Shown here piece after piece: positions 1 to 64,000 of a stretch of 64,000 nt of DNA. Source of the DNA: Siphonodentalium dalli. Taxonomy: Eukaryota; Mollusca; Scaphopoda; Gadilida; Siphonodentaliidae. The stretch covers positions 82,935,980 to 82,999,979 of the forward strand of contig CP136063.1 in the NCBI GenBank assembly GCA_032622095.1. The letters run 5' to 3'. Each line of letters begins with the position of its first letter. Position 1 is the stretch's first letter. The notes beneath the pieces are model-generated. The model saw only the letters and a list, made by a program, of their open reading frames with translations, was not told where the DNA came from and did not search any database. The translations under genes were made by a program, and so were the position numbers.

Positions 1-282
1 CCCGGTGATACCGGTAATAAACGGTAGCTGTATCGAGGCGGTCATGGCAGTGGAATTACGGTATTGGGCGATGATACCGCGGTCTTTTAGCGGGCACCGC
101 ATTAATTTTTTTTGAATACCGCAGTGATTTTCATGGAACACTTTGAGGGGAGGTATTTACTCCCACATACGTTAACAAGCGGTATCAGTACCGCGGTATT
201 GGAGGATACCGCGGTATAGTACCGCAGTATTAACGGGGTGACACCACGTTGCTGGTGGTCAATTACTTTAAGTATAGCGGTA
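1..282 (-). repeat. Partial GCGGTAT-rich inverted-repeat element, cut by window edge
   Basis: This stretch is the reverse complement of the 53706-54064 element. Both share repeated TACCGCGGTAT motifs, a GCCCGCTAAAAGACCGCGG-like segment and the end GTCAATTACTTTAAGTATAG. The left end lies outside the window. It is non-coding and probably a non-autonomous DNA element. Confidence 0.7.
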
Positions 283-437
283 TGAGTTTGGACACAAATG
301 AGATATCAGTTTGTTTGAAAAATAGTATAGCATATACTTTTGGCTGTCAAAATACTATGTACATGTAATGTGTCATATCCTAGTTTATTACCTTTTTCCA
401 CGTTGCTTGTCGTGTTTGCGATCAAATCAGCCATTTT

Positions 438-657
438 GCAGCATTAAAGATCCTGTGCCAGCACATTATCTTATATATGCGAGCCTCCCATAGGAAGCCT
501 CACAAATATAACAGAATGCACTGGCTAACAAGGTCAAGGTAAATATTGTTAAGCCAATGTATTGTCTTATATATATGGGAGACTCGCATATATAAGAGAA
601 TGCATTGGCACAGGGTCTTCATAAAATTTCAGGAACCTCCAGTCATGGAGGGGTTAT
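438..657. mobile_element. Decayed TTAA-type MITE (class D) with hairpin module
   Basis: It contains two imperfect copies of the CCAATGCATTCTCTTATATA hairpin module. The order matches the element at 19149-19422: AAAGATCCTGTGCC, hairpin, GTCAAGGTAAATATTGTTA, hairpin, then CCAGTCATGGAGGGGTTA. The terminal TTAA is eroded. Confidence 0.6.
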
Positions 658-1559
658 ACAACAAAGTAATGGCAGTTAGAAGTTTAGACAGTAATGGTCA
701 TTCAATAGGCATGTCTATCTATGGTACTTTGAGATATTCAACTTGAGTGTAATTGAATAATATTAATAAAATGTGAATTTGGCTTCCGGTTAGATCCGCC
801 ATTATATTATTTATAGTTATGTAACACAGGGACAGCCCTCAAAATTAGGAAAATTGTCACATGGAAAATTTTATATTGTGGCATGTTAGATTCCAAATGT
901 TGTCACAGAGTTCACCATGGCATTGCTTATTGCCATGGCCATTTTTTTAAGACTGCAGCGATGTGGATAGAGATTGCCCTTTGTGGTGTGTCCAACTTGA
1001 AATTTCAACTTGGTCACCCCCCCCCCCCCCCCCCCCAACACAAACATTATGAATATTCAGTTCATAAAAATATAAGCCAGTTGTTATTATAAGTTTAATT
1101 GAGCCATGGTTATTCAACCAGTGGGTACTACAAATTCCATTCCCATGAAATAAGACATTACTAGTACATCAGATCAGAAAATATGTACATACAACTTTCA
1201 ATATTCATACAATATGATGTGTTAGAAGAATGAAATGGGCTGAAATTGGCAACACAGACATTATTATAATCAAGTTAAAACTGTTATGATAATCTGTTAG
1301 AACTGATGCAAAAGCTTTTTCTTTTCAGTGCATTTATATGGTACTAGCGGGTGTATACGTCGGACGTCGGTGCACATGCAAAATGTGGCAAAATTTAAAT
1401 TGAAACCTATTAAAGAGCGTTCATTTTGCGGTACTTTGTTCTGATAAGGTAAACAAATAAAGGTAATGTTGGTGGAGTTGTGAACCAGCCCAAGGGCCGA
1501 AATACACAACAACAACAAATTTCAATGAGATCTGCCAGTAGTTCCTGAGAACTGCGATG
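658..1559. other. Unassigned sequence with a poly-C run
   Basis: No gene is recognised here. A 20-base C run lies at 1017-1036. Open frames are short and lack splice-site or family support. Confidence 0.5.
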
Positions 1560-2300
1560 CCCATGCAGATATGAATGATGTCATAACCTCAAAACACAAC
1601 GTTGTGTGATACATGACCCGGCCCATGTCACCCAGAAGACCGAAATACATGCCCATACCAAATTTCAGTATGATCAGCCAAGCGCTTCCCGTTTTGTCTG
1701 TGTGGATATGTCACAACATTATGCCGGGTGGAGTCCGGGCCAAGCTCATGTTACCCGGAGAGGCGGAAAAACATGTCCCTACCAAAGACGACATCGGGAG
1801 AAGTCCTGACCCATCCGACATTATCCGGAAGGCCCAAATACATGCCCGTACGATCCAGCCATTAAATCCCGAGAAATTGGTTTGCCGATGCGGATATGTC
1901 ATAACATCAAAACGCGACGTCGGACAGAGACCGAGCCAATGTCACTCCCTAGTAGAAAATACACTTAGATATGAAATTTACTTTCGATCCATCCATAAAC
2001 GTCAGAGTGTACCACCGTCATACAGAGAAAACATGTTTTCGGGATGATATTATGTCACTGACATCAAAGCGTGATGTCGGTCGCGATTGGGACCCAGCCT
2101 ATATCACTCTCCGGTAGAAATTACAACTAGATACAAAATTTTTATCCGTCCATAAACCTCACAGTTTACCGCTGTCATACGGAGAAAACGAGTTTTCAGT
2201 ATGATATTACATCACTGACGTCAATACGCAATGGGACACAATGGGGAATCAGCCTATGTCCCTTTCCTGTATAAAATACCCCTAGGTACATATTTTCAAT
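1560..2300. repeat. Degenerate tandem array, unit roughly 170-180 bp
   Basis: About four diverged units recur, with landmarks such as GACCCAGCCTATATCACTC, ATACGGAGAAAACGAGTTTTC and GATATTACATCACTGACGTC. The open frames across it follow from the repeat and have no protein signature. Confidence 0.6.
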
Positions 2301-2706
2301 TGAATATGGCCGAGATTACCTCATGCAAACATAGATATAGATAGACATTTGATAGACATATGCATTTATATAATAAACTAACAATGAAATGCTGATATCC
2401 CCTCCACCACTCCAATTGGCTAATGCCCAGGCTAGTGGTCTAATTTACCAGTCTGAACATTTTTAACTCATTGAGTAGCCATAAAGGCATTTGTATTTTT
2501 AAATGGATTATTGTAAATTACTGGGGCATGGCATTGGGGAAAAAACTGTTTCCCATGGCTTCAACACTACCCACCCACCCACCCAAACTTTGTATCATGG
2601 AGAAACTTTTGCAACACTCCCTGCATAAGTAAGAAAATAATTAACTTTCAGTTTTAAAACAAATTTCACATTAAATACAGTTTAGAATATCAGGTATCCA
2701 GATGAT

Positions 2707-2805
2707 TAGTACCTTGGACGATTGGGACCTTGTACGATTGGGACCTCAAGTTCGACGATTGGAACTTTGGACGATAGGGACCTCGGCCGATTGGGACCTT
2801 ATTCA
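2707..2805. repeat. Short array of GACGATTGGGACC motifs
   Basis: Five to six variants of (TTG)GACGATTGGGACC occur within about 95 bp. The layout resembles subterminal arrays of other elements in this window (22150-22245, 54985-55120), but no inverted partner was found, so it may be one end of a broken element. Confidence 0.5.
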
Positions 2806-3489
2806 AGTTATTGTGTTTTATTGTGTATTTACTTTATATACATAATACAGATAATTTCCTATTAAATAATTTTTACATTGGGTTAGTATAAAGTATATGT
2901 AAGTTTCACAGTGAGTACAGTTTAACTCATTCAATGCTGGCGATGAGATTTTATGTTTCATTAACACCGTAGCTGCGACACGAACTTGAAGTTCGCCACA
3001 CCGCGGATAGTGCGACTGCTGTAGGCCTACAGAACCGAAACAATTCATTTTCATCAAATTATTTTCAGTTTTCTTATCTTCTTTTCTCGGAGATCGATTT
3101 TTTTTTGTAAACATCCCATTTAGAAAATTTGTTTGGTCTCACCGATTACCAGAATCACCCCCATCCCCACCACCCCCCCCCCCCCTCCACCACCGCCACA
3201 CCTGGTTCCTTGCCATAACAAAATGCTACGTTATTCCACCAGCAAATTTAATGTTTAAAACTGCACTGAATAAATGATTTAATTGGCCACAGAATAACAA
3301 ATTTGTAATTTCACACAATTGGTGTCAGTTTGAAGTCATCGTTACCATGGCAATGCAAATTTTTTGACCTATGATGACCCTCTATAGTACCAGACATGGA
3401 GTTTCAAAGCAGTTCATGGGTAGGGCCTATACTAGCAATGCATGCTGTCAATTCGATTCTCTCCAATTCGATTAATCAATATAAATATA
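2806..3489. other. Unassigned sequence, AT-rich with a poly-C tract
   Basis: A C-rich run lies near 3170-3186. No exon with splice support is visible on either strand. Confidence 0.45.
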
Positions 3490-4360
3490 TGTAAACTAGC
3501 AGGTGACCCGACTTCGTCCAGGCTTTGACCTTGAATTTACCATTTTGAAGGTAAAGACTAAAGGTCAGGTCGGGGTAATGATTTGACCCGTCCAAAACAC
3601 TCCCCTGACAAAAGTATCCCTAGGTATCAAATTTTGTCGAAATCCGTTAATTTTTTAATTTAATTTAAATTAATTCTGCCTTTTTAATCAAGATAAATGA
3701 TGGTACCCGTCCCGTGATGGTACCCGTCCCTAAAAGAGGTACGTTTGTGGGTACCCGTTTCAAGGTGAAGATCACCTCAGAATCTGCCAGTTTTACCCGA
3801 TTTGACCTTGAATTGATCATTTTCAAGGTCAAGGTCAGGGTCACAATTTAACCCGTCCATGACACTTCCCGTGGGTAGCAAGTTTGAGCTCAATCGGTTC
3901 GAGTCTATAAAGGACACACACATATATATATCATTTGTGGGTACCCGTTTCAAGGTGAAGATCAGCTCGGGCGGAAAAACTGGCCCGATGAAAATCTCCC
4001 CCGTTCCTAGGAAGCCCTAAGTACGTAAGAATCACACAACACGCTCATGTCTGGATACAGTCACGCTCACGTGTGGACCCAGACGTAAGAATCACCTTAC
4101 ACGCATACGCTCTTTATCAACGACACTGCGGAATGAACGCTCTTTAACTATCAATGCGATTAACCCCACAGTGCCAATGACGGTCATTTTGATGACTGAG
4201 AGTGGAGAAGGGGTGCTGGGAGCTTCTCAAAAATGACGGTAAACACTGCCCGTCGGTTTTTAACACTAGATTGGAAGTTTGAGCTCAATCGGTCCAGCCG
4301 TTTTCCCGGCCATAGCTAACAGACAGACAAACAGAAGTCCCAATAAAGATATTAGATAAT
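3490..4360. repeat. Dispersed repeat, possible non-LTR retroelement 3' relic
   Basis: It carries recurring phrases: GGGTACCCGTTTCAAGGTGA twice, TTTGAGCTCAATCGGT twice, and GGTCCAGCCGTTTTCCCGGCC followed by a CAGACAGACA tail. Such 'tttgagctcaatcggtccagccgtttt...cagacagaca' endings are typical of RTE-like retroelement 3' ends in invertebrates. Assignment is by resemblance only; no reverse transcriptase frame remains. Confidence 0.35.
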
Positions 4361-4451
4361 GTTTTTTTCCCCAGGAGACCTGGTACACAGATATACATGT
4401 ATATTCCCCCACTGAATGGGTTAATTAATGCAAAATTCAATGTGAATAGAG

Positions 4452-4883
4452 TTAAAGGTACTCAATCCGATTCGATGGTCCCCGTATCATAACTGCTGCT
4501 GCTCCAGTTATCAGAATCGATTAATTGCTCAAAAATAATGCTAACCACAGTCAACTATAGTATACAATTGCACAAAACCTGTTATTTATCAACATTTTTT
4601 TCAATGAAATTTGCCGGTTTGTTATTTATCTGACACAAAAAAGCCACTTGTTTTTAGAGGTATCCATCTTCATCTGCAATTTGGTCCGAGACAGTCTTCT
4701 CGATAACCTTTTACTATAACCACTAAAAATTATCGGTGGTGAAAGATAATAGATTTCAAAAATCGATAAGTTATCACTCTGAACTTTAAAGGGTGGATTC
4801 CTTGACTCGATTCAAATATTTTTGATCCCCGAAGTCCAGGAAATATTAATTTGCGAGCGTTAATTCGGATTATGCATCTTTAA
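4452..4883. mobile_element. TTAA-flanked MITE, class E (AGGTACTCAATCCG termini)
   Basis: It starts TTAAAGGTACTCAATCCG. The right end (TTCGGATTATGCATCTTTAA) is a degraded copy of the inverted terminus seen intact at 35200 and 45485. TTAA lies at both edges. The inner sequence is largely palindromic. Confidence 0.6.
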
Positions 4884-5285
4884 TGTGTCAAACACTATAA
4901 ATTTTCACTCAAGTGAGATGACATCATTCTGTTACGGTACGAAGTGTTACAGAATCTAAATGTACGAGTATTACCTCACTCTATTGCGATCTACGCCAAC
5001 CGTCATGCACATTTAGTGAGATTGTGAATTTATGTGCTAGCTACGATGTCATTGACATTCATCATTTCATGATCATATTAATTATTATTATTCGTTTTCA
5101 AGCTATAAAGAAATTTGGTTTATACTAGCCATCAGGCTCTTTCTCGTGACACTGAAACTTGTATTCAGTTTCAACATTATTTAAATATCTTTGTGTGTCT
5201 TTTTCATCTGTCAAATCATATGTTTGTGTTGCGCTTTTAGCAGATTTCGTGAAGGACATTTCGTCATGTGCTGACTTTTTTAAAT

Positions 5286-5362
5286 ACACGCAACTTCCGA
5301 TTCCTTTAAACGCATGCGCATTCTTAAGGAATTGTCATTTCCGTAGTTAGAGGGCGCTGTAA
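5286..5362. promoter_or_regulatory. Candidate CpG-type promoter or insulator cluster
   Basis: This non-repetitive stretch contains CGCATGCGCA (5311-5320, NRF1-like), two ETS-like TTCCG cores (near 5295 and 5338) and TAGAGGGCGCTGT (5348-5360), close to the animal CTCF core. It could drive an upstream 5'UTR exon of the zinc-finger gene about 14 kb away, but no donor site ties it to that gene. Confidence 0.3.
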
Positions 5363-6403
5363 ATTATAAAATTCATCGAAGAAACGTCCAAATGTCGACG
5401 GAATTTTATCAATAATCGGCGTATTTGCTGTCCAATTTATGACAGGTGTGACTTGTTGTTCGTCGACACCTGTTGATTGTGACACCTAGTTGTCATGTCT
5501 GGCAGAGGTCAGCAAAATTACTAAATAATTAGTGTTTACGTCATGTTTACATCGGCCATCGCTGACCACGAATTAGAAATGGCAAATGGTTCATTGAAAT
5601 TTTGCATCTGAAAGTGAAACGTTTTCCCCTTGAGCATATTGTCTTCTACTTAGTATGAATAGTACAGTGTATATGTCTAGTATTCAAGTAAAACTTCAAC
5701 CGAACAAGCCTCAGTTCGAATAATATTATTCGTTATGAATTGGAAACACCCACACTCTTGTGTGTTGTGAGACTGAGAGAGATCTTGACATTTTTAAATT
5801 ATACTCTTTCACTTTAGAAATTAGATTAACTTTAATCATATTTGTATTACAGTAGTATGCTCTCTCCAAAAAACGATCCACTGAAACCAACATTTACAGT
5901 ACATTCTATGTGTCAAAGTACCTTTGAGCACCGTAGTTGAACTGGCATTGGCCAGTGCACTGCGGCGGAAGGACATGTAGTAGTATGATGTACACATGCA
6001 GGGTTTCCGCCAGGGAGAAATTAATGAGTCCATATTGGGGAAATACATAACGCAACGGGACGACTATGGTTCGTTCCGTCCGGCGAAATTTTTTTTATTT
6101 GACACTGAAAAGTAGCAATTTCCTTGCACCTAGGAGTCCCACAAAGCAGCACAAAGCTACGTATATCGAAAATCGCCCATATATTACGCAAAAGTCAATC
6201 TTTTCCGTGGGTGCTTTAATTCTGTTGATGGCGTCCAGATAATCAATCAATTAGTTATGCACGTAAGACTGTCGTCTGATTGAAGACTATATATTAATGA
6301 ACAAGCTACGAGTTAGTGTTTACAAATTTATACTATAAGATTCCGACAGGTATAATGAATCTAAACACTGCAAAGCATCTATGCATTGACCAATAATAGA
6401 TAG
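5363..6403. other. Unassigned intergenic sequence
   Basis: No recognisable gene. A CAGGGTTTCCGCC motif at 5999, with inverse forms at 7564-7574 and 12016-12026, suggests eroded hAT ends, but no matching 8-bp duplication was found. Confidence 0.4.
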
Positions 6404-6614
6404 TGTAACGGGAGAAGGGTGGAATGTGGGAGCCACCCCGAAAGTCAGCACCTCCGATCGCCGCCCGGTCACCCATCCAAGTACTAACCGGGCTCGACGT
6501 TGCTTAACTTCGGTTTAATATCAGACAAGGCGTCTTAACCACTGGACCAAAGAAGCATGCTCCGTTGGAGCTGTAGATTAATCGGCCTTCTATATTTACA
6601 ACACGACCGCTACA
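6404..6614 (-). mobile_element. Solo LTR of the 5S-containing TRIM family
   Basis: Read on the minus strand it begins TGTAGCGGTCGTGTTGTAAA and ends CCGTTACA, matching both LTRs at 12418-12941 from end to end. It is flanked by a 4-bp duplication, ATAG (6400-6403 and 6615-6618), so it is a genuine insertion reduced to one LTR, probably by LTR-LTR recombination. It holds a 5S rRNA-like block (6446-6514). Ahead of that is a tRNA-like 5' half with an A-box-like TGGTCCAGTGG. Confidence 0.85.
6446..6514 (-). ncRNA. 5S rRNA-derived promoter block inside solo LTR
   Basis: On the minus strand the order is ACCGAAGTTAAGC (box A region), GGTTAGTACTTGGATGGGTG (intermediate element) and a diverged GGTGCTG end (box C region). 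The first ~40 and last ~15 nt of 5S rRNA are missing, so this is not a functional 5S gene. Only the internal pol III control region has been kept. Confidence 0.8.
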
Positions 6615-7859
6615 ATAGCAAGGAGAATTGAATAAAGTATTTCCTAGAATTTCAAGCAGCTTCTGTGAAAATGAAACTTGACAGCTAGGATATACGCTGT
6701 CAATCGTAAAACTATTTGTGCGCTGTGACGTCATACTGCAGGGTTTGTCTGCAGGAGATATTTATAGCGGCGGAATACGAATGGTAGCGACATCTTTCAC
6801 TCGGAATGCGTAGCTTGTTCAATAGTCTCTATTAGTCCATAAACTGACGACCGCAATTGCTTATTATGCGTATACCCGGTATTGCCATGCATAGTCAACA
6901 AAATCCCAAAGAGATTTATTTCACAATAATACGGAACCTGTCCCGAAATCAGTCTTTATAGTGGGAATTCATAGTGACAAGTTAACAACACCATTCATTT
7001 GATCCATATTACATACATGGAGGATAAAGACAAACACATACCCCCTCCCCAATATGGAGATAAAGTCAAAGTACAGTAAATAATAGTTGTGTTGTCCCGC
7101 CTGGGTCCCCAAGCACAATCAACGACGCACATGTTCACATTTTCTGCCAAAATTATATTTTATAACACGCTGGCTAAAACTCTGTTCTGTACCTCATGGA
7201 CTCTGCAGAGGGACCCATTAATTATGTGCCGACTAAGAAATTCGGCATTCTTTGATCAAATTATGTAATCGTAGGATATCACGGGATTTTTGAGCATGAG
7301 TAGTTTCATCCCGTGCACAAAAATATGCATACTCAGCAGTCCGGCATTCTTTGATGTTACCGCGACATGTATTACGCTGTATCTAACGTCGCTATTTGAC
7401 CCGCATTTCACCAGTATTCTGTTTAACCCCCGAACTCCCGTTGCAACCGAATTTTTTTTACGACATATTGCAACTGACATTTGGTATATGTATGAACCAA
7501 ACAGATAAAAAAAAAATCTGTGAGGGCAATGAGGCCGTCCTACGGACGCTGAGCCGTACTAACGGAAACCCTGCCATGCCATGGTTGTTTAATTTAAACG
7601 GATCCGCAACAACTTGGGCCGAAGACAATAATTACACTGAAGCCTAACGGATTTTGGGGTTATCAGTCCCTGGCTGCTTATTTTTTGTATTTTACTACCA
7701 TTTACGATCAGTTAAGGATGAGCAGATTATCACTACGGCTTATCGGGACAAGCCGATAATCATGATATCGGTTGATTATCGGTATCTGGATAAATATGCT
7801 GTCTCTCTGATCCAATATATATGTATGATTTTTAGGTACACATATTCTCAAAATAAGTG
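6615..7859. other. Unassigned sequence with eroded element ends
   Basis: Non-coding as far as can be seen. It contains a GATAATC-rich zigzag (7740-7790) and a GGAAACCCTG end (7565-7574) resembling hAT termini. No gene is supported. Confidence 0.4.
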
Positions 7860-8290
7860 CCCCTCTCGACCGCGGTGGAGTAACCACAGGGGTTACGACC
7901 GCATTGAAAAATGACCAATGCGGTTTTAGTGTTAACGCAATGCGCTCATAACGTTACTCCAATATGGTTGTAATATTCAATGCGAACAAGGTAACCGTCA
8001 ACTCAATATAATGCGGTCACTGTAACTGTCAATGCAATAAAATGCGGTTGAGATAACCACCAACAAAATATAACACAGTGTAGTTGGTCATAAACAAAAT
8101 GGAACAGTGCCATGGATCCCAACTGCGATATGTCGGGACGTCTTTATGACAGCCTGACAAGCATGTTTTGTCTTCCGAGCAATATGACGGCCAGTTACAG
8201 CTATGATCTAATTAATCGACCCCTTTAACGATGTTATGGGCCGGTAATGACCGTGGTCATACCGCCACTAGACCGCGGTCACACTCTCAG
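7860..8290. repeat. AATGCGGT/GTAACCGT-rich degenerate repeat
   Basis: Short alternating motifs (AATGCGGTT, GTAACCGTCAA, ATGCGGTCACTGTAAC and GACCGCGGTCA) recur irregularly. Related words appear at 18375-18410 and 19040-19140, which suggests parts of one element family. Confidence 0.45.
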
Positions 8291-8729
8291 TTCCATTGTA
8301 AATTCACCGTGTTTACATGTTTTGTGTACAATTTGTATTTCTTGCCGAATAATATGATAAGGCCAAAAAAAGACACGCCTGCCCCTATTTCGGAGCTCCC
8401 GACGGTTTTCATTTTATTCATTTTGCAAAATTAGTACACATCCGTTTTATTTTTGTGCCACCTGGAAAAATTCCATGTACAAATATGCAAAATCATCTTC
8501 CATTTTCTATTAGTTGCAGTCATTAATTTAGTTCAATGAGTCATCAGCATAATTAAGTTAATTAACTGTGTAAATCATGCTCACAAAACACATAAAACAT
8601 CCAAAAACGGGAATTTCATTGCAAAATAACGGACTACCGCCGTAGTACCGGTACCTCGAAAATAGGGAACATAAAACAAGAATAAAACAATGTCTTTTAG
8701 GCTTATGGTTCATGATTGAGCCTACCGTA
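8291..8729. other. Unassigned intergenic sequence
   Basis: AT-rich; no gene or clear element recognised. Confidence 0.4.
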
Positions 8730-9210
8730 CAGCCCTGGGAATTAAGGAAAATTTTCCTAGGCAATATATTTGCCTAGGTGAAAGAAATCGGCCTAGGCAA
8801 AAACAGATTTTACCTAAGCAATTTTGCAACAATATTGCCATCTCAAATCAATATGATTCAATAATAACATGAATTGCCCAGAATTGCCTAGTTATTTTGC
8901 GGAACATTATTTCCAGGCCATTACTCAACATATATGTACAATTCCACAAATCATCTCCAAAATAAGTGTCCTTATAACGGGTAGCTAGTTAATGGCCCAT
9001 TGCCATGGAAACAATTGTAGGACAATATATGTAATGAGTTATTTAAGGAAATCATTTTGACTAAAGAGGTTCTATTTCTGATATACACAAATCAATTTTA
9101 GTAACCCAATGAACTTGTTTTACCTAGGAAATATAATTGCCTAGGCAAACCGATTTTGCCTCTGCTTTTACCTAGGCATTGCCTATTGCCTAGGCTAATT
9201 CCCAGGGCTG
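8730..9210. mobile_element. hAT-like MITE with CAGCCCTGGGAATTA termini
   Basis: Inverted termini CAGCCCTGGGAATTA and TAATTCCCAGGGCTG bound about 480 bp. CCGTA is repeated at the flanks (8725-8729 and 9211-9215). Subterminal arrays of TTGCCTAGGCAA variants sit at both ends and could be transposase-binding sites. No coding capacity. A one-ended relative starts at 9776. Confidence 0.7.
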
Positions 9211-9775
9211 CCGTATATACGTTTATTAACTCAATGTGTTATGTGAAGGGGTAATGGTTAATAGAATTTAAATGAGTTTGGACATAGATTTTCTCAACAT
9301 TCTGTAGTTATAGGTAGGCATTAAAAGGTACCCGGCCTGGCTGAGATTTTCTTGCCGGTCTCAATTTATTTTTCCAGAAGTCCGCAATATCATGTCCGTG
9401 TGTTAATATTTATTGTTTTCCCAATACCAACAGCAGAACTAAACACCCATGGCATCGCAAACACAACTGACGCAAGTGAAGGCCGGCGTATGAAATCGCG
9501 CATTCTAGATATAAATATGAGACAACCTGGTCGGCCATACTACGCCGCGAATAGCATGGCTTAAATCAAACTATACCCTGAAAAGTCACTTCGGAAATCC
9601 CCCTATCTTTTTATTGTGCTGTGTATTTTACAATGTATTATACCGGTAGCTCCCTTGAATTCCTTCGCGGAATTGGGGACAAACCATGCTTGAAAGATAA
9701 CTCTGTTCGCGATAAAATTAAGCATTGAAAAGCACGTGCGTTTGGCGGGAAAATGACAGTCCGTATTCCGTAATC

Positions 9776-9840
9776 AGCCCTGGGAATTAGCGTTGGCAAT
9801 CGACATTGCCGAGGTAAAAGCCGAAATCGCCGTCACCATT
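9776..9840. mobile_element. Isolated end of the CAGCCCTGGGAATTA family
   Basis: CAGCCCTGGGAATTAGCGTTG is followed by a CATTGCCGAGG motif. The opposite end was not found, so this is probably a truncated copy. Confidence 0.5.
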
Positions 9841-12417
9841 GAGCAGAAGAAAGTAGTATCCAATATAAAATGCATAGGCATCCTGGAGTATTCACAGAAA
9901 CCAGAGCTTAACCCATTTTAAATAAACAACTGCCTGTTATGAAGGACACACTAACTGGGTCACTGTGTCATACAACAAACACGTGCGAGTCACGCGAATC
10001 AACTCAGTGTAACTATTTACGGCAGACACTTTGATGTTACCGACTTAGTAGCAAATACTAGTAAGATAGAAAGTTAGATACAACTCACACTGTACGCAAA
10101 TATTAAACACGCATTTCTGATCATCTGATGTCCAAACACGTACAATGTCGTACATGTACCGGTACTGTAAGCCAGTGTAAGGAATATGTGATAACTTGCT
10201 GTTAATTGCACTGAAAGATAGCAGGTAATAAATTCTGCTAATTAAAACTTTCTGGGATTGAAACGAAATAGGTCGGATATATGTGATATGTGACCATAAA
10301 CAACAATACTATTTAGTGATTTGATAATATGGACAAGTTGTCATATAAAAATAATGATCTTCTATGAAGAGAAATATGAGAGAATGAACATACAGTAGGT
10401 TTGATTGAAAGGGCAAGTATATATTGCATAAAACGATCTCTCTTTCAACACCAGCACCTGGAAAATTGCGTAGGCAGAAATGAATAGAATGGCATAAAAT
10501 GTGTAACCTCAAGCCCATCAATATCAGAGAGATATTCCATGCAAGAGGAATAACTCTAAACCCATGGTCATAGCCTAATACCTTGGATCTTCACACTGGA
10601 GCTCATTCTAGTAGCCAATATATACATTGGAAGTTGTCTCTGAAACGTGATGGAACAAGTGAACTAATATACATGTACACCTGCTTAAAGGAAAATGACA
10701 TACCTCACTAAGTATGTGATATTGAAATATCTTTAATGCATGTTAAAGGGGTGTACTACACTATTTTATCACTTTCAAATGGCTGGTTAAAAAAAAAAGT
10801 GTAAACAAAAAAAATCCCTGCCTGCCTACTTGGAAAAATTTCCCTGTGTTTTTTTGTTTTTTTTGGGCCCTAGTATGGATGCAAACATTGAGCATTTGTG
10901 GGAGGGTTGTGATCTTTTAAACAGGTTGAATATTGTTCACAAACAGGGAACGTTAATAGCTTTTTCATGGCAAATATCGATCTCTATTGTAAACATCATG
11001 TTTTTCCATGTTTTATTCAATAAAATAATAAATTACACTATATTCTAATGGGATCTACTTAGTTTTATTATTTTATAGTCAATTACAAACAAGGAGAAGT
11101 TGGCTTGGGGGTCGCATTCAAATTTTATTCGAGCAAAGTTGAAAATAAAATGAAAAAATTAAATAAAATGAAAAGCCACAGGAATGTAGCATTCTACTAA
11201 CATCGCTGAACATTTTAAATAAATCGATCATACAACTCCCTAGCAAACACTGTCTGAACTACGCTCAATTGTAAGTATTTACATCTTGATTCGGGACGCA
11301 ACAATCGGCGATAATCTAACATAAATGGCTTCGCCATCGAGAGTCATTGCATTTAATTAATATACAAGAATGACAGTGTGTATCGTCAATTTGGACTAAT
11401 ATTAGTAATAAATAACAACTTTGAGCAAGGTTATTTTCAATTTCTATTTGATCACCCTACCCGAGTGTTTCACATCACTTTAATTGGACAGGGAATAAAT
11501 ACATTGATAATAAGTTAATAACTATTAATATTTTAATTGTTTTATTTTGAAATAAACATTTCTTTGATACAGACCTTGTTTAGGGGTAAAATGTCTTCAC
11601 TGTTCGTCGCAGTGACTGCCAGAACTCTCCTGTGTTCATGGTTGCAGCTCAGAATTCAGCCCCCCCTAATGACTTACAAATGTATAATGCGCACTTTGAG
11701 GGAAATAGTGGGTCAGAAAGTTGAGACTTGTCGACAGAAATCTACAGTAAATTAAAATGCGCGAGGTTGATTAATACTAAACATTCGCCGACAAAGCGTT
11801 ACACAGGATGGTGTTAACAACTGTGCACGTGGTCCGCGCTACTGATCATGTCTTATTCAGACAGGATTCCTTGCAATCTGTTAATCATCAGTGTTGGTGA
11901 TCGCTAGTCCTGTGTAAAAAATAGGGCTGAGCTAGGTCAGTGGCTATTTTGTGGTCAATATTAAGTCAAGTTGTGGAGGGGAATGAGGCCGCTGGACGGC
12001 CGGCCTGCCGTAGTAGCGGAAACCCTGCATTAAGCTACTTTCTTCTTCATGTATTAATTTAACTAACATACTGGGGGTGGTGGGGGTAGAATATACAAAC
12101 CGATGAACAGAGCTGCACGAGTCTCAGAAAAGTGTTTTCACAGTTTGAAACACATAAATGTATGGAACCGCACATGCATATAACTTTATTGTCAGTTTTG
12201 CATGTTCGGTCATGTAGTTACAAATTGAGTAATTGTCTCCTTCTATCGTGTCAGTTCCGTTGTCGTCCGAAACTGTTTTCTATAGCATGTAACAATAAAG
12301 AGCGTTCATATACTTTTACGAACAATCGTCATGAAAAAAAGCTAATTTTCCAGTTGTTTTAAAATTTTCACACAAGCTCGTTATTCGTACCACCATACCA
12401 TATATTAAATAAACCAA
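9841..12417. other. Unassigned intergenic sequence
   Basis: About 2.6 kb of AT-rich sequence without a recognisable gene. Short frames here lack splice signals or family resemblance. A GGAAACCCTG element-end motif lies near 12017. Confidence 0.4.
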
Positions 12418-12627
12418 TGTAGCGTCGCGTTGTAAATATAGAAGGCCAATGACTTCTCTGCTCGACAGATCTAGATCTCTTGGTCAGAGCCGTCAGATGC
12501 TTTGTGTGATCACCGAAGTTCAGCAACGACGAGCTCGGTTAGTCCTTGGATGGGTGACCGGCTTGGGATTTCGGGTGCTGCCAACTTTCAGTGCGACTCC
12601 CGCACTTCTCTCTCTCGTTCTGTTACA
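12418..12627 (+). repeat. 5' LTR of the TRIM
   Basis: It starts TGTAGCGTCGCGTTGTAAAT, ends TCTGTTACA, and is bounded by TG...CA. The 5S-like segment is at 12507-12580, with GATCACCGAAGTT, GGTTAGTCCTTGGATGGGTG and TTCGGGTGCTG. It is preceded by CTTGGTCAGAGCCGT, the diverged counterpart of the tRNA-like A box in the solo LTR. Confidence 0.85.
12507..12580 (+). ncRNA. 5S rRNA-derived segment in LTR1
   Basis: It corresponds to the central and 3' part of 5S rRNA carrying pol III boxes A, IE and C. The IE core GATGGGTGACC is intact. The 5' domain of 5S is absent, so it is a captured promoter, not a ribosomal gene. Confidence 0.8.
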
Positions 12628-12628
12628 C

Positions 12629-12646
12629 TGGGGGCTCGTCCGCTCC
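12629..12646 (+). promoter_or_regulatory. Primer-binding site (tRNA-Pro)
   Basis: TGGGGGCTCGTCCG begins 1 nt after LTR1. These 14 bases are the complement of the conserved 3' end of animal tRNA-Pro including CCA. This supports priming of reverse transcription by tRNA-Pro. Confidence 0.8.
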
Positions 12647-12709
12647 CCGGAGTCTGTGTCATGAAGCGACCGCTCTGGGGGAGGACTTGGGTGAGATTCG
12701 GTTAATCTC

Positions 12710-12727
12710 AAAAAGAACGGGGGGTAG
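12710..12727 (+). promoter_or_regulatory. Polypurine tract next to the 3' LTR
   Basis: AAAAAGAACGGGGGG followed by TAG abuts the TGTAGC start of LTR2. It is purine-rich with one C. The position is that expected for plus-strand priming. Confidence 0.7.
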
Positions 12728-12941
12728 TGTAGCAGTCACGTTGTAAATATAGAAGGCCGATGACTTCTCTACTCGAGAGGTCTAGATCTCTTGGTCACAG
12801 CCGTTCGACGCTTTGTGTGATCACCGAAGTTAAGCAATGTCAAGCTCGGTTAGTCCTTGGATGGTTCACCCGGCTTGGGATTTCGGGTGCTGCTAACTTT
12901 CGGTGCGACTCCCGCACTTCTCTCTCTCTCGTTCTGTTACA
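12728..12941 (+). repeat. 3' LTR of the TRIM
   Basis: It is homologous to LTR1 over its whole length, from TGTAGCAGTCACG to GTTACA. The 5S-like segment is 12817-12892. It keeps GTTAAGCA, closer to genuine 5S than LTR1, but has an altered IE (GGATGGTTCACC). Confidence 0.85.
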
Positions 12942-13018
12942 CCAATAATAATTATAGAATAAACATGATTTGTTGTTTATGCTGAAGAATACCAGGACTT
13001 GATTATTCAGACTTTAAT

Positions 13019-14877
13019 TAGGGGTGCCACGATTAATCGTATAATCGATGAACCATTGATAAAGCCGATAATCGATTATCATTTCCGTCGTCGATTAATC
13101 TCCATTATTTATTTCGGACATCGGAAAGTGCCACGTATTATTGAATATGGTGTTTGTTTTACACAGTTTAATCTACAATGGAAGGGTTCACAACCTTTGA
13201 TCGTGCATCAAAGAGATTCCGATAACATGAGTACTACTAATATATGTTGCAAACAGTGGGCAGTTAATTTGATGATACAACATGGTTACTTTTTGGGTCG
13301 TTGTATATTCTACAAATTGGCGGCAATGTGGCTTTGAACTTGTGGCAACGTCGTTGTATATTTCTACAAGAAAGACGGCACAATGTCTTTGAAATGTGCC
13401 GACTGTCACCGTGTTAAATGAACTGAATGCACTCGCCCTTGAATCTGATTGGACAAATGAGGAAATGATTGACATTCTCTCGAAATCAGGGAACCTACGG
13501 CATCAGCGATGTTCTCCGCGATGTCATTTGCGAGTATACTTCATTTGCATGAGTATACTTAGATGTTACTAGTAAAGGCTATCAATTATCATGTGGTGAC
13601 TGCTGAATGAAACTCTCTATTATCAATTACTTAACTTGTTCTGAGTCCTGAAATTTCCGGGTGGGGGCCCACCTTTGTGATTGTTATCCACACTCTGGAT
13701 GTTTGCTGAAACTTGTAGTTTCCGTAACATTAGACTTGTTTTTTTTTAGGAACCGCCGGCGGTCCGTAGTGCATTCCTACTTTTAAATTGTTATTATGTT
13801 TGGCTATTCATAACACTGAAATTAATGGCTATGTTCGTTCTAATGAACTCACAATTATTATAACCATGACATCGCCGATGTGCTGGTATAGATTCTATAG
13901 AATACATTGTGCTCCTTAGTCATTACCGGTGGTTTATGGTGAACATTATTAACGTAATATTCCGTAATATGGCCTATTGGCTGGGTGTTGGTTTACTGCA
14001 GTGTCGCTGGTTGTTTGAGGCATCAGCTGATGTCATTTTATGTTAATAAAGTGCATCATAAACCACTGTTAATGACAAATGAACACAATGTATTCCATAC
14101 AATGTATTCCGTAGCTATTAATTTCAGTGTTATGAATAGCCAAACATACAAACAATATAAAAGTAGGAATGCACGATGGATGGCCGACGGTTCCTAAAAA
14201 AATGAAACTATAAGTTTCATCAAACTTCGAGAGCATGGATAACAATCACAAAGGTGTGCCCCCACCCGCAAATTGCAGGAATCAGAACAAGTTATGTATT
14301 TGATAATATCGAGTTTCATTCAGCATTCACTGCATGATACGTAATAACATGTACTAGTAACATCTAAGTATACTCATGCAAACAACGTATTCTCGCAAAT
14401 GACGTCGCGGAGAACATCGCTGATTAAAATGCCGTAGGTTCCCTAGTTTCCAGAGAATGTCAATCAACTCCCCATTGGTTCAATCAGATTCAAGGGCAAG
14501 TGCATTCAGTTCATTGAACATGGTGACAGTCGGCATATTTCAAAGATGTAGTGCTGCCTTTCAAGTATAAATATACAATGACGTCGCCATAAGTTCAAAG
14601 TTGCAGTGCTGCCAATTTGTAGAACATAAAACGACCCGAAGAGTAACCATGTCACATCATCAAATGAACTGCCGACTGTTTGCAATTGATATGCAATCAT
14701 AGGTTGTTAACCCATCGGTTGTAGATTAAACTGTGTAAAACAAACACGGTATTCAATAATACCCGACATTTTCCGATGTAAAAATAAATAATGCAGATTA
14801 ATCGACACTGTAAATGGTAATTGATTATCGGCTTTATCAACGGTTCATTGATTATACGATAAATCATGGCACCCCTA
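13019..14877. mobile_element. 1.86-kb hAT-like foldback element
   Basis: Two arms of about 850 bp are inverted copies around a centre near 13950. For example, GAACCGCCGGCGGTCC near 13750 pairs with the diverged inverse near 14185-14197. Termini are TAGGGGTGCCA and its inverse TGGCACCCCTA, a typical hAT end. The 8-bp flanks ACTTTAAT and CATTTAAT agree at six positions. Short frames are mirror images of each other and not genes. Confidence 0.75.
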
Positions 14878-15090
14878 CATTTAATTCAATCTCTGTTGTG
14901 CACACTTGGGCTTGTGTCTCTCAAGTAGATTGATGTTCCGAATTTCTTTATAACAATGCACAGGTGTGTCTTCCTTTGATAGTGTATCAGACATTTAATT
15001 GGGGCAGTGATGCTAATATGTTGTTGATTCTCTGTATGTCTGGGCATTCCAATGCTTCCTCATAAGTATCTATTTCATCAACCGGGAACA
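14878..15090. repeat. Host repeat copy around the 15091 insertion
   Basis: The phrase running from ATTTCTTTATAACAATGCAC through CTGGGCATTCCAATGCTT to AACCGGGAACA is repeated at 18050-18211. The latter is an uninterrupted version of the same repeat. Confidence 0.65.
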
Positions 15091-16264
15091 TAGTCCAAGT
15101 CTTCTCGTACTAAAACCGGCTAAGATATTGGGATGGAGGTGCCGGTCTTTAGTCCAAGACCGCTTGTATACCAATCCTATGACACGACTTACGCCCACGA
15201 TCTGTGGCGGGAATTTGTGGTGTATTTTACTCGATTTACCTAGCAAATCAATACATGATGCTATATACATCGGAAAGGCTTACATCTTATGGTCATAATG
15301 GTGTATAATAATCTAACTTTAATGTTAAATTACACATAGAATATTCCGGTTGATTGACACAAACATCGATTTGTTTATCTGTTTGTTTACGTTTTAACCG
15401 AAAGCCGAAGTGGTCCGAATAAGTTCGGCATAATCCGCTGTTTGTTCTGGGAATTCTACTTTCCGTTTCTATATATAGCGCGGGTTTTCCGAACAAAAAT
15501 GGCGAAAACCGATCGCCCGAAAGTCCAGTTTTCTATGTGCTTTCAGAACAATTCCCGCACTAAAAACTTAATGACATAATGGAGGATCAGAACGGTAGTT
15601 TTGTTGACAATTTTCGCAAGCAACTTGTCAAAATTGGAGCAAATTAGAACTCTTGTGTCTGACTTGCCAAGTTGCCATGCGTGTGATGTGCATTTTGACA
15701 TCTGTGTTGATAAAATAATCGGAGAACCGAATCACACAGTTTCGAAATATAGTTCTTCCGTTTTAGTGGGACTTTTCAAACTTAAGGTTCATTTATTTAG
15801 TGTATTACATTTATATCTCCAATGTTTAATTAATCTATTTATTATTTTATTTATTGACACACATAATTACGATTACAATGGAGAATTCATCGTAATTTGC
15901 GTTGTTGTCCAAAATCTACGGAATATTTTCAACGGAAAATGCCGAACACAGTTCGCGAGGTCAACCGAGTTCGCATACTTTTAAAAAATTGTAAACATTG
16001 AGGTAAATGTCTCTTTTCGCATTAAATTACCGTTTTAAATTCACAACTGATGTGGGTTTCAGATAAAATAGCATGTCTTCTGCGGAAAATATCCGTTTAT
16101 TGTCGCAATTGTGATATTTTATTTCATATAATTGTGGTTTTATTTGAGCGGGTCACTAACGCTTAAGTCGTGTCATAAGAATGCATGGGCCTGGAACTCG
16201 GACTAAAGACCGGCACCTCCATCCCAATATCTTAGCCGGTTTTAGTACGAGAAGACTTGGACTA
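15091..16264. mobile_element. Mutator-like element with exact 9-bp TSD
   Basis: Terminal inverted repeats of about 100 bp start TAGTCCAAGTCTTCTCGTAC and end in the inverse, GTACGAGAAGACTTGGACTA. The flanks carry the identical 9-mer CCGGGAACA (15082-15090, 16265-16273), the size made by Mutator-family transposases. An unoccupied paralogue of the target (CCGGGAACAGG) is at 18203-18213. The interior (15280-16140) has a TATA-like TATATATAGCGCGGG and an ATGGCG-initiated 26-codon frame at about 15499, but no transposase. It may be a Pack-MULE-type carrier of host sequence. Confidence 0.75.
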
Positions 16265-16729
16265 CCGGGAACAGGACGAATTATTATACCCCCACTTTCG
16301 AAGAAATGGGGGGTATACTGGATTGACTCGTCCGTCCACCGTACCATCCATCATGCTTTCTCCGTCCGTGTGTCCGCCGTCCGACCTCATAACTCTAACA
16401 ACTATGAACCGATATCAAAATATTTTGTATGCAATCTCCTTAGGATGCTAATTGCGGTTCGGTCCGACTTTTTTTTGTTCAAGTTACGCCTCATTTTCGA
16501 CTTATTTTGACTTAGAAAATTCTGTCCGATTTCAATAATTTTTCGTATACATGCTTCTCACAATACCCTCTCTACATGATGCGGCTAGGGATTGGCTCAG
16601 ACTGTTTTTCATAATATTACACTTCATTTTCGACTTATTTTGACATAGAAAATTCTGTCTGACTTAATAACTTTAACAATTATGAACCAATTTGAATAAT
16701 TTTTTCTCTTAAAGGGCTTATTAGCTCAA
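16265..16729. repeat. Dispersed GGGGGGTATAC/GTCCGTCC repeat
   Basis: The CCCCCACTTTCGAAG to GGGGGGTATACTGG hairpin is followed by GTCCGTCCGTGTG-type phrases and repeated CATTTTCGACTTATTTTGAC. Non-coding interspersed repeat of a kind common in molluscs. Confidence 0.5.
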
Positions 16730-17745
16730 CTTACTTTGTAAGTTTGAGCTATTGCCATGGGTTGGCGTCCGTCGTCCGTGTGTCTGTGTGTCCGTCAACA
16801 ATTTCCTTTGGCGCGGGCTACAGGTCGTACCTTTGGTCTGATCTTTATGAAATTTGTCATGAATGTTGACATTGACATGTAGATGGGAACGAGTCATTTT
16901 GGGGTCATTCGGCCGAAAAACATGGCCGCTAGCAGCCATCTTGGATTTCAAAATTAAATCCATTGGCGCGGTCTACATGTCGTACTGTTCGTCTGATCAT
17001 CATGAAATTTGTCATGAGTGTTAATATTGACATGTAGATGGGAACGAGTCATTTTGGGGTCGATCTGTCAAAAAACATGGCCACCAGCAGCCATTTTGGA
17101 CTTTACTCTTCGCATGACTAAATCCTTTGGCGCGGGCTGCAGGTCGTAGCTTTAGTCGGATCTTCATAAAATTTGTCATGGATGTTAACAATGACATGTA
17201 GATGGGAACGAGTTATTTTGGGGTCGCTCGGCCAAAAACATGGCCGCCAGCAGCCATCTTGGATTTTACTCTTTGCGTGACTAAATCCTTTGGCGTGGGC
17301 TACAGGTCGTAGCTTTCGTCTGATCTTCATGAAATTTGTCATGGATGTTAACAACGACATGTAGATGGGAACGAGTGATTTTGGGGTCATTCGGCCAAAA
17401 AACATGGCTGCTGGCGGCCATCTTGGATTTCAAAATTAAATCCATTGGCGCGGTCTACAGTTCGTTCTGTTCGTCTGATCATCATGAAATTTGTCATGGA
17501 TGTTAATATTGACATGTAGATGGGAACGAGTCATTTTGGTGTCGTTCTGCCAAAAAACATGGCCGCCAGCAGCCATCTTGGATTTTACTCTTTGCATGAC
17601 TAAATCCTTTGGCGCGGGCTACAGATCGTAGCTTTGGTTGGATGTTCATGAAATTTGTCATGGATGTTAACAATGACATGTACATGTAGATGGGAACAAG
17701 TCATTTTGGGGTCGTTCGGCCAAAAAACATGGCCAGGATAAGAGC
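16730..17745. repeat. Tandem array, ~150-bp units (GCCATCTTGGATTT)
   Basis: Six or so units repeat AAATCCTTTGGCGCGGGCTAC, GATCTTCATGAAATTTGTCATG, GACATGTAGATGGGAACGAG and AACATGGCCGCCAGCAGCC. The minus-strand open frames across it are by-products of the repeat. Related arrays occur at 21640-22140 and 48060-50290. Confidence 0.8.
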
Positions 17746-18340
17746 AACTGTGCACTGTGACGCCATTGTTTTTGTTATATCCATTATATATGAGATTATG
17801 ACAAATTGTAACAAAAAGAAATAAAAATTATTTTAAAAAAACCTTTTCTATTCCTCCATTTACTGTCAACCATTAAATTATTCCCCTACCTAAGTTGAGC
17901 TACAGTGTCATTGACACTTTCATTTATTGTGTCTGATATTTTTCCAACATCATTTTGAATGGCATCCGAACGGAGACCAGGAGTTGGAAAATATCATGGA
18001 ATATTCAAATGTGAAAGTAAATAAAACAAAATAAAAAATACCACAAGTTCCGAATTTCTTCCTAACAATGCACAGGTGTGTCTTCCTTTGATAGTGTGTC
18101 AGACATTTAATTAGGGCATTGATGCTAATATGTTGTTGATTCTCTGTCATGTCTGGGCATTCCAATGCTTTCTCATAAGTATTTATACATGTATATCATT
18201 AACCGGGAACAGGACGACTTATTTCCCTACAAGGGCTTATTTATTGTGTCGTCTTTGATATTTTTCCAACATCATTTTGAACGGCGTCTGAATGTAGAAC
18301 AGGAGTTGGAAAATAACACGGAATTATTAAAATGTAAATA

Positions 18341-19013
18341 TAAGGCCAAAAAAAAAAATTTTGGTTCTCAGGCCCCGCCGCATTGAATAAAAAGGGCCGC
18401 ATTAGGCTTTGTTATTGCAATGCCTGATGTTATGACAAAAAAACTTACGAAAAATAAAAAAATAAATACAAAAAAATTGTGGATTTTATCAACATGTCCA
18501 TAGTAGAGATTTGTTGAATATTAGTGTGCATTAGGCTCTAACATGTAATGTGTTAAAAAGTGACTTGCAGGCTTACAACTTGAAGTAGATGACTACAATT
18601 AAGAAAATGATTAGCTGATCCTCATGTTCTTCTTACAATTAGTCATTGTGAACAACTTACACTAATTGTAACTTTATACAATTGAAAGGCACAGGACTAA
18701 ATTCAGGCTCACATATTAGAATGGGGAGGTATCAGTTTTTAGACAACAATAACAGTAGTTAATGTCAGGGGCATTATATAATGTTAGGTAATCCCAGTCA
18801 TACACTGGTAGTACAATGTCATTTTTATACATAAGACTAAATGAGTTTATATGCATAACAGTTCCCTCTACATTTCTGGTTATTACTAGACAGAGGAATG
18901 TATCATTGTCCATGCTTACTATGCGCAGAAAAAAATAAAAATAAAACTCCCTCCCTCATTGATTTGAACAAAAAATTGCCCGAGAACCAAAAAACTTTTT
19001 TGTTTTGGCCTAA
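18341..19013. mobile_element. Inverted-repeat element with TTAGGCCAAAA ends
   Basis: The left end TAAGGCCAAAAAAAA...TTGGTTCTCAGGC is matched by the inverse GCCCGAGAACCAAAAAACTT...TTTTGGCCTAA on the right. No clear TSD. The interior is non-coding. Confidence 0.5.
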
Positions 19014-19148
19014 CAATATTAAAATATACTACAAAATAGGCTAACGCGTTAAACTTCAATGCGGTCCATGTCAAACTTCAACGCGGTCCTAACATACACT
19101 CAATGCATTGTTAATGACATGACCGCATTGCGTTGAAGTTACAATCGG

Positions 19149-19422
19149 GAGTTGTGCTGGTGCAGCAGTAAAGATCCTGTGCCAGTGATTCTCTTACTAT
19201 TATATATGCAAGTTTACCATAGGGAGCCACACATATAAGATAATGCACTGGCTTATATGGTCAAGGTAAATATTGTTAGGCCAATGTATTCTCTTATATA
19301 GGCGAGGCTCCCTATGGGAGACTCGCATATATAGGGAGACTGGTATATATATACATGTAAGAGAATGCATTGGAACAGGGTTTTCATAAAATTTCTGGAA
19401 GTCCCAGTCATGAAAGGGTTAA
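19149..19422. mobile_element. TTAA-type MITE (class D) with two hairpin modules
   Basis: It ends CCCAGTCATGAAAGGGTTAA; the other end is the inverse of the GCTGCACCAGCACAGCTC phrase seen at 41265 and 61520. It contains two imperfect copies of the CCAATGCATTCTCTTATATA hairpin. Confidence 0.6.
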
Positions 19423-19802
19423 GGGTGTTGGATCATAGATAAGATCATTGCAGTCTGGGCTAGATGCGGTTGGCACGTGGGTCGAACACCAACTACCGTA
19501 CATGTATTGTCGGAAATTGGGACCGATTTTCAAGCTTGATCTGAGTTGACAGTTATCTGCCATTCTGATTGATACATTGCCATTTTGATAAGAAATGAGA
19601 ATTTCTTCACGCTCACTGAAGCAAGCACATTTGAAACAATGAACACTCTTTCAGAATCCATGCCTACATGTACATTAATCTGATATACCTTTATCTGGTT
19701 CAATTCAAGGTTCATTTCAAGCAAAACAAATGTGGTACTCGCATCTTATGATCTTAATATCGAAGTTTTCTTCTTCACAAAATTATTTTCTTTTTTTCTC
19801 AG

Positions 19803-19941
19803 GATGGCCAGTGACGGGAAGAGTTCTGACTTGAGGTGTAGAGAGTGTGGACGGAGATTTAGTGCTATATATATCTTATCTCAACACAGGAGGAAGAAAC
19901 ATAACAAGTGGCTACCTCTCCAGTGCAAATTCTGCTCAAAG
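19803..19941 (+). CDS. Zinc-finger/AT-hook protein, exon with finger 1 and half of finger 2
   Basis: The acceptor is TTTCTTTTTTTCTCAG and the exon starts with GATGGCC, so the likely initiator ATG (19804) is the second base of the exon; 5'UTR exons should lie upstream. The 46 encoded residues contain a complete C2H2 finger (C12, C15, H28, H33) and the first Cys pair of the next (C41, C44). The donor follows AAG at 19941 in phase 0. Splicing to 24424 gives C-x2-C-x12-H-x3-H across the junction, strong evidence that both exons belong together. An alternative is that coding begins further upstream and M19804 is internal. Confidence 0.85.
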
Positions 19942-20399
19942 GTATTGATTGTTCGCTCAATATGATGAAATTTTGAAGACAATAGGATTACTATTCCATA
20001 CCTGGTGGTGTTCTTGTTATGATTTATCTGTTACCCTCAGGCCCGTTTTATACGTCTCCAAATGCGCGTCATGCCATCCTCGCCTGGCTAGACATTGGAT
20101 TTTACTTTTTGCAAGACTAAATACTTTGGCACACCCTTCAGACCACACCCCTCATCTGATCATCACCAAACTTTGTATGGATTTTCGGGGTGACCTCTAG
20201 ATTTTTGACGAATTTTGTTGAAAACCGCATCTTGGATTTTAATTTATATATATCTCTTCATGTTGACAACTAGTATTACTTAGACATTTCAACTTTCCGC
20301 ATTTCCAATCGCTGCATTGACTGTAACACATTAAAATTATCCCCTCTCCAAGTTGAGCTACATTTTCACTGACACTTTCATTACCTGAGTTATGGTCCT

Positions 20400-21315
20400 T
20401 GTTGACTTAGAATTTGCTGATTATTTTGGTTTCCGTGTGATAACTTCAGTTTTATTTATCTGATTGTTTTAAAATTTGGTATATGAATTACTCATATGAA
20501 AATACAGGTCATGTTCGAATTTGGGATCTGTCCAGTTCAGTTCACCTATTTTTGCTGGAATTATGGTCATTTTGACTTATAATTTGACGTTTATTTTAGT
20601 TTGCGGGTGATATCTTTAGCCATACATGTCGTTATGTTTGTTTTAACCCTTTACCCAACAAACCGGCCAAAACCGGCCAAATAAAGCTGCAACAGCCTAA
20701 ATTATCTTCGGTCTGTCTCAATAGAACCATACAAATATGGATATCATTGGAACCGGCTCCTTGACCACATTGTGATAGTTACAGTTATGCCCTGTGCTAA
20801 TGCATTCTCTTATATATGCGAGTCGACCATAGGTCGCCTCGCATATATAAGAGAATGCATTGGCCTAAAAAAATCTTTTTTTTAACACTTTTTACCATTT
20901 TTTCTTACATTCTTTAACAATTTTATAATTTTTAATGTGTTAAGCCAATGCATTCTCTTATATATGCGAGGCGACCTATGGTCGACTCGCATATATAAGA
21001 GAATGCATTGGCACAGGGCCGTTCTGTTGGGTAAAGGGTTAAAATTTGGTATATGGATTATATAAATACCGGTACAGGTCAAATTTGAATTTGTGTTCTG
21101 TCTGCCTATTTTTATCTGAGTTTTGGTCCTTGTTAACTTATAATTTGACAATTCTTTTCGTTCTGGGTGATACATGTACCTTTAGTTATACCGGTAGTTA
21201 TCCGAGGTTTTTTGGTATATGGATTTCTCATATGAAAATAGAGATCAAGTTTGAATTTAGGTTCGGCCTGCCCATTTTTACCTCAATTATGGTCCTTGTT
21301 GACTTATATTAATTG
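20400..21315. repeat. Tandem host repeat, about three units
   Basis: Units share GTCCTTGTTGACTTATAATTTG, then GGGTGATA, TTTTAAAATTTGGTATATG and AAATACAGGTCA. The second unit is interrupted by the MITE at 20643-21042. Confidence 0.7.
20643..21042. mobile_element. piggyBac-like MITE (class B, CCCTTTACCCAACA ends)
   Basis: TTAA-CCCTTTACCCAACA...TGTTGGGTAAAGGG-TTAA, 400 bp. It holds two near-perfect copies of the ~73-bp hairpin module (20797-20869, 20944-21016). The TTAA duplication plus CCC termini are the piggyBac signature. An unfilled paralogous site lies 180 bp upstream. A reversed copy is at 38326-38689. Confidence 0.85.
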
Positions 21316-21409
21316 AGAATCTGGGCCCAGGTCAATCTGGGCTACATTCGATGAATTTTGCAAGACGACTATTTTTTGCGTCCGTCATTGCGTGATTTAG
21401 AAATAGTTA

Positions 21410-21640
21410 ACATAGACTTTGAAGGCAAAGTTTGATTATCCCCAGCCCGGGGGGATATAGGAATCGGTTCCGTCTGTCTGTCCATCACAGAAAGTTGTCT
21501 GGGGGGGTATTTTTAACAATTTTCAATGGATATCGAAGATTTTTGGTATATGAGTTTGCAAACTAGGCCCGGTCGGACATTTTCACCAGGGTTACAGCCC
21601 TTTGATTGTCAATTTAATCTCAACTTTACTTTGTAAAGTT
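21410..21640. repeat. Dispersed CCCAGCCCGGGGGGATATAG repeat
   Basis: GATTATCCCCAGCCCGGGGG is followed by GTCTGTCTGTCCATC and a GGATATCGAAGATTTTTGGT phrase. A mollusc-type interspersed repeat, non-coding. Confidence 0.45.
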
Positions 21641-22140
21641 TGTCCGTCAACAATTTCCTTTAGCACGGGCTACAGGTCATACCTTTGGTGGGATCATTAT
21701 GAAATTTGTCATAGCTGTTGACATTGACATGTAGATGGGAACGGGCCATTTTGAGGGGAATTCGACAAAAGAACAAGGCTGCCAGCGGCCATCTTAGATT
21801 TCAAAATTCAATCCATTAGCATGGGCTACAGGTCGTACTGTTCGTCTGATCATCATGAAATTTGTCATGGATGTTAATATTGACATGTAGATGGCCAAAA
21901 AACATGGCCACCAGTGGCCATCTTGGATTTCAAAATTCAATCATTAGCACGTGCTACAGGTCCTACTGTTCATTTGATCATCATGAAATTTGTCATGGAT
22001 GTTAATATTGACATGTAGATGGGAACGAGTCATCTTGGGGTCATTAGCCGTGGGCAGCCATCTTAAATTTTACTCTTTGCATGACTAAATTCTTTGGCAC
22101 TGGCTACAGGTCGTACCTTTGGTCGGATCATCATCAAACG
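21640..22140. repeat. Array related to 16730-17745
   Basis: Three to four units of ATCATCATGAAATTTGTCATG, GACATGTAGATGG and GCCATCTTGGATTTCAAAAT. More diverged than the 17-kb array. Confidence 0.7.
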
Positions 22141-22350
22141 ACACAACCGTTTTGACGATTCTGCGACCAATTTCACGATTCTGCGGCTTGATAACCACGG
22201 TACTACGGCAGTTTAACGATTCTGCGACCTTATTATACGTGATATTTTATGACAAACTTAGATACTGAATTACTTGCAGAACTAAGCTACCCGATCAGTG
22301 TCAGATACGTCGTATGCAAATGAAAATTACCGTTCAACGAGTCGCACAAT
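22141..22350. repeat. Subterminal-type array of ACGATTCTGCGACC
   Basis: Four variants of (TTT)(A/C)ACGATTCTGCG(ACC/GC) occur within about 90 bp, with a possible inverse (GAGTCGCACAATCGTAG) at 22339. It looks like the end of an element whose termini carry short motif arrays. No TSD resolved. Confidence 0.4.
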
Positions 22351-23246
22351 CGTAGTTGTCATGGTCGAACCCGGGGCGTTGCCAAATAGTTGACATTGTT
22401 ACTGCATTTCTGTGTCGAGTTTAATCGAATATTGCGTCAATTGCAGTACAAATTTGACAAATCCTACATTTATGCTTATCAAAGCTTACGTTGGATGTTA
22501 ATTCGGTTCACAGCTCTGATGAATCCTCATTCCCAGAGCCAATTGTGACTCGTAAAATTGTTTTTTCTACTAATAAGTAATATAGGACCAACATAATAGT
22601 GTTGGGATGTTGGAATATATTAACAGCACATGATGTCCTAAATATGTTGAGAAAGGTTCAAAGGTTGCATTTGATTGTTTATAGGTGACTTTAGGGTGTA
22701 CTTGATTTTTGGCTCACATGTAGAAGCCATGCATTGCCGATACAATTCGGCATTTAGTTTGAACGTTAACAAATCGATGTTAGTCTTAATAAACTGGGAT
22801 ATTCTATATGTAATCTAACATGAAAGTTAGATTATTATACATCATTATGACCATAAGATGTCACTCTTTCCGATATATATAGCATCATGTATTGACTTGT
22901 TACAATGTAGGTAAAATCGAGTAAAATAGCCAACCATTCCTGCCACCAAGTCTGGGCATAAACCCTGTCATAGAAATGGTATCGGGAAATAACTGGAAGT
23001 TGTCAGGCGCTGTTCCAAGTAACCCCATGGAACGTACGCATGGAACAGCATGGAATGTATTTGATCACCAGAAATGTCTATATAAAGCACTTTTTGCAGT
23101 ATATTTTAAATCTTTTAGTGAATTGAATTACAATTGAAATAAACGTACACTGATTCGTTGCATATTCAGGGATTCAAGTATAAAAATGAACTGTTTTCAT
23201 ATCTCGAGTCCCCGAATATCCAACTCAGCAAAGTACGTTTATCACC
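22351..23246. repeat. Repeat-derived sequence, partly an inverted copy of 15230-15330
   Basis: 22790-22930 is the reverse complement of 15240-15340 (shared TCATTATGACCATAAGATG and the ATTTACTCG-type end). The rest is unassigned, non-coding intronic sequence. Confidence 0.45.
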
Positions 23247-24167
23247 TACTCTCGGGATCCAAATAAACGTACCCGTACGCTAAATTGTTTTTTATCCAGT
23301 TTTCACACCCCTACGATGCTTATTCGGACCCCTACGTTTATTAATTTCTGGGGGTATAAAATTTACACCCTGTTGTCAATATCACGACCATGGATCACAG
23401 GACTTATTCTACAATTAAAATGTTTTTTTAACCCCAAAATCAGTTCCATAATCACAATTTATAATGAAAAACGATGTGCCTCGAAAATAGGCAACGCGAA
23501 ACCCCAAAAAAGCGCTAAAAGTTACCAGTTTGACTGAGTGTTTTCTGCATACAAATAAGTTCATGAGAAGCATTAAAGTATATTCCTTTAACATTGAGAT
23601 ATTTAAAGAACACAGTTTCATACTTTTTCTGTTTTAATGCATTATTTGGTGAGAGAAATGTAAAATAGATCGTAAAACTTCGAAAAAATCTATAGATCTA
23701 TGATCAAATTAGGCTTAATGTAAAATTGTAAACTGAGTATGACTCTGGACAAGAACACTACTAGTACACAAGTTTCAACCTAAATATATTAATCAATTGA
23801 ATTATACAGTGAGTGAGTTACTTGAGTTAACTATCACTCTTTGATTGATTGATTGATTTTATTGACAATGATAATAACACATCCATATATACAAAATGTA
23901 AATACAATAGATTCTGATATATAACTTAAAAGGAGCAAACACATAGTCATAGAATTGTACATAGTTTGTTCAGCTTCAGATATCCTTTTATTTGTGATGT
24001 TAAAAATGGGTTGTTTTGTGCAACACAACTAAAAATCATATTTAGAAAATAGCCTTAATTTTTCCGCCCCCTACTTTTATTCCGCCCCCTACTCTTATTT
24101 GATTCTGGGATATTTTCCACCCCCTATGTTTATTCCGCACCCTTCTTTTATTTGGATCCCGAGAGTA
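23247..24167. mobile_element. TA-flanked element with CTCTCGGGATCC termini
   Basis: TA-CTCTCGGGATCCAAATAA...TTATTTGGATCCCGAGAG-TA, 921 bp. TA at both edges suggests a mariner/Tc1-type target. Subterminal arrays are AATAAACGTACCC on the left and TTTATTCCGCCCCCTAC repeats on the right. The same right end recurs alone at 59385-59487. No transposase frame. Confidence 0.7.
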
Positions 24168-24201
24168 AATGTACTAATTTTATAACTGATTGCATGCAAT
24201 T

Positions 24202-24382
24202 TACAGTAATGCCCTAAATAATCGACTCCTTAACCACAGCAGAATTATGGGTAATTTTTCAGGATTTAGTCAGAAAGAGAGCTTTCCGATGAATGGCAGC
24301 AAGCCATATTTCCAACTAAATCCTGAAAAATTACCCATAATTCTGTGTGGTTAAGGAGTCGATTATTTAGGGCATTACTGCA
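24202..24382. mobile_element. TA-type palindromic MITE just before the giant exon
   Basis: CAGTAATGCCCTAAATAATC...GATTATTTAGGGCATTACTG is almost one continuous hairpin (24204-24380). Other copies, some partial, are at 31860-32070, 41339-41642, 33510-33629 and 59781-59879. It ends 43 nt before the acceptor AG of exon 24424. Confidence 0.8.
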
Positions 24383-24423
24383 CTATTCTAAAAGTGACAG
24401 TTGTTTTCTTGTTTTTTTTTCAG

Positions 24424-27400
24424 AAATTTGGTCTCTTGTCACATCTCCAGCTACATGCCAAAGCTCACCACCATCGTCTGACATATCAGTGTTCGTGCTG
24501 TAAAGAGACATTCAGTGACATCAGTCAACTGAAGTCACACCAGCGGAAGAACCATCTATCTAAGTCATACGAGTGTGAGCAGTGTTCCAAATCATTCGTT
24601 CTACATCGGGACTTGACTGTCCATCTCTGGAAACAGCACAGGCTATGGTATCGTAAAAGGTCACATATTCTGAAGCGACACCGACGCATTGTTTGTAGAA
24701 TCAGTAAACATGAACTGTTAGCCGAGAGTTCAGGCCCATCGACATCAGCGGATGCTCTGAAAAGGGGTCGTCAACCTCGAAATGCGAGAATAAAAAATTC
24801 CAGAAAGAAAACACCAAAAGATCAACAACTTGAGCCAACGACACAGTGTCGGATAATTTCTCCTACAAAATTAGTTATCGCAAAATTTAGTAGCAGTAAG
24901 CGAAAGTCCGTTAAAAAGGTGATAGACATGGCCAGCTATGACAAGAAACTAATTCCTGAAAAGCTGCCTGCATTTGAGTGCCACATTGATCCATCACAGA
25001 CAAAGATTTGCTTGCGTCCTGTTACAACGCACTCTGTTAAAAACGAGAATAAGCTATTACCTCAAGGAAAGAAATCAAGAGTCAGTACAGAATCGGGAGT
25101 AGATGCATTTGATTCGTCGGAAACATCGACGCCTGAGCACAGTTCAGCAGTCGATGCACACACTTCAGATTCCGGTGTTGAATGTAACCTGGTGACATGC
25201 AAGAAGCTGGAATATAAGTGCAAAGAGAAAACAATCGATGAGAATTGCAATAAGGATAACAGCGGGAATCATAATGATGTCGTGGAAATTCCAAAAGATG
25301 AAATGTGCGACAAGTGGCTTATGCAACACGAATTGTTTAATGATGAGACGAAAAGTCGGAAATCTGCTGCGGTAACTCCCGAGTCTAACGCTGAACATGA
25401 TACTTGCGAGAAATCTGTGATTGACCCTATAATCCCAGCTGAGACGGCAGCGACAGTGATGACTGTTGGCGTGAAAGAGAACACAAGTTCAGCAGTGATC
25501 TATGAGGAATCAAAAATAGAAAACGAAACGGACGATGATGTGGAGTTGATTGAGTTTATTCCTGGGAACTTATCCGCAGATGTGATTGAAAGAACTGATA
25601 TGAAAAGATCTTTGGAGACTGCTGCAGTGGATATAAACTCTAAGCATTCCAATATGACTTTGATGGAGTTGCCACATAATAAACAGAGCTGTGAACCGGA
25701 TTCTCCTGCTAGTGCTTGTTCTGACATAGAAATGGTTTCATTAGAGTCAGATAACGGAAATAAGAATTCAACTCCATTAGATGAAGATTCAAAATCAATT
25801 AATGAGGGTGGATGTTTCAAGGATGTTATGATGACTAAAGAAAAAAGTGAAGCAGTTTTCAAAAACAATACAGATATCGACCATGACAGTTTATCTATGG
25901 ATTCTAAGAGTGTTGATGTGGTGCATGTACCATCTGTTGATCAGGGTAACGAGAAATACCCTAAAGTAATTTGTGATGACTCAGATTTCAACTATTTGAA
26001 GGAAAATAACTGTATTGAGAAACCAAAACCAACTTCAAACTTTGTGAGTGCATTCATGAATTTCGTTATGGAGAAGAAATCAGAAGATGACAAGATTCTC
26101 ACTGCTGTTAACAAAGGTCATCGTCGGAAGTCAGACACAATTCTAGTGGAACTATCAGATAGATTTAGTGACTCAAATGATTCTTTCACTAGCATCAGCG
26201 AAAAGAAGAGGGGGCGAAAGAAACGGAAAGATAATGCAGGTCGTAAACCATCAACACGAAAGCAGTCAGGAATACAGAAAGACTCTGACGCTGAGATAGA
26301 CGCTGGGATAGATGATCCCGGTCAAGGTCAGCAAAGGAGGTCGCGAAGAAGTGTATGTCGTCAAAGAAAACCCAGAAGACAAAGTACTGATTTGAATGAT
26401 GAGGAAGATCAGGAGACTTCATGTGAGTTGTCAGAAGGCCAGCCAAGGAAAATATTGCGATGTCGGCGGCCTTCTAGAAAGGAGAAAGATGTTGTGAATC
26501 GAGAGGAAATTATGGACACCCAATCGAAAAGACTCAAAAATAAAGGTTCTATCCAAGAAGATACATTGGCTAAAACATCTGAAAGTTTGGAAGATTCCGA
26601 TGTCAGACATGATAAGACAGAGTGTAAATCGATAGATGAAGCCAATGTAGGCCCGAGAAAGAGAGGCAGGCCACGAAAAATAGTCAAACAATCTGATTCC
26701 AATGAAAACACTTCTTATGGCGCAAATATGCAAACATCAAGTGTGAAACAAAACAAAACTGAAATCAAAATGTGTGTGGAAACCGAAAAATCAAGCTTCG
26801 AGACAGAGAATAAAAAAGTGAAAGAAAAAGCAAGTGGAGGAAGTGAACAAATGAGTAAAGAAACTGAAAAAAAATGTGATGAACTGGAAGAAACAAGTGT
26901 AGACATTGAAAAAGCAAGTGTAGCAATGGAGAACAGAAATGTAGAAGAAGAAAAAGCAAGTACAGAAACTGAAACAACAAGTGATAACAAAGAAAAGAAA
27001 AATGTAAAGACAGAGGAATCAAGTGTAGAGATGAATGACAGAATGCTAGAAAAAGAAAAAATAAGAACTGAAACTGATAAAACAAGTGAAGACAAAGAAA
27101 AGAAAAATGTAAAGACAGAGAAATCAAATATAGTTATGGAGGAGAGAACGGTAGAAGAAGAAAAAACGAGAACAGAAACTGATAAAACAAGTGAAGATAA
27201 AGAAAAGAAAAATGTCAAGACAGAGAAATCAAGTGTAGAAATGGAAGATTCAAATGTCGGGGCTGTTTCCAATAAAGATCAAATTGAATGTAATGGTGAA
27301 GTAGTAAGTGCAATTTCACCAAGGACTGACACAAATTCAGACCATTCAGATGATAGTGCCAGCTATATGAGTGATACAGAAAACATTGTTTCACATAGGA

Positions 27401-30400
27401 CTCGTAGAAGTTCACTTCGTGCTGAAGAAAAAAATAATATTCGACACTCTGCTCGTCGCCGGAGAACTGTATCATACTGCCTCACTTCAGACGATGACTC
27501 GGAAGAAACTCCAGTGGAAAGTGACGCTGATGTGCCTATGTCCATTGGCACAAATGATAGTTGTAATTCCGATTCTGATTGGTGCAGCTCTCAAATGGAT
27601 GATGGATCAGAACTTTCCCAAGATGCTGATTCGGTTCCTGGCGATAATACTGAACATAAAACTGCTTCACCAAAAAAGGAAAAACGTTCTCGGAGGACGT
27701 CGAGAAAGAGATTCAGTGCTAAAAGTCATTGTCCGTGTTGCATGGGCGGATCATCACCAAAAAGAAAGCAAATTGTAAAACCAGCTTCGTGTTTTCAAAA
27801 AGGAAAGTACCGATACCCAACGCCAGCATTTGCCAAAGAGTTTGAAGAATTCATGAGAAAGGTGTTGATAGCCCGATGGTACATGCATAAGCTTTTCTGT
27901 GTCATCTTTCCACAGCTGCTGCCAACTTTGCGCCTCGTGAATCCAGAATCATCTGATTTTGATTTCATTGTTTGCGAAGTTGAGAAACATTTAAAAGCTG
28001 ATCAATCTCCAGATAGCTTGACTTTGTCATTCAATACTGCTGAATCTGTCAGTGATTTCATCTCAACGGAAGATAGTGCTGATAAATGTGCTGTGCATTC
28101 AAGGGCTACAGAATATTATTCAAGTGATGTCACATCAAGCTTATGTGTCGAAATACCAGACGACAGTAGCGGGCATAAGTCTAAGCTATCAGACATGGAG
28201 AAAATGTTAGAAATGTGTCTTAGTCAATATTCGTGTAATTCTTCTGGGAATGAGGATTCATCAGGATTATTAACAACTGTCACGTCTGCCAATATATGCT
28301 GTACAGACTCAAACCTGGTGGGCTCTTCTTGCAATCTAGTCAATGGAACGGCAGCTTTAAACCATTGTCATCCTTCACGGACAAATTCAGTATGTGACGA
28401 TCATCATCAAATCATTCACAACTCTCAAAGTGAGAGCTTGACATCAGAGATGGATATCTCTGGTGCTGCCCAGGATGAGATTCTTAGTGCCAATGACACA
28501 GATCACATGACTTCAGTGCAATATTCAACGTCGACCAATCCCATTCAGAGTGCTTGTTTTAGTTCAACCAACATGACACAACATCAGTTGACAACAGACT
28601 GTAAGGATAAAACTGATCAGAAAACTGTTTTGGATCAGCATGAAACTGCCGATAATTCAAACCTTTCGACTTCTAAAAGTTCAAAGTCTCTCAAGCATGA
28701 CAATATATTTGATATTTTTAATAGCTCTCCTACTCTAAGGTGTGAAGCAGATAATGACAAACCCAAGAACAAGAAACTTAACACAATTGTGCTGCCTGAA
28801 AATTCATTACCAAAAGGTATTCCACCATTGGCCAACAAAGATATATGTTCATCAGCATGTGCTTTGGCAAAAGACAGACAGTCTCCAGAAAAAATTATTC
28901 CAAATTCACCAAACAAGCAATCAAAGTCACGTATTGTTTTTGAGCGCATGAATGAGTTTTTAAGCTCCCGGTCAACATCAAACACAGATTGTTCACAAAA
29001 CGAGAAAATTGACAGTGCATCTGCCATGCCTAAACGCTCTTCATGTCCAGGAATATTTCAGATGTTAGAAAATTCTAATGGAAACGTGGAGAAAGAAAAA
29101 TTGGATAACCACAAGTGCTCTATGGACAAATCAGACTTGGACTACCAAAACACTAGTGTTCATTCTTGTCCGTCTTTCTCTGAGTCTAAGGATGAGAAGG
29201 CTAATGACGAGATTAAAGTTTCGATGAAAGAAAGCAGTCCGGGTGTATTTGAAAAAATGAACTCCCTGCTGACGTCAGCACCACCACCCCCAGCACCGAA
29301 GTCGAGCGAAAAGAAAACGGAGACTCATGCAAATACAATAGGTGAATCAATAAATGTTTTCGAGAAAATGAGAAAACTCTTCAGTTGTGATTCTGATAAA
29401 AAATGCAGCAGTTCTGAAACACTGGAGCAGCAGCCTATTGAAACAAACATTCCGCCTGTTGACTGTGTTTCATTAAATAGTATTGTTGTAGATGTCCTGC
29501 CCGGAACATTCTCAGTGTCATCATGTGATTCATTCTCTGATTCTGGCATCCCGTTAGGCTCCGAAGAGGAAGACGAGATGGATCTGAGTGACTTTGAGGA
29601 GCTAATGGAGCAAAATTCAAAACCGATGTTCTCTCATGCCGAAAATAAAGACAGCAATCAGTTGACAACAACATCAAATGGCAGCTGTATATTCATATCA
29701 TCTGATCAGGATGGTGCTATCGATGGACAAGGTACGGTGGGCTACCCAGGAGGCACTACAGAAGAGAAACCTGTATCCGAGACCAATCATGTGCATGACG
29801 AGTCAATAGTACGTCCAGCTTGTCAGATAGACGGCGATCAGTTAGGAAATTCAACTGGTCAGATTGTGTCTGAAAATAGTCAGTCGCATATGGAATCAGA
29901 TATAAATTCTGAAACTTTGCGACAAGACTTAATTGAACTTCCTGTGATACCGTTCAACAGTAGTTTGAATGCTGAAGGCTGTGAATCTGCATCAAAGATA
30001 GATAACTCTGCTGAGTCCATTCCAGGAATTCTGCTTCCTATCAGTACTGTTAGTGGTGATATGTGTGGAAATACGATCAATGGCGAAAAAGTGACAGAGA
30101 ATCTCGCCGACAGTGTCTCAGATAAAGTTGTTAACGACACGCCTCTTCAAGCTGATCCTGACCTAAATGACGTGTTTATCAATCCGTTCAAAGTGGGTAG
30201 CGATTTGCAAACTCATCCTGCCATAAGCGACCTGCCAAATGTGGAGAGTCAGGCATGGGGTGATAATACTCTAGATGCCAAAGTAGAAGAAGACAATTCT
30301 GTGAGCACCAAAGTGGGAGGCGATGCATCGTCAGATCGTCTTTCGCCAATAGTCGCTATTCCGGCCTCTTTTGTGCCAATGTGTCGTAACCCTTCTGCCT

Positions 30401-30582
30401 GCTGGGTGTCGATGAAGGCGCAGATCAGTTGTATTGTCGAGAAGCTATTCCCAGACTGTTCCTTACTGGATGAGGTCATCGATAACACTGATTGTTTTCA
30501 GTATTTATTTGAGTCTCTTGTCGATGCAAATACTGTGTGTACTTGCAGCTCTGAAGTTGATCAAATACAACAAATGGCATAA
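24424..30582 (+). CDS. Zinc-finger/AT-hook nuclear protein, giant terminal exon
   Basis: It encodes 2052 residues, giving about 2098 aa with the exon at 19803. The start of this exon completes finger 2 (H57, H61). Finger 3 (C69, C72, H85, H90) and finger 4 (C97, C100, H113, H118) follow. Then come long Ser/Glu/Lys-rich disordered regions, a basic nuclear-localisation-like block (~640-665) and an AT-hook KRGRPRK (~790-798). A Lys/Glu region of ~35-residue repeats spans ~826-988. A Cys-rich block HCPCCMGG (~1149) precedes a helical segment. Five FE(K/R)M-type motifs lie in the C-terminal half, and a distinct Cys/Trp-containing C-terminus ends the protein. Probably a chromatin-associated transcription factor; I do not recognise the orthologue. 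Stop TAA 30580-30582. Confidence 0.9.
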   Translation, partial: KFGLLSHLQLHAKAHHHRLTYQCSCCKETFSDISQLKSHQRKNHLSKSYECEQCSKSFVLHRDLTVHLWKQHRLWYRKRSHILKRHRRIVCRISKHELLAESSGPSTSADALKRGRQPRNARIKNSRKKTPKDQQLEPTTQCRIISPTKLVIAKFSSSKRKSVKKVIDMASYDKKLIPEKLPAFECHIDPSQTKICLRPVTTHSVKNENKLLPQGKKSRVSTESGVDAFDSSETSTPEHSSAVDAHTSDSGVECNLVTCKKLEYKCKEKTIDENCNKDNSGNHNDVVEIPKDEMCDKWLMQHELFNDETKSRKSAAVTPESNAEHDTCEKSVIDPIIPAETAATVMTVGVKENTSSAVIYEESKIENETDDDVELIEFIPGNLSADVIERTDMKRSLETAAVDINSKHSNMTLMELPHNKQSCEPDSPASACSDIEMVSLESDNGNKNSTPLDEDSKSINEGGCFKDVMMTKEKSEAVFKNNTDIDHDSLSMDSKSVDVVHVPSVDQGNEKYPKVICDDSDFNYLKENNCIEKPKPTSNFVSAFMNFVMEKKSEDDKILTAVNKGHRRKSDTILVELSDRFSDSNDSFTSISEKKRGRKKRKDNAGRKPSTRKQSGIQKDSDAEIDAGIDDPGQGQQRRSRRSVCRQRKPRRQSTDLNDEEDQETSCELSEGQPRKILRCRRPSRKEKDVVNREEIMDTQSKRLKNKGSIQEDTLAKTSESLEDSDVRHDKTECKSIDEANVGPRKRGRPRKIVKQSDSNENTSYGANMQTSSVKQNKTEIKMCVETEKSSFETENKKVKEKASGGSEQMSKETEKKCDELEETSVDIEKASVAMENRNVEEEKASTETETTSDNKEKKNVKTEESSVEMNDRMLEKEKIRTETDKTSEDKEKKNVKTEKSNIVMEERTVEEEKTRTETDKTSEDKEKKNVKTEKSSVEMEDSNVGAVSNKDQIECNGEVVSAISPRTDTNSDHSDDSASYMSDTENIVSHRTRRSSLRAEEKNNIRHSARRRRTVSYCLTSDDDSEETPVESDADVPMSIGTNDSCNSDSDWCSSQMDDGSELSQDADSVPGDNTEHKTASPKKEKRSRRTSRKRFSAKSHCPCCMGGSSPKRKQIVKPASCFQKGKYRYPTPAFAKEFEEFMRKVLIARWYMHKLFCVIFPQLLPTLRLVNPESSDFDFIVCEVEKHLKADQSPDSLTLSFNTAESVSDFISTEDSADKCAVHSRATEYYSSDVTSSLCVEIPDDSSGHKSKLSDMEKMLEMCLSQYSCNSSGNEDSSGLLTTVTSANICCTDSNLVGSSCNLVNGTAALNHCHPSRTNSVCDDHHQIIHNSQSESLTSEMDISGAAQDEILSANDTDHMTSVQYSTSTNPIQSACFSSTNMTQHQLTTDCKDKTDQKTVLDQHETADNSNLSTSKSSKSLKHDNIFDIFNSSPTLRCEADNDKPKNKKLNTIVLPENSLPKGIPPLANKDICSSACALAKDRQSPEKIIPNSPNKQSKSRIVFERMNEFLSSRSTSNTDCSQNEKIDSASAMPKRSSCPGIFQMLENSNGNVEKEKLDNHKCSMDKSDLDYQNTSVHSCPSFSESKDEKANDEIKVSMKESSPGVFEKMNSLLTSAPPPPAPKSSEKKTETHANTIGESINVFEKMRKLFSCDSDKKCSSSETLEQQPIETNIPPVDCVSLNSIVVDVLPGTFSVSSCDSFSDSGIPLGSEEEDEMDLSDFEELMEQNSKPMFSHAENKDSNQLTTTSNGSCIFISSDQDGAIDGQGTVGYPGGTTEEKPVSETNHVHDESIVRPACQIDGDQLGNSTGQIVSENSQSHMESDINSETLRQDLIELPVIPFNSSLNAEGCESASKIDNSAESIPGILLPISTVSGDMCGNTINGEKVTENLADSVSDKVVNDTPLQADPDLNDVFINPFKVGSDLQTHPAISDLPNVESQAWGDNTLDAKVEEDNSVSTKVGGDASSDRLSPIVAIPASFVPMCRNPSACWVSMKAQISCIVEKLFPDCSLLDEVIDNTDCFQYLFESLVDANTVCTCSSEVDQIQQMA
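26757..27250 (+). repeat. In-frame 105-bp coding repeat (35 aa)
   Basis: Units starting at about 26958, 27063 and 27168 encode variants of RTETDKTSEDKEKKNVKTEK; earlier units are more diverged. The period is exactly 105 bp. The repeat is Lys/Glu/Thr-rich, likely disordered or coiled, and prone to length variation. Confidence 0.8.
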
Positions 30583-30900
30583 TGAATACTTCAGACTTTA
30601 AGATGCATTCAGGGTTCCAGACCTCCAGTCAAGCCTTGAAATAGTGTGTATCATTTGCAGAATGAGGTTCCCAGAGGGTGAATTTGGTGATGCTAGCCCG
30701 CTATGCGTGGTAGCAATGTAGCATCACTAAATTCACCCTCTGGGGACCTCATTCTGCAAATGACAGGCACACTATTTCAAGGCTTGCCTCCAGTTAAAAC
30801 AACAACATGAAACATCTTAATTTAACATCATTTTCTACTTTGTTTTGTTGACAACAAAATATGACGTAAAACAGGACCAATAAATACCAAAGAATATCTT
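30583..30900 (+). other. 3'UTR of the zinc-finger gene with poly(A) signal
   Basis: AATAAA at 30879-30884 lies about 300 nt after the stop. The segment includes a 157-bp hairpin MITE (30630-30786). The cleavage site is inferred, not seen. Confidence 0.6.
30630..30786. mobile_element. hAT-like hairpin MITE in the 3'UTR, exact 8-bp TSD
   Basis: CAAGCCTTGAAATAGTGTG...CACACTATTTCAAGGCTTG, 157 bp, nearly fully palindromic. The identical 8-mer CCTCCAGT flanks it (30622-30629, 30787-30794). The core GAATGAGG(T)CCCCAGAGGG recurs at 32165-32603, 36256-36700, 37399-37807 and ~42970-43205. Confidence 0.85.
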
Positions 30901-31294
30901 TTTCTTTTTTTTATTTAATTAATGAAAATAATTTTTGGTGTCCCTCTAAAACATCGAAAACTATCGAAAATCTATGAAATGAAGCATAGAAAATTCAATA
31001 TCGAACACAATAGCGTCACTTTTTTCCCAAATAAGTTATTTTATACAATGATCCAAAACGAAGTATAATAGGTTTCATAAAAATTGGTCTGGAATCCTGA
31101 ATATATCTTTAACCCTTTCTATACTAAATACTCGTTGAGCAGTATTTCCCTTAGGAAATGTTCAGATAATAAGTTCAATAAATGTGAACTTAAAAATATC
31201 TAAACATTTCCCACCAACTAATATAAATCTATCTGCAATTTTATTATCTTTTCATCTGTCCGACTTCTGCTTTTATTACCTGAACATCTCCAAA

Positions 31295-31800
31295 CAGGGT
31301 TCGCGCTGCCACTTGCCAAAAATAATTCACATTTGGCAAAAATAATTCACATTTGGCAAAAGTTTTGGCAAGTCACTTTTAATTCGTCAAGAAATTTGAA
31401 AATATTGGCGAATCAAAAAATGCCATTCATTTCAGGAAACTATCACAATATAATAATATTAGTGGTGTTTTATAAGGTCTAGGAAAAGTTAACACCTTTA
31501 TTAAGATGCAGTTTATCTGATAGCATTAGTATTGATGGGTGAAGGATTACCAGTATTTGGTGTGGTGGTGGTGTTTACATAGCTAATCCTATTGTAATGT
31601 ACCCTTCTGATGAAGCAACCCTTTTACAATTTTATTGTTCGGTTTATTGTTGTATGATAAACCACACAATAAGACTCAATTTTGCAGAAAATGATACAAT
31701 CAGGGATAGCATTTGGCAAATTCTAAAAGAATTTGGCAAAAAATATTTTCATTTGGCAAATTATTTGGCAAAAGTAAATTTTGGTCCAGCGCGGACCCTG
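31295..31800. mobile_element. hAT-like element, exact 8-bp TSD TCTCCAAA
   Basis: The ends CAGGGTTCGCGCTG and CAGCGCGGACCCTG are imperfect inverted termini. TCTCCAAA flanks both sides (31287-31294, 31801-31808). Arrays of ATTTGGCAAAA line both subterminal regions. No transposase. Confidence 0.85.
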
Positions 31801-31859
31801 TCTCCAAAGGAATGATAAACCATTCCAACGATTTCTTTTATTACTGATTGGGAGAATTA

Positions 31860-32070
31860 CAGTAATGCCCTAAATAATCGACTCCTTAACCAGAGCAGAA
31901 TTATGGGTAATTTTTCAGGATTTAGTAGGAAATGGCTTTTTGCCATTCATCAGAAAGCTCTCACTGAAAGCTTTCCGATGAATGGAAACAAGCCATATTT
32001 CCGACTAAATCCTGAAAAATTACCCATAGTTCTGCTGTGGTTAAGGAGTTGATTATTTAGGACATTACTG
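31860..32070. mobile_element. TA-type palindromic MITE nested in class A MITE
   Basis: CAGTAATGCCC...GGACATTACTG is flanked by TA on both sides (31858-31859, 32071-32072). Removing it restores TTTAGTATAGAAAGGGTTAA of the host MITE. Confidence 0.8.
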
Positions 32071-32164
32071 TAGTATAGAAAGGGTTAATGGGCAGGTCTG
32101 GCTTAAATTGGTATAAATTAGTATCGCATACCATTGTGAAACTTATTTCCAAGTACATTCCATA

Positions 32165-32603
32165 CAAGTCTGAGTTTATTGTGCCTGCCATTTGCAGAAT
32201 GAGGTCCCCAGAGGGTGAATTTAATGATGCTATCACCAAATTCACCCTCTGGGGACCTCATTCTGCATGGCCCAATCTGCTATTGGGAGACATAGACTCA
32301 GATTGAATTTCCTGAATGGTGAATATTGTGATGTACACCCATTGGGAACCTCGATTATGCATTTTATCTTCTGCAAATTAGGGGATATAGAAACTTAATT
32401 AACTTTAGGGAAAAAGTAACTAAAAACAATGTTAATTTGAGACTACATGTATATAGTTACTTTCCAGATGATGCGGCCTGAGCAGAATGAGGTCCCCAGA
32501 GGGTGAATTTGGTTATTCTAGCCCACTGCGGGATAGCATCACTAAATTCACCCTCTGGGGACCTCATTCTCTGCAAATGACAGAAACACTATAATCAGAC
32601 TTG
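32165..32603. mobile_element. hAT-like composite MITE, exact 8-bp TSD ATTCCATA
   Basis: CAAGTCTGAGTTTATTGTG...CACTATAATCAGACTTG. ATTCCATA flanks it at 32157-32164 and 32604-32611. It contains two GAATGAGGTCCCCAGAGGG hairpins separated by a linker with GGTGAATATTGTGATGTACA. Confidence 0.85.
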
Positions 32604-32823
32604 ATTCCATATGCCCATTGAGCTGGTAAGGGATACATGCAGGTTGCGTAACAATAATATTCATTTTGTTTATTCAAGAATTAACTCTTGTCTGGATTAG
32701 GTTTATGAGTTACAACCGAAAAAATTTATGACAAATTTACTGTTACACTCATATCATTTTCTTGAATATGCATAGACATAATTGGGGTGGGGTGTATGAA
32801 ATATCAAATGCAAAAAAACATTC

Positions 32824-33104
32824 TTAACACTTTCTTTACTAATTACTTATTGACGAGTAGTTTGTTTAGGAAATGTTCAGATAATAAGTTCAACTAACAG
32901 CCAATTGTTGAACTTCTATCTGAACATTTCCCACCAGTGAATATATATTCAGACAAATAATTTAAAAATGAATATGAATCCTTTCTTGCTTGTGTTATTT
33001 CTTTGTCTGTCTGATGTCTGCTTATAGTTCCTAACCATCCCTCAAGATGGAGAATGGACAATTCCAATGTATACATTTATAACTGAGGGTAAAGAAAGGG
33101 TTAA
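32824..33104. mobile_element. piggyBac-like MITE, class A
   Basis: TTAACACTTTCTTTACTAAT...GGTAAAGAAAGGGTTAA with the standard interior (GGAAATGTTCAGATAATAAG, TGAACATTTCCCACCA). TTAA at both edges. Confidence 0.75.
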
Positions 33105-34289
33105 TAGGCCATATGGAATTTTATTTTTGGATAATGGTTCTAATGGTGTACGATAATTTCTGACTGACAGCCATGCCTTCCCTTGAAAACTAGATGACCA
33201 AAATAGTTTGCTTCTCAGGGAAACAATTAGAACACAAATTTTCTCAGAAAATTATCTAATGTCTTAAAACGGTATATACACAACCCTTTCGAAATGTTTT
33301 AACAGGTATATTTATTATATTGTTTATTTATCTTTGGGGCTCAGGATATGTAAATGCTTTGTTGATAACTGAACTAGACACTTGTTGATACATTGGTATC
33401 CTTTGTCCCACCTCTAGTTTGCTTTGAGGTCTTGGACAATTTATGAAAATCTTGGAAAAGTCATGAAATTTCATCACTGCGCGTGCCGATAATACACGTG
33501 TGTCAGAAATATGGCTTGTTGTCATTCATCAGCTTTCCGATGAATGGCAACAAACCATATTTCCGAATAAATCCTGAAAAATTACCCATAATTCTGCTGT
33601 GGTTAAGGAGTTATTTAGGGCATTATATATGGCTACTGTAGTCTGGGACTCTCAAATTCGGCCTATGTTTGTGTGAGGCAATAAATATGCCAGTCTCAAA
33701 TGCCCAAAAGATTTTAAGATGTCTATTTCACTATCCTGAGAAGTAAGCTATTTAGTTTATCCATCATGACAGTCACTATTTGTTGTATTTGCTATTACAT
33801 GTATTATGTTATTATGTGCTGACTACCAGTAGAAGGAAGTTTCTACATTAGAAGAGACAAGTCTGGTTGTAATGTTAAAATTGATTAACATTAATATCAC
33901 ACATCATTGGAAAGCTATTTTAGTTCATATATCTATATTTTAATTATAAATACACTGGCAGATAATACTTTTCTCCCATAAAATTAATTACTCCAGCTTA
34001 TTTTCATTATTAACAGGTCTGGCTCTTGTGCAAATCTCACTATATGCAGGTAGTTCAATTTGTACATAATGTGCAAATCTACCTACTTGAATATCAGAAT
34101 ATCAACAAATTTTATTGGGCATAAATATGTATTTCTGTCAGCAAATGCTTGACTGTTGATTTGAGAATATATACTACATGTATATTTCATCCAAAAAAGA
34201 TTTTTAAGCCAAAAGAAACTATTATCAATTGATCGCTTTGATATTGTTTTGGTATCATCTTTAAAAAATTAAAAAATAAGATTTTAGTC
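33105..34289. other. Intergenic; half of a TA-type MITE at 33510-33629
   Basis: 33510-33629 is the right half (GCTTTCCGATGAATGGCAAC to TATTTAGGGCATTA) of the CAGTAATGCCC family. The rest is unassigned AT-rich sequence with no supported gene. Confidence 0.5.
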
Positions 34290-34355
34290 TTAACCCTTTC
34301 AGTGCCAGGGGCCGATCTCATCGGCCCTAATTTACGGTCTGTAAAATCGGCCCTA

Positions 34356-34386
<31 letters not shown>

Positions 34387-34752
34387 TGTGTGGGTTGAAT
34401 TTGTTTTGGGTATGCTTAAGCATGCTATAGCAAATTTAAAAACAAACTGGATAAAACCTTAGGGGCATGTTATAACTCAAAACTATCACCAAGTATTCAT
34501 AGTAATAATTTTGATGCCCATGAAAAACATAAGATTCCCTGGCACTAAACCTACAAAATAAGTCTGTTAAAGAATGTAAGAAAAAATTATTAAAATTGTA
34601 AAAAATAATAACAAATGATGAAAAATTGTTAGGCCAATGCATTCTCTTATATATGCGAGGCGACCTATGGTCGACTCGCATATATAAGAGAATGCATTGG
34701 CACAGGGTATATGGGTTGATACAAAAATCGGACCTGGCACTCAAAGGGTTAA
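34290..34752. mobile_element. piggyBac-like MITE, class C (AGTGCCAGG ends)
   Basis: TTAACCCTTTCAGTGCCAGG...ACCTGGCACTCAAAGGGTTAA, 463 bp, with one near-perfect hairpin module at 34629-34702. Its right TTAA (34749-34752) is also the left TTAA of the next element. Confidence 0.85.
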
Positions 34753-35200
34753 AGGTACTCAATCCGATCAGACGCTCCTAAATTACTTTGGCTTTGGGGG
34801 TAAAAAATATTTCATTCGAAGTCGAGGAACCCACCCATCAAAGCTCAGAGTGATCAGATATCGATTTTTGAAGTTTGTTATTTCTCGAGATGTGTAATAA
34901 TATGTGGTCCAGAAACACGTGGTCAAACGGATGGTCTGGAACAAATTTGCAGATGAAGATGGATAACTTTAAAATCAAGTGTTAATACGGTCAAATTTTG
35001 TGATACTTTAGTGATAATACTGCCATATTTTGTTGAACAAAATGTTGATAAATAACAAGTTTTGGGAAATTTGATACCATAGTGGTCAGCATTATTTTGT
35101 TGCAATAAATTGATTCTGATAACTAAAGCGTATTTTGAAGAAATGTTGTTGTTGTATCTTGATGGTATGGGGACCTTCTGTTCGGATTGAGTACCTTTAA
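34749..35200. mobile_element. TTAA-flanked MITE, class E, sharing its TTAA with neighbour
   Basis: TTAAAGGTACTCAATCCG...CGGATTGAGTACCTTTAA, 452 bp, with a palindromic interior including GGCTTTGGGGGTAAAAAATA. It abuts the class C element through one common TTAA. Confidence 0.8.
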
Positions 35201-36255
35201 CTAAGACTTCAAAAGGAATGTTATATTTGTCAGAAATAGAAAATTTCATGCCAAAACCTTACACATGTAGCTTGATCTGCACATGCACAAGTTGGACTAT
35301 ATAGTCAGATTTGCACATGAACCATTGGTAAACTTGATTTTATCGAATGGAAACATCCATCAACTACCCGCTATCTATATGATGACCTATGAGATACATG
35401 TTATACAGTATAGGCAAAATCATGCTAAATGACAGTTTATCTGTTCAGGATTCAATTACACTAAAAAATGGTCATATAAGCAAAGCTGGCCTATGAAAGG
35501 AATAATTACAGAGGGAGAGGCCACATGGATACAGAACCGAGTGCGGTCTGTGCCAAATCATGAGATAATTATCTGACTTAAAGCACAGTTGTCACAGAGG
35601 GACTGTGTTTTAATGACATACTTGTATATCTACATGTAACTACAAACTTTCACAGATGTATTGTCGACATTTTGCAAATGAGATTTCCAATGATGTGTAA
35701 TATATCACTTTTGACCACCCTTCAACATTGAAACTAGTCCAATCAATTTGAGTCCTTGAAACAGATAGGTGACAGATTTGGAACACATCAGTAAAATAAT
35801 GCAGTGTTTAGACAAATCTCTTGAGTCATTACATTACATTGGTCAGTTGCGATAGCATAAAGAGCTGAATAGACGGAGACAAATTATAAAATGGCTAATT
35901 CATTCTTAATTTATTATTTATTTTGCGATATATAAAGTTTCTGAGAATTTCCCACTATTTTGACCTACCCTTTTAAAATGACCTGCCCAATCATAATTGT
36001 GTAGGTCATTTTGACCTGAACACTTTGGAAAATTATAATCAGGCTTGCCAACATCTAACCATTTATTGTCGCAGATACAAGTAATTTTTTGGCAGAAACA
36101 GCATGAAGCACATGCTTCCATGCTGTATAAGATACTGGTACATACCAGTTATGCATTGTGGTTTGCATTTCATTGTCTTGCCGTTGAGTATGCTAACATA
36201 TATAACATAATGGACACATCGTAGCCCTATGAACACCTCAGTGTTGTCTATATTC
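35201..36255. other. Unassigned intergenic sequence
   Basis: Short words such as TCTGCACATGCACAAGTTGG echo 34020 and 39010-39060, hinting at a low-copy repeat. No supported gene. Confidence 0.4.
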
Positions 36256-36700
36256 CAGGCCTTAAAATATGGTGCCAAACAGGTTCCCGATCCCAGAGGG
36301 TGAATTTAGTGACACTACCCTGCACAGCGGGCCAGCATCAGCAAATTCATCCTCTGGGAACCTCATTCTGCATGGCCTCATCTGCTATGGGACAGATTTA
36401 AGTTCCCAGATGTTGAAGATTGTGATGTGCACACATTGGCACCTCGATTATGCATCGTGTCATCCATCAATTTGGAGATATAGAAAAACTAAATTAAAAA
36501 ATAGAAACTTTCTAAAGAAACTAAACAACTTGTTAATTTGATAATAAAGATACTTTCCAGAGAAGATGCGGCCTAAGCAGAATGAGGTCCCCCCAGAGGG
36601 TGAATTTAGTGGTGCTAGCCCAATGTGCGGGGTAGCATCACTAAATTCACCCTCTGGGGACATCATTCTGCAAATGTCAAACACTCTATTTTCAGGCCTG
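36256..36700. mobile_element. hAT-like composite MITE, exact 8-bp TSD CTATATTC
   Basis: CAGGCCTTAAAATATGG...TATTTTCAGGCCTG. CTATATTC flanks it at 36248-36255 and 36701-36708. It has the same two-hairpin organisation as 32165-32603. Confidence 0.85.
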
Positions 36701-36734
36701 CTATATTCCAATTTCAATGCAACAAGTGACTGTA

Positions 36735-37395
36735 ACATAACTTAATATCTGAACATTTCCCACCAATGTATATGAAACATCCCTCAAGATGGGAGATGGA
36801 CCTTTCCAATGTATACTTTTATAACTGACTGAGAATCCTTTCAGTAAAGAAATGGTTATTTGTCCATTCAGCACTTGTATTATCTGTTCATCTATCTGTC
36901 TTCTGCTCAATTTACCTGATCATCCCTCCATATGAATAATAGACCATATTTCTGATGTATACTTGTATAACTGGGTGGGAGAATCCATTTAGAAAAGAAA
37001 CAGTTAATTTACCCAGGATCCCCTTAAATAAGCATTAGGTTACCTGGGATCTCGTGGAATGAGCATCAGGTTAACCGGGATCTCAAAATCATACCAATCT
37101 ATCATGTGGTCACAAATTCAACTATTAACAAATCACACCTTTAATGGCTTTATTACCTTTCTATACTAAATATTCATTGATTAGTATTTCCTTTAAGAAA
37201 TGTTCAGATAATAAGTTCAACAAATGACCATATTATCTGAACGCTCCCACCAATGAAACTGAATCATTCTGCTCTTGTATTATCTGTGTTTCTGTCTGTT
37301 GTCTGCTTTTTATTACTTTAACACCCCTCCAAATGAATAATAGACTCTGCCAATGTTACTTTTATAAATGAATGTGAGAATCCAGTCAGAAAAAA
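36735..37395. mobile_element. Two degraded class A TTAA MITEs
   Basis: 36735-37010 and ~37155-37395 keep the class A interior (CCCCTCCAAATGAATAATAG, GAATGGGAGAATCCATTTAG variants), but their TTAA ends are eroded. Confidence 0.6.
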
Positions 37396-37398
37396 AAA

Positions 37399-37807
37399 CT
37401 GAATATAGTGTGCTTGTCATTTGCAGAATGACGTTCCCAGAGGGTGAATTTAGTGACGCTATCCCGCATATGACGCTATCCCGCTAAATTCACCCTCTGG
37501 GGACCTCATTCTGATTGAGCCTCATCTTCTCTGGAAAGTTTCTTTATTATCAAATTTCTATAGAAACTTCTTCACATAGATTCTATTTCTTTTTTAGTTT
37601 AGTTTCTCTATATCCCTAAATTGGCAGAGGACACATTGTATAATCATGGTTCCCAATGGGTGTACATCACAATATTCACCATTTGGGAACTTCAATCTGA
37701 GTCTATTCTCCCATAGCAGATGAGGCCTGCTATGCGTGATAGCGACACTAAATTCACCCTCTGGGGACCTCATTCTGCAAATGACTGACACACTAAACTC
37801 AGGTTTG
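37399..37807. mobile_element. Composite hAT-like MITE, left end damaged
   Basis: The right end is GACACACTAAACTCAGGTTTG, with two GAGGGTGAATTTAG hairpins as in the 32165 and 36256 copies. The left terminus abuts a class A MITE and has lost its TSD. Confidence 0.65.
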
Positions 37808-38325
37808 TCCATACATTATCTTTCATTTTCCATCTGGTACCTGTCCTCTCAGTCTCTTTGAAAAGCTGATCAAAATCCTAACGGATGTACATCTCTAGAT
37901 TTGTCGATTATATTTCATTTCTATGATGACGCGGTATTCCCAACATGATGTAATAAATAAACCGTTTCAAATATGGAGTGGATACCTGGCGCAGTAAATG
38001 TTTGTGAGAATCGTATTATTTAGAAATAGTTATCAATACAAGAAGATGCGAAATAATAATCAGTCACGAATATCGATGACTGATAAAAACTCGAAGATGA
38101 TGTCTCCTACATGTATATTGCGATGAGTAAAATGAATTATGGATATATCATCTGTATTCAGTTTTTCAACATTAGTTGTATTTGACAATGCATGGGAAAA
38201 TTGTTAACATGTCATTGACCTCTGATCTCTGAAGTGATCTGTTATGCCAATACCAATGAAATCGCGCATACTCTGCACCATTCTCCAATGAAATGGAGGG
38301 GATCACATCAATATAGAAACTGCTT
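37808..38325. other. Unassigned intergenic sequence
   Basis: No gene or repeat recognised with confidence. Confidence 0.4.
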
Positions 38326-38689
38326 TTAACCCTTTACCCAACAGAAGGGCCCTGTGCCAATGCATTCTCTTATATATGCGAGTCGACCATAGGTCGCCTC
38401 GCATATATAAGAGAATGCATTGGCTTAACACATTAAACATTATAAAATTGTTAAAGATTTTGTTTAGGCCAATGCATTCTCTTATATATGCGAGGCGACC
38501 TATGGTCGACTCGCATATATAAGAGAATGCATTGGCACAGGGCATAACTGTAACTATCACAATGTGGTCAAGGAGCCGGTTCCAATGATATCCATATTTG
38601 TATGGTTCTATTGAGACGGACCGAAGATATTTTAGGCTGTTGAAGCTTTATTTGGCCGGTTTTGGCCGGTTTGTTGGGTAAAGGGTTAA
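38326..38689. mobile_element. piggyBac-like MITE, class B, inverted copy of 20643-21042
   Basis: TTAACCCTTTACCCAACAG...TGTTGGGTAAAGGGTTAA with two hairpin modules (38354-38425, 38466-38537) and the GGCCGGTTTTGGCCGG segment, in the opposite orientation to the intronic copy. Confidence 0.85.
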
Positions 38690-39849
38690 ATCAAAAATCT
38701 AGAGACGGACATCCGTCACGATTAATTTCAGCTTTTCAAAGAGACTGCTGTCTGCTGTAAATATCGAACATTTTTACATTATTTATTCATTCGTTTAACC
38801 CTTTGATAACTGAATACTCACTGTTAAGTAGTCACATTATTCCTATTGATTCATTTGTTTGTACTCTACGCTAACAGGGTTCAACAAACAGGGTCTGTGT
38901 TCACATTATTGGCTGCATTCCTACAAATGAATCCTTAGAGTACTTCTCTTCATACTGTCCTAATATTATTTGAATATCCCCCTACTAATTGATGGATCAT
39001 TCCAGTCCTATTAGAATTGAACAGGTCTGGCTTTTGTGCAATTTGACTGTATAGTCTGTTTTGCACATACTAGTAATATACAAATGGAGCTGTCATGTTT
39101 TGGTATAAGATTTCCTATTTCTAACATGAGTCTTTCTTTTTAAAATACTGTTAGATAATGCTCACTATATCAGTTGATACTGGAATCAGTAATTCTTCAA
39201 AATAAAGTGATTTTATGGAGTTTGTAGATAATTCCAAAAAACTTATTCTGATCATCAAAAATTCATTTTTGGCTCAAAATTTTCCCAAATGACAACTGAT
39301 GATTATTCTCATATAAAATGATACAAATCAAACAATACGTGACGGAAAAAATATATACTTCATATTCACAGAAAATTAGACGATAAATTGATATAGCTTG
39401 ACTATCTAGTCAGAATGGACACACATAATGAACTACTGATAAGAATTACGAATAGCTCACAGTAGTCATAAATTTTTGGACAGTCCAAAAACCTTTTCAC
39501 AGAGTTGACTACGAGTCCGTTTCTTGCCACTCGCATTAATTTTGAAGATGCTGTTAAGTTTACTATGATTATTTTATACATCATTATGTTGCAATCATGT
39601 CACAGTCAATGGTTGCCTCGATGATTTCTTGGAAAGCTCCCATGTCCATGCTTGGCTTCTCAAAACCCTAATTGTAACTATGGATATTATGGCAAAACGA
39701 CAACTGATAGAAAATACACAAATTCTAGTGATGCTGTATCCTATTCGTAATTCTTATCAGTAGTAGTTAGTTATGTTAGGTGTCCATTTGCACATGAGCA
39801 AATCTGTTGAATGGGAGAATTCACCAGTAATATATAGAGGATATGAAAT
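38690..39849. other. Unassigned intergenic sequence
   Basis: No coding signal beyond short chance frames. ACAGGTCTGGCTTTTGTGCA repeats a phrase at 34014. Confidence 0.4.
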
Positions 39850-39975
39850 GAGTGTTTCTCTCATATGATATTTATGAAACGAGTCTAAGAATTTTAAGTT
39901 TTCTCGAGCCTCCGGCGAGAGAAAACTGAAAATTCATGACTAGTTTCATAAATATCATATGAGAGAAACACGAAT
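39850..39975. repeat. Long hairpin around TCGAGCCTCCGGCGAGAG
   Basis: GTGTTTCTCTCATATGATAT and its inverse ATATCATATGAGAGAAACAC flank a CG-rich loop. It is probably a dispersed palindromic repeat. The right half recurs near 40200-40245 (TACATATTCTATTTATCGTA). Confidence 0.6.
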
Positions 39976-40796
39976 TACATATTCTATTTATCATATGACA
40001 CCTATAAATTGATTATGATGTCCAAAACGCACACAAATCACTAAATAGCTACATGTATATGACAACGGCAGCAAAAGGTTAATGTGACGTCACTTCATTG
40101 CACCGGAAGCCCAATTACACCTGGTGAACTAGCAGAAATAATATGCACGTGAAGATATAGTGCGCTATTCTGTTCTCAGTTTGTGACATTATATCGTATG
40201 TTTATTAGATAAATACGAATTACATATTCTATTTATCGTATAACAATGTCCAAAACTATATATTTCAAGATTATAATTGCAAGAATTTCGGCATCGCGTT
40301 GATTGACGCGCACGAATTTTACCTGCATTTAGGCAGAGATGCGGCTCGGCCCCCGGCTGACATTCAGCCAATCAGAACACACTTTTTGTCAACAAACCAA
40401 TCAAATTATCGGAAGGTGATATTAATTAGTAATTGATTGTTTATGACATAGTTTCCAACGTAAATAATGATTGAGTCATATGATAAAAGTGTTTATAAGA
40501 CCATTATCATATATGAGACTGATAGTATTTCACATACTTTTGAACAAATCTTTAAAAGGCCTTGACAGAGATCGCTGCTCACTTTATGTTTGAATTATGC
40601 AATTGACGATGAATCATAACAATCGTATCATTGAGGTTTTCAAAGGACAGTGCTTTAATTCATGATTTTACTTGTTCTAAAATTAGTTTTGCAGCAAATG
40701 AAATGTGCCATAGGTCAGTATTGAGAATTTGACATGATCGATTAGGTAGTTTTTAAGCGCTGTGGTTAATTACCGATTGTGCTTATATAATATTAA
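39976..40796. other. Unassigned intergenic sequence
   Basis: A repeated GAATTACATATTCTATTTATC occurs at 39973 and 40208. No gene recognised. Confidence 0.4.
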
Positions 40797-41064
40797 TCCT
40801 TTCTATACTAATAATTCATTGATGAGTATTTCCCTTTGAAAATAAATAAGATAGGCCAATCTGACATCAGGCCTTAAAATCCATATTATTCTGTGAATAT
40901 CAAAATATTGTAAATTCTGCAGCAAATCAGCTGCTTTTATGAGAATCAAACTGAGAATCATAATCAAACTGAGAATCATGTTTCTGATTCTCATAAGATT
41001 TTAAGCCCTGAATGTATACATTTATAACTTAAACTGAGTGGGAGAATCCATTTAGTATAGAACC
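40797..41064. mobile_element. Class A TTAA MITE, disrupted
   Basis: It starts TTAATCCTTTCTATACTAAT and ends CCATTTAGTATAGAA. The middle is replaced by an ACTGAGAATCATAATCAA-type repeat and a TTTTAAG inverted repeat. Confidence 0.55.
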
Positions 41065-41290
41065 CTTCCATGATTGGAGATTCCTTAAATTTAGCAAAAA
41101 CTCTGTTCCATAGAGAGCCTAGCATATATAAGATAATTGGCCTAACAATATTTACCTTGACCTTGTAAGCCAGTGCATTCTCTTATATATTATGAGAGGC
41201 TCCCTATGAGAGACTCGCATATATAAGCGAATGCACTAGCACAGGATCTTTTATGCTGCACCAGCACAGCTCCCATCATGAAAGGGTTAA
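41061..41290. mobile_element. Class D TTAA MITE abutting the class A copy
   Basis: It opens AACCCTTCCATGATTGGAGA and ends CATCATGAAAGGGTTAA. It contains the hairpin module in degraded form. Its left end is fused to the class A right end, as if they once shared a TTAA. Confidence 0.65.
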
Positions 41291-41338
41291 ACAGATGATA
41301 ATAAATATATATCACTACAGTGAATTGATAGCATTATA

Positions 41339-41642
41339 CAGTAATACCCTAAATAATCGACTCCTTAACCACAGCAGAATTATGGGTAATTTTTCAGGAT
41401 TTAGTCGGAAATATGGCTTGTTGCCATTCATCGGAAAGCTCTCCCTGTCGCAATATATAAACATTCACACATGCTTAATTATCATCAGATCTCCGCAAAC
41501 CCTTAATTCATTAACAGGTAATCAGCAATCACCTCTCGGAGCTTTCCGATGAATGGCAACAAGCCATATTTCCGACTAAATCCTGAAAAATTACCCATTA
41601 ATTCTGCTGTGGTTAAGGAGTCGATTATTTAGGGCATTACTG
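41339..41642. mobile_element. TA-type palindromic MITE with internal insert
   Basis: TA-CAGTAATACCCTAAATAATC...TATTTAGGGCATTACTG-TA. About 100 bp of extra sequence sits at the hairpin apex. Confidence 0.8.
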
Positions 41643-42969
41643 TAGTATCGTGTTGAGCTGATGAGGTCATAACGCTTGATAAAATCACAAAGCTGACTAT
41701 GTTCGATCGTACGTTGGGTTTTTCTCAAACAAAATGTCATTGTGGGATAGACTTATGTCCAGTTACACTTTCGCATGCCCATAATTTAACTGAGATAGGA
41801 AAAGTTCTAAATATACCTTCAAATAGTTCAATATTGTATCAACGATTACAGTAACAATGAACATTTTGACAATAGGGATGAGTGTGAATTTTAGCCCCCT
41901 GTGAATTAAAAATTGCGAGTGCATACTGGTGCGAGAACAATCGCTCCCGTCTCCTGGGAATTACATATATGTTGATCCAGAGATCTGACCTTGTCACTGA
42001 GATATGATGAAGTGACCTGATCAATTCGCTGCAGTAAAAGCACATGCACACGGCATCATTAGTGTTTTCTGCATTGTTGGCGTCAAGATATAAAGTTGGT
42101 TGTCGCTGAATTACATAATATTTTGGGCTTCCTGATTTGTTTGTATTGTGTAATTATGCTAATCGTGTAGTGTGATACTCAAACTTTTCAATCCGAAGTT
42201 AATTTGAAGCATTCACAATGTTGAATCGAACAGCCCTGTCAGGTTAGATCCATTTCCTGTATCTCTTTCACTCTCCGTAATCATAAGTGAAGAAACTTCT
42301 GAGTAAACATACCATGTTAAATTGGGGACACATTTGTATTCTTGTGTTATACACTTTCATCAAGATCGATGCTTGCTTTCTGAATGGTGGGGGGGGGGGG
42401 GTGGGGTGGGTGTCGATATGCCACCCGGAACTTTATTTTCCCACCCGGAACTTTACTAGATATTACAGCACTGTTTCAGAACACCGGCACGTCACGTTGC
42501 TACGGCGAAAGAGAGAAACAAGTCAACGTAAAATCTGCCCACTGTTATCGTTCCAAAAGAGCTAGAAGATTCGGTCTTTTCTGGTTATAAATAAACTCTG
42601 TATAATATGCTCCTGTTCTTGTTTCAGCAAATCAATACCGATTTTTTGCAATACGTACTTAATTGTAATTTTGATAATTTGGATTTCGCCAAAATCAGCC
42701 ATTGTTTTCAGAAAGTCTCGCTTTCATTCATCATTTCCGCTTCTTTTTTTTAAAATATTGAGTGGGGCTTGTATGAATAATTATTATTGAGTGCAGAATG
42801 TGAATAATTAATGGTTTGGCAGGAAGCTATTGATTGGTCGAGCAACACACTCTTTGATGCACATTGGTTGGATTTCTCCCATTTGAAATAATTTATTCCA
42901 TGATTGTCTCAAAACCATAAGTTGAAAGTAATGAAAATTATGTCTAGTTTTAATAAGACTGGGAATTTT
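41643..42969. other. Unassigned intergenic sequence with poly-G tract
   Basis: A G-rich run (42386-42412) precedes a doubled CCACCCGGAACTTTA. Open frames here depend on the homopolymer. No supported gene. Confidence 0.4.
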
Positions 42970-43205
42970 CTATATCCCCTAATTTGCAGAAGATAAAATG
43001 CATAATGGAGGTGACTAATGGGTGAAAATCGCCAATTTCAACTGGGGAATCTGATCCTAGGTCTCCCATATCAGTTGAGTCCTAAGCAGAATGAGGTTCC
43101 CAGAGTGTGAATTTGGTGATGCTAGCCCACCATGAAGGATAGTGTCACTAAATTCACCCTCTGAGGACCTCTTTTTGCAAATGTTAGATACACTGTTTGC
43201 AGGCT
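42970..43205. mobile_element. Partial composite hAT-like MITE
   Basis: TATCCCCTAATTTGCAGAAG, then the GCAGAATGAGGTTCCCAGAG hairpin, ending TTTGCAGGCTTG. The left terminus is missing. Confidence 0.6.
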
Positions 43206-43789
43206 TGTTCTAATTCAGCGTCAGAAGCAGAAATTGTGACGGCATCTGCATGGGCGTTTAATATTGAAGATTTATTATATTACAAATACATTTATTTAAC
43301 TAAAAAAAAACGTTCCTCATGACTTAAAAATATCTTTGTTTATTGTTTTTATTCTAAAATATTATATAAAAATCTCATGTACTTTCACAGCTGGAAACTT
43401 TTCTTTTGAAGACATGACCATGCTTATGTACTTAAGCTAATTGAATATAAAAGTTGGAATTAGCCAATTAATGACATGACTGCTGTGCTAAATTAGAACA
43501 AAGAACTTATTGGACAGCACCATTGATAACACATTGCTTAGGGCCCTGCGAATATTCTAGATTTGATGTCCTGATTCAATTTTTTTTTTAATATACAATT
43601 TTCCCCATCATTGATACATTGTTGTGAATTTTGTGCAGGGTGGGTGAAATATAGAGTGATGCATCTGCAGTGTTTGTTGCAACAAGCATATTGTGCTAAA
43701 TTATAATTGGTTGGTTGATTTAGCCTATGTAACGTCTAAATGGCACATAACAGACGAAGTGTCCCAAGAATTTTATTATTATTGGTACT

Positions 43790-44208
43790 TGATTAATTAT
43801 GTAATCTGAAATGGTATGGGCATGTAAACTGTATAAGTGGAGCATATTAAATCATGTGCCTAATTATGTTATCTGGATGGGTATGAGCATATATACTGTA
43901 TAAGTGGAACATATTAAATCATGTGCCTAATTAGGGTAATCTGGAATGGTATGGGCATGTAAACTGTATAAGTGGAGCATATTAAATCATGTGCCTAATT
44001 ATGTAATCTGAAATGGTATGAGCATATATACTGTATAAGTGGAACATATTAAATCATGTGCCTAATTAGGGTAATCTGGAATGGTATGGGCATATAAACT
44101 GTATAAGTGGAGCATATTAAATCATGTGCCTAATTATGTAATCTGAAATGGTATGAGCATATATACTGTATAAGTGGAACATATTAAATCATGTGCCTAA
44201 TTTGAATT
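43790..44208 (+). repeat. Minisatellite, ~65-bp unit, about 6 copies
   Basis: Units read AATCTGAAATGGTATGGGCA, then TAAACTGTATAAGTGGAGCA, then TATTAAATCATGTGCCTAAT. Two unit types (GGGCATGTAAAC and GAGCATATATAC) alternate, giving a ~130-bp higher-order period. Confidence 0.85.
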
Positions 44209-44276
44209 ATCATGCCGAAATTTTAAATGTGTTCTGCAACTTATAACTTCATTGCAATATTTTCTGAAAAGTGACC

Positions 44277-44829
44277 GTAACCCTTTCTATGCTAAATACT
44301 CATTGATGAGTGGTTCACTAAAGCTGCCTTCACAGACCTACGGCTGACGCATGTGGCAAACTCATGTGGCTATCTGCTTTCACAGCCACAGGCACGTTTC
44401 AAACCATACATATATCACTGGCGCTTCCACAGGATTGCGGCTGCCACAGTTAAAACACATTCAATTTAAAACAGTTTTGAAATCAACTTTAACCCTGTGA
44501 ATGCATGCAGCCACTACATGTTGTGAAAACAGATAGCTGCATGCTCTGGCACATTCCTCAGCCACAGGTCTGTAAAAGCAGCAGGAGATGTTCAGATATT
44601 GAGTTGAACAAACGACCATCGGTCATTTTTTTAACTTTATATTATCTGAACATTTCCAAGCAATGAATATGAGTCCTTCTGCACTTGTGTTATCTTTCTG
44701 TCATACTGTTATCTGCTAATCTATCATGAACACCCCTCCAAATGAATAATAGACCATTCCTATGTACAATTATACATGTATGTACATTATAACTGAATGG
44801 GAGAATCTATTTAGTAATGAAAGGGTTAA
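44277..44829. mobile_element. Class A TTAA MITE with nested hairpin element
   Basis: GTAACCCTTTCTATGCTAAA at the left (TTAA mutated to GTAA) and GTAATGAAAGGGTTAA at the right. A foreign hairpin (44322-44582; CTTCACAGACC...GGTCTGTAAAAG) interrupts it. Confidence 0.7.
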
Positions 44830-44998
44830 AATATGCTGTTAATAATATTACGCAGCTTCAGTTTGATTAATTGCAGCCAAAATATCATCCCTGCATTATT
44901 GCTGAAACTGTTGTCTTCATAAGTTATTCAACTGATTTCTATCCTGGAAACGTGCTGATCTTTGAGTAACTATCTGTGCCTTTCCGCATGCAGTTTGC

Positions 44999-45485
44999 TT
45001 AAAGGTACTCAATCCGTAAAGAGGGTCCCCATCTCAACAGATTCCAACAACAACAATCCGATCAGAGGGTCCTATTTTACTATTTCTTTGGCTTTGGGGG
45101 TAAAAAATATTTGATTCGAGTCGAGGAACCCATCAAACAAAGCTCAGAGTTATTAGATATTGATTTTTGAAATTTGTTAATTGCTCGAGATGAGTACTAA
45201 TAACTGCCGTCAATTTGGTAACCTGCTCGAGATTTTACGCCAAAACTCTATTCAAACAGACAAGGATGGATAACTCTATAATCAAGTGGTAATAATAACG
45301 AAATTTTGACTGTCTTCTGGGCCAGAAAGAATTCCTGATAATGAAAAATAATAGATTTCTAAAATCGATATCTAACAAATCTGAGCTTTGATGGGTGACT
45401 TCCTCGACTTGAATCAAATATTTTTTACCCCCGAAGCCATTGAAATAGTAATTGAGAGGAGTTTTATCGGATTGAGTACCTTTAA
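44999..45485. mobile_element. TTAA-flanked MITE, class E
   Basis: TTAAAGGTACTCAATCCG...CGGATTGAGTACCTTTAA, 487 bp, strongly palindromic (GGCTTTGGGGGTAAAAAATA against its inverse near 45430). Confidence 0.8.
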
Positions 45486-46205
45486 TTGTAAATATGTTTA
45501 TTCCTTGCAGTACTGTCTCATTGTTAATATATGTATTTTTTAAGTACGCAAACAATAGAGGAATATACTAATCTTTCATAATTGTGTATCAATGAACCTA
45601 TATGCGAACTATTAAATAAAACGTGTGCTGAAAGGCGGAGATGGTTATCCCATAGGATAGTGCGATTCCAGGATTGATAACTCTTGAAAAACATTTGGAA
45701 GACAACACCTTTCGCTGCATTATTATTTGGTATTCACTATCAATCAGTGGTTGAAAGTATAATTAGTAAGATGTCAGAAATGCTTAGCTCATTGTTCTAG
45801 TTTCACTTCATTGCAGTGCATCTACTCAGTATTTTCATATAATGTCAAAAATAACTTACGCTATTGAAGTTACTAGTCAATCATGTTATGGTTATTTAGG
45901 TAAACATTATGGCCACTTCATATTCATTTAAACAAATGCATGTATTGTGACTGTGTTTCATTAAAGAACATGGCGCTCTGGTCATTGGACATATCGTGAG
46001 AACCATTTCATGGTTCACACTATGTGTGTCCCAATGACAACAGCACTTTATTCCTCACTAAACACAGGCATACTGCATTTACTTCTTACATTTACACATT
46101 GTTATGAGTAGAGATATGTTATTTGGTCTATGTTGTGGCTTTCTTCAGCAATTAATTTCTTGAATTCACTGTGTATAATACATAAAACATTTGCTTCTGG
46201 CTATT
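45486..46205. other. Unassigned intergenic sequence
   Basis: AT-rich; no gene or repeat recognised. Confidence 0.4.
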
Positions 46206-46365
46206 TCCTCTTTATCTGATAAATATTCATAATACCTTGATAAATATTCATCATCACCTTGATAAATATTCATCATCACCTTGATAAATATTCATCATCA
46301 TCTTGATGACTATTCATCACATCACCTTGATCGATATTGGTCACCCTTTGATAAATATGCATCAC
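46206..46365 (+). repeat. Minisatellite of CTTGATAAATATTCATCATC
   Basis: About seven copies of a 22-24-bp unit. The left copies are nearly identical and the right ones diverged. Confidence 0.85.
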
Positions 46366-46721
46366 CTTAATTATAAAATGCTGTTCATGTCATTCTATTT
46401 TTGTAATTTAATTATGTTAGAATTTAGTGTTCGTTGAGAAAATTTGTAAATCTGTTACTGTACATGAGAGAGAATTCAAAGTCTGAATCCCGCCCCAAAA
46501 TTTAATCCAATAGAAATTGAATTTATATGTATAAAAAGAGATTATATGAATTATTAATGTATATACAATTTAAGTTTGTAAATATCCAATATGTTTGTTT
46601 TCTTTGGCATCCTGTCTGTCAAATAAATTGTGCGAGTTATGTTTGAATTAGTCTTCTGGTCTTTTCTTCATTGTTCCTACCTAAACTGTGCCAATTACAT
46701 TCAAATTTGAGGAAACAGGTT

Positions 46722-46836
46722 AACAGTTAAAGCTTTCTCACTAAATACTCATTTAGGACATGTTCAGATAATAAGTTCAACAAAGGACAATCATTTGTTG
46801 ATCTTATTATCGCATGAAAGAATATGAATCCTTTTT
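46722..46836. mobile_element. Left half of a class A TTAA MITE
   Basis: GTTAAAGCTTTCTCACTAAATA, then GACATGTTCAGATAATAAGT. It stops where the AGCTCACCTGAG repeat begins. Confidence 0.55.
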
Positions 46837-47048
46837 AGCTCACCTGAGACGAAGTTTTTTTTTATTTATTTCAATAATATTTTTTATTTTTTTTAAGTTA
46901 ATTATTAAAGACACAAATATTAAAGAACCCCCTCACCCTTGCCCATTGGTGCTTCTAGCATCCCTGTTATCAAACACTTGTTTTAAATATATTTCGCAGT
47001 CACAATACAATACACCCTGTGCATATGCTAGAATATTATCTCTTACAG

Positions 47049-47149
47049 TAATACCAGTCTGCTCTGTTGATAATTATCCACATGTCAAATCTGACAGTGC
47101 AGTATCAACAAGCTCACACAGCTCTCTTCAGCCAGAGGGTTTTGTTTTG
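47049..47149 (+). CDS. Candidate internal exon, unknown gene
   Basis: The acceptor ATTATCTCTTACAG and donor TTTTG|GTAATT bound 101 nt open in one frame. It encodes a Ser-rich segment including DNYPHVKSDSAVSTSSHSS. The composition looks protein-like, unlike the surrounding repeats. No partner exon was found and no family is recognised, so this may be chance. Confidence 0.2.
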
Positions 47150-47459
47150 GTAATTAGTTTTGAAACTGAATGTCAAATGTATTCCCTGGAGCCTTCAGTC
47201 TCTACTCAGTGGTGGGTCAGTCAAAATATGTTGTTTATACAGTTTTAACACTTCCTTTCCGTGAATTAATTTCTACCCTATGAATGGTTCTGTGGTTTGT
47301 GTGGACCATCTTTTGTTGATTGAGACTGTTTCTAATAGAGACAGCTTTATAAGTTTAAGAATTAGCCACTCGCTCCAAAAAATTTAACCCCCTCCATAGG
47401 ACAAACTATTTGAGTTGTTGAGTTCAAGTTTGGTACTGATATATATGTTCCAGTGATTA

Positions 47460-47770
47460 TAGTTTTAAGCTCACCTGAGGCAACATCTCCTGTGGAGCTC
47501 ATCGTCCATCGTCCGTCCTTCCATCAAAAATTGTTTAAACATCTTCTTCTCCAGACACATAAGACTGAATGGGTTCATATTTGGTATGGATGTTCCCTAG
47601 GTGACTAAAATGAGGTCACCAAGTCAAATAGTTGCAAAGCCAGGGCCATAACTCTTTCCCTCCAGAGTAAGTCTTAAAACAACTTCTTCTCAAGAACCAT
47701 TAAGCTTATATTTGGCATGGAGGGTCCTTGGTTTACTGGGGTTCAGATATGTTTAAATGGGGCAAACATG
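47460..47770. repeat. AGCTCACCTGAGG-type dispersed repeat
   Basis: AAGCTCACCTGAGGCAACAT is followed by CATCGTCCGTCC and CATCTTCTTCTCCAGACAC. This phrase family is widespread in mollusc genomes as I know them; non-coding here. Confidence 0.55.
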
Positions 47771-48054
47771 GGCAGAGCCAGGGTCAATATCTTAAAAAAA
47801 AATTAGATTAATTTTTTTAGATTTAACTCCTTGCTTGATTTAACAAGCAAAATTAATTTTAAATAAAAAAAAAAACAATTTAGATTTTACTCATTTGCTC
47901 AATTTTTTATATTTTTTTTGAATAAAAATTTTAATTTTAATTTTAAAAAACAAATTATGTTATAACAACGTACTGGCTATTGTAGTCTTCAGAGTCCCAG
48001 TCTTCTCCGTCTTTACAGTCTGGTGAGCGACCCCACAGTCATTGACTGTCTTGT

Positions 48055-49030
48055 TAGTTCAACTTAACAACGTAAAGTTTGGGTTGGTGTCCGTTGTCCA
48101 ATGCATGCATCTGTGTGTCCAACTGTGCATCAACATTTCCTTCGGCATTGCCTACAGGCTGCATCCCTCATCCGATCTTCACCAAACTTCATACTGACAT
48201 ATGTAGCTTCAAGGTGTCCTATGGATGGGAGCTAACAAATTATTCTGAATTTCGATTAAAAACATGGCTGCTGAATTTGAATCTATCAGCACACCCTACA
48301 GCCCGTATTATGGCCGGATCATTTTTTTTATTTTGTAGGCATGATTGTGATCACGTGTAGATAGGAGCTATCAAATTTGAACGATTTTCGATGAAAAACA
48401 GGGCTGCTTGCAGCCATCTTAGATTTTACTCTTTGCATGACTAAATCCTTTTGCACACCCAACAGACCACATCTCTCATCCTATCATAAAACTTCAAATG
48501 GATCTTCGGGTTGACCTCTAGATGGGAGCCTCCTATTTTGACCGAAATTTGTTGGAAAATATGGCTGCCAGTGGCCATCTTGGAATTTACTCTTTGCATG
48601 TCTAAATCGTTCGGCAAACCCTACAGGACACATGTCTCATTTGATCGTCACCAAATATCATATGGATCTTAGGTTTGACCTCTAGATGTGAGCCTCCTAT
48701 TTTGACCGAAATTTGTTAAAAAACATGGCTGCCAGCAGCCATCTTGGATTTTACTCTTTGCATGAATAAATCATTTGGCACACCCTGCAGACCACATCCC
48801 TCATCTGATGATCACCAAACGTCATATGGATCTTCGGGGTGACCTCCAGATGGGAGTCTCATATTTTGACTGAAATTCATTGAAAACATGGCCGCCAGTG
48901 GCCATCTTGGAATTTACTCTTTGTATGACTAAATCCTTTGGCGCACCCTGCAGACTACATCCCTCATCTGATCATCACCAAACTTTATATGGATCTTCAG
49001 GGTAACCTCTAGTTTACTTTCCTTTATCAT
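48055..49030. repeat. Degenerate tandem array (GCCATCTTGGATTTTACTC)
   Basis: Five to six units with ACCACATCCCTCATCTGATC, GACCTCTAGATGGGAGCC and AACATGGCTGCCAGCAGCC. Same superfamily as 16730-17745 but a different subfamily. Confidence 0.75.
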
Positions 49031-49159
49031 TCTATTCATTGCTCAGCAAAAAATTAACTCCCCAACTTCCCAATTTGAGTTACAGTGTCATTGATAATAT
49101 CATAACTTATCTTTTCATAATACTGAATTGTCATTTACACTATCATCACTTATCTTTTC

Positions 49160-49312
49160 ATAATACTGTCGTCTGCCCATCTGTCATGAATAGCATGAAC
49201 ACTCCAGAGTCACTGACAATATCATGCACATTCCAAATGAATAATAGCCCGTTCCAATATATAGTTTTATAACTGAATGGGATAATTCATTTAGTAAAGA
49301 AAGTGTTAAACA
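49160..49312. mobile_element. Right part of a class A TTAA MITE
   Basis: ACATTCCAAATGAATAATAG...CATTTAGTAAAGAAAGTGTTAA. The left part is rearranged. Confidence 0.55.
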
Positions 49313-49499
49313 ACACTTGGCTGATTCTGTTCGAGGCCCAGACACACATTTTGCCAAAATAATTGAAAATATCCTGATGTAACATTTCAAAGGATTTTCT
49401 CAAGATCTGTCAGGAATATCTTTTTGAAATTTGGTACATACTATTAACATGACAATAAATTCAAGAAGATCAATCAATTCAAAATTATAAGCCCATTTA

Positions 49500-50295
49500 T
49501 AGCTCAACTTGACAAAGTTAAGTTATAAGTTATTACCATGGGTTGGTATATATGCCATCCGTCAACAATTTCCTTTAGCACACCCTATAGGTCACATCTC
49601 TCATCAAATCATCAAACTTCATAGGGATCTTCGAGCAGACCTCTAAATGGGAGTCAATTTCTTTCCCAAAATTTGTTAAAAAAACATGGCCACCAGCAGC
49701 CATCTTGGATTTCAAATTTGAATCCTGCAGCCCGCTATTATTAGCTCAACTTGACATAGTCAAGTTTGAGCTATTGCCATGGGTTTGCATCCATCCGCCT
49801 GTTTGTGCTGTGTGTCCGTCCGTCCGCCCATCACCATACAGGACACATCTCTAATTCGATCATCACCAAACTTCATGTCGGATCTTTGTGGTGACCTCTA
49901 GATGGGAGCCAACAATCTGTGATTTAAAATTTGAATCCATCGCCACTTTGCAGACATGTTTAGGATTGGCTCCAGATGGGAGCTTTCAAATTTGATCAAG
50001 CCAGCAGCCATCTTGGATTTTACTCTTTGAAAGAGTGAATCCTTTGACACACCGTACTGGACACCTCCATCATCCGATCATCGCCAAACTTTATATTGTT
50101 CTTCAGTGTGACCTGTAGATGGGAGGCATACATTTGTTTCCCAAAATTTGTTTTAAAGAAATGGCCGACTGCAGCCATCTTGGATTTTGGATTTTGTTCT
50201 TTGCATGACTAAATCCTTTGGTACACCCTACAGACCACATCCCTCATCGGATCATCACCAAACTTCCTACATGTCTTCGGGGTGACCTCTAGATG
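49500..50295. repeat. Continuation of the CTCAACTTGAC/GCCATCTTGG repeat family
   Basis: Two starts of the unit (TAGCTCAACTTGACAAAG at 49500, TAGCTCAACTTGACATAG at 49741) are followed by GTCCGTCCGTCC and AGATGGGAG phrases. Confidence 0.7.
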
Positions 50296-50650
50296 GAAGC
50301 CATACAAATTAAAAAATAGGGCACCCACTGGCATGCCATTTCTCGGCCCCTTGACCGAGTTAGGTTGTTGTAGGGTGGCCGCGAGCCCAAGACATTCTAA
50401 ATATCCTAAACGGCCGCCGCCCAAAAGCAACAAAGGAGCAGACTTTTTTTTAAGAGTTTATATATTATGTAGCTACAACGTCATTGACACACATTTGGCT
50501 AATGGAAGTAAACCGACGACAGTTATATTGGATTGAGCGTATTGACCCCCCCCCCCCCCCCACGCACACACACACAAATATACAACTTCGGCATTTTTTT
50601 CAGGAATTAATAGATATAGTACACATTAGTAAATTCGCACTGTTACTTAC
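50296..50650. other. Unassigned, GC-rich then poly-C
   Basis: 50300-50430 is locally GC-rich and open on both strands, which argues against a simple gene call. A poly-C/ACAC run lies at 50547-50575. Confidence 0.35.
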
Positions 50651-50718
50651 CTCTGCCTCGTCATTTTCAAGATTAACCATTTGTATACAAGTTTGTCCAT
50701 ATCAGTGTTCCCCGCCAT
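50651..50718 (-). CDS. Candidate first coding exon of a divergent gene
   Basis: On the minus strand an ATG in good context (CCAAATGGCGGG, 50718-50716) opens 22 codons, starting MAGNTDMDKLVYKWL. These end at a perfect donor, CAGAG|GTAAGT (50651/50650). Surrounding sequence is non-repetitive, and SPTLC1 starts 2 kb away on the other strand, which would fit a divergent pair. No second exon was found and the product is unknown. Confidence 0.3.
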
Positions 50719-52228
50719 TTGGCGTCCAACCATGCAAGTTTACGATCGATCTTGGTATGTTAGACTTGATAATACTGAATCGCCCTTCACACGACAAAAA
50801 TCGTTATCAGATTACCTGATATATATACGCTGTATCGATTGAACTCTACTAGGCTCTGAACTCTGGAAGGGGTCTATTCGGTGTTCCAACTTCATATAAT
50901 AATTTTTTTATATGGTATAGGCCTATAACGTATTTACGAACCGATAGACCATTCAGAAACAAAGACACACCAAACATTCTTATAACCTACATATATAGTG
51001 TCACGGGAAATTGTTTCCACAAGCACTCGTAATTGTTTCCTAGAAGACATTTAATGTAATGAACCAAAAATGGGGAACCCAAAGGAACCATTTGGTAACA
51101 TATCCGTGGAACCAGATAGAAAACCAAAGCGGGTCGCATTGGTTCTCCTCTCAGAACAAACATTAGAAGCAAGTTTGATTCCATGTGGAACCCGAATGTC
51201 TGTTTCGTACTTGATTTTGTTCTTAGAAACCAAACCAATGCTTGATTTTCGAGTCACCGATTATTTGTTTATAGTGATCCAATATACGGTTTAATAACAA
51301 TATATGCCATGAAATATTATTAAAATAGTATAATTCATTACCATTTGACACGTCTGTGTCTCAGAAGATGCCCATAGAGAAATATGAAACAGCTGAAATC
51401 ATAGAAACATTTCCCCCGTTATGGCTCCCAGAATGCAAGATCGAGAATTCAAACTAAAAATGTATTCACAATTGAAAGGGAATAACAATATATCTTATTA
51501 TATAGAGTTATTCCCCTTCCATTGAAAATAGTGAAACTGGAGCACAGAACACCAAGTCGGTATTTCAACAAAAAAAAACATGTTCACGAACTCACAGTTT
51601 ATTACACTGAATAGGTTGGTAATACAATGTTTTGGATCTTACTCTTTCAAATGGTATATAACAAGGTATATATTTTATATAGAATTATCTGGTGGTTCGA
51701 AAATTAAGTCGTCCTTTAATCTAATCAATGGGGCCAATTTCTCTGCATGGGGTCGAGTTCATGTGCATGGAGCCGACTTCTCCGCATACCGTCATGCACG
51801 CTTGGTCTAAAAAATATTTTTGACACACGTTCTCGTTCGTTTCCACTTGAGTAAGTTGAGTTGACCTTTACTCGATTACACCCTATTATGTCATCTCGCT
51901 CGCTGGGTGACAGTCAACACAAAATGCCTATATATGGCACTAATTCTGTCTTTGAACAGTGGATATTTTTACGACTTGCGGGTGTCATGGTGACGATGTA
52001 CCGTAGCCTTTAATGCCCCCTCCCCAAATTGGGGCGTGCGTTTTCATATATTCCTGACAAGGCGCAAATTCCAAGAAACCCACACCAAATAATATGGGCC
52101 CTCGATCAATTAACTCAATTGACACAAAACTAGGCTATAAGTACTACGTACGCAAATTGCACACTGCGTGAACTATAACTTTCTGACATAAGCTAAAACA
52201 AAACGAATGATATGGATTATTGATAATT
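50719..52228. other. Unassigned, mostly non-repetitive sequence
   Basis: 51060-51250 contains repeated GGAACC/GGTTCC words. No gene is supported on either strand. Confidence 0.4.
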
Positions 52229-52537
52229 TAACCTTTTCTATACTTAATATTCATTGACGAGTAGTTCCCTTAGGAATTTATCAGATAATAAGTTCAACAA
52301 ACGACCATATATGTAGATCTACTTGTTATCTGAACATTTCCACACAATCAATAGCCTAGCTATGAATTCCTCAGCTAATTGTATATGCCAGATGATCTTT
52401 TCATATGATCTTTTCGTCTGACTGTCGATCGCCTGCTTTTTTTTTTATCCCGAACACCCCTCCAAATGAATAATAGACAATTCCGATGCATAATTGTATA
52501 ACTGAGTGGGAGAATCCATTTAGTATAGAAAAGGTCA
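52229..52537. mobile_element. Class A TTAA MITE upstream of SPTLC1
   Basis: TTTAACCTTTTCTATACTTAAT...CCATTTAGTATAGAAAAGGTCAA. Its right end lies about 170 bp before the SPTLC1 start codon. Confidence 0.75.
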
Positions 52538-52705
52538 ATATGGGACATCGGCGTCGTCGAGTCAAAACCTCGTGACTTTGGATGCCGGACGTATATGCGG
52601 CTTCCTATCGGTTACGGAATGTACATTGACTCGTCGAGTTGTTTCCCTTGGAACAAGTTTGTTGTGGAAATGTCACGCACTTTTTTTTCTTAAAACCTGT
52701 TGGAA
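52538..52705 (+). promoter_or_regulatory. SPTLC1: SPTLC1 proximal promoter and 5'UTR (inferred)
   Basis: A short CpG-containing, non-repetitive segment (GGACATCGGCGTCGTCGAG, GCCGGACGTATATGCGG) between the MITE and the start codon. No TATA box is obvious. The transcription start is not determined. Confidence 0.4.
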
Positions 52706-52762
52706 ATGGACATAATACCATCACCATGGGATTTCTATGAACTGATAGAATCATTTTTTCAA
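52706..52762 (+). CDS. SPTLC1: SPTLC1 (serine palmitoyltransferase subunit 1), coding exon 1
   Basis: It encodes 19 residues, MDIIPSPWDFYELIESFFQ, ending at the phase-0 donor CAA|GTATAT. Human SPTLC1 also has 19 residues before its conserved APAYH. Trp is at position 8 and a Glu four residues later, as in the human protein. Joined to 61163 it reads straight into APAYH. SPTLC1 is the non-catalytic ER-membrane partner of SPTLC2 in the first step of sphingolipid synthesis (serine plus palmitoyl-CoA). This N-terminal segment precedes its transmembrane helix. The call rests mainly on exon 2 and the length and phase match. Confidence 0.75.
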
Positions 52763-53207
52763 GTATATATATATAATACTTCGTTATCTCAGTTACCATT
52801 TTCTCGTTTACTCGTTTTTTGGATGCAGAATTTGCAATCAAATTTTGACTTGAGTACCCCGGTACCCGGTACATCGAAAATAGGATAGTTATGTTGAGAA
52901 TAAATAACTCTGTATCTGTATATATTGCAGTGCAGGAACCTTCCGTACACTGGTACAGGTGCTACCATGGATTAGTAACTTAATAACCCTGTGGTGCTAG
53001 TAGCATTCTTTAACATGCACACACCAAGGCGTGTACATACACGGTTCAGCCATTAATGTCCGCGCCCGATCTGATTCTGACAGCGTACTGCACTCATAAA
53101 TATGGTTACATGGATGGAGTGTGTTTAAGCAACACAGGCTACAGCCGTAGCCGGCTAGGCACGCGCAGTAGAAAGCTACAGAAAGCTGCAGCCGGCCACA
53201 GCTGGTG
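52763..53207. other. Unassigned intronic sequence
   Basis: No gene; CG-containing words near 53130-53200 are not otherwise recognised. Confidence 0.4.
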
Positions 53208-53216
53208 GTCACTAAC

Positions 53217-54927
53217 GGGTCCGTGACTACCCGCCCCCGAGACAACCCGCCCCCTTTCACTCAGAGACAACCCGCCCCGTGACAACCCGCCCCCTAAAAT
53301 TAATTAGCGGTAATTAGTGGCTAATTAGGAGGTGTGAGGGGATTATGAGATGTTTGTTTAACGAAGCTGGGTTGTTCTTTATAGATTTTATTTGATGTAA
53401 CAATAAATACACATGTAATATAATATAACTTACAAAGTGGCTAAAGAACGGTATACCGCTCTTTAGTACTGAGGGCTAAAGAACGGTATACCGCTCTTTA
53501 GTGACGAGGGCTAAAGAACGGTACGGATTTAATATAACATTGTGTGTTGGCGCAATGCGCAAAATATCTTGGCAACGCACGTGCCGCTCATCCAACCTGG
53601 ACCACTCTTTAGCACCGAGGGCTAAAGAGCAGTAGGGGCCTATACCGTTCTTTAGCACCAAACGCTAAAGAGTGGTATACCGTTCATTAGCGTATCAGGC
53701 CCATATACCGCTATACTTAAAGTAATTGACCACCAATAACGTGGTGTCACCCGTTAATACCGCGGTACTATACCGCAGTATCCTCCAATACCGCAGTACT
53801 GATACCGCTTGTTAATGCGAACAAGTATGTGGGAGTAAATACCGCGGTATTCAAAAAAATTAATGCGATGCCCGCTAAAAGACCGCGGTATTCAAAAAAA
53901 TTAAGGCGGTGCCCGCTAAAAGACTGCGGTATCATTATCGCCCAATACCGTAACTCCACCGCCGTGACCATCTCGATACCGCTACCGTTTATTACCGGTA
54001 TCACCGCGGCCATGACTGGGGTATCACCCCGTTTTTCTGGTCAATTACTTTGAGAATAGCAGTACATGTAGCTAAAGCGCGGTATACCGCTCTTTAGCAT
54101 TTGTCAATAAAGAGCAGTATACCGTTCTTTAGCACCAAACGCTAAAGAGCGGTATACCGTTAATTAGCGTATCAGGCCCATATAGCTAAAGCGCGGTATA
54201 TACCGCTCTTTAGCGTTTGGTACTAAAGAGCCGTATACCGTTCTTTAGCCACGGCCGATAACTTATGAACACAAAAATGTATCAACGATAATATGTTTAT
54301 TCAAGTTTAATGAACGAAATTTTAAAACGGAATGAAGAACAAAGGCTAATATCAATATGAACGAAGATTAAAAATTAAATTTAATAAGTTTAACAAACGA
54401 ACAAATGCATGATTAATTTGGGGCTGCTGCTGTTGGCTGTCTGCATTGTACACGTCTGAGCACTTCTTCAAAAAGCTGACAGTAGTTGAGACGTATCATC
54501 GGCTTGCAGAATGAAAATAACCCACACTCAAGAGTTAATATACCCAGTTCTGTCGGCATCGTTCAAAGGCTAGTTTGGATACTCACCTCCAGTGAGATGA
54601 ATCACACATGCATGCACTGTGATAATGAACCATTTGCATCAAATGTTTGTTTTAAAAGCACCCCTTTTAATTAGTCTTCTCTTACCTTAAGTGCCGTTCA
54701 GTTGTCAAAACAGCGTGTCATTCTTTACTCCAGTCCACGCATTGACATAATTAATGAATAAACACATGGTTTGTTGGTCAAAATCTTTAATAATATATCA
54801 TCAAAGAACATAAAAGAACATAATCACTATTAACAATTTCTGGACAACCCGCCCTTATTTATCGGGACAACCCGCCCCGAAAACAGCAGAGGGGCGGGTT
54901 GTCTCGGGGGCGGGTAGTCCCGTTCCC
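53217..54927. mobile_element. Mutator-like element with exact 9-bp TSD GTCACTAAC
   Basis: The 37-bp termini GGGTCCGTGACTACCCGCC... and, inverted, GGGAACGGGACTACCCGCC... differ at three positions and continue identically (CCCGAGACAACCCGCCCC). GTCACTAAC flanks both sides (53208-53216, 54928-54936). ACAACCCGCCCC is repeated at both ends as a subterminal array. The interior contains GCTAAAGAGCGGTATACCGC hairpins and a nested element (53706-54064). No transposase frame. Confidence 0.8.
53440..54255. repeat. Hairpin cluster GCTAAAGAGCGGTATACCGC with nested element
   Basis: Many copies of GCTAAAGA(A/G)CGGTATACCG and its inverse flank the element 53706-54064. That element's ends are CTATACTTAAAGTAATTGACC and GGTCAATTACTTTGAGAATA, and it is related to 1-282. 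Confidence 0.65.
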
Positions 54928-54984
54928 GTCACTAACTATTGTACCGCTACTCCGAACATGGAATGTGGCTGATGGATAATATTG

Positions 54985-56190
54985 GATTCTAGGTCGTTTC
55001 GTACCATATTTTTTGGTCGTTTCGTACCGCATTCTTTGGTCGTTTCGTACCATGTAGGAAATCAATTGATTGTTTCGTACCATGTAGAAAATCAATTGGT
55101 CGTTTTCGTACCGTGTGTTGTACCATGTTGGGAATGGGGGAAAACAGTATTAATTTCATACTTTATTCTTTATTTTAAAATAACATATTAACATTAACAA
55201 CATTATTTTACACAACAATATGGGACATGATATTTGTTATTTGTTAACAATCAGCCGACTCGACAGCAACGACAGCAACTGTTGGCGCAAACAGTTTTGC
55301 ACATGCCTTCAACAGACCACTGGTGGAGATGCCGCCGTTTTCGTAGTTACTCCACAAGCAGAAGAGTTGAAGCAGGGACGAAAATCTGTTCTGTTCTGAT
55401 GGCCAATTGTCGCAGACGCGCTGAAATCTCGATGCTGGTCACATTATCAGGTTGATGGTTATGGAGTTTTGGGCCTGCTGTGAAGACATCATCTTTCTCT
55501 GTGATGGTAGCTGGGCAGGCTCCAGTCTTTTGGCGATGAGAACACCACCAATGTGTCGCCTTGCTGGTCTGTCTTTTCACGGTAAAGCTGAATCCGTTGC
55601 TGGAGACTAGCTTTGGCTTGCCTCTTTTCGTTCCGTTGTCAATCCTTCTGAAAGTCGATGGTGAATCGTCGGTTTCCATCAGCTGTGGTCGAAGGTCAAA
55701 TGGTCTATTCTGGTTGGAGGTGGAGTTGTCATTTCAATGTCGAAGTTTGCGATCACCGTATCTTCTACCGTCTGCTCGACTGTCGTGGTTTGGCTGCATG
55801 CGGTGCAGACCCAATCTATTGGCATCGCTGTCTTTATGGCATATATGATTCCAACAAAAACAACTCACGAAAAGGTGTGATCAAGAAGCCAGGTGGTAAT
55901 TAGTGGTAATCAGTAAGAGCTCACCTCTTGTTTATACAGCGTGATTAGTATTAACACTTGTTATAAAAACATCTCATAAGATCTTTCCCGCAGTCAATCA
56001 GATGAATACTATTGTCAGCGTGATTGTTATTCACACTCAATGTAAGCAAATCTCATAAGATCTTTCGCCGCATTCCAAAACATGAATAATTATATATATA
56101 TAATATAAATATGTTTTCCACATTTCCAATACACGGTACAAAACGACCAATTGATTTCCTACATGGTATGAAACGACCAAAGAATCACAA
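54985..56190. mobile_element. Inverted-repeat element carrying a FLYWCH frame
   Basis: The left side has four to five copies of GGTCGTTTCGTACCATGTAG. The right side (56130-56185) has the inverse, CTACATGGTATGAAACGACC. No exact TSD was resolved. The enclosed minus-strand frame (55347-55679) supplies the protein evidence. Confidence 0.6.
55347..55679 (-). CDS. FLYWCH zinc-finger protein, transposon-borne
   Basis: 110 residues. Residues ~24-78 fit a FLYWCH finger: aromatic F30 and F32, WWC at 44-46, a second Cys at 55 in GACPATI, and H73-x-H75. Basic residues precede it. FLYWCH domains occur in host regulators and at the N-terminus of Mutator-like transposases. Here it lies between inverted repeats, with no DDE domain following, so it is either a truncated transposase N-terminus or a small accessory DNA-binding protein. 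The frame is intact from ATG to stop. Confidence 0.65.
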   Translation of the reverse strand: METDDSPSTFRRIDNGTKRGKPKLVSSNGFSFTVKRQTSKATHWWCSHRQKTGACPATITEKDDVFTAGPKLHNHQPDNVTSIEISARLRQLAIRTEQIFVPASTLLLVE

Positions 56191-56318
56191 GAATAGCTGA
56201 CAATACCAGCAGATAGCGGTACTTAAAACAACAACACACATCGTACGATCAGCCCCCTCGACTCAAATTAAAATCAGCGACCTGTGACCCCTAGCTCATC
56301 AAAATGGACGCGCTACAA

Positions 56319-56518
56319 GCCTCCGCTAATAGTCGGGTTCGTCCATCATTAATCTTTTTGGGGGAGAGAGGGTCTTAACGACACCGCACACTGCTGGCTG
56401 CTATTTTTATCTTTTCTAAGCCTCCGCTAACAGTCTGGTTCGTCTCTCATTAATCTTTTTGGGGGGGAGAGGGTCTTAGCAACACCGCACACTGCTGGCT
56501 GCTATTTTTATCTTTTCT
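56319..56518. repeat. Tandem duplication, 101-bp unit, two copies
   Basis: GCCTCCGCTAA(T/C)AGTC(G/T)GGTTCG through TGCTGGCTGCTATTTTTATC occurs at 56319-56419 and 56420-56518. It sits just upstream of the transposase relic and could be its old promoter region. Confidence 0.85.
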
Positions 56519-56533
56519 TTTGAGTTCATTTCA

Positions 56534-58946
56534 ATGCATTGTATGAGCAACGAGAGACAACTCTTTACTCTTGATCACTGTTTCAAGTGCGGAATTTTTA
56601 AATCGTGCACACCTTTCAAAATGGCAGACCCTTTTAAAAACAAAAAAGGAAAATATCTAGTTGCAGACAAAATAAAATTGGGTGAATTAGCCCAGAAAAA
56701 CAAAGAAGAGTACACACAACTCAACCGAGTAGTAAGAAATGGGTGAGTAGTAAAAAAGTGGGTGCAACCCCTACCATCAGATGGCTATTTGGCGAGAGCC
56801 GTACGAGGAACATACCCTTCGTTGAAAGATGTGAAAGCTGACGATCAGAATTTACTTAAAACTATCCAAGTAGCTCGAAGATCCCATGAACAGTTAGAAT
56901 CCAATAGACAGGGAGGAGGTGATGTGGAGTATGGTGCCAGTGTGAGTAAGAAGATGTACAGGGAATATGGAGGGGGGGAGAAGAAGGCAGAAGAAGTGAG
57001 GCAAGCATTGTTTGAATGGTTCATAGACATAAGGGGTACATTAAAGGGACGTCTACCTGTTAAATTGTTCCGTTCGAAAGCAAATGAACTCTATGATAGA
57101 TGGCTGACTTCACAATCAGAGCCAGTAGAAGAGTGTGACAAGCTGTAATTTTCAAAACGTTGGATTAGGCTGCAGGCAATGGATGGCGGAGTATAACGTG
57201 AGCCTGAGAAAACCTAACAAACATTTGCTGTGTCTCAGGAAAAATGGATCTCACGAATTATCGCATTCTTAAAAATGTCTACAGAGTGCGATGTTACTTC
57301 GGTTTGAAATTTAATAAAGAGCCAATATTCATCAACATTTGGGGACCAGATTCCTCTGCATCGGAATGAGTCGGCCAACCAGAAGACGTTAACGTTAAAA
57401 GGAGAACCTGTATTCGTAAAAGAAAATTACATGTTGTCGAGGGAAAGGTGCACTGTGTATACGCAGGTTTCTTCTGATGTGAAATCCCTGATCCCGAATT
57501 CGTGTTCAAGGGAAAGGGCGTCTGAATCAAGCTGGAAATGTACACTGGGCCGAAAAGGGGTCATACCACCTCGATACCATGTTGGCCACCATTAAAAGCC
57601 TGAAGAACAAGTACAACATGTTCACGCATAATGTCGGCAAGGACTACGCCGTATATATCCTAGACATCTATTCTGTGCATGTGACGGAGGAGGTTAGGGA
57701 AGCATTGTTAAAAAGAGGGTATATCCTTATAATTCTAGGAGGTGTAATTACTGGTGACCTCCAAGTAAATGATACCCACATACACCACCAGTTGAAGTCG
57801 GCATATAGAGAACATGAGAGTGCATTAATGTTGGAGATGTTGAAGGAGAATCCAAACAAAATACCAGCTCCCAGTAGGGATGACATGATTGAGATGCTAC
57901 TGAAAAGTTGGAGAGCTCTAAACATCAATACTGTAGAGGCCTTGAAATCAAACTGTATATTAAACAATTTAGATGGGTCTGAAGATTACAAGGTGTCAGA
58001 CAAACTGTTTTCACTTGTTGGGCCCCAAATTAAGTCATTCCGCGATAAACTCCTGCAGTCTGCACAACCATCAAACTCAAAACTCAAAACCATCACTCCA
58101 ACAGAAGGTGTTCATGTGAAGGGTGTTACCAGCACTTGTAGTAGTAGCACCACGGACGCACCTTTTGATGAAGGACGGGAGTTAATTGACTGTGAGGGCG
58201 ATGAAATTGTAAATCTGGTTGATGCTGAAGATGTTTCTTCTGATGACGAGGAAAGTACTAACGCCAGTATAAACGATACTCCTGCATCTAGTAGTTCACC
58301 AATGTTGATCAACCTCTTCTAGTAAATGTTGCCGACAACACTAGTAGTACCGTTAATAGAACTGAAGTTTCTCTCCCGGAGTGCACCGATGTTTCTATCA
58401 ACAGTGACACAGCCTTCCTGAATGATTTGGAAATTGTTCTAAAAAAACACGAGAAACAAAACTCTGTTTCTGGCTTATATGTGTCAAATGAAGGACACCT
58501 ACTCCAAAGGAAGAAAAAGCATTAAGAGAAGGCTCCAAATCACTCAGGATGTGACCCAGGACACCTCTGAGAGAACTGGAGTTCAATGCTCTGCTCCTAT
58601 ACATGTATGTACTACTAGTAGTAGTTCTATTAACATTGGACCCAACTTGGAAGATACTATTAATGTTTCGGAATGCATGGAAGTTGAACCTGACACTTTA
58701 TATAAACCTGGAACTTACATCTTAGTGAAGAAGTTAAAACATACATTACCAGCTTGTGTGACGGCTGAAACCCCACTAACTGTGCAGTTTTTCGAACCAA
58801 TCACAAGTAGCCATTCCAATGATTGTCTTTATAGACCCTCTGATATTTTGTCCATTCAATGTAAGGATGTTGACAAAATTGTCTGTGACCCAGAGATCAT
58901 ATCTGCTGGGTCCAGGCAACTGCTGTATAAATTCAATGCCTGTTGA
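56534..58946 (+). pseudogene. Decayed pogo/jerky-like DDE transposase
   Basis: Fragments lie in order on the + strand, separated by an in-frame TGA (56744), a TAA (57146) and several frameshifts (about 57190-57240, 57340, 57520, 58320, 58500). Recognisable parts are a Lys-rich N-terminus and an INI(D)-type first catalytic segment near 57330-57350, followed by VKENYMLSRERCTVYT. Then come ILDIYSVH (second Asp, ~57657) and GDLQVNDTHIHHQLKSAYRE (third acidic residue, ~57753-57812). A Ser/Asp-rich linker follows, then a C-terminal domain (58690-58946) with GTYILVKKL and LYRPSDILSI. The gene is non-functional. The pogo/jerky assignment is by motif order, so a related DDE lineage is possible. Confidence 0.7.
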
Positions 58947-59384
58947 AACTTTTGAAAGCAATGTTTGTTCTGTGAATTGGAATTTGAAATATTAACATGT
59001 TTAATTTCAGAATTTGTTATTCTTTTATATGATACAAGGATTCATACTAGTAATTAAGGGGTATATGTATAGTACAAGAAAGAATACAGAAGTATTTGTC
59101 AACACAAGACATATTCTGTACTAGTTAGTACCACATGTGCTTGTATCAATCGTAAAAACATACCCATCAGAAATAAAAATAATATGAAATCTTAAAAGCA
59201 AATTATAATAAAAATTTGAAAATACTACTGTAGTATAGAATGATGGTTTCTTCTTCTGCTTTAATGTTTAAATTCTTTTGGGTATATTTTTACTATTGGT
59301 ACAAGTTCCTGTGAAGTACATGTGTGTAGTGTGTACTAGTACTACATGTAATGCGAAATATGAAAATAGTTATCAAATTTCCCA
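58947..59384. other. Unassigned intronic sequence
   Basis: AT-rich, possibly the 3' flank of the transposase relic. No terminal repeat found. Confidence 0.4.
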
Positions 59385-59487
59385 CCCCTACTTTTATTCC
59401 GCCCCCTACTCTTATTTATTTTTGGATATTTTCCACCCCCTACTTTTATTCCGCACCCTTCTTTTATTTGGATCCCGAGAGTATGAT
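59385..59487. mobile_element. Isolated right end of the CTCTCGGGATCC element
   Basis: Closely matches 24062-24167: repeated TTTATTCCGCCCCCTACTC, then TTTATTTGGATCCCGAGAG-TA. The left end is absent. Confidence 0.7.
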
Positions 59488-59780
59488 CTTGATATAAGTG
59501 AGGGTTTAGAGTTCAATCCCTTGCAGTGGCTATCCCATAATAGCATGATGTGTGAAAGCATGAGTTCCCTGTATGTGAAAAATATTCAACCTGCTTAAAA
59601 AATCACACCCTCCCACAAATGGTCAATGTTTTCATCCATACCAGTGTTACACCTTTTAATGCCTACCTATCACTCAAATTTAACTACAGTATGTTGAGGA
59701 AGTCTATGTCCAAACTAATTTATGTTCTATTAAGCAATACCCCTTCACATATAAAATTGAGTTAAGAGAGAGAGAGAGAG

Positions 59781-59879
59781 CTTTCCGATGAATGGCAACA
59801 AGCCATATTTCCGACTAAATCTGAAAAGTTACCCATAATTCTGCTGTGGTTAAGGAGTCGGTTATTTAGGGCATTACTG
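59781..59879. mobile_element. Right half of a TA-type palindromic MITE
   Basis: GCTTTCCGATGAATGGCAAC to TATTTAGGGCATTACTG-TA. Preceded by a GA dinucleotide run. Confidence 0.7.
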
Positions 59880-60891
59880 TATGTGTATGCACATTCCGGG
59901 AATTTCTCTATCCAGTATCCAATAATTGCAAATCAACAGTTACAGGTACATGTATATAATGGTTTCAAACTGTACTTCACTGCACGATTATTTGGGTCTG
60001 CTCATTTTTATTAAATTTTATCGGGACTTCCACCCTGCATGTTGATTTGGGACTGCACATTTACAGTAATTGGAACACTAAGAGTACGGTAATAACGGTA
60101 TCTATTCCAATGAGCAGTGTTCTGCTTTAATCTGTGACACATGCTTGTGGGTAGTTGATGGCCAACATAGAAGAATGTCAATGTTGTCAGCAAAATAATG
60201 AGAATATTGCTAACTAATTATTTATTGGCTGCAATGTGACTTGATGATTGTGTGGAATTAAAATGGTTTTATAATACTTACAAAATGTAATTTAGAAAAA
60301 ATATTGTATTATCAAGCAGTGTACAATTGCTGCCTTCTACGACAACTGCTTGCCGTAGATGAATGAAGATTCTATGGCTTTTTAGGCAGCTTTGCCCTTT
60401 TTAATTTCCAGGGCTGCTGCCAAATATTTTAATGACCCTCATCCGTCCGTTCGTCTGTGCATCCATCTGTCTGTTTGGAACTTTTGTCCAAGCTTGTATT
60501 CCATCATTTTCCAGTCATTTTTTTAAAACTAGGATGGATATTGACGAGTATGGGAGCCTGTGCACCTGCGATTTTGAGTTCGGTCAGACTCATTTTGGCA
60601 GAGTTATTGCCCTTTTTCGACATAGAAATGTTTTATGTTTTTTTATTTTAGAGTTATTGATCCTTTCTCAACACAGTGAAGATCATGATGTGCCACATAT
60701 TTAATGAATATGCACTTTGTATCATATTAGTGTAATCAATTCCTTCTACAGTTTGTAGTATAGGGAACTGAAACCCATAAATCCTTCAAACCTGCCACCT
60801 TCGTCTGGGGACGTTTTATTTTATTTTAAATATCAGAAATGGTATATACATGTATACTGTACATGTAGCGTCTAGAACCTTGAACACATCT
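59880..60891. other. Unassigned intronic sequence with a GTCCGTTCGTC repeat
   Basis: 60410-60700 contains CATCCGTCCGTTCGTCTGTG followed by repeat-like phrases. No exon recognised. Confidence 0.4.
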
Positions 60892-61144
60892 TTAACCCTT
60901 TGAGTGCCAGGGGCCGATCTCATCGGTCCTAAACCTACAAAATAAGTCTGTTAAAGAATATAAGAATAAATTATTAAAATGGTAAAAAATTTAAAAACAA
61001 AAAAAAACAAACAAAAAATTGTTAGGCCAATGCATTCTCTTATATATGCGAGGCGACCTATGGTCGACTCGCATATATAAGAGAATGCATTGGCACAGGG
61101 TATATGGGTTGATACAAAAATCAACCTGGCACTCAAAGGGTTAA
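60892..61144. mobile_element. piggyBac-like MITE, class C, ending 18 nt before SPTLC1 exon 2
   Basis: TTAACCCTTTGAGTGCCAGG...ACCTGGCACTCAAAGGGTTAA, 253 bp, with one near-perfect hairpin module (61025-61096). After its TTAA only CTTACTTTCATTTTACAG remains before the exon. Confidence 0.85.
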
Positions 61145-61162
61145 CTTACTTTCATTTTACAG

Positions 61163-61270
61163 GCACCTGCATACCATATGATCATCGAACTACTGCTGGT
61201 GTTGATGATTATAAAGCTACTTTTCTTTGCCAAAAGTTATGCGCCAGAGAAGATTGAACTCAGTGAAAAG
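61163..61270 (+). CDS. SPTLC1: SPTLC1 (serine palmitoyltransferase subunit 1), exon 2
   Basis: The acceptor TTTCATTTTACAG and donor GAAAAG|GTATTT bound 108 nt, phase 0 at both ends. The 36 residues begin APAYHMIIELLLVLMIIKLL and continue FFAKSYAPEKIELSEK. This matches the N-terminal transmembrane region of animal SPTLC1: human has APAYHLILE, then a hydrophobic helix with IIRLLF, then KTY and a charged EKEKEEL segment. The hydrophobic run (residues ~24-41 of the protein) is the ER-anchoring helix. Downstream exons with the aminotransferase-fold domain are not in this window. Confidence 0.85.
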
Positions 61271-61273
61271 GTA

Positions 61274-61553
61274 TTTAATCCTTCCATGACTGGAGATTCC
61301 TGAAACAAATTTTGTGAAAACCCTGTGCCAATGCATTCTCTTATATATGCGAGTGTCCCATAGGGAGCCTCAAATCTACAGGTATACATGTGCATGCAAG
61401 AGATCGCATTGGCCTAATAATATTTACCTTGACGTTGTAAGCCAGTGCATTCTGTTATATTTGCAAGGCTCCCTATGGGAGACTCGCATATATAAGAGAA
61501 TACACATGGTATCTAATGCTGCACCAGCACAGCTCCCATCATGAAAGTGGTAC
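61274..61553. mobile_element. Class D TTAA MITE starting 4 nt after SPTLC1 exon 2
   Basis: TTAATCCTTCCATGACTGGA at the left begins inside the donor context (GTATTTAATCC). The right end is CCCATCATGAAAGTGG (TTAA lost). It contains two degraded hairpin modules and CTGCACCAGCACAGCTCCC. Confidence 0.7.
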
Positions 61554-61702
61554 ATGTACTTTGGATTTGATTGAACACAGACTATTGAACAGCTACAGTA
61601 TTTTCCCTAAAATATAGTGTATTGTATATAGTGACTCTCAATTAGGTATAATTCTACATTCATTTCCAAATGGTGTTCGTTTTCATGGCATTTGGTGGGA
61701 TC

Positions 61703-61883
61703 TACTCTCAGGTGCCTAATAATTGTGATGGCCTAATAATAGTGATGTGTGGGGATTTAAGCTGAAATTAATAATAGTGATGGCAATTTCACTCTATGTC
61801 TCAATTCCAAATAATAGTGATCGTTGGGAATTTTCTCCAAAATTAATAATCGTGCTGACACTATTATTTGGCACCTGAGAGTA
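61703..61883. mobile_element. TA-flanked MITE with CTCTCAGGTGCC termini
   Basis: TA-CTCTCAGGTGCC...GGCACCTGAGAG-TA, 181 bp. It contains repeated AATAATAGTGATG words on both sides. Its ends resemble the CTCTCGGGATCC element. Confidence 0.75.
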
Positions 61884-61884
61884 T

Positions 61885-62106
61885 ATGGGGAAACCTGTTG
61901 CACAAAATCAGAAACTATTAAAGTGGTTGCCGACAAAATGGTCCAGAATTTGTTCTGTACACTTCGAATCAGGGTGTTTTGAGCACAACGTGAATATACT
62001 TGGCCCAACAGCTGCTCCGATGACAACTCAGATTAAACAAACCACATTAAACATACTGACCACCAACAAAAATGCCATCCCAAGAAAAACGCCAACTCCC
62101 ATATAA
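61885..62106 (+). pseudogene. THAP-domain fragment (C-terminal half)
   Basis: The translated segment KWLPTKWSRICSVHFESGCF, followed by a gap and then ILGPTAAP, matches the second half of a THAP zinc-coordinating DNA-binding domain: Trp, C-x2-H, then the AVPT-like AAP. The first Cys pair is missing, and a MITE ends immediately upstream. Probably a relic of a THAP-bearing transposon or a cut exon, not a complete gene. Confidence 0.5.
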
Positions 62107-62284
62107 AGAATATACACTTGCCGGAGCGTCCAGTCGTGAGTATATCCAATCAAACCTATCGATAAAAAGCGAATGCATATACCGGTACCAAATAAAGAGC
62201 TTTTATATTTTACGAGTTGGGCGTGGTTACAAATACATAATATTGCAGGCAAAATGGAGTACATGTATATTGATTTAATTAGTA

Positions 62285-62670
62285 AATATTGACCATGACA
62301 ACTATTCTAAGTCGTGTCCCCACTTTCCTTCACCATGACTCAATTAAGAGAATTCCTAATATGGTGCGAATAAAGATCGTTTAATGAACGGAATTTGCTA
62401 TGACTGGTATATAAAATATGCATATCAAAAGTTTGTGTACATGTATTTACATGTACATGTATTGATGTAATTCACTATGACAACTATTATAAGTCGAGTC
62501 CCCACTTTCCTTCACTATGACTCATTAACAAGCGTTCCCCGTTAAGTTTATTCCTGATATGATGCAAATAAAGAGTGTTTGTAGGTGTGATTACTTTTTA
62601 AACCGGAAATTGCTATGACTTTGACGGGTGTATAAAGTATGTACATCGAAAATGTACATGTACATGTATT
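62285..62670. repeat. Diverged tandem duplication, ~190-bp unit
   Basis: ATGACAACTATT(C/A)TAAGTCG through TCCCCACTTTCCTTCAC, the ATAAAGA segment and ACATGTATTTACAT occurs twice (about 62293-62470 and 62478-62665). Confidence 0.7.
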
Positions 62671-64000
62671 TACATATGTTATCCCCTCCTTCGCTCGGAA
62701 AAGTGTTACCTGTATATATAATTGGATGTTCAATGAACCATGGCCAATGTTTATATTGTCATGCACGCACGTTTTTATAATGCTATTGTTAGTGTAATTG
62801 ACACAAAGAGGTCGACAATATATGCCCAAAGCCATATATACATACCGGTAGATAAACTGGCAAACAGCATAAGGCAGTGACAGATTTGTTAGTTATCCAA
62901 TATTGCTGTTGCTTTGTTTTGATAATAACTGGAATTCCCCTAGCGCTACATTTTTGTCACGTGTTAAATTATGTGACCGCACTGACCACTGATCATGTGA
63001 CTTCAATCACGTGACTTCATCTTAGTGCTGGACGATATTAACGAAAATAAAAACCGCGATGTTTGGAAATTAAAACCGCGTTAACGATATAATCGCGTTT
63101 TTTTTTAAAACAGATACTAGAGACTGAAAACCATTTCTCACTGTTCGAGAGAATCACATCATTGGCATTAATTTTGACAAATTGACGTCGGGAATAACAT
63201 ACACAACCAGTCAACACTCAACCTCATGCTCGATTGATATTCGGAATGAAAAGTAAATTCACTGGTTAAATTCCACTATGCGGACAATTTTGTTCCGGTG
63301 ACTTGACAAATTCTGGTTTAGACTGGTAATTAGTAAAACCATTATCTCATCTATGGCAAAACTAAAAGTGTTCTGTACTATAGTATCCTTTTCTGACTCG
63401 GTATGTTCAACTATGTTGAGTAAATACAACTATGTTGAGTAAATATATATGTTATTCCCGATGACACTTGAGTCGCTTGACAAATGGAAATGTGGTTTAC
63501 CGGCAAGACAAATTTGACAAAGAGGTTCAGTCTTTCAGCGAAGTCCAAACACGTAGTACATGTACATAATCTTTGGAATTCGGCCATGTATTTTTGGGCG
63601 GGTTTGAAGCTCTAATTCTATACAATTGGTTTAACCAATCGCAGTGAGTGGTTTCTTCTAGACGAGAAGAGGGCGGTGTATTTGCCCATTGATTATTTTG
63701 ATTTACGGTGCACGTACATCATTTTGCTGAAGGAAGAGGCGTTGCATAACTGACATTCATATCGATCTATCACCTGATCAGTCGTCGATTCATTTTGGTG
63801 CATTCTCTTGTAATACTATTATACGCAGGGAAGTCGGAGGGTTTGTGTAATATTGTGAGCGAAAGGGGGACGTATTCTGGGTTTTCATATTCCCTTCCCC
63901 AATTCCGTTAGCCGTTCTTAACGTTGTTTAATATGATGATTGAATATTGAAAAAATGTGAGCCTGCAAAACGATATTTACACATGGGTACACTGAGTAAC
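62671..64000. other. Unassigned; includes an element end near 63030-63115
   Basis: GTGCTGGACGATATTAACG and ACCGCG/TAATCGCG words at 63030-63110 look like a hAT-type terminus. The rest is non-repetitive and presumably SPTLC1 intron 2. No further SPTLC1 exon was found. Confidence 0.4.

What the first reader, a model, noticed from the sequence alone, without database searches (positions are those of the whole stretch)
12418..12941. Animal Cassandra-like TRIM: LTRs built around a 5S rRNA promoter
Seen directly: two ~210-bp TG...CA direct repeats, each with the 5S internal control region; a 14-nt tRNA-Pro primer-binding site 1 nt after the first; a polypurine tract before the second; and a CCAA duplication outside. 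Established: Cassandra TRIMs with 5S-bearing LTRs are known from plants. Inference: this animal element has the same architecture, either by convergent capture of a pol III promoter or through an unrecognised animal lineage. Pol III transcription from the LTR would give an unusual replication route for an LTR element with no genes.
Basis: partly seen in the sequence, partly recalled or inferred. Interest (0 to 1): 0.92.

Follow-up and report, generated by a model that had tools for sequence, protein, structure and literature searches.

The report
Animal 5S-promoter mini-LTR retrotransposon, Gypsy-assisted
This is a real, gene-less jumping element whose two end repeats carry the control region of a 5S ribosomal RNA gene; elements of this kind were already known from plants and ribbon worms, and a hybrid copy in this genome points to the larger retrotransposon that may copy it.

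Summary
12418-12941 is a 210-nt LTR, a 100-nt interior and a 214-nt LTR, with a 14-nt tRNA-Pro primer-binding site, a purine tract and a CCAA duplication. Each LTR carries only the 5S internal control region (host 5S +41 to +113; 64 of 73 identical in the 5' LTR). It is a dispersed family. Exact 4-bp duplications flank 16 of 30 complete-ended copies, against 15 of 870 mismatched pairs. Two copies have gap-free unoccupied paralogous sites in the window. Divergent subfamilies keep the LTR ends, a TATA-like block and the 5S control region while the stretch between drifts.

The kind is already described: Cassandra (plants) and Ajax (nemerteans), called TRIMp3 (PMC10886601). So this is a new member, not the first animal 5S-TRIM. 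It differs from Ajax in duplication length (4 against 5 bp), primer (Pro against Leu) and length.

What I add is a candidate partner. One copy (C9:118842844-118844089) has a Ty3/Gypsy-type LTR joined at the shared tRNA-Pro site to a TRIM interior and TRIM LTR, with AATA on both sides. Pol III transcription is inferred, not shown. The host is an unidentified animal.

The parts
12414..12417 (.). target site duplication CCAA, left copy
   Evidence: 4-bp length supported by 16 of 30 copies
12418..12627 (+). 5' LTR, 210 nt, TGTAGC...GTTACA
12433..12440 (+). TATA-like block TAAATATA, 28-35 nt upstream of the start site predicted from 5S spacing (~12468, inferred)
   Evidence: TAAATATAG exact in 67 of 74 LTRs; LTR 1-33 94% identical between subfamilies
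12508..12580 (+). 5S internal control region (box A, IE, box C; host 5S +41..+113)
   Evidence: 64 of 73 identical to host 5S
12629..12642 (+). primer-binding site for tRNA-Pro, 14 nt, one nt after the LTR
   Evidence: host tRNA-Pro gene in L087
12710..12727 (+). polypurine tract AAAAAGAACGGGGGGTAG
   Evidence: sequence; aligned across 47 internal regions
12728..12941 (+). 3' LTR, 214 nt, with its own 5S control region starting at 12819
12942..12945 (.). target site duplication CCAA, right copy
6404..6614 (-). solo LTR of a divergent subfamily of the same family, with CTAT at 6615-6618 and 6400-6403
   Evidence: 72% over 213 columns; ends and duplication read by eye
13056..13345 (+). unoccupied paralogue of the repeat into which copy L021 (C6) inserted: an empty site
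   Evidence: joined flanks of L021 align without a gap at the junction, 84.6% over the match

Best explanation
It is a terminal-repeat retrotransposon in miniature (TRIM) that carries a 5S-type RNA polymerase III promoter in its LTRs and is copied in trans by a Ty3/Gypsy retrotransposon that also primes with tRNA-Pro. Proposed cycle: TFIIIA/TFIIIC bind the 5S control region in the 5' LTR, and pol III starts about 50 nt into the LTR (inferred from 5S spacing). It reads through because most copies lack a run of four T, passes the 3' LTR and stops at T-runs in the flank. The RNA enters a Gypsy particle and tRNA-Pro primes at the PBS. The strong-stop DNA jumps to the 3' LTR, the purine tract primes the second strand, and the Gypsy integrase joins the TGTAG...TTACA ends to a 4-bp staggered target. 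Shown: anatomy, 4-bp duplications, empty sites, tRNA match, promoter retention between subfamilies, and one Gypsy-TRIM hybrid insertion. Inferred: pol III use, the start site, flank termination, and the identity of the helper.
For: Anatomy and tRNA match. 4-bp duplications in 16 of 30 complete-ended copies, 0 of 30 for 5 bp, control 15 of 870 (L006 and L007 share their flanks, so 15 of 29 independent). Gap-free empty sites for L021 and L039 in the window. 5S control region 64 of 73 identical. Between 74 window-type LTRs and 12 chosen divergent LTRs, identity is 0.94 in LTR 1-33, 0.56 in 34-91 and 0.85 in the control region 92-144, which ranks 9 of 162 windows of that length; L068 is 53 of 53 identical to host 5S +41..+93. 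No TTTT in 47 of 47 internal regions and in 62 of 74 LTRs, while the host 5S gene ends in ATTTT. Helper: L088 joins an LTR ending CCTGTTACA, a C, the 18-nt tRNA-Pro PBS and a gag-like frame. Its LTR begins TGTAGCGG, as do 24 of the 40 TRIM heads printed; a solo copy (L111) shows CGTG on both sides, read by eye. An L088-type LTR on C3 follows a purine tract and an integrase frame (PF22938, E 2.7e-8). Hybrid: L110/L114 carries an L088-type LTR, TRIM interior and TRIM LTR, flanked by AATA on both sides, read by eye.
Against: No transcript data, so pol III use is unproven. The TATA-like block would also suit pol II. Within the window-type group the 5S block is no better conserved than the rest of the LTR (0.938 against 0.948-0.950). 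In one search, 8 of the 162 windows of that length scored higher than the control region (the best, starting at LTR position 94, overlaps it), and LTR 1-33 is better conserved than it. The 12 divergent LTRs include three pairs of loci with near-identical flanks (L055/L056, L059/L060, L077/L078), so about 9 are independent. Fourteen of 30 complete-ended copies lack an exact 4-bp duplication (9 of these match at 3 of 4 positions; 4 of the 14 are tandem arrays). Only 23 of 47 internal regions keep a 14-nt PBS match and 2 keep 15; 15 keep 8-13 and 7 lack TGGGGGC. Twelve of 74 LTRs contain TTTT. Only one hybrid was found. The gag match is below Pfam's cut-off (17.2 against 24.1 bits), and no intact helper with both LTRs and all genes was seen. 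Several other LTR families in this genome have the same primer site. The LTR-start pattern used for the helper gave 9 places with up to one mismatch (7 exact) against 3 for its reversed control.
Confidence: 0.8

Rival explanations
1. A TRIM in which the 5S fragment is a passenger: transcription is by pol II from the TATA-like block, and the 5S control region has no role.
For: TAAATATAG is exact in 67 of 74 LTRs and the first 33 nt of the LTR are better conserved between subfamilies than the control region (0.94 against 0.85).
Against: The 5S control region is retained between subfamilies at 0.85 while the adjacent 58 nt fall to 0.56. In the group whose sequence departs from 5S after box C, L055, L056 and L068 still match host 5S +41..+93 at 52, 52 and 53 of 53; L077 and L078 match at 45 of 53.
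Confidence: 0.15
2. The element is a true TRIM, but its helper is another tRNA-Pro Gypsy; the L110 hybrid arose after integration by recombination or conversion between neighbouring insertions.
For: Several LTR families share the primer site. L089 has 498-nt repeats 99.6% identical and LTR ends TGTAAC and GGTTACA. There is only one hybrid.
Against: The hybrid is flanked by the same 4 bp (AATA) on both sides, as expected of one integration; off-pair 4-bp matches occur in 15 of 870. The two LTRs share only stretches of 7-12 nt, so there is little homology for conversion.
Confidence: 0.25
3. It is a member of Ajax in the strict sense (same lineage as the nemertean elements).
For: Same kind of 5S fragment, covering only the promoter boxes; similar length class (421-434 against 524 bp).
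Against: 4-bp against 5-bp duplications and tRNA-Pro against tRNA-Leu (PMC10886601). Sequence comparison was not possible.
Confidence: 0.1
4. Two 5S-derived SINEs in tandem.
For: Tandem arrays of period about 311 exist in some loci.
Against: TG...CA ends, tRNA-Pro site, purine tract, exact 4-bp duplications in 16 of 30 and gap-free empty sites.
Confidence: 0.01

Closest known systems
Ajax (nemertean TRIMs with 5S in the LTR; Kojima 2024, PMC10886601)
   Same: Gene-less short LTR element in an animal; LTRs carry only the 5S box A-IE-box C region; PBS and purine tract; proposed pol III promoter.
   Different: Ajax is 421-434 bp with 5-bp duplications and a tRNA-Leu primer; this is 524 bp with 4-bp duplications and tRNA-Pro. 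Sequence relation untested.
Cassandra (plant TRIM with 5S in the LTR; PMC7215508, PMC10853983, passages read)
   Same: 5S promoter in both LTRs, no genes, multi-LTR tandem arrays, helper unknown in the passages read.
   Different: According to the abstract of PMC7215508 Cassandra LTRs carry conserved pol III promoters and terminators; here the 5S part is 73 nt and 62 of 74 LTRs have no run of four T. Different kingdom.
Helenus (TRIMs with tRNA-derived LTR promoters; PMC10886601)
   Same: Animal Helenus has 4-bp duplications and is linked to Gypsy helpers; some bivalve Helenus use tRNA-Pro.
   Different: Promoter derives from tRNA, not 5S.
SINE3 (5S-derived SINEs)
   Same: 5S-derived pol III promoter.
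   Different: No LTRs, primer site, purine tract or integrase-type 4-bp duplication (recalled).
Ty3/Gypsy elements with a tRNA-Pro site (L088, L111, L121 in this genome)
   Same: LTR ends TGTAGCGG...CTGTTACA, one-nt spacer, tRNA-Pro site, 4-bp duplication in a solo copy.
   Different: LTR about 931 bp without the 5S block; gag-like and integrase frames nearby.

Membership tests
TRIM | two LTRs, total under 1000 bp, no genes for mobilisation | tested here: met
   524 bp, interior 100 nt; longest start-to-stop frame over the element 71 aa
TRIM | primer-binding site complementary to a host tRNA | tested here: met
   14 nt to a host tRNA-Pro gene; of 47 internal regions 23 keep 14 nt and 2 keep 15
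TRIM | polypurine tract before the 3' LTR | tested here: met
   12710-12727; commonest form AAGAACGGGGGAGTAG in 21 of 47 internal regions
TRIM | integrase-type target duplication of fixed length | tested here: met
   4 bp in 16 of 30, 0 of 30 at 3, 5 or 6 bp; empty sites
TRIMp3 (Kojima 2024) | small-RNA-gene-derived pol III promoter in the LTR | tested here: met
   5S +41..+113, 64 of 73, by sequence only
TRIMp3 (Kojima 2024) | transcription by pol III | not testable with these tools
   no RNA data; Kojima also leaves this open for Ajax and Helenus
Ajax | 5S promoter part in LTR of an animal TRIM | tested here: met
   animal host by 41 Wnt matches
Ajax | 5-bp target duplication | tested here: not met
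   0 of 30
Ajax | tRNA-Leu primer | tested here: not met
   site fits tRNA-Pro
Ajax | sequence homology to Ajax-1_NGe or Ajax-1_LiLo | not testable with these tools
   sequences are in the supplement and Repbase, not readable here
Cassandra | 5S part with terminator, in a plant genome | tested here: not met
   5S part ends at +113, no TTTT in 62 of 74 LTRs; host is an animal
Cassandra | sequence homology to Cassandra outside 5S | not tested
   no Cassandra sequence was fetched
Mobilised by Ty3/Gypsy | shared ends, primer site and duplication length with a Gypsy of the same genome | tested here: met
   L088, L111, L117, L121; ends and duplication read by eye
Mobilised by Ty3/Gypsy | shown to move in trans | tested here: inconclusive
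   one hybrid insertion with AATA on both sides; no assay

The most novel reading that the evidence does not exclude
A 5S-promoter TRIM and its helper can be named as a pair. A pol III-type miniature element and a pol II-type Gypsy share little more than short LTR ends, a tRNA-Pro primer site and a G-rich purine motif, and the hybrid on C9 is a fossil of second-strand transfer between their cDNAs at that primer site inside one particle. If so, those few signals are enough in cis to hijack a Gypsy, and this family may be a third, independent capture of a 5S promoter by an LTR element after Cassandra and Ajax.
Probability: 0.5. Interest if true: 0.65.

Novelty: new member of a known kind. Interest (0 to 1): 0.5.

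Why it matters
For Cassandra the helper is called unknown in the passages read (PMC7215508; PMC10886601). Kojima links animal Helenus to Gypsy through primer sites; in the parts I read no named helper is given for Ajax, and the terms 'chimer' and 'partner' do not occur in that text. Here a specific Gypsy family, matching ends and a hybrid insertion make the trans-mobilisation model testable for a 5S-TRIM. The scarcity of a pol III terminator suggests an answer to how such an element avoids ending its own transcript in the 5' LTR. It also widens the features known for animal 5S-TRIMs beyond those reported for Ajax.

Tried and rejected
Plain tandem 5S-SINEs: rejected by 4-bp duplications and empty sites. 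A 5S gene or pseudogene: no Rfam match at gathering score in the window and no 5S hit in a lax scan of 12300-13050. Conservation inside the window-type group alone does not favour the promoter (0.938 against 0.948-0.950); only the comparison between subfamilies does. The first tRNA-Pro pattern hit two non-tRNA places (ARAGORN 0 genes) because it demanded an extra C; corrected. L089, L090 and L092 as helpers: no family domain was found in the two L089 frames scanned; L090 and L092 frames were not scanned; L092 gave no internal repeat and L090 mostly satellite repeats. L091 carries Integrase_H2C2 (E 5.5e-15) behind a similar end (CCTGCTACA, seen as L072), but its LTRs were not delimited. L118, related to L088 in its gag region, had only 3 frames of 100 aa or more and was not followed further. 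Host identity: no species could be fixed. Two hemocyanin families gave 0 matches with no positive control. A scorpion of 2.23 Gb and nine chromosomes (PMC11126328, passages) has N50 280 Mb, whereas the nine contig lengths give 264 Mb, so it was set aside. A search for a 5S primer string gave 0 papers. The junction sample (17 places that I picked by hand from C1-C3 in the first 100 listed) allowed the duplication test in only 2 loci, both with 4 bp, because divergent LTRs do not align to their ends; one printed row there (L098) is a coordinate artefact and was ignored. In one search several divergent LTRs were cut with extra flank at their 5' end; they were recut, whose numbers I use.

Full report
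What is there. The element at 12418-12941 has a 210-nt LTR, a 100-nt interior and a 214-nt LTR. The LTRs start TGTAGC and end GTTACA. One base after the first LTR stands TGGGGGCTCGTCCG, 14 consecutive matches to the complement of the 3' end (with CCA added) of a host tRNA-Pro gene found by ARAGORN in L087. A purine tract precedes the second LTR. CCAA lies on both sides. No start-to-stop frame longer than 71 aa overlaps it.

The 5S part. The host's 5S genes were found with Rfam RF00001 (47 matches scored). Their +41..+113 aligns to 12508-12580 with 64 of 73 identical (score 101; 500 shuffles of the 3' LTR: mean 15.2, maximum 27). The first 40 nt of 5S are absent. What is kept is the internal control region. 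If 5S spacing holds, transcription would start near 12468, and the TATA-like TAAATATA (12433-12440) would lie 28-35 nt upstream; both are inferences.

It is a mobile family. The genome search scored the best 40 of 2005 first-look candidates; these 40 loci are biased towards copies like the window's. All 40 hold LTR, interior and LTR in order, some truncated; 7 of 40 (L013, L014, L016, L023, L024, L033, L040) are arrays with three or more LTRs. Thirty copies were complete-ended by a BLAST criterion (within 3 nt of both LTR ends) and 10 were dropped. Of the 30, 16 have exact 4-bp duplications and none has an exact 5-bp one, against 15 of 870 mismatched pairs. L006 and L007 share their flanks, so 15 of 29 are independent. 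Of the 14 others, 9 match at 3 of 4 positions. L019, which was dropped, also has a 4-bp duplication. Joined flanks of L021 align across the junction without a gap at it to window 13056-13345, and those of L039 (whose own duplication has one mismatch) to window 17512-17339 and two further places; L009 aligns less well. These are unoccupied sites with a single copy of the target. The junction pattern occurs 163 times against 0 for its reverse; of 17 of these that I picked from the first 100 listed, 16 have TRIM matches and 1 does not.

Age and subfamilies. LTR-LTR mismatch in 22 two-LTR copies has a median of 5.2% (range 1.4-12.6%); the window copy is at 8.1%. Divergent subfamilies (70-79% to the window LTR over matched parts) have the full 18-nt primer site or variants of it. 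Comparing 74 window-type LTRs with 12 chosen divergent ones (about 9 independent, since three pairs share flanks), identity is 0.94 over LTR 1-33, 0.56 over 34-91, 0.85 over the control region 92-144 (rank 9 of 162 windows; the best window, starting at 94, overlaps it), and 0.70 over 145-200. The 12 divergent LTRs match host 5S +41..+93 at 38 to 53 of 53. Within the window-type group the 5S block is not more conserved than the rest, as expected if copies decay neutrally after insertion.

Helper. The full 18-nt primer site occurs at 42 places. The 39 regions read cover 41 of them, and the other lies in L045. L088 has an LTR ending CCTGTTACA, a C, the primer site and a gag-like frame (PF03732, E 0.006, below cut-off). 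Its LTR starts TGTAGCGG. A solo copy (L111) has CGTG on both sides (by eye). On C3 such an LTR follows a GGGAAGGGGGGAG tract and a frame with PF22938 Integrase_p58_C (E 2.7e-8). The TRIM family has the same LTR ends (TGTAGCGG in 24 of 40 heads printed; the window copy itself has TGTAGCGT and TGTAGCAG), spacer, primer and duplication length. Otherwise the LTRs share only stretches of 7-12 nt, and the TRIM interior matches L088 only at the 15 nt of spacer and primer site.

Hybrid copy. At C9:118842844-118844089 an L088-type LTR (931 bp; 96% identical to the 800 nt of L088 compared) is followed at the primer site by a TRIM interior (91% to the window's) and a TRIM LTR (87%), flanked by AATA on both sides. 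In standard LTR retrotransposon replication (recalled) the 5' LTR is donated by plus-strand strong-stop DNA that lands on the primer-site complement. A Gypsy strong-stop landing on TRIM cDNA would give exactly this structure. This is an inference from one locus.

Transcript end. No internal region (0 of 47) and only 12 of 74 LTRs contain TTTT, whereas the host 5S gene ends ATTTT. So a pol III transcript begun in the 5' LTR could read through both LTRs of most copies and stop in flanking T-runs; the 3' LTR copy then supplies the repeat needed for strand transfer. This is inferred and untested.

Comparison with the literature. Kojima 2024 (PMC10886601; outline, the first two of six parts of the whole text, sections 3.7 and 4, figure legends and tables, and passages read) reports Ajax: 5S promoter part in LTRs of TRIMs of two nemerteans, 421-434 bp, 5-bp duplications, tRNA-Leu, 1114 LTRs and 151 interiors in one species. 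It names the class TRIMp3. Cassandra papers were read as passages (PMC7215508, PMC10853983). Four searches of the held library bear on further animal 5S-TRIMs: 20 listed of 191, 512 and 43 papers; 3 of 3. In titles and abstract starts I saw no report besides Kojima's; a 2026 meeting report mentions it (PMC12859917, passages). Unlisted papers, Repbase and most subscription papers were not seen, so this does not show absence from print.

Verdict. It is a new member of TRIMp3 that fails two traits reported for Ajax. The most useful new point is the candidate Gypsy helper and the hybrid insertion. The host is an animal (41 Wnt matches) of unknown species.

Noticed in passing
window 6404-6614 (minus): Solo LTR of a divergent subfamily of the same 5S-TRIM with CTAT on both sides.
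   Followed up: yes
G000 C9:118842844-118844089 (L110, L114): Hybrid element: Gypsy-type LTR, TRIM interior, TRIM LTR, same 4 bp on both sides.
   Followed up: yes
L013, L014, L016, L023, L024, L033, L040: Tandem arrays of LTR and interior (period about 311), as reported for Cassandra; L024 has matching 4 bp at its outer ends.
   Followed up: partly
L089 (C4:146585396-146592895): LTR element with 99.6% identical 498-nt repeats, tRNA-Pro site and a purine tract GGGAGGGGGGAG; looks young.
   Followed up: partly
L044 (C2:216065072): A tRNA-Pro 3' part including CCA facing a primer site of an LTR element in inverted orientation, as if reverse-transcribed primer tRNA had been captured (by eye).
   Followed up: no
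G000 C3:244.76-245.64 Mb: Arrays holding tRNA-Pro genes (265 exact pattern matches genome-wide, first 100 listed, spacing often about 1413 bp; ARAGORN also finds tRNA-Gly in L087).
   Followed up: no
window 16804-17735, 21766-22022, 48394-49012: Tandem repeats with units of about 128-164 bp; the flank of L039 matches those at 16.8-22 kb and also L090 and L107.
   Followed up: no
window 24355-30582 (+): Stop-to-stop frame of 2075 aa whose start looks like C2H2 zinc fingers, by eye.
   Followed up: no
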